DNA of 64,000 nt. It comes from Diphasiastrum complanatum. Taxonomy: Eukaryota; Streptophyta; Lycopodiopsida; Lycopodiales; Lycopodiaceae. The notes below the pieces were generated by a model. That model was not told the DNA's origin, did no database searches, and was given only the letters and a program-made list of their open reading frames with translations. Of the stretch, positions 1 through 64,000 are shown one piece after another (position 1 is the stretch's first letter; each line of letters begins with the position of its first letter). The position numbers and the translations under genes were made by a program. Location of the stretch: assembly GCA_029204225.1 (NCBI GenBank), contig MU831864.1, forward strand, positions 35,977 to 99,976. The letters are read 5' to 3'.

Positions 1-1642
1 CTCAAAAGGTGTCCTTCCATCCAAAATAGCACTCGGCCACCTATTGCACAAGAAATTGGCACACAACAAAGCTTGATCTCAAAATGGTTTGTTAAGATCA
101 GCACTTAACCTCATAGCTTTAGCACTTTCACATAAAGTCCTATTCTTCCTTTCAGCCACTCCATTTTGTTGTGGGGTCCTTGATGTTGTATACTCCCTCT
201 TGATCCCATGCTCATCACAAAAGGCCTTGAACTTGTTAGATATGTACACACCACCATTGTCACCTCTCAAGCACTTGATCTTTGTGAAAAATTGGTTCTC
301 CCTTGCATTCTTGAACTTGACAAAGACATCATACACTTCATCCTTGCTCTTTAGAAGATAGATCCAACAAAATCTACTAAAATCATCAATGAATGTTACA
401 TACATCTTAGCTCCACTATTGCTAATTGTTGTAGTAAATCCATGAATATGCGGATGTACAACTTGAAAAGGCTTTGTAGATCTAGAAATAGATCTAGTAT
501 AAGGTAGTCTATGTGACTTAGACAAAGCACAAGACTCACAAACATGCTTGTCATTACTTAAGGAATTTGGAAGACCAATCACAACCTTCTTCCTTGCCAT
601 TACCTCCAATGACTTGAAGTTGAGGTGTCCCATCCTTTTGTGCCAAACCTCTTGAATAGAAATTTGCTCCCTCAACACATCCAAGTTGGCTAGCAATAAC
701 ACAAGAATCAAGTTTGAACAACTTCCCTTGCCTTTTACCTTTTCCAATCAAGACATCCTTCCTTTTGATCAAACAAGCATCTCCATCAAACTCCACCTTG
801 AGGCCCTTACTTAGCATTTGACTCACACTAAGCAAATTCTTGGTAATAGATGGAATAGACAAGACATCCTCCAAATGAACATTCCTATTTGTAGAGAGAG
901 AAATAGGAATTGTGCCAATCCCTTTGATTGCACACTCACCATCATTGGCCGTGTAGATCACCCTCTTGTCATCTCCATATGCCAACAAAGAAGTGAAGTA
1001 CTCTTTGTGAAAGGTCATGTGTGAACTTGCTCCACTATCAATCCACCAAGGATCTAGATCTCCATCATTAGCAAGCATACATGAAGACATCACAAAAGCA
1101 TCATCATTTGCATCTTTCACATCCAAACCATCCTCATCAAGAGTAAGATTACCTTGCTTGTCTCCTTGATCTCTCTTCTTCTTGTAGCACTCACTTGCAA
1201 AGTGTCCTTTGATGCCACAATAGAAGCACTTGAGCTTTGATCTATCCTTCTTTTTGCCACTTGAAGAAGCATCCACTTGATCTTGCCCTTTAGACCACTT
1301 GCTTTTGGTTTTGTCCTTGAATTTGCCCTTTGTGAACATAGCATCCTCTTGAAGTGTCGATGTAGATCCACCTCTTGCTTGAAGCCTATATTTCTCATTG
1401 ATCAAGATCTCTTGAAGATCCATCAAACTTGGCAAAGTTTTTTGAATAGCAATACTTTGAACAATGTAAGCATGAGCATCCAACAATCCATTAAGAATCA
1501 CTTGAATAAGCTCTCCTTCTTGAATGCTTTCATCTACGCAAGCTAACTCATCATTCAATGCTTTCATTTTCAAAATAAAAGTACTTGGACTTTCTTCATT
1601 CTTTTGCAAACAAGAAAAGATTTGCCTTCTTAGAGTCAACAC
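1..1642 (-). pseudogene. Copia gag-pol remnant, truncated at the left edge
   Basis: Read leftwards this is the middle of a Copia polyprotein. It enters partway through gag at about 1642 (LTLRRQIFS), then shows a CCHC zinc knuckle (CFYCGIKGHFASEC, about 1190-1240), an aspartic protease with DSGASSH (about 1020-1045), the GAG-pre-integrase segment VWHKRMGHLNFKSLE (about 600-645) and the integrase core with IDDFSR and DNGG. The frame shifts near 680, and again near 80, where CANFLCNRW continues to the edge. The first integrase catalytic Asp (HSD in the related intact element at 5339-11758) reads as His here (VHPHIHG). Gag N-terminus, leader and LTR are missing to the right: homology to the intact element stops abruptly near 1642. 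It is the same Copia family as that element but clearly diverged. Dead copy, high confidence. Confidence 0.9.
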
Positions 1643-3022
1643 TCAAACTCGTATTCTATCTTTCCCACACTTTCAAAAAGTGTTTATTCAAATGAAATTT
1701 AGACTAATGAACTTTGAAAAGTCAACCTCTAAGTCTAAAACAAGTTTTGGCCTCAATATGCCAAATATGAAAATATTTCAAAATGTGATGAAACTAGTTG
1801 AATCTTTCACAGGTACCTTATAGACGAAAACCCATATGGTGCCCACACTGCTGGGCTACGCATCCTGCTGATGCTTGTCCTTCATATCGGCCTATCCAAG
1901 CACATACAGTCCAACAATATGAAAAACAACCGTCACCATCTGGACATTCCTTGACTTATCATGAATATGTGGTGAAACCGGCCACTTCATGGTTGATTGT
2001 CCAGTTAAGACCTAGTACCATGCTGAGTGTCCCGACTGTATCAGAAAACACAGTTTCAAAGACTCTCCAAAGCAACCAACTAAGATCCTACCTGCTCGTC
2101 ACGTTAGTTATGAATCACGATAGGATCCTCACGACAACAACGTGAGCACCATGGCAACAAACAATTAAACTTGCTGCTCACTCGAGAAGTTTCTAGCAAA
2201 CTTCTACAATACCGAACAATACACCAGCTCCATAATGAAAAAGACAATATGAAATGAGTCCTTGTCGAAAGAAAGTGAAACCGATATTCCGTCATCTGTT
2301 ACAATGTCCAACCGAGAGCAACCTCCACAAGGAATTGACAGTTTTTCTCCACTTCTACAACCTCAAATATATTTGTCTTTCCACATGCTGATAAGATTTC
2401 CAATGTGCCAATACACAATATTTCTCAGATTCGGAAATCCAGATAGAGATTTGGTTCCGAATCTCTTGTTCAGACAGGTCCTCAGGACATAGTACCTCAT
2501 CCATACCTGCATCTCAAGCTATATCTTACAACATCTGCTATCAATGATGGTAGATTTAGTGTCATCCACCCTGCCTTGTTTTGACAAGGGCATATCAGAG
2601 TAAGCCATATTACTCTACAAAACAAAAGGAATATTGTAATTGTCAAGGTACATTATCAATGTTGATGAATGCAAGTTTTGTTAGACAAGTGCACTACAGT
2701 TCTAACTCTCTGTACAGTTTGTTTATTTCCTTGTTGCTCTTCATTCCTAGTGTGTGATTGATTTTTGCATGAGAAATACCTACTGCACGAGAGTCTTCCA
2801 TAGAGCATCTCCAGAACACATTTTCACTCATCTATCCATCTTCAAATTCCCTTGTACAGCAGTTTAGGATTTTTGAGGCATATGAGAAATCCATGTCAAA
2901 TTAGAGTTGATTCCTGCATCTCATTGCCATATTTTTTTTTGAGTCAACTACAACAAGATCAAAACAAATTTAGCTAAAATTTGTTCAATCTTTAGTCCAG
3001 TCGCATATTCAACAAGTTTCAA
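1643..3022. other. Unassigned sequence between two Copia remnants
   Basis: No gene is recognised. A plus-strand open stretch at 1798-2145 contains a possible Cys/His cluster (CPHCWATHPADAC near its start), which could be a decayed zinc knuckle, but nothing else supports a product. The rest is AT-rich and closed in all frames. Confidence 0.4.
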
Positions 3023-4400
3023 CTACGTGTTCCACACGCCGATCCATAACAATGATCCAATCAGCCTACGATAGGGTGTATTGGTCGTTCGTTTATCTTC
3101 CTCGAGAGTCTGCGGACAATGTGCCTTGCTCAGTATTGTTCCATGTATCATAGGAGTATGCACACCTTTGCATTCGAGCATGTTGAAGTCTTCAATGATC
3201 TTTAGAGTGTACTTTTGTTGGTGAAGATACATCTTGCCACCTTCAAAGTCTCTCTGTATCTGCAAGCCTAGATAGATTTTAGCTTTTCCTAGGTCAACGA
3301 TTTCAAATATTTCAGAAATGTCTCTTTTGACATCTGAAATTAACTTATCTCTTCTTGAGAAGATAAGCATGTCATCACCATAACAGCTAAAATGATTATT
3401 TCATTTTAAACATGTTTGATATAGACATTTGACTCAACAAATAGAGGTTTGAAGTCTAAGGAACATGGTGCTTCATCCTTCTTTCTATATCATTGTCTGG
3501 CTACTTGTTTCAGACCATAAATGCTTTTATTCATGTGACATCCATATTCTGGATATTCTTGGCTTACAAAACCAAGTGGTTGGTCCATGAATAAGTCTTC
3601 TTCCAATTCTGCGTGCAGGAAAGCGGTCTTCTCATCCACAATATGAATTTTCAGATCATGAGCCACTGCATACGCGAATAACAGGCAAATTGATATGTGT
3701 TTGATTACCTATGAGAAAGTATCAGTGAAGTTGATCTCATACTTCTGTGAAAATCCTTTAGCAACCAACCTTGCTTTGTATCTGATGTTTTCTCCATCAG
3801 GGCCTATTTTGATCTTGTAGATCCACTTGCATTTGACTGGTCTTCTACCATCAGGTATAGGTGCAAGTGTCCATACATTGTTCTTATACATGGATGACAT
3901 TTCGTCCTTCATTGCTTGAATCCAGCGATCTTTATCTGGTCCATCAACAACTTCCTCAAATGTTTGAGGTTCATCTGAGAAACCACAATATTCAATGGCT
4001 GCATTTGTTAAAACATCATGGCCATACCTTTCTAGTGGTTTTTGTTGTCTATCAGATCTTCTCACAATTGGTTTCGAGTTCGATTTTGCAGTTTCAGGTA
4101 CGACATTTTCTGCTAAAAATTGAGCTAGTGATTCGAGTCTGTCAGATACTCGATCTTGACCTCCCTCTAAATTTGGTAATTCTGGTTCATCTTCTGCTTG
4201 TTTTACTTCTGTTGTCGTTGGTAGCTCATAATAGTTTTTGAGAATCTCATAGCCGACTAGATCACTGTCTGCTATGTATTTTGACTCATCGAATTTAACA
4301 TCTCGAACAACTTTTATTTAGCCAATTTTGGGTACATAGATGTTGAAAATGAATCCTTTCGAATTCCATCAAGACAAAGTGAACTTATCGTTCTGTCGGA
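3023..4400 (-). pseudogene. Copia pol remnant (integrase tail, reverse transcriptase), different lineage
   Basis: Minus-strand Copia coding sequence broken by stops and frameshifts. From right to left it carries the post-integrase linker (RDVKFDES near 4270-4310), an acidic spacer, RRSDRQQKP, the RT entry block WIQAMKDEMSSM and CKWIYKIK (about 3780-3940), a central RT segment near 3520-3660 (YGLKQ, EEDLFM) and the RT distal part ending in TPYRRLIGSLLW (about 3040-3080). It ends abruptly at about 3023; no RNase H, LTR or primer-binding site is visible. Its wording differs from the element at 5339-11758, so it is another Copia lineage. High confidence as Copia, dead. Confidence 0.88.
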
Positions 4401-5333
4401 TATTTCAGTAATCCAGGCATTGGGGTTTCCGAACGAAGGTGAAACCATCCATGGAAGCGGATTTGCATACAACCACAACTGCCTGAAGCCCTTCCTAGAA
4501 GATGATGGTACAACAAACATCTTTATGAATGACGGCTACGCAATCCGCTATATCAAAGACAAGGAGACGAGAAGCAACGGAGTTGTTGCAGATGCTGATC
4601 GAGGTCTAGAAACCCAGAATGGACCAAATCTCCCCTAGTAACTTATTTGCCTTATCTTTCGCAATGGGGGAGCAAGATATTCAGCACTACAATTGGGCAG
4701 ACAAGCTGACAAAGAAACTCCACGCAGCGTTGAAGGCCAAGAAAGCAGTGACCAAGGTTGGGCACATCCTAGCCATGGTCCTCACTCACTAGTTGGGAGC
4801 CCACTGTGCAGATCGCATCCGGGACATCCAGACCAAGTATCCAGATGTGCCGCACCAAGCCACTCAGCGCACACAAATCTTCAAGCGCATACTGCCTGAA
4901 GGTGAATCACCTACAAGAATCACGTGTGCAGACAATCCAGTACGACAATCAAGCCTCAAGAAGCACACATAGCCGATGAAAAAGATCCACAACCAAGAGC
5001 TCCACAACAAACAGATGTCCAAGAAACAGATGCTGAGGATTTAGGAGGTGATAGCTTTGTGACAGATGACTCGGGCACTTTTGACCACAAACTAGTGGCC
5101 TAGTACTTAGCTCAGCTAGCGGCAATTCTCACTAGCTCGACCTCTCCAATGATACTTCCAACCACAATAGGTCAAGCTATACAACAACCATGTTTAGCAC
5201 CAACTTCTTGGAACAGGCATGTCACTTGATGCCACGATGATCACCACCACTACCGTCCTCCCGTCCACCACCTCACCCTCCATCACAGTCACTACCTCCT
5301 TTCCTCCACTCACCATTTCCGTTTCTTTACCAT
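4401..5333 (+). pseudogene. Degenerate plus-strand open frame, upstream half (split by the Copia insertion)
   Basis: Stretches of coding-like sequence in changing frames: one from about 4660 (MGEQDIQHYNWADKL) to about 4790, its continuation at about 4800-4930 (ADRIRDIQTKYPD), an acidic stretch near 4980-5100, and a Thr/Ser/Pro-rich run that reaches the insertion site at 5334. Removing the Copia element and one copy of its 5-bp target duplication joins this run in frame to the Pro/Ser-rich frame at 11764. I do not recognise the protein. A gag-like product of another retroelement is possible, but no zinc knuckle, protease or RT is seen. Confidence 0.5.
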
Positions 5334-5338
5334 CTCCC
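5334..5338. repeat. Target-site duplication CTCCC, left copy
   Basis: The 5-bp CTCCC directly left of the left LTR is repeated at 11759-11763 directly right of the right LTR. This is the duplication size expected for Copia integration. Confidence 0.93.
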
Positions 5339-5993
5339 TGTGAAAAATACAGATCCTAAGTGGATCTAAACTCCAAGATCATTGGCTTGAATGCTTGCAC
5401 TCCAAACTACATAAGCTAGGAATTGGCAACACATTCTATGCTACCTAGAATGCAAAGAACTTGATCAAAAAGCATTTATCACAAATGGAAACTTCCATAA
5501 ACATCAAGTGCGGCCCAAAATAGCATTATACAGTCCATAATACATCAGCCTACCACTTTTGGAAAGCACCTAAGATCATACACAATAGCTTGAAGACAAT
5601 ACACACAACAATGCTCTCAATGGAGGAAGAAACAATGACAATGATCTATTGATCTCAATGAAGCATACAAAAGGTTTCTCCAACCTGTTCTCCACGACTT
5701 CCCTACTATTTATGGATGAGGAAGATGACTCTCTCTCCTCTCTCTAGAAGGTACTTGACCCTAGATATTCCCTATATAGGAAAAATAGCTAAAAATGGCT
5801 TATATGACCAAAATACATCAAAATGGTCTCATTTTGAAGGGTATGAAGTTTGACACTTCATCATACTGAAAAAATACAGTAAATAAAAACATTGTGGCCT
5901 GGTTCACACGTGTGAAACTCCAGAACCAAAACTATTTACAATTTTAGCCAATTTAGGCCTCAAACTAGCTAGGAAATGTTGACAATTTTCACA
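5339..5993 (-). repeat. Copia 3' LTR (left copy)
   Basis: 655 bp from TGTGAAAA to TTCACA in plus-strand reading, same length as the right copy at 11104-11758 and apparently identical to it. The gag-pol stop codon (TGA, 5989-5991) lies inside the LTR edge, so the reading frame runs through the polypurine tract into the LTR. Confidence 0.95.
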
Positions 5994-8900
5994 CTCCCTC
6001 TTCAACATTGGATGCTAGTTTCAACATAGTCTTTGAGCACATTCCAAGATTAGATTTATGCATTAAATATAGGTCCTTTCCCAATGGTTTGGTGAAGATA
6101 TCAGCCACACACTCCTTTGAAGAGACATGTTGAAGCTCCACCTCTTTGGCAATGACTTGATCTCTCACAAAATGGTGAGCAATCTCAATGTGCTTGCTCC
6201 TTGCATGAAAAACAGGATTGCTTGCCAAGCTTTGGGCTGAAAGGTTATCACAAAGTATGATTGGAGTCTTCTCTGGTTCCAGCAAGTGAAGATCCAATAA
6301 CATCCTCTTGATCCAAAGAATCTCCTTGGTGCATGTTGTTAATGCCTTGTACTCGGCTTCGGTGGAAGATAGAGAGATAGTTGGTTGCTTCTTTGATAGC
6401 CATGAGACCACTCCATCTCCAAGATAGATTGCAAAGGCACTTGTTGACTTCCTATCCATTTGATCACCTGCAAAATCTGAATTTGAAAATCCACAAAGGT
6501 TAGGTGTAGTACCTCCATACAAGATGCCAAAATCTCTAGATCCCGAGATGTATCTAAGTACTCTCTTTCCTAGCTTCCAATGAGCCTCACTAGGATCTTG
6601 CATAAATTGACTTAGTTTACCAACCACAAAGCTTAGATCAGGTCTTGTGATGGTTAACCATATAAGAGATCCTATTAGCTTTCTATAGAGAGTAATGTCC
6701 TTGAAGGATCTTTCATTACTTCTTGTAGTTAGCTTTACATTTGATTCCATAGGAGTAGAAACAACTTTACAATCTTCCATATGAAACCTTTTTAGAATAG
6801 AGTTAACATACTTTTCTTGACATATGAATGTAGATTTAGAAGTTCTAATAATCTCTATTCCTAAGATATAATGAAGTTTACCAAGATCTTGAATTTCAAA
6901 CTCTCTTTTGAGTGCCATCTTGATTTCATCTATATCTAGATTGTTACCACCACTTAAGATAATGTCATCAACATAGATCAAAAGTAAAGTGATATCATTT
7001 TCATTCAATCTAAAGTAGAGAGAATGATCATACTCACTCATAACAAAGTTTTGAGAAAGTAAGAAGGAATTGAGCTTAGCATACCAACTCCTTGGTGCTT
7101 GCTTTAGCCCATACAAACTCTTTTGGAGATAGCACACATGATTAGGCTCATCATGTGAAACATAGCCCTCGGGTTGCTCCATGTAAATATCTTCTTCAAG
7201 ATCACCATTCAAGAAGGCATTAGTAACATCCATTTGCCACATATCCCAATCATAAAGAGTTGCAAGAGAGATTAGGATTCGAATAGTTACCATCTTTGCC
7301 ATGGGTGCAAAGGTCTCATCATAGTCAATACCATATTCTTGAGCATACCCCTTTGCCACCAACCTTGCCTTGTACTTGTTGATTGATCCATCTTGATTTG
7401 TCTTGATCTTGAAGATCCACTTACAACCAATTGCCTTCTTGTCCTTTGGAAGCTTTACCAACCTCCATGTGTTGCTTTTGATGAGTGCTTGATGCTCATG
7501 ATCCATGGCTTGGATCCATTCCTTCTTTTGAATTGCTTCACCTACACAAGTTGGTTCATCAAAAGAGGTAAGAAAAGCAAAGTTAGAGTTGTCCACCACT
7601 TGCTTTCCTTTTTCATCATAGGTTAGCCTTGATGGCTTAGCCCTTTGCCTTTGAGTCTTCCTTGAAGTTTGCTTTGGAGTGGCATCTCCATCTTCATCCA
7701 AGACATCTTGCACATCATGATGATTAGTAGGCACATCAACATCAACATCAACAACATTGGAAACATTCTCTTCATGAAAGATGACATCCCTACTTATGAC
7801 AACTTTCTTTGTAGAAGGAATGTACACTTTGTAAGCCTTGCTTACTTCACTATAGCCAACAAACACACCCTTCTTTGATGAAGGATCTTCTTTAGTTCTA
7901 TCATCAAGTGTGATATTGACAAAACATGTACATCCAAAGATCCTACAATGCTTGACACTCGGCCTTCTACCATAAAGAACCTCATGAGGAGTTTTACCAT
8001 CCAAGGAAGCACTTGTCCATCTATTACATAGATAGTTAGCACATGCTAAAGCTTCCCCCCAAAAAGACTTAGCAAGATTAGCATGTAGTCTCATTGCCTT
8101 GGCACATTCACAAAGGGTTCTATTCTTCCTCTCGGCCACTCCATTCTATTGTGGAGTCCTAGGACTAGACATCTCCCTCTTAATCCCATGTGCTATACAA
8201 AAGTCTTTGAACCTATTTGAGGTGTATTCCCCTCCATTATCAGATCTTAAGCATTTGATCTTTGTATTGAATTGGTTTTCCATTTCATTCTTGAACTTGA
8301 CAAATGCAGCAAACACTTCATCCTTACTTTTAAGAAGATAGATCCAAGTATACCTACTAAAGTCATCAATGAAAGTTGCATACATCTTTGCCCCACCATT
8401 GCTAGTTGTACTAGAAGAATGAATATCAGAATGCACAAGTTGAAAAGCTTCTTTAGATCTAGAAGTAGATCTAGAATAAGCAAGTCTATGAGATTTGGAC
8501 AAGGCACAATGTTCACAAACACTATTGTTTGCAACAAGACTTTTAGGGAGACCAAGAACAAGCTCTTTCTTTGCCATTACCTCCAAAGATTTGAAGTTGG
8601 GATGGCCCAACCTCTTGTGCCAAACTTCTTGGTTTGTCAATTGCTCCCTAGCCATACATCCTTCATGATTAGAGATCACACATGCATCAAGCTTGAAAAG
8701 TTTACCATACCTCCTACCTTGAGCAATCAAGGATCCACATTTACTTATCAAACATGCATCTCCAATGAACTCCACATCAAGTCCTTTGTCAATCATTTGA
8801 CTTACACTAAGCAAATTCTTAGTGATTGAAGGAATGTACAAAACATTTTCAAGATTTGCTTTCCTATTTGTTGAAAGGGAAATAGGAATAGTGCCTATGC

Positions 8901-9942
8901 CTTTGATGTCACATTGACCATCATTTGCAGTGTAGATGATGTTACCTTCTCCCTCATAAGACAATAAGGATGTAAAGTATTCCTTATGTCTTGTCATGTG
9001 AGATGAGGCTCCACTATCAATCCACCAAGGATCATTATCATCTATGTTGGCTAACAAACTTGAAGTCATAACAAGTGATTCACATGTGTTATGTTCTTCC
9101 TCATCTATTGTAAGATTTCCTTGCCTCTCTCCTTGCTCTCTTTTCTTCTTATAACATTCATTTGCAAAATGACCTTTTATCCCACAATAAAAGCACTTGA
9201 ACTTTGACTTATTGTTCTTAGTAGAAGAGGAAGAGGAAGAGTGATCATCATGATCAAAGTTACCACCTTTGGACCATTTCCCTTTGCCTTTACCTTTGCC
9301 CTTGAATTTGCCTTTTGTGAAGAAAGCCTCTTCACCTCCACCTTGCAAGGATGCACCATCAAGCTTTGATTGCAACCTATGTTCTTCAGCCAATAAGATT
9401 TCTTGCAAGTCAACCACACTTGGCAAGACTCTTTGAATGGCAAAACTTTGCACAAGGTTAGCATGTTCATTTAGCAAACCATTCAACATAACTTGGACTA
9501 TTTCACCATCTTTTATGTTCTCATCAATGCATGCTAAATCATCACTTAGGGACTTAACTCTCAAGATAAATGCATGAGCACTTTCACCCTCTCTTTGCCT
9601 ACTAGAAAATATTTGTCTCCTTAGGGTCAATACCCTAGATGTGGACTTTGATTCAAAGAGCTTCTTTAAGGCATTCCATGCCTCACTTGCACTTTGACAC
9701 TTTCCAACTTCCTTGAGAAGTTCATTTGTAACATTCATTTTAATGATATGAAGAGCCCTTTTGGCCTTCTTATCAAACCTTTGTTGCTCTTGAAGTGTGA
9801 GAGGTCTCTCTTCAATTTCTGCAACTATGTCCATGAGTTCATTCAACTCAAGTAAGGACTCCATCCTCACTTTCCAAGTAGAGTAGTTTGATGAACTCAA
9901 CCTTTCACTAGACTCTAGCATGATCCCACCATTGGAAGCCAT
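5989..9942 (-). CDS. Copia gag-pol polyprotein with one internal amber stop
   Basis: Starts at the ATG at 9940-9942 and ends with TGA at 5989-5991; about 1317 codons in one frame, interrupted only by TAG at 8146-8148, where the family has Gln in the motif RTPQQNGVAERK. Order by residue from the start: gag (about 1-240), CCHC knuckle CFYCGIKGHFANEC (about 250), protease DSGASSH (about 306), GAG-pre-integrase EVWHKRLGH (about 436), integrase with first Asp in VHSDIHS (about 503), second Asp in SDNGGEY (about 567) and the Glu just after the stop (VAERKN), then RT with YVDD and RNase H ending in KHIEIAHHFVRD. All catalytic residues are present apart from the premature stop. As written the product would end inside the integrase, giving a 598-residue gag-protease-partial-integrase protein unless the stop is read through. 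Confidence 0.93.
8146..8148 (-). other. In-frame amber codon (TAG) in the Copia integrase
   Basis: The minus strand reads AGG ACT CCA CAA TAG AAT GGA GTG GCC, so TAG replaces the second Gln of the conserved PQQNG motif; CAG to TAG is a single transition. The frame is open on both sides. Confidence 0.95.
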
Positions 9943-11091
9943 GATTCTAATGTTTCTTCAACTTTTAGGTTTTGTCCTAAAGCACTTAGCACTCACTTTT
10001 CTCTCAACAAATGATAGATAAAGAGATCTATGAAGATTTAGGACCCTAAAACACTTCTATCTTGAACCTAGATGGTTTCCAAGCATAGAAAGGAAGATTG
10101 AAACACATGCAACACTTTGCACACACTAAGAATGGATTACAAAATCAAACCAACCTGAACACACTCTTGCTTAAGCTCTCAAACTTTCCAGCAAGTGACC
10201 AAATCAAGTTATGGTGTGAAGAGCTACTTGCATTCTTAGAAAATACCCAAAACTAGGATGCCAAGATTACCTAGTAATGAACAAACTTGATCAACACACT
10301 AAGATACTGATTCAACCTGTAAAACCACATGTAAACCACACTTCTAAAAGTTTATAAACTCCAGCAAGTGATAAATACAAGATTTAGAGGTGAATGAATG
10401 AGCACACTTAGTGAATCACAAGACTAGCTTCACTATCTTGTCAAATCTTGGTGTTTAGATGTAGATCTAAGATCACTTCACATGAGAATGTTCCTCAACC
10501 TGTTAAGAACCTGAAAACACACTTGCATAATGGTTAACACCTTCCAGCAAATGCTCCAATCAAATTACATAAGGAGAGTTACTTACATGCTCAACAAAGT
10601 ACACCAAAAATTATGCCAAAATTGATGACAATCTTTACAATATGCTCTTCACAATGGAGCTTACAATATGTTCACCCAAAAAAGGGGATCTTTCATCCAA
10701 ATGGGAGCTTTGCTCAGCCTTTAGGAGAATTACAACTCACTCAAAAGAGCATTTGTCATCCACTTAAGGAGAAGTTTCATCCACTTAAGGAGAGTGTTCA
10801 TCCAAGAATGGAGATTGTCAACAATAGGATTGAAAAGAACATTGTTAGTATTGAATATGCACAAGCCTCACAATCACAAATGATTAGGTGTTATGATCTG
10901 ATCCAAAATAGTTTCTTTTCAGCCTCTGATCTTCAATAGACCTGAAATATGCTTTTGATCCACAAGTTCAACTCACAAAACAAAGGTTAGTAAGATTTGA
11001 TCAACAAAGCAATGCAAAATCATGCTAGAACTTGATCAAACATCCAAATATCACCAAAAATGGAATACTTACTGTAAATAGAAGCCAACCA
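9943..11091 (-). other. Copia leader between primer-binding site and gag start
   Basis: About 1.15 kb without a convincing gene. It holds three degenerate direct repeats around the motif CCAGCAA(G/A)TG at about 10191, 10361 and 10545, spaced 170 and 184 bp, each followed by similar AT-rich text. A shorter repeat built on CATCCACTTAAGGAGA lies near 10760-10800. Confidence 0.6.
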
Positions 11092-11103
11092 GCTCTGATA
11101 CCA
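11092..11103 (-). promoter_or_regulatory. Primer-binding site for initiator Met tRNA
   Basis: The minus strand reads TGGTATCAGAGC directly after the 5' LTR end, the classic complement of the 3' end of plant initiator Met tRNA used by Copia elements. Confidence 0.95.
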
Positions 11104-11758
11104 TGTGAAAAATACAGATCCTAAGTGGATCTAAACTCCAAGATCATTGGCTTGAATGCTTGCACTCCAAACTACATAAGCTAGGAATTGGCAACACATT
11201 CTATGCTACCTAGAATGCAAAGAACTTGATCAAAAAGCATTTATCACAAATGGAAACTTCCATAAACATCAAGTGCGGCCCAAAATAGCATTATACAGTC
11301 CATAATACATCAGCCTACCACTTTTGGAAAGCACCTAAGATCATACACAATAGCTTGAAGACAATACACACAACAATGCTCTCAATGGAGGAAGAAACAA
11401 TGACAATGATCTATTGATCTCAATGAAGCATACAAAAGGTTTCTCCAACCTGTTCTCCACGACTTCCCTACTATTTATGGATGAGGAAGATGACTCTCTC
11501 TCCTCTCTCTAGAAGGTACTTGACCCTAGATATTCCCTATATAGGAAAAATAGCTAAAAATGGCTTATATGACCAAAATACATCAAAATGGTCTCATTTT
11601 GAAGGGTATGAAGTTTGACACTTCATCATACTGAAAAAATACAGTAAATAAAAACATTGTGGCCTGGTTCACACGTGTGAAACTCCAGAACCAAAACTAT
11701 TTACAATTTTAGCCAATTTAGGCCTCAAACTAGCTAGGAAATGTTGACAATTTTCACA
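11104..11758 (-). repeat. Copia 5' LTR (right copy)
   Basis: 655 bp, apparently identical to 5339-5993. Read on the minus strand it is the promoter LTR; the primer-binding site abuts it and the CTCCC target duplication follows at 11759-11763. Confidence 0.95.
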
Positions 11759-11763
11759 CTCCC

Positions 11764-12215
11764 ACCCCCAAATCACCACCCTCCATCATTACTACTAACC
11801 CCTCCTCCACATTCGATTTTAACTTTGATTCTGATTCTTTCGCCGCTCAACTCCTACAAACATCTATTACCACAATTTCTTTCACACCTCCTATCGCCAC
11901 TCGAATTCCTATCCATGATCAATCTAGCTCTTCACAACTCCTCCCACGACATGAGCCCTATGTCCCTCCATTCACTAATATACCTCCCTTCACTAATATT
12001 CCACCACACTACCCAGATGGGAATGAATCCCTTCCTTTTCTAGGTCCTTGGGAGCAGCTCCCCCTTTGGTGCAAAAGGCAATAAGGGCTAATCACAACGC
12101 ACGGACTTACCTTGCCAAGTCCATTGCTGATTACCAATCATTCTGGGGCACGACGCTGCAGGAAAATCTTTTGCTGATCAGACAATTACAAGAAGCGGCA
12201 CAAGTAGTAAATTAA
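11764..12215 (+). pseudogene. Degenerate plus-strand open frame, downstream half
   Basis: Continues the Pro/Ser/Thr-rich frame cut by the Copia insertion (TPKSPPSIITT, then HEPYVPPFTNIPPFTNIPP with a short internal repeat). After one frameshift near 12050 it runs as KAIRANHNARTYLAKSIADY to a stop at about 12213-12215 (ending EAAQVVN). Composition suggests a real protein with a disordered middle and a short helical C-terminus. Not recognised. Confidence 0.5.
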
Positions 12216-14190
12216 CTTGGCCATTTTGTTGTTGTGTGAAAATAAATAGCATCGCTAAGCGATGCCTGTATAGCTTTTTGATATTAGCAATGTTACAATG
12301 ACTACATATTCTATTTTGCACTCTACCATTCTTATATAAAATATATAACATTGCCAAATGTGTAAATGTTGTAAATTAGCTTGGTAAATTGATGCTCTAT
12401 ATTGTTGACCTTTTAGACATTTTGTCGTTGGTCATTACTTGTCATGTCACTTAGTGATAGTTAAATAGCGACTAAAAAGCATTTGGTTTTGACATGTATC
12501 AATAGGCGACCTTATTTTTGTGCCCTAATTACATTGTTAAGTGTTGCTTAGCAATAGAAAAAATGAGAGAATGAATGGCCACATTTAATGACATTACTTT
12601 CATCGCTAAAAAGTTTTTCTTTTGTTGCTATGCATTCTTTTTCTATAGTCACAAACTCTTATGTGTTAGCAGATCAACACCTAAGCAAATTGTGCATGTG
12701 TCACTACATCTATATTTATAAAGTGAATCATGTGTCTTGATTAGGAAGAATGGTGTGTGGTAAATCATGGGGGCAAGATTTTTTCAATAAGAAAATTAGG
12801 GCACATTGAACAACAATTTTAGTTGTACGCATATGAATGAAGTGTGCCTATGTTGATAACTAGTCTACCACAACCAAACAAGCATCACACTTGCACTATG
12901 TCCATGAAATGTCCGTGGAGATGTCCCTCTCTTGATGGTTAAGGTATAGGCCATATTTGTCAGAGTCCTTGGGTTTTGCCTCAGAGTATTTATTTTTGGT
13001 ACAAAAGTACACGATAAGATGAATTAGTAAGTCTTTTTTATACTAGGCATAAAAAAGAGAGTTTGAAAGTGGTTGAGGAATTTTTATAATCCAAAATAGT
13101 CACCAATAGGAAAAGCATGCACATAAGAGAGGAGTCAAGTGCATAAAGCAAGTGTATCTGGTATGCATAGTCCACTTCACCCATATTGCTGATTGTTGAT
13201 GCCACTCTATCAAGGCTTATAGATCAGTCACCCATATTGCTAATGGTTGATGCCACTTGACCCCTACAATTGGCCCTACTATATTGCCTTCCAGGTGAAT
13301 ACAACATGAAGTCCTCGCTGTCAAACTCCCCTCAATAAATTTCTACAAACAAAACTCTCAAAAGTGTTTGCCCCTATCATACCCCCAAGTGTGTGAATCT
13401 CTATGCCAATAGATGTATATGCATCCATCGATTCTAAGAACTAGCTCACATAGCTCCAACACTTTGTCTCTCTTGCATTTGTAGTGTTCAATTCCAAACC
13501 TGAATCTTCAATATTAGTCACATCCATCGAGTGCCTCAAGTCTTCTCATAAGTACCTATATATGATGAATTTTGCATCATCTCACAATGCACTCAATATC
13601 AAGTATCACAATGTCATCCACGATCATAAAAATCCAAGCATCCGAACCACTAGTGCCCATTGTATTCCCCCTATCAGCACGAATGGTTGCATGAATAGCA
13701 ATAAAATTGCTCATTGAGAACACACATGAGATATGAATTCCAAAGTCATCATCAAGTCTCTCACATTTTGTTCATTCCATTATATTTTCTAGTGAACTTG
13801 TGAGATCTTCCACAATTACAACCAAGTGATGATGCTTTAATGATATGGTAAATTGACTCGACTTACCCCAAGTGTGACAGTTGAAGTATATCTCCCCAAG
13901 TTGACAATTGAAGTATATCTCCCTAATGACTAACTTCATAGAGTGCTTCACAAATATAATGACTTGAATCATACTAACTTAAAGCCTACAAATCATAGAA
14001 ATATATACACTTACCACTCTCCAAATGTTTTTCAAGTTTAGTGATGGCCAATTTTTCACCCCTTGTATCCAATACATAGTTCATTTATTGTCTTGTGCAA
14101 TGAGCTTCCAATTGGTACTAATACTTTGCCACACGTTTTTTTTTATTTATTTACTTAAATTAATGGCTGCTTTAAGTACCATGGCGTCAA
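12216..14190. other. AT-rich stretch without a recognised gene
   Basis: All frames are closed or carry only short open stretches without motifs. Nothing assignable. Confidence 0.5.
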
Positions 14191-14355
14191 GTAGCCAAAA
14201 ACTTAATCCCATAAGCAAACAACACTCTTGTTCACCGACTCTTATCTATGAAAATTTATGGCTGCTCGGAGTGCCACATCATTAGGCAGCCAAAAACTTA
14301 ATCCCATAAGCAAACAACACTCTTTTTCATTAACTCATATCTATGAAAATTGGAA
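14190..14355. repeat. Direct repeat of about 70 bp
   Basis: A segment containing AGCCAAAAACTTAATCCCAT and the following CTCATATCTATGAAAATT-like end occurs twice, at about 14192-14257 and 14284-14351, with scattered mismatches. Confidence 0.8.
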
Positions 14356-14800
14356 ACCACACTCTCGTGTGTGTGGGTGCCCGGAAACAGGAGCTGTCGG
14401 TGCCTGTGAAAATGTTGGGTGGATGCTCGAGGGAAAATGGCTCCAATGCCCATGGGTGCTCACGAACATGGCTTGTGGCCACCAAAATGGTGTCGTGCCC
14501 ACCGAAAATTAGTGATGCCGCACATTTGTGCTCATGAAAATGGCGCCGGTCGGAGTCCTCGGGAAATTGGTGCCGATGCCTGTAGAACAAATTTTCTAGG
14601 GCACACATCTAGTCAGGGCCCGGGCAGCAGCGCCACATGGCTTGATTCCAGTGCACTGGGCTGACTTTTTTATTTTGGCAAATTGGGCCAAAATGTTCAC
14701 ACGCCCAAAAACGTGCCTCATACGCTCAACGGGCCCTACCATGACCTACAATATGTTAACTAGTCACTTGAACTGCCAAACTAGCCTCACACCCGTCATA

Positions 14801-15127
14801 TTAACCGTGCTGTGACCACTTTCGAGGGTCTGCTTGTTCTTCAGTGAAGAGATGCTTGCTATGTATCAGTAGCTCGCTGAATCGATGGCGATGGCGATGG
14901 CGATGGAAGCAGTAAGCAGGCATTTTGTAACTAACGATTTCGAGTAGCTCTGAACGCTCAGGAGGTAGCGTTTGATAGAACAGTCTTGCTTTCGCTTTGT
15001 ATTTTATCTTTGATTTCACAGACAAAGCATCATTCATTATCTGGGAGCTTGTGTACGAATGATACCGATGACGCAACAGGTCCCACACGAAGAGGCGATA
15101 ATGCAGCGGTTCATTTCTTTCAAGCAT
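14801..15127 (-). CDS. Candidate exon of a divergent gene upstream of MFAP1 (unknown product)
   Basis: Open minus-strand frame of 108 codons from an ATG at 15127, with natural-looking composition: basic helical segments (SKIKYKAKARLF), PPERSELLEI, then a (His-Arg)4 run made by CATCGC repeats near 14885-14905. Its start lies about 380 bp from the MFAP1 start on the opposite strand, so a divergent gene sharing a promoter is possible. A splice-donor-like GTTAGT follows ELLEI. I do not recognise the family. It could equally be chance coding in leader DNA. Confidence 0.28.
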   Translation of the reverse strand: MLERNEPLHYRLFVWDLLRHRYHSYTSSQIMNDALSVKSKIKYKAKARLFYQTLPPERSELLEIVSYKMPAYCFHRHRHRHRFSELLIHSKHLFTEEQADPRKWSQHG

Positions 15128-15229
15128 TTTTGCTGCTGGATCGATAAGTGAGCCTGATTGTATTTTAGGTTCAGATTCATTCCTACATCAGAAATAGGGT
15201 TGAATCCAGAGCGTCGGATCTTCAGTGAT

Positions 15230-15506
15230 TATTGTACAATATAGTGGTAGATACACCGTAGGGTTTGGTAAAGAGGAAAGGGGACTTTAATATTTTTGCA
15301 GTTGATTGCTTCGCATGATATATGCCCTAGGGTTTTGTAAAGGAGATTGCTCTTCGATTATTTTGCATTAGATCCGACCTAGGTTTTGGTCAAGGGAATC
15401 TCTCTACGTAGGCAGTTGATTATTTTGCATTAGGGTTTCATCAAGGGGATTTCTTGGCATACAATTTTTGGTATTGATTATTTTGCCAAGATTTAGGGTT
15501 TTCAAG
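15230..15506 (+). promoter_or_regulatory. MFAP1 leader with repeated AGGGTTT motifs
   Basis: The 5' flank contains AGGGTTT (reverse of the plant telo-box AAACCCT) at about 15258, 15332, 15431 and 15493. It also has imperfect direct repeats carrying GATTATTTTGC three times (about 15355, 15418, 15476), each followed by a (C)TAGG- or TAGGGTTT-type end. Telo-boxes are known in leaders of plant growth and translation genes. Regulation is inferred, not shown. Confidence 0.5.
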
Positions 15507-17016
15507 ATGTCGGTAGCAGCGGGTGTGAGCGATGCTGCCATCACAGTTAGAGAGAAGCTGAGAGGGAAAATAGGGCAGACAAAGGTTAAGAGGTATTGGC
15601 CCGGAAAAGCCCCTGAATGGGCAGATGAAATTGAAGAAGAGGTTGATGTGAGGGCCAGCAGAGTTGAAGCAGCATTTCCTTTGCGAGAAGATGGACACTT
15701 GCCTTTGAAAGATGATGTTCGTCTCAGAAGATTGGCAGAGAGTAGAAGGGACAGAGAGGAGGCCGTTGCGAGGCACAGGCAGATTAGACAGGCCGAGATT
15801 GTTTCAACCAGGGAAGAAGAAAGACAGGCTTTGGAAGCGGCAGCTCTAGAGGAAGAAGAAGACGATGATGCAATCGAGGCAAGGAGAAGGAGAATCAAAG
15901 AAAAGCTTCTGCAGAGGCAAAAAGAGGAGGAGGTGGCTCTGGAGGAGGAAGATGAAGAGGAAGAAGAAGAAGAGGAAGAGGAATCTGACTATGAGACCGA
16001 TTCAGATGAGGAATTTGGAGGCATTGCAATGGTCAAGCCTGTTTTTGTACCAAAAGCTGAGAGAGAAACTGTGGCAGAAAGAGAAAAGCTTGAGGCTGAA
16101 GAACATGCCATCGAAGAGTCTATGAAGAAAAAGTTAGAGGAAAGAAAGCTTGAGAGTCAAAAGCTTGTCTTTGAGGAAGTGAAGAAAGAGCAGGAGATTG
16201 AAAAGAACAAGGGTGCCGAGGAAGAAGGTGGTGATGTGGACACAGACGATGAGATAAATGAAGCAGATGAATATGAAGCTTGGAAAGTTAGAGAGCATGC
16301 TCGAATTAAGAGAGACAAAGAAGACAGAGAAGCAATGGTGAAGGAGAAGGAAGAGATTGAGAGACTAAGAAATATGACAGAAGAGGAAAGGAGGGATTGG
16401 GAAAGAAAGAATCCAAAACCTCTGGTGCCTGCCAAGAAGAAATGGAAGTTCATGCAGAAGTACTATCACAAGGGTGCATTCTTTCAATCTGGCCCTGATG
16501 ATACTGCAGCGACTTCAGGAGGAGAAAACATTTATCGGCGAGATTTCTCAGCACCCACTGGGGATGACAAAATGGATAAGACAATATTGCCCAAGGTTAT
16601 GCAAGTCAAGCACTTCGGGCGTAGTGGCCGCACTAAATGGACCCATCTTGTTGCTGAAGATACAACTCAATGGGATACTCCGTATGCTTTTTCTCCCTTG
16701 ATCTGCAAAATTTTGAAAGAAAGTTACATTTTTATTGCTTGATTTTGTTGGATAAGAAAGTCAAGACATGCTTCTATGCCAAATAGAAGACTTTAAGTTG
16801 GCTTAATCACATAAATTGTGTTTCTGATATTTTTGCGTTCAGCAATGTGTGGCTCACTTAGCCTGTTTATTCAATGTTTCCACAAATTGTGATTCGAATG
16901 TTGAATCGCAATTCAATCATTCGAATCGGACGGACTCAGTTCGAACCGGAATTTTGTTTGAACCGGACGGACTTTTGGCTCTTTTGCAGGGGCCGAATCG
17001 TGTGAGCCCTGGATTG

Positions 17017-17087
<71 letters not shown>

Positions 17088-18739
17088 TTTATTAATGTCT
17101 TTTCCATGCCAAAAGGCATATAAGACTGAAGAGGTAGTACAACAGAGTAAATGGAACTCGGACGGGACAATGTCGTCAACAAAAAACTAGACTAAACTAA
17201 AACCGTAAAATGTAAATTGCTATGTATAGAAAGCTCGTTTCTCACGTAGGAGAGGAAGTAAATGGCCGTTGCAAAACATCTCTCACGTAGGAGAGGGAGA
17301 AGAATCTGAAATTTTAAGTTCTGCAATTTTAACCAAGACCGGACGTCCGTCTCGAAAGAGAGTCCGGAAACCATTGGCCTTAGCATCTGCGATGTTTTTC
17401 TTTCTCTCAGTCCATTGAATGGGCGTCAAGTCTTCATCCATAAAAATAGTAGACCCCTTAAGGCAGCCCTTTTACGCAAAACCTTTTACGAAGCAAAGCA
17501 TCCTTGAATCGCAGAAACACTGTGGTGGGTTGGAGCTTACCCACCCAAGCAGCAGGTATGACATCCTCTTTGAGACCAAAGGTGGAATGAATGAAAGCAT
17601 TTGCCTCAGCCACGAGGTCCTTACCCGCAAAAGAAGCTCCCCTAACCTTGACATTGAGGGCCTTGAGATCTCGTTTTTTATGTTCTTGAATAGATTCAAA
17701 AATAACCTGCTTAGAACCCTTGAGCACGTCGGCGTTGCTGCTCCAAGGAGTGAACCCGTTCTTGCAGCTGCTTTGACTTGTCTTCTGAATCTGCATTGCC
17801 GCTTCCTTCTTCTTCCCCTTCATCTGATTCCAGTTCATTTTTGAGGTAAGTAACATCAACCTCAAGAATGCCAACTTTGCCCTGTAGGGTTAAGACCGTG
17901 TTCTCTAGCGTGGAGATTTGGAATGCTTGTTTCTTGATGATCGCAAGCAAGGATGCATTGTCCTCATGAAGAGATCAATGATACGGGGGAAACCAGATAA
18001 AAATTCAATTGAAAGAGACGGAGACAATGGGGGGGATGAAGAAGAAGGGGTGAAAGAGGGAGAGGAGGAAGAAAGAGTAGAGGGGGTAGTGGCAGTAGGA
18101 GAAGAGGGGGAGCTTGCGAGAGTGGAAGGTAGGGGCGAGGGAGAGGAAGCAGGAGAGGGAGGGGGGCAAGGTAAAGGGATTTGGAGCTGTAGTAGGGATG
18201 CCTGAGAAGACAAAGGGAGAAGGGGGAGGGGTTTTCTTCCCCTTCTGATTCACAGATTGCCAATCAACCATAGTACCACAGCTAGATACAGGATTAATGA
18301 GGGAAAAGGGGTAGAGGAAAGAAAGGCAAAAGGACAGGCAAAAGGAAGGGCAGGGACAGGGGCAGGTAGCAAGGGGGAAGCAGGAGCGGGTCAGGAGGCA
18401 AAAGGGAGGGCAGGGACAGGGACAGGTACAGGTAGCGAGGAGATGGGCAGATAGCGAGGGAGACAGGTAGCGATGGCAGGAGGGAGGGAGAGGGAGGGAG
18501 AGGCTGGGTAGGCAGCGGGACAGGTAGCGATGGCAGGAGGGGGCAAATAGCGATGGCAGATGGGAGGGACAAGTATGGTAGGTCAAGTAGCGATGGGAGG
18601 GAAGCTATGTCAAGGTAGCGATGGAGGGCCAACGATGGCAGGGTAGCGATGGAGGGCCGCCGGCAGTAGAGCAGCGAGCAGTAGCAGCAGGGCGCCATCG
18701 CAGGAGGGACGAGGGAGGGAAGAGAAGGCGTGCTGCTGC

Positions 18740-18826
<87 letters not shown>

Positions 18827-21278
18827 TGCATCATTGCCACTTGTGGGTCTTGACTTCCCAATCATCAAGACTCAAGAGTGGGAGTGGTGTGCACTATGTA
18901 GTATTGTAATGGAAAAAAATTGTATTCATTGAAGAGGGCTTAGGGTTTAGGAATGTTGCATTGTGAGAGCTTGTCTTTGATTCATCATTCTTGACCATGC
19001 ATTGTGCAATCATTAATGTGCATTCTAAGAGCCTAGAGGGGTTTGAAGTCCACGAATGATGACACACTGAATGATTGATGATTGTAGTTGTTAGAAGTCA
19101 GGACTTAGTAGTAAATTATTAATTAGTTAGAATTTGGAATTTCATGCATATTCCACATCACACAATGTTGAATAGTCAATCACAGTGCACATGCCACGAT
19201 TGTCGACAGTGAACACATGCCACACTGAGCACTCTCATCTTGAACTTTGAATTCTGACTCCTAACTTCCTAAGTACTAACTCCTAAGTCCTTGCTCATTT
19301 TCGACCAACAAAACTGTTTCAGGGCTGTCTTTCTTGGCATTTACAATTGGCTTTTGTTCAAAAAACACTACACGTCACATTTCACAATCACCCAATTCCC
19401 AAAAAGAAATTTTTTTTTTTACCGTTGTCCAATTTGAACCGAGCTGACCGATTCAAACCGGTTTGAATCGGTCTGATTCAAATGGTCTGCATGTCCTACC
19501 TCAGTTGGATGGGACATAGTTGGTGGTCATCTCATCTACTTGTATTCTCTTCCATATGTGCTTGGCTATTGTTTAATCACAATAGGAATCTTATCTTGGT
19601 TGCTTGCATGAACAAGTCGGTTTTCTAACATGGTAGAGCGTGTACAATCATGCTTGACCCATTGATTTTTTTTTAACATGATATAAAAGACATCTATGAT
19701 GACCTCATCTTCATCATCATTAAATCATAAGTAGGAAATCGATCTACACGTCAATACAAATGCTCTTCAATTCTCCTGCATCAACATCCTCGTTAGAAAC
19801 ATGTAGTCATAAGTATTCGGCTCCACTTGTGCTGACTCGAGTTGAATCCATTCCAATTCCCCTGGCACTCTCATAAGATACCACCTTTGATGGAGTTAGC
19901 TGGACTGCTTGGATGTTCATCATCACAGAACCGATAACACTCCATGTTCGCATTCCCACTCTCCAATGATGATATAAAAAGAATGTTATTCATGAACCAA
20001 ACAAAATCTGGATGTAATAGATCATCCCCAATAGATATATAAACTATTCAATACTTCGTCACACAAAGCATCTAATACTATTTTCAAATACCTCCTCACA
20101 CATATTACTTGATACTACCTTCTCCCTGGAATCTTATCTTTTTTTTCTTCATTAAACACTTATAGTTCAAACAGTCAATTGCTTTAGCAATTTAGACATA
20201 GGTCTCTCTAGCATGGAGCATGTCCTACCATAGTTGTATGGGACAAAGTTGGAGTTCATCTCATGACTTGTATTCTCTTCCAATAGTGCTTGGCTATTGT
20301 TTCACCACAATAGGAATGTTATCTTATTTGTTTCAATGAGCAAGTCGGATTTCTAACATGGTAGAGCGTGTACGATCATGCTTGATCCATTGCAGGTTTT
20401 TTAACACCTTAATTTAAGATATTTGCAAAAATTCTGAACATTGGTGAAAATCTTGTTGAATAATGACTGGTAACTCACGTTGCTTCTGTGCGTCTTTTTT
20501 CCATCCATGGAAGTGCTTCTATATTAAGTTTCAATCAAATCATATAGTTCTTTTTTTATAGTTGAACCAAGGAGCTTGTAAATTAATGATTAGATCGTGA
20601 TGGGATGAACCTTTTGAAGGAGAGACAATTTGTAGCTATCACATTGCTGTGAGATATTTGCAGGTTGGCTTAAGTTGCAGAGTAATCCTCTCTTAAAGGA
20701 GGCAATAACTTTCTGTAGATAGTCTTGAGTTTGGAGCTAGTCCTTTGTATTGGCAGCAACAGAGATGAGTCTGAAGACTCTGAACTTACCATCCACCCTT
20801 CTAGGAGGCCTGAGTTGATTAAAGATTTTGAATTCTAGGCCAGAAATAAAGGTGGGCTAGGGAGGCTTTAATATATATTCTATCATGGGGTTGCGAGTTG
20901 ATCAACTTAAAATTAAGACCTTGAGTGCGAACCTGATAGGGTTTATTACAGCTGCAAATGATGGTCCATGGCACTTAGCTGTGATTTTAACTTACGCAGG
21001 AACATAGTCTTGTGAGATTTAATTTTCACATTGAACAAATAATATGTTGTCCAGTTGCTCGAATGGTTACATCAGTTGATGGTTGAATGTTGTCACTTTA
21101 GTTTAGAATCGCTTTGTTCCTTTTACTTGACAAGTCATTCTGGTTTTTTTATTCCTTTTGCAGGTGGACATACAATGATCCATTGCGAGCAAAATACAAC
21201 TCTAAAATGGCTGGGATGAACAGACCCATTGCAAAGCCAAAAGGAAGCAAGAAGCTTAAGGACTGGGAAGAGAAGTAG
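15507..21278 (+). CDS. MFAP1: Microfibrillar-associated protein 1 (MFAP1), spliceosomal protein; 2 coding exons
   Basis: Join 15507-16681 and 21164-21278, 429 residues. The ATG at 15507 is preferred over the in-frame 15468 because the protein then begins MSVAAGVSDAAI as in plant MFAP1. Exon 1 encodes the conserved N-terminus (GQTKVKRYWPGKAPEWADE), a long charged coiled-coil with an acidic Glu/Asp run (near 15940-16010), and the C-terminal MFAP1 domain (KKKWKFMQKYYHKGAFFQ, VKHFGRSGRTKWTHLVAEDT). The donor is CC|GTATGC at 16682 and the acceptor TTTTGCAG at 21163. The phase-2 join gives DTPWTYNDPL, and exon 2 ends KGSKKLKDWEEK. The family works in pre-mRNA splicing as a B-complex component that contacts Prp38. 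Length and both ends fit an intact gene. The 4482-bp intron carries several repeats. Confidence 0.96.
17020..17083. repeat. (GA)n tract at the 3' end of a minus-strand LINE
   Basis: About 64 bp of pure (AG)n, directly followed by AAAGCTTTATTAATGTC, the reverse complement of the LINE 3' end also seen at 45148 and 47926. Confidence 0.9.
17084..18743 (-). mobile_element. LINE-derived ORF1-only element (half-LINE) in the MFAP1 intron
   Basis: On the minus strand this runs from a GC-rich 5' region (18743 leftwards) to an ORF1 remnant, then to a 3' end reading GACATTAATAAAGCTTT directly before (CT)n. About 200 bp separate the ORF1 stop from the tail, so there is no room for ORF2 (endonuclease/RT): it is a non-autonomous, half-LINE-like copy. 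The 5' 700 bp (about 18000-18740) is low-complexity and purine-rich on the plus strand, with repeats around GGTAGCGATGGCAGG. Both ends touch (GA)n tracts of the same orientation. Confidence 0.7.
17283..17955 (-). pseudogene. LINE ORF1 protein remnant (coiled coil, RRM-like, C-terminal domain)
   Basis: Minus strand. A coiled coil (FQISTLENTVLTLQGKVG, about 17850-17925), then after a frameshift a basic linker and an RRM-like stretch (LNVKVRGASFAGKDL, VFLRFKDALLRKRFC), then after another frameshift near 17462 the C-terminal part (IFMDEDLTPIQWTERKK, FRDGRPVLVKI) to a stop at 17283-17285. This order is that of nucleic-acid-binding ORF1 proteins of L1-type LINEs. At least two frameshifts make it a pseudogene. 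Confidence 0.72.
18744..18821. repeat. (GA)n tract at the 5' side of the half-LINE
   Basis: About 78 bp of pure (GA)n, on the far side of the LINE copy from the tract at 17020-17083 and in the same orientation. Confidence 0.9.
19446..19473. repeat. Perfect 28-bp palindrome
   Basis: GACCGATTCAAACC followed directly by its exact reverse complement, with no loop. Related GAATCGGAC/GAACCGGAC text occurs near 16918-16975 in the same intron. Confidence 0.95.
19492..20358 (+). mobile_element. TRIM-like element: two 139-bp LTR-like repeats
   Basis: Direct repeats at 19492-19630 and 20221-20358 start TGTCCTACC and end TTCTAACA. Each is followed by TGGTAGAGCGTGTAC, which resembles a shortened initiator-Met primer-binding site (TGGTATCAGAGC). 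About 590 bp of non-coding sequence lies between them. Because the second repeat is also followed by primer-site and internal-like sequence (to about 20395), this looks like a tandem LTR-internal-LTR-internal array. No coding capacity. The purine tract before the second LTR is weak. Confidence 0.55.
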
Positions 21279-24324
<3,046 letters not shown>

Positions 24325-24749
24325 GGGAGTTTCGTTTTTTCTTTTAAAAACCTCTTAAATGAAGAGTATTTTCCATGAAGCTCTAGATGGGCGCACTACT
24401 TATGCTATAAATAACAATGTTTTGTTCAGAGGCTTTCTACCTCTTCTCCTTTCCCTTCTCTTCATTTCTTCTTCTTTAAAGAGGATTGGACGCGCCCATC
24501 CATAACGTGCACTGTCGCTTCAACAAGAAGCCATTGTAGGTATGCACACTACTCATTCTTTGCACATACAGCCAACACACCTCTTTCTACTACTATTGTC
24601 TGAAATGCGCTTCATATGGGCTTTCTTAGAGAAAGTAATAATTAATCTTGAAAGATTGTTGATAGTCACGGTTGATCGCTGGTAATGGCTTATACGTTGA
24701 TAGTGTTTTTCAACGCTTTTCCATTGAATCCCAACATAGGGTATCCAAC

Positions 24750-25146
24750 CCAAGGTACCATAAGGAGCCCATCCCAAGGGACCACAAGGAGCCTTCTTGC
24801 GGTCTAGACCACTGCAAGGGACTGTAAGAAGGCTTCTTGCGGTTCCTTGCGGTGGGCTGGACCACAAGAAGGCCTCTTGTGGTCCGTTCTGCCACCACAA
24901 AAAGGCTCCTTGCGGTCCCTAGCGGTGGGCTTGGACCGCACGGAACCACAAGGAGCCCAAGTGTTAAAAAGAAATTTGACCGAATCACTTGGCACGCTGG
25001 CTTGCCAAGTGATTCAGAAAAAAAAAAAAACAATTTTTTTTTTGGTCATGGCAGCCCACCTCCATAGCACGCCGTCGTGCTGGAGGTGGGCTGCCAGGGT
25101 TTTTTTTTTCCTGAATTACTTGGCACCTGGCATGCCAAGTGATTCA
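24750..25146. repeat. Cluster of foldback sequences
   Basis: First a GC-richer stretch (about 24750-24955) full of both orientations of CCACAAGGAGCC / GGCTCCTTGCGG. Then three hairpins in a row: GAATCACTTGGCA with its complement (24982-24994 and 25003-25015), GGCAGCCCACCTCC with its complement (25050-25063 and 25082-25095), and TGAATTACTTGGCA with its near complement (25112-25125 and 25133-25146). The outer two hairpins share the same arm and flank the central one. Confidence 0.85.
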
Positions 25147-26890
25147 GTCAAAAAAGAAATTCTTTTTGTAGCACAAGGCTAAAAATGTTTTTTAACTTCA
25201 ATTTTTTTTTTTTTTGAGATTTCATTATGGGATTTTTAACTATGTACCAAACCACAATTCTTATTAATAAACATTCAAGTAGTGGCATAAAAAAGATAGC
25301 AGACCATGTGCTATCTTTGTATTGACTCATGGCAAGAAAGAAAATTGCAAAAAATTTACTCGCAAAATGCCAAATCTCCCGATAGTTGATAAAGTCTGGA
25401 CAGTATGGTCTTCGACGTTAGTCAAGCGAGTTGACAAGTCGGACCTCCCGATAAGTTTGGCAAGTCGACAAGTCATGCAAGTCGAGTGTCGCTTTCATGC
25501 CTGTCACCGATAACAAGGTATTTATGCAGACCATGCGACAATGTGTGTAAAGCTGAAGCAATATGAATGGACTAGATTAACATAGGATTTAGGAGAGTAG
25601 AGGGATAAATCCAACATCACCCATATTACAAGATAAAATAACAAACTGATTTGATCCTTTGCTTGGCTAGCTCAGTGTGCTTTCCTTACATGTTTTTGCA
25701 CTCACATATTTGCCTGTCTTGGGTGTTTCGTAATCACTATGAACAACAATTTCGTAATTTTAAGAAATTATAATTTTTCAACTTATAGACTTTTTTAAAA
25801 AGAATTTGCAAATATGGCCATATACAATCTAAGGGTTACTTATTAGCATTAAACTTATCAAAATTTCAAATCCAAATAATAATTTGCAATGGAATATGAA
25901 ATGGACCTAACTCCTGAGGTTACTTTCATGTGACTTTTGGCATCTAACTCATACAAGGTATTTTCCTCAACATAACGCAAGGAATTTTTTATCTAATAGA
26001 AAAATCAAGCCACCATGGATTATTTGTTGCCTCCCACTCAGTAACCTCATGTGCTCTCTTCAAATAATATCATTATGAGTACTTTGACTCATCCAAAGTG
26101 TTTAGGATGCACTAGGATGACAAAATATTTGCTTTGCATTTATTTCACTTTTTTCAACAAACCTATAGAAAGGAGGAGCCTTCAAGCACATTCAAGTTAT
26201 CTAATGCATAATAGATTGTTGAAAACATCATTATCACTCAAAACAGTTTGTGGGAGATTAATTCTTAATTCCACACAAGCCTTTTGACGTTGTCAATGTT
26301 GCTTGCTTGATCCTTCCCTTCTCATGTCAGGTGCATGTCTAGTTCAATTGCAAAAACATTTGTTTTATATGCTTGTTATTTAACTTTGACAATTATCACC
26401 CTAATATGGCCTTAGTTGACAACGCCAATGTTTCTACTGAGTAACCAAATAAGTGAATTATTAAACACATTCAGTCATTTTTTGACCTAAACATCGTTAC
26501 CTTTTTTTTTTGTCAAAATATTGTAAAAAACGTAAAGAACCAGAAATCATGGATATTTATGACATAATGTGCCTACCAGTTAGGGGTCCCAGTTCACCCA
26601 AAAGTGGCTAGAGTAAATATTCAGGCCTTGTAAAGACTTCAAGAATTTTCTCCTTGAAAACAAGGCTACCAACATTGAGAATAGATGATGGAGCCACAAG
26701 TACTTGCTCAAGCATGTCACTTTGTATCAGGAGTGGTTTAGTGAATTCAATGCAATTGAAAATAATGATAAAGTAGATAAAGCCAATGGTAAGAAGTTAC
26801 TCATTAAGGTTTTAGATTAATCTTGATTGAACTTCCAAATATCCTAAAAAACTTGTATATATAATAAGAGAGCATAAGGACATGCTCTAG
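25147..26890. other. AT-rich intergenic sequence
   Basis: No gene recognised. Short GACAAGTCG / GGCAAGTCG repeats near 25430-25490; otherwise closed frames. Confidence 0.5.
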
Positions 26891-27112
26891 AATGATTGGA
26901 CCCCATTTGTTGCCTTTCTACATCATGATTGGAGACCCCTAGATTTGCACCTCTCATCATGATTGGACCTCATGATTTCCACCTCACAATTTGATTGGGC
27001 CTCATGATGTGCACCACTAAACATGATTGGTCCACATTTAATACACCTCTTAAAGTGATTGGCCTTCTGATCTATGCCTCTTAATGTGATTGGGCCAAAT
27101 AGATGCATTTCA
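26890..27112. repeat. Degenerate minisatellite, about 32-bp period, 7 units
   Basis: GATTGG recurs at about 26894, 26927, 26961, 26993, 27025, 27057 and 27089, each unit also containing CATGAT or CCTCTTA-like text. Units are diverged but spacing is 32-34 bp throughout. Confidence 0.8.
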
Positions 27113-28593
27113 ATCCTAACATCATGTGACAAATGTCACTATCTCACTAGATCTCAAGTTTGAGGCCTATTGACTATTCAAACTCAACATAAATGAACTA
27201 AAATGATTAGGTAGGATCCTTTTAGTGAAGTCATAACTACAAGCTTTTGAGCTGCAGACTTCAAACTCAGAGTTTTATTCTTTTGTTCTCTATAGTTCAA
27301 AAAACATAACACTATTTTTAAATGATTTTCTTAGTGATATAGTCCTCAGACTTAGATCATGATCTTGAGCTCTATCAAGCTCAGTTTTCATAATACTAGA
27401 ACATAGGAAATTGGTTTGAATCATATACCTTTATTTTGAAAGGTATAAAGCTCAAAATTTAGCAATTTTGTTGAGTACATCAATTTTTTCACAATTGTCT
27501 ATTTTTATTTGTAATTTGGTTTGCAATTATTTTATTTATTTACTTTCTTAGCTATTGGTAGTGTAGCAACAAGATCAAGGTAGATTGCCATTCTGCCATT
27601 GGGCATTAATCCTAACATTGTGAATCTCCTCTTATTATGATTTTCTAACACTTAAGAGCCCAGTTGATGCTACATATGGGTGGCTGTTGTGGGGCTATTT
27701 CCTACCCTAGCCTCAACCCAAGATCCAAGCACACAAGCATCAAGGAGACGAGGTTAGATGTCACGCGAAGGTTCAATCCCATAAGAGCGATAGCATAGAT
27801 CAAAATCCAACATGTATTGATGATCCACAATTAACAATAAGATCCATTAACACTATCAATTAACCCTACATCCATTAACACTAAATCTACAAGATGATAG
27901 CTTACCCTTCTCTCTCCCTTTCTCTCTCGCAAAAAGCATAAGAATTAGCAAATCCAATAATAATCACATCCAACAATTATCAACCACAAAAAAAGTATGA
28001 GAGATAGAGGAAAAGAGATAGCGAGTAAGGACATTCCACATCCATTCCATAAGAGGGCCAACCTGCTTGTATTAGAATGAAAAGAGAACATGTACAGTGA
28101 TTCAAAATTGCTACTTATATAGGAAATTGAGGAGATGGGCGTCCCAATTCCTATTGGCTATTCTAAACCTAAGTATTCAAATAGTAGAGGGAACCCATTT
28201 ATTAATTGGAGGACCCAATTTGAAAGTGAATTTTGGTGGGAACCCCTAGTTTATACACTAACTTGACTTGTGGGCCCCGTGACATTAAAAATCCCTCATA
28301 ATGGGCCTAAAGTCCTTTTATTGGCTTTCTGATCAATCAAATCTCTATGTGATCATCGGGTTGGACTTACACACGCAGGGTGCCAAATCTCTCTCACTTA
28401 TTAGCTAGGGTTAGGGTTGCCTTGGGATCCGCAAACCCTCCAACAATATCCCCCACCAAAATTGGTGGCAGTCCCACGACACCTCGCGAGATTATTTATT
28501 TTGGGCTTTGGTTGGCCTCTCTTCGCACCTTTATCAGGTGGTATTGCACCTTCTCCATGAATTCCAGACGCTCGGTGTTGAAATCCTTTTGTG

Positions 28594-28678
28594 TAGTGCT
28601 TCTATGCTCTTGCTACAATAGTATCTTCAATAAAGTGCCAATTAATCAGTGCTTCTATGCTCTTGCTACAATAGTAAA
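28594..28678. repeat. 30-bp direct repeat
   Basis: AGTGCTTCTATGCTCTTGCT plus the next ten bases occur twice, about 53 bp apart. Confidence 0.85.
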
Positions 28679-28794
28679 ATGAGTTTTTTAAAATTTTTAA
28701 TTATTTCAAAATGCAATTTTTGTTTTAATTGATATTTTGAGGATTTAAAAGCCCTTCACAAGGCAAACCTTTTCGTGATATATAGATCACCCTA

Positions 28795-28852
28795 TTAAAT
28801 AGAGGGTGCCACAAATGTGACATCTTGTCATTGACGTGGCACCCTCTATTAA
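28795..28852. repeat. Short foldback (MITE-like) sequence
   Basis: TTAAATAGAGGGTGCCAC (28795-28812) faces its near-perfect reverse complement (28836-28852) with a 23-bp loop. Confidence 0.8.
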
Positions 28853-29186
28853 AAAAAATTCAAAAAAAAAATGATACTGCACACTACTCAATCCACCGCA
28901 TAACGTTTCGTGCACTACTCAACTTATGGGTGGGTTGCGAGGGCGAAATAGCTGACCCCAATGGATTCCTATGTGTAGGCCATGCTCTTCCAAAGACTTC
29001 CACTACTTTTTGTTAGAGAACTTTTTATTTGTGTTAAAATAAAACATTAATTTCATATTGGCCTACTTACGTCATAAAACCAATGACCAGAGGCCATTCA
29101 CCAAAATGATTGGCAGGTGACCACACGCGCATGGGACCAGACTCTCTCTCTCTCTCTGTGGCATTTGTTGTTTGTCGTAGCAGGAG

Positions 29187-29319
29187 ATGGGAGCAGCGAC
29201 AATGAGCGAGAGGAGCCGAACGAGCGTCTCCACCTGCTTCTTCTTCATCAGATCCATTGCTCTTGTTCCTGCGGCTCGATCCATCACGGCAACCGCTTCC
29301 TTCATCAATCACCATCCAG
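29187..29319 (+). CDS. Candidate short first exon, possibly organelle-targeted or 5' leader of SEC24
   Basis: Open frame from an ATG at 29187: MGAATMSERSRTSVSTCFFF, then Ile/Arg/Ala/Ser-rich text ending at a CAG|GTGCTC donor-like site near 29319. The Ser/Arg/Ala-rich start resembles a transit peptide, but no conserved protein follows that I can name. It may instead be the non-coding first exon of SEC24, whose start codon is 790 bp downstream. Confidence 0.25.
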
Positions 29320-29954
29320 GTGCTCATTCTATCTTCAATATTCCAACATCTCACCCATAGCTCATAATCCACTGCCTTCTTTTAGTTTTCAGCTCCATAC
29401 CTGTTTTCTTTGCAAGTTTCTACCCATTAAGCATCAAACTTGGTGGAGCTAAATCTAGATGTAATTGATTCACTAGCTGTCTAGGTCATTGAGTTGTTTA
29501 GAACTCTTTAGTTTGTGCTTGTTCATAGTATATTTGGCTGGGCCTATTTTTCAAATTAGGGCAAATTACCTAAGCTTTGAATGTCTCCTCTGGCAGATCT
29601 GCATCATTTTTGCCAGAATTTCGACCAGTAAATCGTTGAGCCTTTCAATCTGGTTATTGTTTCTACTCCAATTTATACCAACTTATGGTAGAGAGTCCAG
29701 ACAGAACACAAGCATGCAGTGATAATCACAGTTAGGGAAATCTTTGGGAATTGGCAAGAGCGCCATTGGCAAGGTTTCTGGTACCAAAGCTTCAGTCTGC
29801 CAAGACGGTGGCCGTAAACTTAAACAGTGTGGAAATTCCTTGTAGAGGTACGTTTGGAAGGATCTTGGTGATCTTGGTGCTGTTACCTTTGACAACAGCA
29901 GCACCAAATAAAGTTGATCGGTGGGAGCGTAGTAAAATATGAATATCAATTTTG

Positions 29955-30105
29955 GCAGAGAGATATATTGGAGATACGGTGTTTAAGGTTCATTCTTCAG
30001 ATAGCGTATTTATTTTGGGAGAAACTTATATTGGAAAGACGCTGTTTGTGGTTCAGTCTTCAGATAGTGTGTTTGGACAGGAGCCCTAATTGATCAAGGG
30101 TTTCA
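29955..30105 (+). promoter_or_regulatory. SEC24 leader with a 60-bp imperfect tandem repeat
   Basis: ATATTGGAGATACGGTGTTT...TTCTTCAGATAGCG and ATATTGGAAAGACGCTGTTT...GTCTTCAGATAGTG are consecutive copies (about 29963-30010 and 30029-30076) just before the start codon at 30106. No classical promoter motif is claimed. Confidence 0.55.
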
Positions 30106-33100
30106 ATGGCAGCAAGGCCAATTGCAGCGGGAGCAGTCCCTTCCGGTTCATCTGCAGCTGCTCCTTCATTTGCTCCTGCTCTAGCACCTGGCATTGCTAA
30201 CAACAACATTGGTGCAATGCCCTCCTCTGTTCCTTCCTTCAGACCATCCCAGCCGCCGAACCAACGGGGGATGTTCCAGCAGGGAATTCCTGCAACTGGC
30301 CCATCAAATTTTCATGCACCTCCAGGACCTGCTGGAGGACCCCCCCCAGGATTGCCTCTGGGAAATGGTCCAGCATTTGTTGGAAGGCCAGCCTCATATT
30401 CTGCTCCTCCAGTGCCACAGCCAGCCTATTTAAGCAGACCAGGAGGATCATTCTCCTCTGCCCCGGGCCAACCTCAAGGGCCTCCTTTTGTCCAATTTCC
30501 AAATCAACAAGGAGGTCCTGTTCAGCCTCCTGCTCCTTACTCCTTTGCAACTGCTCAAGTGTATCCGCCTAGCGGACGTCCAGCACTGCCATCTTTCTCC
30601 GAACCATCATCTGGGCAGCCTCCCTTTGTGCAAGGAATGCCAGGACAAACTACTCGTCCTCAACAGATGACTGGGCCACTTCCAGGTCACCCACTTCAAG
30701 GTGGTCCTCCTTTTTCTCAACCTGTAAGTTATCCTCAAGGCCACATGCTAACTGAAGCACCTGTTGCACAATTTCGTGATATGTCATTTGGAACACAAAA
30801 CCAAGCACCTCAGGCTGGTCCACCCCCACCTACGTTTATGGCACGACCTCCGCCCACTGCATCAGGACCTACCTGGCAGGCAGCATCACCTTATGGTGGG
30901 CCTCCTCCTGTAAGTATCCTATTCATTTTTTGGTTGCAATGCAGATTCTGGCTCTAACCCTTCTACTCAGATGCGCTACTTCAAACCTGTTCAGTAAACT
31001 TAATTCTGTACTAGCATAGATTTGATTGTCATCAATGACCATCTAGTCGTGCAGGCCTCAAAGAAGTCAATTCACAAAAGCACCATTATCCAGTAATTTT
31101 GACGCATGCATCAGGCTTTGCTTTCCAATTAGAGTGATTGTGCTTTTTGGTACTGTGAGCAAAGGCCTGTAGATGTATTGTTGACGGCTATTACAGGGTT
31201 TACTGGTTCCCTGCAGTTTCCCATGCATTAAAGTCAGAGTGTTTGGTCCAATACATTTGTATGCTGACTTTCATCAATTTGTAGTTGATGCGACCTTATG
31301 TGCTGGCATTTGATTCAGGGTCCACCTCTTTATGGGCAAGCCACCCAAACTATTCGTCCAGTAGCACCTCCAGGGATGGGCCACCCTCCTGGTCCAGAAA
31401 ATTATGCTGCAAAGGTTCCGGGCATTCCACAAACAGGGTCACCATCGGCAGCTCCTCTTGCATCAAGCACTTCACGCATTGATCCCAACCAGATTCCACG
31501 TCCACAGTCAAGTCTTACTAGTTCAACCACTTTCGAAACATGGTCGTCCAACCAAATCAATCTTCCTCCGGTATGTCCATAAAGAGTCTATCAAATCACT
31601 TCAAATCTGTGTACTAAAAATGTGAGTGAAGCTGGTTAAAGTTGTTCTTTGAGTTGTATGATTGGAGTTTCTCTTAAGTTTGGCCGAGTTGTGAATGGCA
31701 TTTACAACGGTTCCATTTGAGCAAGTAATGGGGGATTTTGTTATGTTGGCTTTTATCTTTAATTTAATGCTAGCCTTTATGAAGGCCTTGATATCTTTTC
31801 TCCGTGTAAGGAAGTAAAACTGAATGTTCAATCAGTTTTGAGGTTCATACCAGTAGAGTCCATCCTTTGTATCAAGTTGAATTGCCATAGATTTTGTAGG
31901 TGGGTTTAAAGTACAAGCTTACAGTCTTGTTGGAATGCTTGAAATTGATCTTTGACTTGACCTGCTTATCATGTGGGGGATTCACTGACTATTCATTCCT
32001 TCATATGCTATGTTTGACTTCTACATGAGAAACTTTTGCTTTTTGTGATGTAGCACATTTTTTCATTGTCAAGGTTGTACATAGAAAAAGTGTATCATTT
32101 CACAACGTGAATGCTTGCTATCTAAACACGACGGTCTTTGATCATAGCACCTTATTATTTATAGGAGAGTATTCTCATCTTCAATTTTTACACTCATCAA
32201 TGACTATTTGGAGGTAACAGATAAATGTCACATTTTCAAGTTCCAATCATAGTTTGATAAATTTTTTTGTTATACCTATGCCCTTTTCTTATTGATCACG
32301 TTGTTAGGCATTATTCTTTCAAAAAAGTACAACTTCCGTTTTTAGTAGTTTATGATCTTCTCTTATCGTTGATTAAACTTGTAAAGCTCGTGTGATGTAG
32401 GAAAAATCATTATGTAAAATGTATTATTTTTTTACTAGTTATGAATAAAGTGTTACACTATGTAGTTTCTACTTCAATGCTGTTTATAACGAACAAGCAT
32501 CAAAAGATGGCTTTGGTGATAACACAACGATTTTTAGTTTTAGCATGTATGTTAGAGTTCACTAGCTAGTTTGAGGTTGCCAAGCTTGGATCATGACCAC
32601 TCATGATGTTACTCCAATTTAACTCTGTTGATCTTTTGATAATTTTAAATAAAGTTCTTGATACATGATATGGTGTAAAGTTCTAGCAAGTCGGGGAGAA
32701 TTTACCCTTTTGGTTAAGGTTACTTAACATCAAATTCTGATAAGTTTGTCAATATGGTTGTTTATTTTTTTGAAAGTTAGCTTGTTTGACTAAGCATATG
32801 CTTGTCTAATGTTCATGTTGATACTTTACCTTCTTGTGATAAGTCTGCAACCAGCAATTTTGTTGTGCGCGACACAGGGAATTGTAGTCCCCGGATGATG
32901 CGAAGCACACTTTACCAGGTATTGCTCAATTTTAAGAGTTGTCGCTTGGTTTGGATATTCCTAGTGAAATATGCTATGATGGTGTTTTCCAAGTTTTTTT
33001 TTTAAGCAAGTTTGTGTTTCCTTCATTCACGATCTATATTGTCCAATTCTGGTTGAAGCTCAATGCTAAAATATACCTTTTGGTTCTTGTTTGTTGTGCT

Positions 33101-36100
33101 AATTGATGCCTAATACCTTATTTGATAACTTGATACGCTATCTATTTCTTGAATGTTCACGTTTGTTTTCTAAACAATTTTATAGCTAAGATAATTTTCT
33201 AATCGTAGACCTTTTAGTTTTAGTTTAATTTGAGGCATTATTTCAGGTTTTTGATTGTTGAATCCCATGCAGATACCATGTTCAGGGGATTTACTTTCCA
33301 CTTCAGGAATGCCATTAGCAGTGATGGTGCAACCTCTTGCACTGCCTCACCCCTTAGAAGAACCTATCGAGGTGAGCATCACTGAAGTTCAATATCTTTG
33401 ATGTTTTTATTACTATTCTTGTGACATATGTTAACGATGTTTTGATTGTTTGTTGGAGTTGATTATCCACTTGTCATCTTCCATTTGCTTCCTTCTGTCT
33501 ACAATAGTTTTTGCCTCTTTAGATGGTAGAGTTGTTACTCTTGACCTTGACATCTTCTTATTGTTGTCAAAATAAGATGACAATCACGTTTATTTTTAAT
33601 CCTATCACCTAGTGTTGTATAACTTTTTCTCGTTGTAGTCTAAATTGTGTGCTGGATGGGAGTATTTTGTTGTTTAATTATGTGGGAGTTGTTTATCATT
33701 GTGATTGCACACACGGTGAACTATCCTATGATTTTCTATCTTCCTAGTTTACTTCTTGTTGCATGTGTCATGCAAATATCAACTTTGGACAAATGAATTT
33801 AGAAAATGAGCTATAGGTTTTTCATGGAAAAAATGATTTTCTGAAATTCTAAGATTCCTGCCATAAATGATAGATTTTGATGGGCAAGTCTAAATTTCCT
33901 ATATAGGGCCTTCATAGCCCTCATGTAGGCCAAGACCTAACTAACAACCAAATACTTCTAAGATAGTTTTCTATACAACTATGGTACTTGATGGGGTAAC
34001 GAATGATGAATTAATGATTCACGAGAGCTTGTATTGAGTTCATTCTAGCTTTGTGGAGATTGCCTTGATTCAATAGTTCTTTTAGCTATGCATAACAATC
34101 ACACTCAAGGATAGATTTGGGCATTCACTATGCACGATTTGATTTTCTAGTGTAAGATATCATAGGAAGATATGCTATTTTGTGATTATACATTTTTGCT
34201 TTAATGTGATACATTGCAAGTAGATTGGAATATTTTTTTCAATGCGCGATCTCGATTGCATGATATTTTGTAATATGAACAATTATGTATGTTGATTAGT
34301 CTCAATCTCATCACACTTATCATCGTAGATTGAATATGATGATGTGATTATTTTTTATGTTTTCTTTATTGAGTTTTTTTTTTTTTTTGGGTGTGTGTGT
34401 GTGTGTGTGTGTGTGGCAAATAGCAAATAGATGTGTGCTATTCTAGAAGCTTGTATCTTTATCTTGATATTTTCATTTCTATTCAAGATGAATCACGTAA
34501 AGGCTTAATGGAAAGATGCATTGAGTTAATGGTTTATTTGCCTACATGTCGTTGAATTATTTAGGATTTTCTACGTTCATTGTGAGCACTTAAATTTTTT
34601 TACGCTTCACACAATACTTAAAATTTATGCTACAACTTTTGTTTGGGCTCTGTCGAGATCATCAGCATTTGTTTTTTTAGATTGTACTGTTGATGTACAT
34701 CTTGTATTGTAGTTTTGTTTCCAATATTTTGTTGTTAAGTAGCACTTGTTGAAAGTGTTAGCTCTACCTTTTGTCTTGAATTCGTTAATGGCATTCAGTT
34801 TAATATAACAATGATATGTGGCATGAAGCCCACATCCTTGTGAAGGCGATTGGCTTGTGCATTCAATTGTTATGTAAGTAGGACTGCATGTTGGAATAGA
34901 TAAGTGATATGGTTCTAGTGTAAAACAGTAACCAACAATAATATGGGACCTTTTGTAACTCTTTTGCCTACTTAGAAAGAGAAGTTGAATTGATGGTAAT
35001 GTAAAGAAGGTAGTGGTGTATGTTGCCAATGATGATAGTAATGCCAATGGAGCATAATGTCATGGGAAGGAAGATTGTGAATGTTATAGAGGTAATTGCT
35101 TTTGTAAAAGAAAATGTGTTTTTTAGGTATTGAGAGGAAGTTACGAGTCTATTAGAGCTGGATATGTTGCACAAAGGAAGCGGTCATGAAGGCATAAACA
35201 TAATTCTTTGTATATATGGAAGATAGCCTCTATCTCTATAGGGAGAGTAACAAAGGTGAGGGACCAATGGTTTGCTGGGTATCATCTATCATAGAGACCT
35301 TAAGGTGCGAAAAACTGTTCCAATTGGTTATTGTTAGTCTACACCATGCCTCTGTTGCATACATCACTATGGGAGTAAGTAGTGTGCCAAGGAGATGACA
35401 ACTACTAGCCAAAGCTTTGATATGTCTCTTGAAACATAAACTCGCAAGGTTAATCAAGGAGGAGTGCTCCTTCTCTAGTCGATCGATGTTTGTTTGTGTC
35501 ATAAAAAAAGATAGGATTTGAAAAGAGTACACCCAAATAGGTGTAAGAGTGAACTGTCTCTAATGGTTGACCATCCAATGTGCCGTTGTGGGAGATGCTG
35601 GAGTATGGAACGAAGGTATTCTTGGTATAGGGGGATGATGTACGATGAGTGAAAATATAGCGAGGTGCACAGAAGGTGTGTGGATGGTGGGGGTGTAGTA
35701 ACTGCCCCAAGGATGAAGGGAACACTGCCCCCAATCGTGTGTGGATGACAAGTGACGTCACCTGAACTAGGCCACCTAGAAAGGCCTTGGAGAATAGTGC
35801 TGGCTCTAAGATGTGATCGCTTGATGTAATCGTGGGTGCCCACTTGATGGTTTTTCTTTGAATTGCTAAGCGTGTCGAGTAAATGGGAGGCCTGGGAAAA
35901 CCATGATAATTGATAACCCTGATTGTGAAGGTGCTAAGATGAGGTATGGGCTTCTTGTGTGCATCTCCGCTCAGTTGTGGAAAAGCACCTGACTCGTTGA
36001 TATATGTGAAGCCAAAAGACGGTGTGAAGCTATAAAGTGGAGCTACAAACTATGCCAAAATGACCTGATGGGGGTCAAAGGGGGATGGGCAACATAACTT

Positions 36101-39100
36101 GTTCTAGGATTCACAAATGCCATGTAATAGTAGCAGCAGTAGGTAGTGGCATGGGATACATGTGTAGAAGCCAAGTGAGTTCAGGTTGTAAAGACCAGGA
36201 ATGCCATCCAGATCAATCTTGGAACACTCAAACTGATCCCAAGCTTGTTGTATGAACTAGAAGAATGTGGCACAAGAACAAGAAATAGCTTGGAATCTAC
36301 ATCCCTAGAGAACTATGGAGCAGAGCACTGCCATGTAATAGGAATGTTTTATCTCTGAAGGATAACCAATGTGAGAAAGGACATTTGTGAAATAGCCCAA
36401 AAAGAAGATACATAATATTGACATTGATCCGTAGACAGCAATGTAGCACAACACTGCTATGTAATAGGAATATTCTATCTCTTAAGGATAACAAATGTGA
36501 GAATGGTGCTGCATGAGTTCCCATAGGGACATTTGTGAAACAGCCCAAAAAGAATGGGCATAATATCAACATTGATGAAGCAATCGTGAAGAGCTCAGAA
36601 CTGTTGTTGAGAATAAAAGAGCAACTTCGAGTATTAACTCCAATGTCCATGGAAAAGCTTCCGTGGTACTATTGGAATCAGAATCGTAGGATGTTCTGAA
36701 TAATGGCATAAAGTTACTGCAGAATGATTCCAAAAACCACCATTGATGCACCAGTGCAACACCCTAGAACGAGTATGATGCCAACACAAATGGATTAGTT
36801 AGGTAGACTTGTTATTGAGCAGCAGATGCCAATTTTGAATGAAACTACCGTGTAGAAGCCTTTGCATCATAGCTGGAATGGAAGAACAGTTATTAATACA
36901 GTGAAGGTTTTCAGAAATAGAGTTGATTGGATCTGAATTGCGATACAGGTTGAATCAGTTTTATCTGATCCAAATCAGTATTTTTGTAAATTTGTTGTTC
37001 TTTTATTTTACAAAATTTGGTTTAAATTGGACAACTTTCATTCCCTTTTTACTTTCCTCACTCTCCCTTCTCATCATCTTATGGAATAATGTTTCTGCTC
37101 TCGCATCTCTTAAGATGAAGAGAAGGGAGGAGAGTCAGAGAAGGAGAAAGAGTGAAGGAGAAGGAGAAGAGGAAGAAAGAGTAGGAAAGGAGGGGGCAGA
37201 GCCAAGGAGGAAAATTAAGAGTTAGAATCTTTATATTTTTTTTTGTTAAACTTTGATTCGATTTTTTTTAGCCAATTCAGAATTGGAGAATTGGTTGAAA
37301 ATAGAAAATAGAACTGGAGATGTTTGCAAAGAGTGAACATATGGAAGAGTGTGAAGAGGAGTAGCATTTGGCTAGCATTTGGGTTGAGTTTGTCCATCTT
37401 GTTTTGTTTTACTCATAGTATCTTCTCTAAGCATCTAGCTTGAGCTTTTGTTGAAGCAAGGTTAGATGAAGATCCTTAACTCTCAGAACATATGATGAAG
37501 CACTCTCATCTACTCTCTGATAACTTAGAAATATTTGGTTTCTAAGTGTAAGAAATCTAGGAAGTATTCTTGATTTCATAGATTGTTTTTAGAGTATCCC
37601 AAGCTTCCTTGGCAGTGGTGCATGTACTGATCTCTTAACACTTCATTGGTTACATAGCCTGTACTTTGCCATTTGCCTCCACAAAAGAGGGAGAATTCTA
37701 TCACCAATGGTTTTTGTATTATGAAGCTAATTCTTTGTGATGGGCTTCACCAGGTAAATATTTTGCATCCCTTTTGTAATCTGATGTAATCTCCTGTCCA
37801 CATGTTTTTGTCAGTCCATAAATAGTTATCAACCCTTCTTCACGAGGATTTTTTAGGTGATTGGCTGGTAATTGTAGGTGGGCCCTACCTTGACAACTGC
37901 TGTTAAATCTTTCGTGAAGTTTTAATAATAATTTGTGAAACATTTGAAGGAAAGACATTGCAGTGACTGGTTGATGCTAACTTTGTCACAATGCTTGACT
38001 ATTCACTGAGTGATTTAAAAGCTAGATATTGATTTGTTTGAGGATTTTCAGGTCCGCTGGAATATTTATCAGATAGGACATCCCACTGTAGTCATTGTAT
38101 CAATCACTTGCTCATTGAACTAAATCTAACTCACTGTCCTGGACAATTCACTTTTCAAGGTTGTAAATTTTGGAGATAGTGGCCCGGTTCGTTGCTCTCG
38201 ATGCAAAGCCTACATAAATCCGTTTATGAAGTTCATCGACCAGGGTTGGCGATTTGTCTGCAACATTTGTGGTATGTGTTGCTGCACCTTTGTTTTTGTA
38301 CCTTCTATAAGATTATCATAGGCAAATGCATAGTAATAAATATCAGGCATGTGTTTGCTGACTCCTGTCATGCATTTAGCCTGCAACTGGTTTACTGTTG
38401 GCTTTTGGAAAGACGATCTGTTAACTGTAGGCTCTCTTGTTTGCTGAAGTAGTTTGTGATAGGTCATTGAAGGACTTGAATGGACATATCACTGCTGCTG
38501 TTTTAATATATATTTGGTACTCTGTAGTGTTTCACATTGTTATCTTCTTTCAATTTTGCAGGCTTTGCAAATGAGACACCTAGGGAGTACCATTGCAATC
38601 TGGGACCAGATGGTAGAAGGCGAGATGCAGATGAGAGGCCAGAACTTTCTAGGGGAACTGTAGAATTTGTTGCGTCAAAAGAGTTTTTGGTTTGTTTTGA
38701 TTCTTCTTTTGTAAATATTTGGGTGACCTTAGGTTTTAGGCAGAGTTTCTCTAGTTTCATTGCAGAATTGTATATCTCAGAATACAAGTTTTTCACTTAG
38801 CAATGGCAGAAATGAGTAAGCAGCACTGAAAAGTTTTTGAAGAAATCTTAACAAAATGTCAAAGACTTGCTTTTAAGGAATCACTTCTGCTAGCCTGGTT
38901 ATGATATCTTATTGTGCACACTGCATGGCACATGCGATACTTGCTTTTATTGGTACCATCATATACTGTATTGTTTTTGAGGACCGTTAGGATCACTGAA
39001 AATAATTTATTGGATGACTTTAGAGAACTTTCTTGCAAATTTGGGTATGTTTGTGCCTGTCAACACAGGTTCGTCCACCAATGCCGGCGGTTTTCTTTTT

Positions 39101-42100
39101 CCTAGTGGATGTTTCCTCAAACTCTGTTCAAACGGGTGCAGCAGCAGCAACATGTAGTGCAATTCAGCGGGTTCTTGCTGATCTTCCGGTGTGAATTCTC
39201 GCAGCTATGCATTGGACGAGATTATCTTTTCACTTATGCATTGCTCGCTTTATATAGTCTAGACTCTTCCTATGTTAGGGACTTAGATACGCAAAGTTTC
39301 GTATTCTCGAGATAAGCTTCTTGTAACAGTGCAATGTTGGCCTTACGTTCTGAAAATAATGTGGTGGCTCTGAAGTTTGTCTATTTTTCTCAATATCCTT
39401 GTCTGAGTTGATCTTGTGTGCATGCTGGACAGGAGGGTCCTCGTACGATGGTTGGGATAGCCACGTTTGACTCAACAATTCACTTTTACAATCTGACCAA
39501 ATCTTTACAGCAGGTGCTCATCAGTATTCATCATGAAATGTGACGAGCATACGATTGAGCACTGCAAGCTCAAGGATGCTATCTTAATTTAAAAGTGAAG
39601 TTTTAAAGCTTAGTGCCTTGACTCACATGACCTTCTACATGTAGTATTTCAAATAGGTTCTAAATTTCTTCTGAACAATCAAGTAATTATTGATAATCAT
39701 TTGTTTCCGTTTTTGCCCGAAAATATTTTGTAGTTTAAAACGTGAATCATAATTTGCTCTACAGTTCACATTGAGAGGATCCGTTCCTTTTTAAAGGGCA
39801 ATAAAGTCTTTGAAAGCTTTCTCTTAGAAAGATAACACCCCTTTCAGGCTTCTCTGTTCAATGCATCACCTTTCTTTATCCTCATCTCAGTTCCTTCAAA
39901 CATATCAGTCTATGGGAGTTCCTAGCTCTAGATCCAATTTGCAACTCCCTCCCCTTATAACCTCCCTCTTGCCTCTATCAGTTCATGACCCTGCCGATGA
40001 CATTAACTGCCCGCCCTTCACCGGGCTTTTGCTTACATTGTGCTTAATGCACCTTCTTTCTATAGCATTGTACCAATTGCCACTGGTAATAAAAAAATGG
40101 TTGCAGCATTAAAAAATTCTGTTTTGGGCTGCTCTCAAATTTGGCTTTTGAGTACTCCTTATAATGACTGATTTGATACTCCTTGAGGCCTTGCTTCCGT
40201 AATACCAGATTTCAGAAATCTGAGCAGTTTGTAGCATGATATAACAGTTAGAGAAGGTTTGATTGTGTGATCCAAAATTGCTAATCTAGATCAAGAAATT
40301 GGTGACTAGTTTTGCAATAGATTGGTAGATCAATCAATCAATCGCTCTTGGAGTCGCATTGATTCTGAGAGTATCTATTCAGTCTCAGATTATGGAATTT
40401 GATTTTGAAGGCTTACAAGTAATTGAATGTTTTTGATATGGAAGATGCTGTATCTTAAATCAATGAACTCGTGCGTTATCTTGCAGCCGCCTATGCTTGT
40501 TGTGCCAGATGTTCAAGATGTTTATGCTCCGCTACAGGCAGGCCTTGTCGTTTCGCTCTCTGAGGTATGTTAGTAACTTAGTTGCATTTATTCATTGGAA
40601 TGAATCATCAGAGAATTTTCGAGTCATCTGGCCCGATGTGAGAGGAAGCTTGTCTGTATGTGATAGACAAGGTAGAATTTGGAACTGCTGTAAAATTGTC
40701 CGTCCTAGATATAACCTCATTTTTTCAAACTTTTTGCCTGGAGCCTCCTGGAAGACTCATTCTTGAAAGACATAGTGGGAGACAATTCATGGCTACTTGT
40801 CAAATCTCGGGCCTGCGTCCCCAAGATTTCAAATGTGTGATCCTCTAAAGCCACTCCAAGCTTCTGTTGTTTGGATTCCTTGAGGACATGGCTTTTAACC
40901 TCTCTAATAATGATTGTGCCATTACATCATGCTCACAATCAGGCCTCCCCATTTCAGTGATTAATTATCCTGTACTTCAAAAGATTTTGTGAAAACATGC
41001 AATTATTTTGTTCCTGTGCCCTGTTATGGACTTGAAGTAATCTAGAATTTATGAACTGCAACAAATAAATGGACTCGCAAGGCTATTTGACATTATGGGG
41101 TCTTGGACACATCATTATCTTGAAGTTCAAGTTCAGCAAATCTAGTGGATTGCCACACTAGTTTGGTGCCTTTGTTGGGGTGCGTTACTTGCTCCACAAG
41201 CTATTCATGAGTATTAAAAAGCGACTTTCTAGCAGATGATGAATGATCATCTTCGTCCATATCTGGGAAAGTTCGTGATAGTGTACTTAGATGATATTCT
41301 CATCTATAGTAAGACCTTGGAGGAGCATGACGAGCATCTTAGGACCGTCTTAAAGTCACTTAGACAGGAGAAGCTTTTTGCCAAGGAGTCCAAATGTGTA
41401 TTTTAGAAGAGGTTGTTATACCTTGGTCACGTTATTTCGGACCATGGGTTGGAAATTGACATAGATTTGTCTTGCACTATGCATTAATTGCATTGGCTTT
41501 GACAAATGTCCTCAAAAGGGCTAAGAGAGTTAGCTGGTACAGTAAGTTCAGTCCTCCGGTTACTTGGACTGAAGAGTTGAATTAGAATTTTGAGAACCTC
41601 AAATACTGTGTGACTAGAGCACCTATTCTTCACATAGTGGATCCTAACAAGCTGCAGGTACTTGAGACGGATGCCAGTGACTATGCTATAGGTGTAGTCC
41701 TATATCAGGATGGTAGGTCGGTTGCTTTTGAAAGCAAGAAGCTAGGTCCTGCTCAAAGGCGGTATTCCACCTATGACAAGGAGCTCCCAGTTTACCATAG
41801 TTACTGACCATCAAGCGTTAAAGTATATTAACGATGCGGTCGACCTTAGGGGTCGTAAGGCCAGATGGTCAGAGATGCTCCAGGAATTTCATTATGACAT
41901 TGAGTACCAGAAGGGTACTTTTAATAGTGTCGCGGATGCCTTAAACCGGATTGGAGAGGTTAATCAGTTAAGCTTTTCTGAGATCCAATTTGAGTTGTAT
42001 CTTTCCTTAAGAGATTTGTGTAAGACCGATAGGTATTTTGGTCGTATTTGGCTAGACGTCCTGGCAGGTTCTTCTAGATCTAGTGATGAGCTTGGAATGC

Positions 42101-45100
42101 AGGATTCCAAGATTTCTACTCAGAACAAGATACTTAAAGACTATTCCATAAGGAATGGGTTACTTTTCCGGAATGGAAAGGTTTGTGTGCTAGAAAAAAT
42201 GATGACATTAGGGCCCAAATCCTGCATGAATGTCATGACAGCCCTTGTGCAGGGCACCCTAGCTCACAAAGGATGCTTGACTTAGTAAAAAGGAACTTTT
42301 ATTGGCCAAACTTAAAAAGTCAAGTGGAGGCATATGTTCGCAAGTGTGCACAATGCCAAGTTAATAAACTGAAAGACTTAAGGCAGCTGGTTTACTAATG
42401 CCCTTGGAAATTCCTGAAAGAAAGTGGCAAAGTATTTCCATGGACCTTGTGGTTGGGCGACCTCGGACGGGGAAGCAAAATGATGCCATTTGGGTAATAG
42501 TTGACAGGTTAACTTAAATGGCGCAATTCATACCAACCAAGCAAATTGTCACAGCTTTTGAACTTGCTCAGGTTGTCGTAGAAAAGTTGTTCAGGTTGTT
42601 TGGTTTGCCGAATGGCATTGTTAGTAATCGAGATCCAAAGTTCACTGGCAAATTCTGGCAAGCGGTCTTTGAGAAATTAGAGACTAAGTATGGGGTCATC
42701 AGATCATCCTGAATCGGATGGTCAGACAGAGAGGACGAACTAGTCTATGGAAGACATGCTGCGAGCATATGTTTCCAGAAGACAGTCGGATTGGGAAAGG
42801 TACCTTCCAATGATTGAGTTTGCATATAACAGCGCAAAGCACTCAACGACGGGTTTTAGTCCATTTTCTCTGATGTATGGTTTCCAGCCTAGGGCTCCCA
42901 TTTCAGTGGGCCTCAAAGGCCTAAAGGTTAAAGCAGCAGTAGATTTCTGGCATGATATGCAAGAAATGTTGCTTGTGGCTCGTGATAACGTAAAAACGGC
43001 TCATGATAGAGCCTAGTTTTACGCCAATCAAAAGCGACAACCTAGGATCTATGAGGAGGGGGCTTGGGTTTATCTTAGAATCCCAAAAAAGACTCTAAGA
43101 TATTAAAGACTGGAAACTGTCCTAAGTTATCACGTTGTTTTGCAGGGCCATTTCGTACAGTAAGGAAACTCCATCGAAATGCCTATCAGCTGGAGCTGCC
43201 TCAAGGTGTTAAGGTTCATCCAGTTTTTCACATTAGTCGTTTAAAGGAACGACTTGGTGGAAAGGATGACTTGATACTTCGGGAGGGCTTAGTTCGGCTG
43301 GAGGACCTAACATCCTTTGTACCTATGGAACCACAGGCCATTGTTGATGTACGTCAACGTGGGCTCAGAAACTGGCAGGTAACTGAGTACTTGGTTCGTT
43401 GGAAAGGAAGTTCCGAGGATGATGATACTTGGGAAAAGGAACATGACCTTAGACTGAGGTTCCCTGATTTTCTTCCTTAGATAAGGAATTTTTCAAGGAA
43501 GAGGGAATGTTAGGGACCCAACTCCCTTGGGTCCCAACCCTAAACTTGAGACTGGACGATGACTGGGCCTGTAGACTTGACCGGTGACTCGTGAACCTGC
43601 ATGCTTGCCATGTGTCATGATCTAGGTGTGCACATGGCTTGGAGTCTCTCTCCTTGGAGGTATACAAGGGGAGGAGGACTCATTTGCCATCCATCTATCA
43701 ACCTAGGAGGAGGTGGATGGAGAGCGTGTGCACGACTAGGATGTATGCTAGCTTGAGGCAGGAGATGGCTAAGAGCCTAGGTGGTGGTATGGGACGCTGT
43801 CTAGGATGGAGGTTGGATCCCGCTTGATACGGTCACAGGCCAGGGCACGGAGGGTGGACCCGGATTAGGTCCTATGGCGGGGTGGAACGTGAATCGTTCG
43901 GTCTCGTGTGGTTAACCGGCACCTGAAGGTTTGCAGTAAGTAGTAGATTGTAACATGATGTAACCTACTCTTGGTACTAATGAAGTGAGTAGGGATGTTG
44001 GTTGTAGCATTTGGTTCGCACTATGCATGATGGAGTTCATGGTCTCAGATTTTGTGGGTAGACTCCATACGACAATATAGTTGAAGGTTGCATGTCTCTT
44101 TTGTGATGTTGATTGCTATCCTAAACATAACATCGATACTTTCATGATGATACATGCTACAAGGGAGTGAGATGCAAATTAGGCGGATGCTTGAAGGGCT
44201 TTCATGAGGGATCTTGAGTTTTCTTAATCAATGATTTTCAACAATGTAATTTCTCTCCCTTTTCCAAGCGCATGTCTGTCAATCTCTACCTAGAACAGAT
44301 CTATTACTGCATAACGTAGTAAATCTCAACAAGTGTTGATTGTGACCTGCTCTGTTACCATGTTAAAGATTAGAGCATGGAACTATGCATTCAAGTCATA
44401 ACTAGAGAAAAAGAGGAGAGGAAAATCACGAAACTTGTATTTCATTGGAAGGATTCACAATGATACATGAGAGAGCTTAGAGGTTCTATCCTTTCACATG
44501 TGGTCCATATGTCAAAGGTCCTTTTACACATGAGGACACGACTTCCTTAATTATATTACATGAGCTTCCTAGGCATCTCCGTCATTTAGTATACCAATCA
44601 AATAGCTAGTACGACAAGCGAACATGGTATGTAGTGTAATTAATTGAAATATACTTATGTATTAAAGTGTAACAACGCATCTCTCATTCTCCTCTCTGGT
44701 GCCACCATCTCTCTCTCAGCGTACTATTCCTCAACCTCTGATTACTTCCTTCTTTTCTAGGAGGAGATCACGGCATGACCCAGAGCTTGATGATGATGAT
44801 GCTGATGAGGATGACATACATGCTCACAAAGATCAGAGACAACGCACCAGTGATAGCCATGTTGCTGCCCGAACAATCAGACCTCCTATGAGGAGACATC
44901 CTAGATGACATTAGCGGCCACTAGAGCTCCCCCATGCTGCAGCTCGCATCACATCCTTTTATAGCATCAAGACCTGATGATACTGTTATCCTTTACTATG
45001 CTCCTACATATCTCATCGTAGTTATTTCGGTTCATAGTAGATGTTTCTTTCTTTATTGTTTCGGAGACGTTTCATACGCTCCCACTGTTACCATATACTT

Positions 45101-45156
45101 GACATGTACTTTTACTAGTCTTTTATTCCTTTTGGCATGGAGAAGACATTAATAAA

Positions 45157-45199
<43 letters not shown>

Positions 45200-45267
45200 G
45201 ACAGGACCTATGTCAGATAGTTTAGCATACTTATCCATCCATCCGGCCACACAATCTTAGATTACAT

Positions 45268-45344
<77 letters not shown>

Positions 45345-48300
45345 GCGCGATGGTGGCCGTTCTAATGCGAGGGTGTGCCCTGCTCTAGCGTGAGGGTGCG
45401 CCCTACTCCAACAACGCCTGCTCCAGCGAGGGCCTAGTCCAGCTGCCTGCCCAGCGGCCGCCTTCCATCTATCCATCATTGCTGCCCATTGGCCCTTCCT
45501 CCAGCCCACTGTCCATCGCTGCTCCCCCGATTCACATGGACCTATCACTGGATATGGTGAGTATTTGTTGTGGCTTGGTGAAGCCCATGAGTTAGCCATC
45601 TATAATGGCCTAGCTTGTTGGCCTGATTCGAGCAGCTACACATGCCATCCTCACAGTGGCGGGGACACAGTGTCGTCGACTACCTCATGGGGTTACCATC
45701 TTGTATCCCATTGATATCACACGTCCAGATTCTCCCCACTCCCTTTCATGTCTTTCCATCTTGGTTCTATACTACCCTCGCCACCTCCCTCGCACTTCTT
45801 CATTGATCGTGCATATACTTTCACACACACATATTCAGAAATACCAAGAGGCCCTTATTTTCTTAACCACTTTCCCCATGATAGCCCATTGGAAACACAA
45901 GCTGACTTTCTCACCAAATCATTTCATACAACTGCTTCATTTTCCTTCCCTTCAAAACCCTATTGACGTCCTCCCAGCTCCTCTCGTCCCATTCGATCTC
46001 CTTGGTTTGATAATGAGTGTCGCTCCTTATACTTGTGTTGCCCATGCATGTCTATATGACCCACTTACGCTTCGTACTGCTTGTAGAAATCTCCATCATA
46101 CACTTCGTTGCAAAAGGCGTGCCTTCGAAGAATGTGAAGAGAGACACCTTATTGGTGCCCCATGGAGTTCTTCCACATGTACCTTTTGGCGCGCGTTCAT
46201 TTCTCGTGCTCCACCTCCCCTCATTGAGGACTTACATACATGGACCACATATGCGACCTCACTCTACACTATACCTATTGATTCTTCACCCATCTCTATA
46301 TCCCGACGCCCATGTGAATTCACGTTCTTCACTCCCGACATGATCCACGATGCCATCAAGAGATTGAAAACCCGTCATACCAGAGATATCGAGGACCTTG
46401 AATCATAATTGTTGATCCATGCTGCTGTCCCACTCTCTCCCATCTTAGCCACTCTACTCAACTGTGCATGCAGATCCTTATGCTATCACATATGATACGG
46501 GCTAAGCCTTCCGTTCCACATCAGATCATTCTAGCCAAGTTTGCAGTCCCACCCATTTAGCTTGATGCCATTTTTCAACTTATCACTTATATTCAAAGAG
46601 CCAGGTTATTCCCATTGGATTTGGAAGAGCAGAGGTATCCACAGGTGACACTTATCTCATCTCAACATTTTCATAGTCAGGGCTTCCAGTTATCATGGTT
46701 TTCTTAGGCCTCCGGTTTACTTGACACACTTGGCATTTCTATCATGGACCTTCCATTGGGTACCCATGACTGCATCAGACGGTTCCTTTACAGAGCTGAG
46801 TTGAGTGTGGCAGGGCCACCTTGGGGTCAAACTCGACTTCTATCGGACTCACTTCTTGGAGTTGGATACAGTAGGGTTCCCAATTCTACCACGTTATTTG
46901 GATTTAGGATTATCGCATGGTTTGAGGTTCATATTGGGTTAGTTTAGAGTCTCATCACATTAGCTTATGATTGAGACTGGGCGTTTTCAGAGTACCTCAT
47001 GGAGGAGCAGATTTGCCCTATGTGCTCATTATTCGAGATAGAGTGCGAGGAGCACTTCTTATTCAGATGTCCAACATACTATGAGATCAAAGGGAGATAT
47101 CATTGTCTTTTTCGAGATGCACCCATCACTCTATGGTCGACCATAACATATGAGGATCCACATTGTGTGGCACTCATGATCAGAGAGATGTTACTTCTAC
47201 GACAAGATCTACATCAGGCAGCTCAGTGTAGTCTTGACACAACTCCAGATCACCTCCTCCTTTTCTCACAGGAGATCACGACATGGTCCAGACTTAGGAT
47301 AGTGAGACCGATGATGACGCTCGACACAGAGACGTGAGACGACGTATCGCCCAAATTCTTGTTGCTTGTAGGATCACTGATATGAGGATACATACACTAC
47401 ACAGACTAGCTCCTGCTTCAGAGTGACCTATGTCTTGACCTATGTTTGGATGATCGACATAGTTAGAGAGATACCGAGCTTCACATGACCTCTTTCTTCA
47501 CCAAGTGACGATCGAGAGTAGATATTTAGTCAAAGAAATTGCCAAGAGGACAATGTAGACATCCCCACCATAGACTGTCACAGAGATCAGAGATAGTGCC
47601 TAATGCAGCGAGCTAGTAGAGGGACTCTTTAGACCACATGATCATATACACAACGACATCACACATGCTGATGATATCACAATATGCCATCTGCCATTCC
47701 TCCCATTAGCTCTAGGGGTTTCATCATCATCATCATTATTTCGTCTACCATCACGATTTTTTTTCAACTGGTTACCAGGATGTTGGGTTGTCACAACATT
47801 TACTTTGGTTTATGCACTTCTTCATAGATTTTATACTGTTAATTTGGGGATGTATTTACTCTCTTTGATAGTTGAAAATGCACTTAAAATGTATTTCGTG
47901 TCTTATGTACCTTTTGGTAATTAGGACATTAATAAAGCTTTCTTACTTTCTTTCTTTCTTTCTCTCCTTGGCCAATTTCCAACCCTCCTCTATTTGCGCT
48001 AGCCTCCTCCTCTATCCTTGTTTGATTGTAGGTAGAAGCGAAATGCAAGCTTCAATTTTCAACGAAAAGGCTTTCATTTACTATGAGGAGGCAAACCTCA
48101 AGTTTTGATGGTTGCTTGTAGCATACATTGGAATCAAGAGCTACTTAGTGATTTGAGCAAAGATCATTGTGGATTTTATTTGGCTGGCAATTTTCTAGTT
48201 TTCATTTGGATCAATAAGGATCTTGTAATGAGGGTTCCTTTATGTTGTGTCATCTGAATTGTGATGGATGTGATAGTTTCTATTTGCATATTGCCGTGTA

Positions 48301-51300
48301 GCATTCTTTTATGATATTTTTGCATGTTATGTACAATCCAGTGTGTCAGGCACTGAATCACATTTGCATGTCATTTGTTGCTCATTGTCTTCAACATAGA
48401 GGAACCTTTGTTGAGGCTTGTGACAACTGGTTCTCTCTATCTTTAGTGGTGCATTTTGCCCACTAGCTATGCTATTCAGTTAGATTGTTACCATTATGAA
48501 GTGAAGAAACGTAAATGTTCCCACTTTTTCTATGGAGAAGTGGGGACTTCATTTTATTGACTTTGCTTCACCTATGGAGAAGTATAGAAACTTAGTATAT
48601 TGTTCTTTGTACAAGTGTATGAAAGCTATGTGAACGTATATTTGTGCATGTGACTTACATCTACTCTTGGTCCTCGTCGAAGTGCGTAGGCATGTTGTAG
48701 TGTTTGGTCCATGCATTGATTTGCAAATTCACTAGTTTTTAGAGTTCTTGCTAGATGTGAACGAACTTCATGAGTCCATGATACCCCTTGGATAGAACAC
48801 CTTGGTAATTCTGATATTGTGCCAAATCTTTGCTAATAAAAAAAAGCATTGTCTATGAGCCATTCCTGCAATAAAATGTAAGAGATTACATTCGAAGTTG
48901 TATTTTCTTGGCCACAAGAAAATGCAAGGATGAGAGAGTTAGCCGTCGAGTTTACATCGTCTTGAGATATTCACGGCGGATGGAACATATTTATATGGAT
49001 CAAGATATCCCACGATAGATAAGAGGCCATCTATAGATTTTATTACAAGACGATCAAGGTTTCAAGAGGGGTCGGATTAGTAGTGACCAGTTGGCCCACT
49101 TCATTGCAACTAAAACAAAGAAATATCACTGCATATGGTTGAGTTACTTGTTCAAACTATAGTGAGGTGGCTTGGACTTTCAAAGTTTATATTCTCACAT
49201 AAGAATCTCGATTGGGGATCACAAATTGGTCTTTACCAAGCCGGGAACACACTATTGTGGACAAGTAGATAGTAGACTTAAGAGGGTCGACAAGTTTTTT
49301 GAAAGATACGCTTCGTGCATATGTTAGTAAGATGCAAATAATTGGATTTTTGACAATGATAAGTAGCATGTATTCACACGGATGAGTCCTTTCTATATGG
49401 ATTATGGTCTTAGCCAGCTGGCCTAGCAACCTTAGAGATCCCATAGCAAGTATCTTGAATTGCAAAAAAGAGTCTAGACATGGCTTACATGACCTCTCCA
49501 AGGCTTTAGTGATGTAGAGACTAAGGGCGAGAGAACCATGACCGATAACTTTGAAATAGGGGCAATTTTCTTCTTGTTGGTACCTTTGAAGTGGAAGATT
49601 TTACAAACATGGAAGTGCATCAAGTTATTTTCTAAGTATTGTAAATTTTGGAAGGTCTTAAAAAAGTCCAGTGATAAGAGTGATGAAGCTTATAAGTTGA
49701 AGCTCTCTTAGTTATGTCCAACCTTTCATGCAAGGAGGCGGCAAGTTGCAACTTGATTGAGGGCCTTGTTACACTATGACACCAAGATTCTTTAAACCAT
49801 GGACAGTAGCGAGTAGCTGATACTAGAAGGTGGTTGTGGAATTGCATTCCCTACGAGTATCTACTAGCTAGATGTCTCGAATAGTTGATCTGAGACATCT
49901 GTGACTGTTGAATTGTGATCTTCAGCTTTATCAAGTGGCAAGCAAAGAAGACTTAATGTCAGATGCCAGTTTTGAGATCCGTCAAAACTTCAAAGGTTAT
50001 TGAGGATATATTTACTTCAAAAAAGGAAATTATGGGCCCAACCTTTGGCAAATATATTTCGAGAGAATCTATTGCTAGATGGCCAATCGACTATACGCAT
50101 TGTGTCCATACTCATGACTAGGAATGTCATGCAAGGTGGGTCACATCTGTCGTGACACACAAGCTGTGGCCGAATGAGCTTGCCACGCAAGTTGCCAAAG
50201 ATGCTGATTGAGGATGTCCAAGTTAGTGGACTCGGCACTGAAGCTGGTTGTGTTCTGAGTTCGTGCCAAACATTGTCGTCATCAGTTGCTACGCCAGACT
50301 GATTAATTCAGAGGCTTGAAGGGCCTGTCAAGGGACTGATCAAGGAGCTGCTAGTCCGTGTGAGCTAATTAATAGAATGGAAGGCACTTCAGTTTTTGAG
50401 AGATTTTCATAGTTTTGATTAGTTGTGAGTTCATTCTAATAGAATGATTTTTTGAATCATTGTTTTTGGTGGCCCAATGCAAACTGTAAGCATAGTTCCC
50501 TGTGGTACCGCCGGTACCATAATGGTGGTACCGCCATTATGGTGCCGCCCTATAGAATGTGGTACCAGGGCGGTAGCACAATATATTATTATTTCTATTT
50601 TTTTAATATTTTTTCCTAATATTCTTTAATGTTGTATCTGCCCAAAAAAAGCCAAAAGATATTGTTTTAGCTATAAATTTACCCTGAAATGGACTGCTCT
50701 CGTCAACAGCTTCAAGCTGATACCCATATTGCCCACTAAAATTCAATAAAAAATATATATATATATATATATCATAGATCCAGCGGTACCAGGATCTGCG
50801 GATCCCGGTACCGCGGATCCAGTGTGGTACCGCGGATCCATACTGATCCGCGGTACCACAATATATATTATTTTTTAATATATAATATTTTTTAATATTT
50901 AATATATTAATATTTTCTTTTTTAACCTAATCCCCCCCCTCGCTTCATCTCTCTCCCTGCCCGTCGCCCTACTGTCCGCGCCCTCCCTGCTGTCCGCGCC
51001 CTCTCTGTTGTATGCCCATCGCCCTGCTGTCCGCGCCCTCCCGACTGTCTTCGCATTGCACTGATCACATCCTCCCCTGCTATTGCTATTTCGGCCTTTA
51101 TTGTGGTTTTTTCAAGCCTTCCGACTCCTATCGCACCCACAAAGATCTCTGCCTTCTTTCCCCAGTCCTTTCTACAGAGATGGTGCATTCCAACCTTGCC
51201 GATCTGTGGGACGAGGTGGACATTGTCAGGCGGGTTCCCGACAAGTCTAACAAGTCCGGTGCAAGGATAGTGCGCTGTTGATATTGCCTGACCGAGTTCG

Positions 51301-54300
51301 TTGCCACCCTCACTCGCCTTAAAGGCCACCTACTCGGCGCACACGCGAGAGATGGTGGCACACTGAATGCTGCTCCCTGTGCCAGCATGTCCGTTCCCGT
51401 CAGGCAGCGACTTTTGGATACCTACGGGCCACGTCTTGTGGCGTGGGAGAACACCATTTCGGAGGGTGTTCTTCGGTTTTGCACCGCTCCTTACGTGGTT
51501 TTCCCCGAGTTGCTGCCTGCTTGGCTGGCACGCAGGAGGAGAGGGAGTGCATCCTCGTCCAGTCCCTTTGCCCCTCATCCCCCTCAGACAGCCTCACGCA
51601 CCCCCATCTGCACCCATTCCGGTGGATCCTGTCCCACCGCGTCCGCCAGTTGCCACTGTGGTTCCACCACCACCTACTGTTGCTCGCACTCCCCCAGTTT
51701 ACGACTTTCTCATGGACTCTTCGCCTCTCGAGCAGGAGCAGGCCCCGGATGCCAGTGACGAGGCCTTCTAGGATGTTGAGGAGATCCCTTCCTTCCTCCC
51801 TTCACATCCGGATGACCTCCCTACCCAGCAGTTTTCGTATCCCATGCCAGATGTCCACCCTCCACCAGTGTACCCCACTTACGCTGCTGCACCCATCTCG
51901 GCCAGTGCATCCCACTCTCCCCATTCCACATCTACAGCTGATGCATCCACTAGTGCCCAGCCTGTCGCGTCATCATCCATTCCTGATAGCATTTCATAAT
52001 CACATACATCAAATTGCAATACACAAGGCACGCATTGCACAAAAAACACACCGTACATTAATTCATCAGATGTATCAAAATTACAATACGTATTCCCGCC
52101 GCATACGGCTGGGGCTGTTCTTTACACTATGCTAGACACTAAATACTGCCTCATCTACTGATGAACATTACATAACAACAGTCAGCCACATACGGCTAGA
52201 CCCCATCTATGCTCCTCCACAATGCCCATGTGCTACTGTACCTGCCCCATGTATTGATCCCCCACATGCTGCACTCCGATTGGGTCCATGGTCTGCTCCT
52301 CCACAGTGCCCATGTGCTACTGTACCTGCCCCATGTATTGCTCCCCCACATGCTGCACTCCGATTGGGTCCGTGGTCTGCTCCCCCACAGTGCCCATGTG
52401 ACGGTGTACCTGTCCGGATTTGCTGCCCCCCCCACATGCTGCACTCCCATTGACCACCAGGTCTGCTCTCCCACAGTGCCCCCAGTACAGTCCCCCCGTA
52501 CAGTAACATCTTTTTTCTAAACCGTACCCCTTTTTTTTTCTTGAATTTTTTACCTAGTTTTAGCCTGTTAAAAGGGTTTTTTTTAATTTTAAAAACAAAT
52601 AATAAAAAATATTATTTTTGTGGTGCCGCCCTGGTACCGCTGGTCTAAGGGCGGCACGATAACCGTGGTACCACCATTATGGTACCGCGGTACCATAATG
52701 GCGGTACCACGTGCCACTATGATATATATGTTAAAAAAAATATTAAATATTAAAAAAAATTAATATATTATGGTACCGCGGATCAGTATTGATCCGCGGT
52801 ACCAGTGTGGATCTGCGGTACCAGTGTGAACTACCTTTGAGAAGATAGTCATAGTATGAAGATCATTTGCTTCTGGATGCTGCTGCTGAACAGTTTTGGC
52901 TGGCGATCCCATCGGTAGGCGTATGCCAACATTTCTTTCTCATTTTTATAGTTTAATTTCAATACTTTTTGTGCCAAGTGAATGCAGCAGGTTACAAGTT
53001 AGCTGAAATTATTGAAGAACTGAGGGTTCAGCGTGTATACACACTGAAGAGAACCAATTCTATGTCTCTGAATTTTTTTTTATTTGAATGTGCAATTTTG
53101 TCTTGGCAGATAATACTTTGATTTCCTATGTCGGTTATTTTCTATACGTTCTTTACCAGTTTTGCATTTTTGTCAATTTCCTGGAGAGGATAATCAAGCA
53201 CAAGGCTTTCTCATTGTACTTTTAATAACCAAGCATTTTCCTATGCAGTGTCGGGAGCATCTCGAACAACTTCTGGGGAACATCCCAAGCATGTTTCAAG
53301 ATAACAGGACCGCTGATTCTGCATTTGGAGCAGCTGTGAAGGTTGGTTTCTGTGGAAGTGCACAAACATGAGTAGCCTCTGACAACAATTCAACCTATTT
53401 ACTCTTGGCCTTTGATGTATCTATTCACTATGTGCATCTTCTATGTCGATGCTTCTCTCAAAATACTTTTAAGAGGTTTTATATTACAGGGGGCTTTTCT
53501 AGCACTGAAGCCTACAGGTGGCAAGTTATTGGTCTTCCAATCAGGTGTGCAACTTCTTTTATCAATTTCTTTTAGCTCTGAGATTCTTATTATTGTAACC
53601 ACTTCCTCAATGCACAGTTTGATCATACCTATCTACCTCTAGTAACTTTTCCAAATGGATTTTTGGCAACTTTGATAAGAAATGGAACATATCCAGGGGG
53701 AATTTGTTCAAGAGTTTGAATTCTAGTTTTGAAACTGGTTCTATGCTGATCAAATTGAGTCATAACATCCAAAGATTCTAAAGCTTGTGGGTTTCATTAT
53801 TGCCATTGTAAACTGGGTTTGAGAAATGAGTGAAGCTTTTGATTATCGAGTACTTACAATAAATAAGGAGGATGCATGCCCTGTACTAAACATGACTTTG
53901 TTTGAGAGCATTTTGTTATTTATTGGGTGCTAGGGTCCAATTATGGATCAAACATGATCTCAGACGGACTGATAACCGGAAAGTCAGTGACATGTTAGAT
54001 GTAGAGTTTATCAATAACTAAGCTCAGCATCTAGCCCAAGTTGTATTGGGTGTGTCACTACTTGCAACCTAGTGAGTCTGTCTAGCAAGAGGTCAGAGTT
54101 GCAAGTTGGGGATGACCATCATGGGTCTAATTGCTAAAGTCGTATTATTCAACTCATGACATGGTTAGCCAGCAGGTTGCCGAGGCAATATAGTGATTAT
54201 CTTAAGCAATATGGGTGCATGAAGGTGGCTTTCAGTAGTGTATGCATCTTCCTGGTTGGGTAAGGTGCATAGATTTGGTTAGATCAACTTCTTACCACAT

Positions 54301-57300
54301 GACCCAAACACCAGATAATTAGGTAGTGGGATTTTAAGGAGCATCCTATGGTAGGGAAGAGCTTCGTTCTTATCATTGGCTGATTTTGGAGAGACAAGCT
54401 TCTTTAGAGAAGCTTGTATCATGTCGTATCAGGGCCACATTCAGACTCCAGAGAGAGAAACTCCTTCCAGAGGAAATTCTAAAAGAAACTAGTTTTGGAG
54501 CAAACTTGCATGTCTTCAATGTTATGAGGCTACGGAATATGATCGATTTTTTAACTGGGAGGGCAATTGCTGGTCTATCTGTTCTACGGAATAGATTGCT
54601 GGCTAGAGGAGAGGTGCATGCTGGTGAACAAGCTAGTCAGTTTACTCTTATTGAACTTATATTCGTACCGATACAGGATACGAGCTCATTCCAATGTACT
54701 TCGCAAAATAAAGGTGGCGGCCTTGCACTACTTTCAGTAGAATCACTAGTTGTTAGGACAACTTCACAATGGTTGATCCTGTTAGTAATTAATGTTTATG
54801 TGGTACCCCTTAGTATTAGTGCGTGCTTTTATAAGGGCCATTACTATTTATAGTAAGTCATTTTTTAATCATGCATGTAGGTGGGCGCACTACTACTAGA
54901 ATAGGATTTGGTTTTACCACTCAGAAATACATCTTGGGTCCTTACCCAAAATCAGTAATAATAATAGCAATCAGCTTTTTGTCTTTAGCTATTTGCTTTA
55001 TGCTTTTAGCTTTTCACATAGATTAGAGAAAGTATCCATGTAGGCGGCGCCCCACCACAATTTCATTCCAGTGTTTTAGAGCTTTGCTCAATTCTTCTAT
55101 AATCTGACTTCTCTTTAATCTCCATAGTGATCTTGATTTGTGAGTGCTAGTAGGACTAGTTAACTCCATCTAAAATTTGTAGATCAAATTCTGACAGATC
55201 CGACATACGTTGCAGTTCATGTTGGTCTACATAATGTGCAGGATCTTGAGAGACATATGCACTAACCATTCCAAAATTTCACAACACATTCATGTGACAG
55301 CAATTCATTTCTTCGGAAGTAATATCCATTGAGAGTATTATGTGGCACTCTTGAATGTGGTGCATGACTTTGGTCCACTCTCTCTGTACAGTCTCCTCTA
55401 CTCTCACAATGGTCCACTGCTATTCGGTGTCACATTTACATTATCTGCACTACTTGAGTCCCTTGGTATAGCTCCTAGTAGACAATGGTCACTTTAAATG
55501 GGGATTTACCTTTTTTATTTTGCACTTCTGGCCTACTAATATGTTCAGATGGTGGTCATTTTCTTTTAGGATGGCATGTCATTGCATTCTATATGGTAGA
55601 GCTTCTATACATTGACATATACTTCCACACTTAGATGCTACACTTGTTAAATGCATAGTGTAGTACACCTTGGGTAGCAGAATTCTATTGGTGCATTGGT
55701 CTTCAATGGATTATATTGGTGCAATTCTGTGGCATTCTTGGTCCATCTAATTGGCTTGGTATCTGAGTGTATTCAGTATAGTTGTCCACAGTGAAGCATT
55801 TTTCTGGTTCTCTTTGTCCCTTCAGATCACTTTGTTAGGGCTGAGTTGCGAACGTAACTGCTTCCAATAAGCCGAATAAATGGCGGCAGTGATCTTAATG
55901 GAATGCTCAGAACGCTGCTGCATTGCCCATCATTTTTTCAAATTCAAATAGTAAGGGGTTATAAATTGACATCCTCTTGATTTGACTTTCGATTGACTTA
56001 GATACCCATAGTCCCAGATATACCTTTAATTACCATCTGAAATGACAGACTCTGCTACATTTAATTTGGGTATGAATGTTAGAGCCCGGTCTCGCTCTTG
56101 CGAAGACTGCATCATATGAGCTTTACTGTGGTTGACAATGATCTCATGGAGGAGATCAAGAAGGCTCAAGAAAAGGACCCGCATTGTCAGCGTGTGTGGC
56201 ATGAGAGAGTCCTAAATCGAAGAGAGCGACGATTGAGGAATCGTCTCCTTCAGGAATATCTAGTGGCTTGGAAAGGGCATCCTTTATCTGATGCTACCTG
56301 GGAGACTTGCCAGGCGTTGCAGAAGTCTTACCTAGAGTTTGTCATCGAGGACCGATGACTTGCCAGAAGAGGGAAGGATTGTTAGAGCCTTGTCTAGCTC
56401 TAACATGACCTCGGCACGGCCGGTTACTTGAGGGCCTGCGACTGACAGTCGTCAAGGTGTGTCACAAGCAGTGACCCGATGTGACCGCAGGACAACTTGT
56501 CGGAGATGCGGTGAATAATGACCGTCGGGATCCTAGCCGTCAGTGACGAGATGCTAGCAGACAAGTAGTTGGGGTGACCAAGCGGGTCACAGGTCTTTGG
56601 CGGGGCACATGGGTGGTACCCTATGAGTCACTCAATATTCACAGGTCACAAGGGTCATGCATGCCAGGTGGACTGATCTCTCACAGGTGGATGCCTTGGG
56701 CCAGTTGACATGAATAGCAGGTAGGAGGACTCAAAGAGGGGGTGCCTATGGTTGGTGGGAGGATCATTCTTCACACCGGCTTTTTAGGATTCACGAGCTT
56801 GGAGAGCTTTGCTTGTGACAATGAACCTACCAAATGGTAACAGACACGAGATCTGTATGCTGAACATTTCATGGATTTGCTTCCGATCTTTGGATAAGTT
56901 TTTGAAGGTTTGCAATTTTATAATTATGGTTGATTTTCTAACGTGTACAAGTATATCTTTCTTTATTTCCCTTCCTAATCATTGCATGTTGCAGGAAATT
57001 ATAGTCTTGATGAGACCCGGTTTTATCATTTTTAATGCTTCTTCACATCAAAGGTCCTATACCTGCCTATAATGCTCATTTGATTGTTTTCTTACCTCTT
57101 TCTCGCTTGCGTCTCTTATTATTTCTGAAACTTCGGCCTCTATTATTCTTCTCCAGCACCGTATCTGTACTGTATAAAAATTCTCTCTCATGTTCAAACC
57201 CAATGTTCCTGGGTATCCACCTTTCCAGGAGGGGCTTTATTCTCTACTTAGTAGGCCTCAATGAAGACAATGCTCCTTTTTCAATTAGTACCAAATTTCC

Positions 57301-60300
57301 AAGTAGGCTGAATCATCTATCGATTATCTCAGTCTGAAGGAAAACTTCATAGCTGCTTGAGCTTTTATTTTCAGTAACATGAACAATGGACCAGCAGCGT
57401 AGCAATCGATTCATAATGCAGCAGACATGTCTCTTTTCGACTTGCTTTTGAAATCCTTTTAAGGACTTCTGTGGTATTAGAGTGCCTCAAGTGTTATCAG
57501 AGTGCTCTAGATTGTAGTCTTTCAGCGGTGCTACTTATCTTAATGTTGTACTCGCATGGGTTTCAAATTAGTTAAGCATTATGCTCTGCAACATTCACAA
57601 TATCATAACATGAATTTTCTGGTTTGTAGTATTACCATCTGTTGGTATTGGTGCCCTAAGTGGAAGGGAGGCAGAAGGAAAGGCAAACGCCGCAGCAGGG
57701 GAAAAGGTAGGATCATTGAGAATTTTTTTAAACCTACAATGTTATGACTATTGTGACAAATCCTTCATGCATAACAACCTGTTCACACTGGGTAATTGTG
57801 ATAAACTACATTTTACAGGGTTCTAAGTGACACATGTTTACTGGCTTGGCTGCTGAGTTGCTTTATTTAACTGTTCCTTGTAGGAGGCTCAGAAGTTGTT
57901 GCAGCCTGTAGACAAGACGTTGAAAACTATGGCTATTGATTTTGCAGAGTATCAGGTATCTTTATACCCCTGCTATCCCATTCTGGATGCTAGGGTTGCC
58001 TCCTCCTTTTTCTATGTGACTGTAATGATCATGTTAACATCTCAACGATATTCGTCAACAGAGGCATATAGTTCCTGATAATCGAAGCTGTAATGCACTT
58101 GTGCTAGATATGACATTTCAAAAATTCAGTATTGATCACAAGGATCTCAATGATTATCAAAGCTAGGAAAGATGACACTATAATCACAAATTCCTATTTG
58201 AAAAATAACTAAGTGGCTGCTTGCAGGTTTGCGTAGATGTTTTTCTTACATCACAGACGTTTGTTGACATAGCCTCAATCACTGTTGTGCCAAGGACCAC
58301 AGGAGGACAGGTATGTCTATATTATGTGCTGGATTTTCTGCACCAGCTGTTTTCTTAAAGTTGTTATCATTGTGCGAGACTAATCTTGCATTCATTGAAG
58401 CTGATATCCCAATCAGAAATTCTAAACCACTTAAGTTGCTAGAGTTTCAAGTGAGAGAAGTTCCCAACACGTGATATTGTTTGGTCTGGTCTTGCTAAGG
58501 CCAAAGTATGTGTGCGAGCACGAGGGTAGTTGGTGAAGCTAGTCAAAATGCTCTAGAAGTAGAGGTTCTGCATGGGATTAACTTAAGAGCTTTAAAGCTT
58601 GAGCAAAATGTATAGTATAGTGGCCTTGCTTCTTCAATGATCTTGGTACTCATATGACGAGGTGATGTTGAATTCTGTGAAGATGACAAGGATGATTTTC
58701 TGAATCAAGATGCCATATTCACACATTATTAAATAAGAAGCATATAGGCAAAGGTTTTGGGGAATTGATGCTTGCTGTGTGATTATTTAACTTTGTACAA
58801 CCTACTAGGTCTATCAGTCAATCCATGACACCTGGGTTGGATCTGTTCTCGTTTCTTTAAAGATCAAAGCAAATTTATGCTAATTAAGTATCCAGTAACG
58901 GATGAGTTTTTCCAGCCAAGGCTTTCTGAGGAGCTTGATTTTGCAAATAAACAACAGTGTGGGGAGCATTAGCCAAAAGTTGAAGAGGCAACTTCTTTTT
59001 CTTTCAACCTAGCATGGGCACTCACTCTCCACAATAGAATGATTCTTCCTTTCCGCCACACCATTGACTTGGTGAGAGAAGTAGTCAGTTGCTGTGAAAT
59101 TCCATTCATCTTGAAAAACTTAGCAAATTAGTAAATTTACCTCCCAATGACTCCTTAGGCTTGAAATTTTTTTTGAGGTTTAATTCTCCAGGAGTGCTCT
59201 AAACTCATATAATTTTGTAGTGCTTCAGATTTCCGCTAGAAAATATAAATGGGAGAAATCATCAATTCAAATCAGGTAATAAGAACTCTTTTCAGTTGAC
59301 CAAGATTTTGTTGGCCCTCATAAATCCATGTGCATAAGATCCAATGGACATTAGCCCTACTTATGCCTTTTAGTAAAGTTCTTATTATGTTGGTTGAAAA
59401 GAATACAAATTTCACAAATGGCATTAAGATCTTGAATCTTAGGTAATCCTTTAACCATATTAGAATCATATTAATGAATAAAATGCTTGCCGTCCCCATC
59501 ATCAGGAGTAAGTGCACTCTCCCTTTGCATGAACTCCAAGGGAAGGTTCTTTGCTAGATTTAGACCCACAAAATGTAAACTTGACTTGCATGCAAATCTA
59601 TTTTTGAATCTTACTCAATCTTTGTTAACAACAATTGAATTCCAACAAACTTGTCATCAAATACATAAATAGATAATGAGAATATTATAGCAAATCAGTC
59701 ACATCAAGCATCCACATGAAGAAGTGATGAGGGGTCAAGATGGGGACAATGCCCTCCGCGAAGGATAAATCTCTATTATGCAATACCAATTGGCAAAAGC
59801 CAATTACATATACTTGAATATGTTGTTTTCAAATACTTCTTGAGGGTTGATCTGGTGCAGTAGTGATCCGCGGATGATGACTATGTCTCATACTCTGGTG
59901 CTGATTGGAACGACGTGTCATAATGGATGCTCTCCCTCTGGAAATCTGAGTATCCAGTGTGTGGGGTACCATACAATGACGCTGATCACGATGTCGATCT
60001 CGTATAGGAATAGGAGTATCGTCATCTATCTCTGAATCCGCCCATGTTCTCCTTATGGAGAAGAAGGCTGTAATCTGAGTCTGTGTATCAGACATAACTG
60101 GCTGTGCAAGGACTTTCCGGATCAGAGACATCTCGTGTAACATAAGGGCCATAGGTGATGAGAGAACGTAGAGTGGCAGGTGAGTCTCTGAATAAGCAGT
60201 GATATCGACCTCGTATCTCATAATAAACAGGACATCTGAAAATGAAATGCTCCTCAGTCTCCACTTCTCCCAGTGAACATAATCGGCATATCCTGTCCTC

Positions 60301-63300
60301 TCGTGGGGTACCCTGGAAACGTCCAGTTTCAATCTCAAGCTGATGTGAAGATACTCTGAACTGTCCCAATGTAAATCTCAAACAGTGTGATAACCCAAAG
60401 TCTAGGTACTGCGGCTGGGACTGGGAAGCCCGATACATCAAGCTCTAAGAAATGAGTCCGATAGAAGTCGGGTTTAACACCCAACTGTCCCTGCCAGGTA
60501 TGTCGAAGATAAGCTCGATAAATGTATCGCCAGATATACTCATGGGTACCTACTGGAAGGTCGGAGATGGGGATGCTGAGTGAACTCAAGAGACGAGTGG
60601 CCTGTCAATACCACGATGAGTGGAAACCCATACTGTGAAGCTGCATCGAAGAAGTAACCACCATAAAAATATTGTCAGGAGGAAGTGCTAAGGCTCTCTG
60701 AATAAACACGATGAGTCTGAAGAGAGCATCAACTAGCAATGGAGGAATTGCAAACTCTGTGGTGATGATATGATGTGGTACTGATGACTTAGCTCGTATC
60801 ATCCGAGAGCGCATAGTGATATGTAGTCATGATCTACTAGCCCAATCAGAGGAGGTGAGGCCAGTGCACCAAGTCTCAGCTGAATAGAGTACTGTAGGAG
60901 TGACCATAATGTCAAAAAGGCGACATTTACTAGGAGCATCGTGAATATATCTCCTGAAGCATAATCTCTCTAGCTGGACCAAGGATGCATGGCCCTTCCC
61001 CAGGCGGGCCAAAGCTGCATGTCTCATATTGAAAATAGGACCACTAAAGAGCACCCCCAGGTAGGTATACGATGAAACCACCTCTAGAGGCTGATCAAAG
61101 GTGAGCTCCTGTCTGAGCATGAAAGATCTAGAAGTGTTGAAGACCATAACTTTGGTCTTCGAAATGTTCACCTATAATCCCCATCGAGCACAAAATGTCT
61201 GTAGACTGTAAAGTGTCTCTGTAGTCCCTCCTTGGTCGGAGATAATAGAGCTACATCATCCGCATATAAAAGTATGACGATCAAGATATCACCAAGCCGA
61301 CATCCCTGACCATCACCTTGACTAATAACCTCCTCCAGCTCATCAATATATAATCCAAATAAAGTAGGTGATAAGGAACAACCCTGCTTCACCCCAATCG
61401 TGCTCAATACTGGATCTGAAATGTCAACCAATACACTGCTTGATGTGCAACAAGGTATGACTTGGTAGAAGAGTTTCCAACAAGACCTAAAGTTCTGTTC
61501 GAACATCTTCCATGCGTATAGATATTGGTCTCATAATGATAGAGTCTGGATGTACAAGGGTTGTTCAATGTTATTCAATGCTTTGTGTTACATCCATGCC
61601 TGATACAGAGGATTTGGAATAATCCTTGACGTGGATATTCGGTACCCATTACGACATATGGAGCTAGTGCATGGTGTCTAACTGCATAAATGCATGTGAG
61701 GGAGATCAGAAGCAATTGGATGAGAATCAGCATCTTATAGGGAATATTCCTAGGCCTTAGGGGATTAAATATACCTGTAGGAACCCGCCCTACTCACCTA
61801 TTTTCCCGTTTCTAGTTGCCAACATCCGTCACCATGGCTCTGGGGAGAAGTTGATTAGGGTTTGACTCGGCTTCCAACTGGATAGGTGGTTTGGCTCCAC
61901 AATAGTCCTTTTGGCGCATGCAACGGGATCTAGAGGATGGCTAGTGCATGGTGTCCGACGACTATAAATGCATGTAAAGGAGATCAAAAGCAATTGGATG
62001 AGAATTGGGATCTTATAGGAAATATTCCTAGGCCCCAGGGGCTTATATATACTTCTGGGAACTCGCCCTACTTCTCACATATTTCTTTGTTTCCAATTGC
62101 CAGGATCCTGTTAGAAATCCATAAATCATAATATGGATGGACAGACTAGGATTCGAACCCGGACCTCCCTCATACCGGATGGGATGCTCTACCACTAAGC
62201 TATCCGCCCTGTTTGATAGTTCTCTCTAGAGTGTGGATTGATATTCCAACCCCCTCCCCCCCCCCCCCTCAAGCCACACTTGGTTGGGGTCCTAGCTGTC
62301 ACCTGCCCCACAACTTGGGTCACCTAACCATGGCTTTGACACCATGAACTGTTAGGTCTAACTTGGCTCTAATACCATGTTAGAAATCCATAAATCATAA
62401 TATGGATGGACAGACTAGGATTCGAACCCAGGACCTCCCTCATACCGGATGGGATGCTCTACCACTGAGCTATCTGCCCTGTTTGATAGTTCTCTCTAGA
62501 GTGTGGATTGATTATTCCAACATCCTCTCGTGTATTCAGTCACTGTGGCTTGGGGGAGAACCTGATTGGGATTTGACTCTTGGCTTTCAGCTGGATGGGT
62601 GGTTTGGCTCCACAGTAGTCCTTTTGGCGCATGCAACAAGATCGAGAGGATCTACACTTGGTGGCTATTATACTTTGTGTGATCAAATAACGTGGCAAAG
62701 CAAACTTGGGTCCGATGGAACTCCATGTATAATTTAGTATTCTTTCATTATTCAAAGGAATACTAAATTATACATGTAGTTGCATCAGACCCAAGTTTGC
62801 TTTGCTACATTGTTCGATCACGCAAGGATTGAATACTTTGAGCAACCCTTGTACATGTAGATATCATTGTTTTTAAACTTTCTAGGCTTTTCCTTTTCTA
62901 AGATACCTTAAAATATTCACAAAGAAACCCTGCCTTCCTCCCCCCCTCCCAAAAAAAAAAAGGAAAAATAAAATGTTCCTTTCTAGAATGTCCTAAAATT
63001 CCGGAATGCGATGGGTCCTATGATTGAATTAACCTATAAATTACCTACAAGAGCTAGAGGGCGACCAGCCTTGCCTGCTTTGATACCATGTTATAATTCT
63101 ACAATCTTCCCAAGGCAAGTAGCATTCAATCATCCACAAAAAGAGACAAGAGAAGGTAACAATATTTGAAAGAATGAATAAGCAATAGCTGATGGTACAC
63201 TAACCCAACTCCCACTGGGGAATGCCCAATATATAGTTACAACATTGACTCTCAACCACCAAGGGTCTTGGAATTTGGAAGTCAATCACCGAAGATCCTA

Positions 63301-63655
63301 GGAGGTACTCAAGAGGAGCTAAGGGGAGTTACATACCGAAGTGCCTAAAAGGTTGTGGCATGTGAAGGGCTAGTAGAAACTTGTAGTTAAGGCCCCTAAG
63401 TGTAGAAAGAGAATAAAAAGGACCCAACTTCTTTAAGATAAGGAAGAGACGTCAAATGGACAAAATGGCTTCATTTGGAATCACGCCTCGCACTTTGCCA
63501 CGTCCTATGGCAAATAGTCATTAATTCTATCAGAACCCTTATGCAGACTCATGAGTCTCCATGAGAAATCCTTGTTGTTAATGAAGTCTCATAAGCTACC
63601 TAATGTAGATGATGAAGGAATACCAATACAAGTCCAAATTCAATTTGCAAAGGGG

Positions 63656-63714
<59 letters not shown>

Positions 63715-63878
63715 GTAACATAGTCTGACTGTGATGTTGATGTGCTTTTTGCTTACAGATGTATTACTATTATCCGTTCAGTGCTCAAATGGATTCGGCA
63801 AAGTTATATAATGATTTAAGGTGGAATGTCACACGTCCTCAAGGCCTTGAAGCTGTAATGCGAGTGAGATGTAGTCAG
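30106..63878 (+). CDS. SEC24: SEC24 COPII coat cargo-adaptor, exons 1-15 (3' end beyond the window)
   Basis: Join 30106-30909, 31319-31570, 32844-32918, 33273-33371, 38160-38271, 38562-38689, 39069-39188, 39433-39513, 40487-40564, 53249-53341, 53490-53544, 57630-57706, 57884-57955, 58227-58310, 63759-63878; 750 codons, all introns GT-AG, frames consistent. Residues 1-380 are Pro/Gly/Gln-rich and disordered. Then come the conserved lead-in [13 protein letters not shown], the Sec23/Sec24 zinc finger (C422-x2-C425 and C444-x2-C447, [20 protein letters not shown]), the trunk domain ([13 protein letters not shown] from about residue 495; [39 protein letters not shown]), and the beta-sandwich start ([16 protein letters not shown]). 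SEC24 pairs with SEC23 on ER exit sites and selects cargo for COPII vesicles. Gelsolin-like and helical C-terminal parts (about 300 residues) lie past the window. No stop or frameshift in any exon, so likely functional despite 12.7 kb, 5.4 kb and 4-5 kb introns. Confidence 0.96.
34374..34415. repeat. Poly(T) plus (GT)n microsatellite in SEC24 intron 4
   Basis: A T-run followed by GTGTGT to 34415. Confidence 0.9.
35236..35850 (-). pseudogene. LINE ORF2 fragments in SEC24 intron 4
   Basis: Minus strand. [15 protein letters not shown] and [20 protein letters not shown]...YATEAWC match the post-RT (thumb) region of the LINE at 59829-61550 ([34 protein letters not shown]). A second motif, GTHDYIKR at about 35815-35843, matches the more C-terminal [11 protein letters not shown]. 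Here it lies upstream of the thumb on the minus strand, the reverse of the usual order, so the copy is rearranged or composed of two fragments. Confidence 0.75.
36300..36580. repeat. Imperfect tandem duplication (125-145 bp unit)
   Basis: Two copies starting near 36307 and 36432, sharing CATGTAATAGGAAT, AAGGATAAC, GGACATTTGTGAAA and CAGCCCAAAAAGAA. The second has an extra segment of about 22 bp. Intron 4 of SEC24. Confidence 0.8.
41190..43480 (+). pseudogene. Ty3/Gypsy chromovirus pol remnant in SEC24 intron 9
   Basis: Same strand as SEC24. RT palm fragment with [11 protein letters not shown] (about 41280-41315), RNase H ([31 protein letters not shown], with a deletion between them), the integrase HHCC zinc region ([13 protein letters not shown] ... 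CAQCQ), core integrase ([39 protein letters not shown]), [18 protein letters not shown], and a C-terminal chromodomain ([19 protein letters not shown]) ending at a stop at 43478-43480. Upstream pol, protease, gag and the 5' LTR are absent. Many stops and frameshifts. The chromodomain places it in the chromovirus branch. Confidence 0.92.
43508..44340 (+). repeat. Chromovirus 3' LTR (start clear, end not fixed)
   Basis: Directly after the pol stop comes the purine run AGGAAGAGGGAA, then TGTTAGGGACCC, the expected polypurine tract and LTR start. The right end is not defined because no second copy is present. The end given is the point where another LTR fragment begins. Confidence 0.5.
44346..44674 (-). 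repeat. LTR plus primer-binding site of a minus-strand LTR element
   Basis: Minus-strand TGGTAACAGAGCAGG (44360-44346), a Met-tRNA-type primer-binding site, abuts an LTR-like block 44361-44674 that starts TGTTAAAG and ends GTGTAACA in plus reading. The internal part beyond the primer site is lost. Confidence 0.5.
44690..45160 (+). mobile_element. 5'-truncated LINE 3' end
   Basis: Encodes the C-terminal ORF2 tail ([25 protein letters not shown], then [11 protein letters not shown] and RPPMRRHPR), matching the tail of the LINE at 59829-61550, then a 3' UTR ending TTTTGGCATGGAGAAGACAT and TAATAAAGCTTT directly before (CT)n. Confidence 0.72.
45161..45197. repeat. (CT)n tail of the LINE 3' fragment
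   Basis: Pure (CT)n starting immediately after the LINE 3' end. Confidence 0.9.
45270..45342. repeat. (CT)n tract at the 5' end of the next LINE
   Basis: About 72 bp of (CT)n, directly followed by a GC-rich LINE leader (CCAGCGCGATGGTGGCC). Confidence 0.9.
45343..47945 (+). mobile_element. Internally deleted LINE in SEC24 intron 9
   Basis: A GC-rich leader (45343-45540) joins the end of an AP-endonuclease domain ([16 protein letters not shown], about 45575-45625). Then comes the linker ([24 protein letters not shown], ending at about 46408), with a direct jump to post-RT sequence ([16 protein letters not shown], about 46490) and the C-terminal domain ([43 protein letters not shown]). The RT palm ([14 protein letters not shown]) present in the copy at 59829-61550 is missing. 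The 3' end GACATTAATAAAGCTTT at 47926-47942 runs into a CTTT-rich tail. Several stops. Non-autonomous. Confidence 0.75.
47960..50490. other. Intron 9 sequence without a recognised feature
   Basis: AT-rich, frames closed, no motif noted. Confidence 0.5.
51012..51773 (+). pseudogene. BED-type zinc finger protein remnant (hAT transposase N-terminus)
   Basis: One plus-strand frame with a single TGA (51279-51281) inside the finger: [16 protein letters not shown], then RC-stop-[17 protein letters not shown] and [16 protein letters not shown], matching the Cys-x2-Cys ... Arg-Leu-Lys-x-His-Leu pattern of plant BED fingers. After that it turns into Pro/Ser-rich text to a stop near 51771. No catalytic transposase core or hATC dimerisation domain is present. 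A decayed N-terminal piece. Confidence 0.6.
52211..52490. repeat. 84-bp tandem repeat, 3 full units and a partial one
   Basis: GCTCCTCCACA(A/G)TGCCCATG starts at 52211, 52295 and 52379 and a variant at 52465 (periods 84, 84, 86). The period is a multiple of three, so all frames stay open, but stops nearby and the repeat itself explain the open frames. Confidence 0.92.
53545..56078. other. SEC24 intron 11, left part
   Basis: The longest open stretch (54386-54853, plus, 155 codons) has no recognisable domain. Nothing else assignable. Confidence 0.45.
56080..56358 (+). pseudogene. Second chromovirus remnant with chromodomain
   Basis: A short frame reads a pol linker ([19 protein letters not shown]) joined directly to a C-terminal chromodomain ([19 protein letters not shown]) and stops at 56356-56358. 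RT, RNase H and integrase core are deleted. Purine-rich AGAAGAGGGAAGGA follows, then an LTR start at 56381. Confidence 0.8.
56381..56800 (+). repeat. LTR start of the second chromovirus (right end not fixed)
   Basis: TGTTAGAGCCTTGTCTAGC follows the purine tract and differs from the LTR at 43508. The first 23 bases nearly form a palindrome (TGTTAGAGC ... GCTCTAACA). A similar start, TGTTAGAGCCCGG, sits at about 56078, left of the pol fragment, perhaps a scrap of the other LTR. Confidence 0.45.
58311..59828. other. SEC24 intron 14, left part
   Basis: No recognised feature; frames closed. Confidence 0.5.
59829..61550 (-). mobile_element. 5'-truncated LINE, ORF2 from RT palm to C-terminus
   Basis: Minus strand. 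RT palm with [20 protein letters not shown] and [11 protein letters not shown] (about 61240-61400), thumb ([25 protein letters not shown], about 60870-61080), [16 protein letters not shown] (about 60740-60800), [11 protein letters not shown] (about 60530-60560), a zinc-finger-like [19 protein letters not shown] (about 60240-60300), [14 protein letters not shown], and an acidic/basic tail ([11 protein letters not shown], near 60050). Several frameshifts, for example near 61170, 60600 and 60440. The 3' end reads TATTGCATAATAGAGA rather than the shared LINE end, so it is a sister subfamily or lost its tail. Cut on the right by the inverted-repeat element at 61551. Confidence 0.88.
62139..62209 (-). 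other. tRNA-like sequence in the left TRIM LTR
   Basis: 71 nt. Acceptor arms GGGCGGA and TCTGTCC pair (two G-U), D arm GCTTAGTGGTAGAGC and B box GGTTCGAATCC. More diverged than the right copy. Not called as a tRNA gene. Confidence 0.65.
62408..62479 (-). other. tRNA-like sequence in the right TRIM LTR
   Basis: 72 nt on the minus strand: acceptor GGGCAGA/TCTGTCC (7 pairs, one G-U), TA, D arm GCTC-AGTGGTA-GAGC with the A box, T arm CTGGG-TTCGAAT-CCTAG with the B box. The anticodon arm (TCCC ... GGGA) has an oversized loop, so no anticodon can be assigned and a working tRNA is unlikely. Pol III promoter boxes look intact. Confidence 0.75.
62679..62821. repeat. Long hairpin, arms of about 68 bp
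   Basis: 62679-62746 and 62754-62821 are inverted copies (shared GCAAAGCAAACTTGGGTC and ATGTATAATTTAGTATTC) around a loop of about 7 bp. The arms differ by about one base in eight. It lies near the right end of the inverted-repeat element. Confidence 0.9.
63068..63720 (-). repeat. LTR with primer-binding site, 38 bp upstream of SEC24 exon 15
   Basis: Minus-strand TGGTATCAAAGCAGG (63088-63074), a Met-tRNA-type primer site, abuts a block 63089-63720 that starts TGTTATAATTC and ends GAATTGTAACA, imperfect inverted ends typical of LTRs. It includes a (GA)n tract (63659-63710). Partner LTR and body not seen. Confidence 0.5.
63659..63710. repeat. (GA)n microsatellite just upstream of SEC24 exon 15
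   Basis: About 52 bp of (GA)n, ending 48 bp before the exon 15 acceptor, which itself reads TGCTTTTTGCTTACAG. Confidence 0.95.
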
Positions 63879-64000
63879 GTATGCTGACTTCCCCATAATC
63901 TTGTAGTGAACTTTGTGATATTTAGCATTTGACATCAATATAGTTGTTATCTAAGAGCTACATGAAAACCTGAGATTTTCATCAAACCTTTTAGTTTTTA

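Follow-up and report, generated by a model that had tools for sequence, protein, structure and literature searches.

A probable Helenus-type miniature LTR retrotransposon of the clubmoss Diphasiastrum complanatum, with tRNA-like sequences in both LTRs

The 64-kb stretch of clubmoss DNA that was analysed (the window) contains a complete miniature LTR retrotransposon (TRIM) of 414 bp on its minus strand (62522-62109), both LTRs of which include a tRNA-like sequence. It is probably a TRIM of the Helenus type, transcribed by RNA polymerase III (Pol III) from a tRNA-like promoter that is not a working tRNA, and copied by the proteins of Copia-type elements. Helenus was defined by Kojima in 2024 as the TRIMs whose LTRs contain sequence derived from a tRNA (PMC10886601). 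An LTR pair, ARAGORN and Rfam all bear out the original prediction for this DNA, that a miniature LTR retrotransposon here has tRNA-like segments within both of its LTRs.

The element has a 5′ LTR of 145 bp (62378-62522), an interior of 126 bp (62252-62377) and a 3′ LTR of 143 bp (62109-62251), all given in the minus-strand sense. Alignment of the LTRs pairs 143 positions, with three substitutions (one of them at terminal base 1) and two single-base indels, and confirms the lengths of 143 and 145 bp originally proposed. On the plus strand the outer ends of the element read TG (62109) and CA (62522), and the inner end of the left LTR reads CC in place of CA; these letters, too, are as first described. 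The adjacent primer site and G-rich run that had been noted are the primer-binding site TGGTATTAGAGCC, of initiator-Met type, which abuts the 5′ LTR (minus strand, 62377-62365), and a G-rich polypurine tract of 19 nt at the end of the interior, which abuts the 3′ LTR (minus strand, 62252-62270). We take TGGTATTAGAGCC to match the 3′ end of plant tRNA-iMet, with one base differing as a G-U pair. At most 138 codons could be accommodated in 414 bp, fewer than retrotransposon proteins need. A BLAST search with the element found no further copy of it in the 64-kb window, where the other matches were of 22 nt or less. Exact-pattern scans gave no matches in viral contigs (two patterns) or prokaryote genome contigs (one pattern), a result that is uninformative because both collections by design contain no plants.

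Each LTR received one tRNA call from ARAGORN, in the sense of the element, and there were no other calls in the 64 kb: 73 nt in the 5′ LTR (62407-62479, minus strand) and 72 nt in the 3′ LTR (62138-62209, minus strand), each labelled tRNA-Thr(ggt). Twenty first-order Markov sequences of 64 kb each yielded no ARAGORN calls. When the window was searched with Rfam at gathering thresholds (29 bits for tRNA), the same two sequences matched RF00005 from the first to the last position of the model, with 52.4 bits (E 2.2e-8) in the 5′ LTR and 42.1 bits (E 1.5e-5) in the 3′ LTR, and nothing else in the window rose above a gathering threshold. The cloverleaf-like segment that had been proposed for each LTR is in this way recovered by both programs. 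Pairing acceptor, D and T arms had also been proposed: counting G-U, the 5′ LTR copy has standard pairs throughout (acceptor 7/7, D arm 4/4, T arm 5/5), and the 3′ LTR copy departs from the proposal by one mismatch among its five T-arm pairs. The regions of the A box and the B box in the 5′ LTR copy fit what we take to be the consensus.

The tRNA-like part has the look of a promoter derived from a tRNA and not of a sound tRNA gene. One of the five pairs of the anticodon arm in the 5′ LTR copy is mismatched in either of two registers, and no isotype is assigned here for that reason. Position 33, at which U is usual in tRNAs, would be C in both copies. The segment of the 5′ LTR folds into a cloverleaf at minimum energy and that of the 3′ LTR does not; the folding energies themselves are unremarkable (z of -1.08 and -0.30, with 28 and 64 of 200 shuffles folding equally well or better) and were dropped as evidence for a tRNA. 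What speaks for a tRNA is the match to the covariance model and the ARAGORN calls. Among the phage rows listed for database matches, an annotated tRNA-Thr lies under the match in nine of 15 (two phages appear twice, and the 15 rows come from 906 matching records), annotations that agree weakly with the Thr label given by ARAGORN. A comparison of the whole element with plasmids returned 65 records, none of which spans 80% of it.

The insertion itself is directly visible, because next to the element lies a tandem copy of its target that has no insert. A unit of about 276 bp is duplicated head to tail at 61663-62651; the first copy (61663-61938) is uninserted, and the second (61940-62651) is split by the TRIM. 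With the element and one ATCCT removed, the second unit (295 bp) was aligned with the first (276 bp) as an empty-site comparison: the two agree at 233 of 276 positions, 13 of the 19 extra bases lie right at the junction, and the bases beside the junction agree at 44 of 57 positions to its left and at 49 of 60 to its right. Divergence between the tandem units (84% identical) exceeds that between the LTRs, an indication that the duplication is older than the insertion of the element. Just past the TRIM lies a 71-nt inverted repeat (62675-62825) that is 87% complementary with a 9-nt gap.

The element is flanked by a 5-bp target-site duplication, ATCCT, at 62105-62109 and 62522-62526, for which each end must be shifted one base inward from TG...CA; the last base of the left copy is the first base of the TG...CA reading, and the first base of the right copy is its last. 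If the ends are TG...CA, the junctions offer no repeat of at least 4 bp. Either the element ends in G...C or the fit of the duplication is off by one base, judged from the single copy at hand. Of 8858 placements sampled in this window, 106 (1.2%) gave an identity of 5 bp lying no more than one base from each end.

These observations bear on two readings that dispense with an LTR retrotransposon. Two copies of a tRNA-derived SINE could have landed close together, making the look of LTRs a coincidence, and the tRNA-like head with its A and B boxes would suit a SINE. However, the two units are equal in extent and orientation and abut a primer site and a purine tract. They show no A-rich tail, the 5-bp repeat stands at the outermost ends of the 414 bp, and the neighbouring tandem unit lacks the whole insert; we consider this reading very improbable, and the outer ATCCT together with the empty paralogue speaks strongly against a tRNA-SINE at this locus. 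Lone units with target duplications of their own, which the original prediction had named as the finding that would overturn it, are absent here, the 5-bp repeat flanking the whole element. Nor does it seem credible, beyond the very slightest chance, that a region with a tRNA pseudogene was simply duplicated segmentally or in tandem, with no retrotransposition. The surroundings are themselves tandemly duplicated, as that would lead one to expect, but the element splits one of the tandem units, the units match on both sides of it, and the primer site, the purine tract and the end letters would be left unexplained. What the sequence shows directly is the LTR anatomy, the primer site, the purine tract and the integration.

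For the way in which this retrotransposon is transcribed, we infer from its sequence that Pol III, acting at the tRNA-like boxes, is the likeliest agent. Using the A and B boxes of the 5′ LTR, Pol III would start a few bases ahead of the tRNA-like sequence there and would transcribe the interior and the 3′ LTR as well. The repeated (R) region of the resulting RNA would be the tRNA-like sequence, present at either end, giving a predicted partition of each LTR into a U3 of about 38 bp, an R that is the tRNA-like region and a U5 of 29 bp. Initiator-Met tRNA would prime the reverse transcription, which the proteins of Copia-type elements would carry out, and the DNA copy would then be integrated; the tRNA-like part would act throughout as a promoter and not as a working tRNA. 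A CAA string stands 4 to 6 bases ahead of the tRNA-like sequence, a place from which plant tRNA genes are often transcribed. The element contains no TTTT, the stop signal of Pol III, and the first TTTT on the sense strand starts 119 bases beyond the 3′ LTR. The missing TTTT says nothing about full-length transcription by Pol III, because 978 of 2000 shuffles are likewise without one, and it was dropped as evidence.

A possible but unlikely alternative is a TRIM driven, as ordinary TRIMs are, by Pol II, in which the tRNA-like sequence is a passenger from a tRNA gene or a SINE that was inserted into an ancestral LTR. The degenerate anticodon arm is what a passenger might display, as is the distribution of differences between the LTRs, with three of the five located in the tRNA-like half, including one in the region of the A box; such a distribution does not point to the promoter having been specially conserved after insertion. 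On the other hand, the region of the B box is identical in the two LTRs, and the one base by which the A-box regions differ is changed to another letter that the consensus permits. Conservation around the boxes has, moreover, been reported in fungal and animal Helenus (PMC10886601), which also speaks against a passenger.

The ends of the element RNA may in addition be set by RNase Z or RNase P, the tRNA-like sequence then serving as the R region, the start and the 3′-end signal at once. This idea, to which we attach little probability, arises because the 5′ LTR copy retains its acceptor stem, D arm and T arm in an element that has no Pol III stop; the intact arms may instead reflect a recent capture.

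Copia-type proteins, the proposed source of the copying machinery, are represented in the window by a young Copia element at 5334-11763 on the minus strand. Its LTRs (5339-5993 and 11104-11758) are identical at 655 of 655 bases, the 5-bp duplication GGGAG flanks it on both sides, its primer site TGGTATCAGAGC is of the same initiator-Met type as that of the TRIM, and one or more in-frame stops close to the integrase part break up its polyprotein. Despite the shared primer type, it is not claimed as the mobiliser of the TRIM: by BLAST the two are similar over only 22 nt, at the junction of LTR and primer site, and the Copia element is therefore an example of its class and not a shown partner. 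Further Copia coding pieces lie at 1-4317 on the minus strand, their left end cut by the edge of the window, and positions 1-1642 are about 72% identical to 7981-9633 of the element at 5334-11763.

Elsewhere in the window, an open frame for MFAP1 (15420-16742, plus strand; PF06991, 247.8 bits) shares 98% identity, across 91% of its length, with a protein of Diphasiastrum complanatum (Lycopodiaceae, Lycopodiopsida), and the next named MFAP1 matches are those of liverworts, at 77 and 76% (both among the best 120 of 2370 matches). Direct repeats of 190 bp at 19489-19678 and 20218-20406 are 86% identical, and each contains TTCTAACATGGTAGAGC, which resembles a decayed LTR end with a primer site; a string like an LTR end at 20347-20363 turned out to be part of this degenerate repeat. 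An 84-bp tandem repeat is present in 3.2 copies at 52210-52481, and extended GA/CT dinucleotide tracts, pure or almost so, occur at 17020-17083, 18744-18821, 24224-24322 and 63658-63711.

The original prediction had stated that no tRNA equivalent of Cassandra had been described. This was wrong: Helenus, described in 2024, includes one family in a lycophyte (PMC10886601). Helenus is reported there from fungi and animals, and among plants only from Selaginella moellendorffii, whose Helenus-1_SMo has LTRs of 120 bp, an interior of 85 bp and 5-bp duplications (PMC10886601). The clubmoss element agrees with what characterises Helenus: it is non-autonomous, is shorter than about 1000 bp (414 bp) and has two LTRs, each with a sense-strand tRNA-like sequence that carries A and B boxes; its interior has a primer-binding site and a polypurine tract; and its duplication, ATCCT, has the 5 bp of Helenus in plants and fungi when the ends are placed one base in from TG...CA. 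Compared by description, it shares with Helenus and with Helenus-1_SMo the tRNA-like sequence in each LTR, the primer site and the purine tract, and with the latter also the 5-bp target duplication, a size below one kilobase and a lycophyte host. Its tRNA, as in many Helenus families as described, does not look sound. It differs from Helenus-1_SMo in that its host belongs to the Lycopodiaceae and not the Selaginellaceae, and in its LTRs of 145 and 143 bp and interior of 126 bp, in place of 120 and 85 bp. The longest complementarity between its tRNA-like sequence and its primer site is four bases, and according to the published account of Helenus no complementarity between the two was found there (PMC10886601). 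The same account suggests a Pol III promoter for Helenus, though as unproven, and proposes the term TRIMp3 for TRIMs that have one (PMC10886601).

Like Cassandra, the clubmoss element is a TRIM that holds the sequence of a Pol III gene in its LTRs, but those of Cassandra contain 5S rRNA sequence and those of the clubmoss element are tRNA-like, with no 5S rRNA found at Rfam gathering thresholds anywhere in the window. The Cassandra transcript is described as ending in the 3′ LTR (PMC10886601), whereas the clubmoss element has no T-run stop. Ajax, also from Kojima (2024), is likewise a TRIM with the promoter of a small-RNA gene in its LTR, but it is derived from 5S and comes from two nemertean worms (PMC10886601). 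The tRNA-like head with A and B boxes is shared with tRNA-derived SINEs (SINE2), which are described as having no LTRs, primer site or purine tract and as copied by LINE proteins (PMC10886601). TRIMs had already been found in Selaginella by Gao et al. in 2016 (PMC4717578), in the main text of which "tRNA" occurs zero times and "transfer RNA" once, about the filtering of reads. No other plant elements of the Helenus kind were found by title in a literature search, outside which most subscription papers lay; among the papers covered, Helenus as a TRIM is named from 2023 on in that of Kojima alone, and TRIMp3 occurs in four, three of which have titles on other subjects.

The clubmoss element adds a host family and a clear example to Helenus, and no new principle. 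Clubmosses and Selaginella stand on opposite sides of the main split within the lycophytes. With this element, Helenus-type elements reach the Lycopodiaceae, the second lycophyte family after the Selaginellaceae as hosts are described in PMC10886601, which raises the question of whether there is one old lycophyte lineage of Helenus or there were repeated captures. In Isoetes sinensis, another lycophyte, 8,975 tRNA genes are reported, with no cause given in the report as seen in part (PMC10541799); this count is a possible sign of tRNA-bearing repeats there. The counts of tRNA genes in lycophyte genomes may be inflated by Helenus-type elements.
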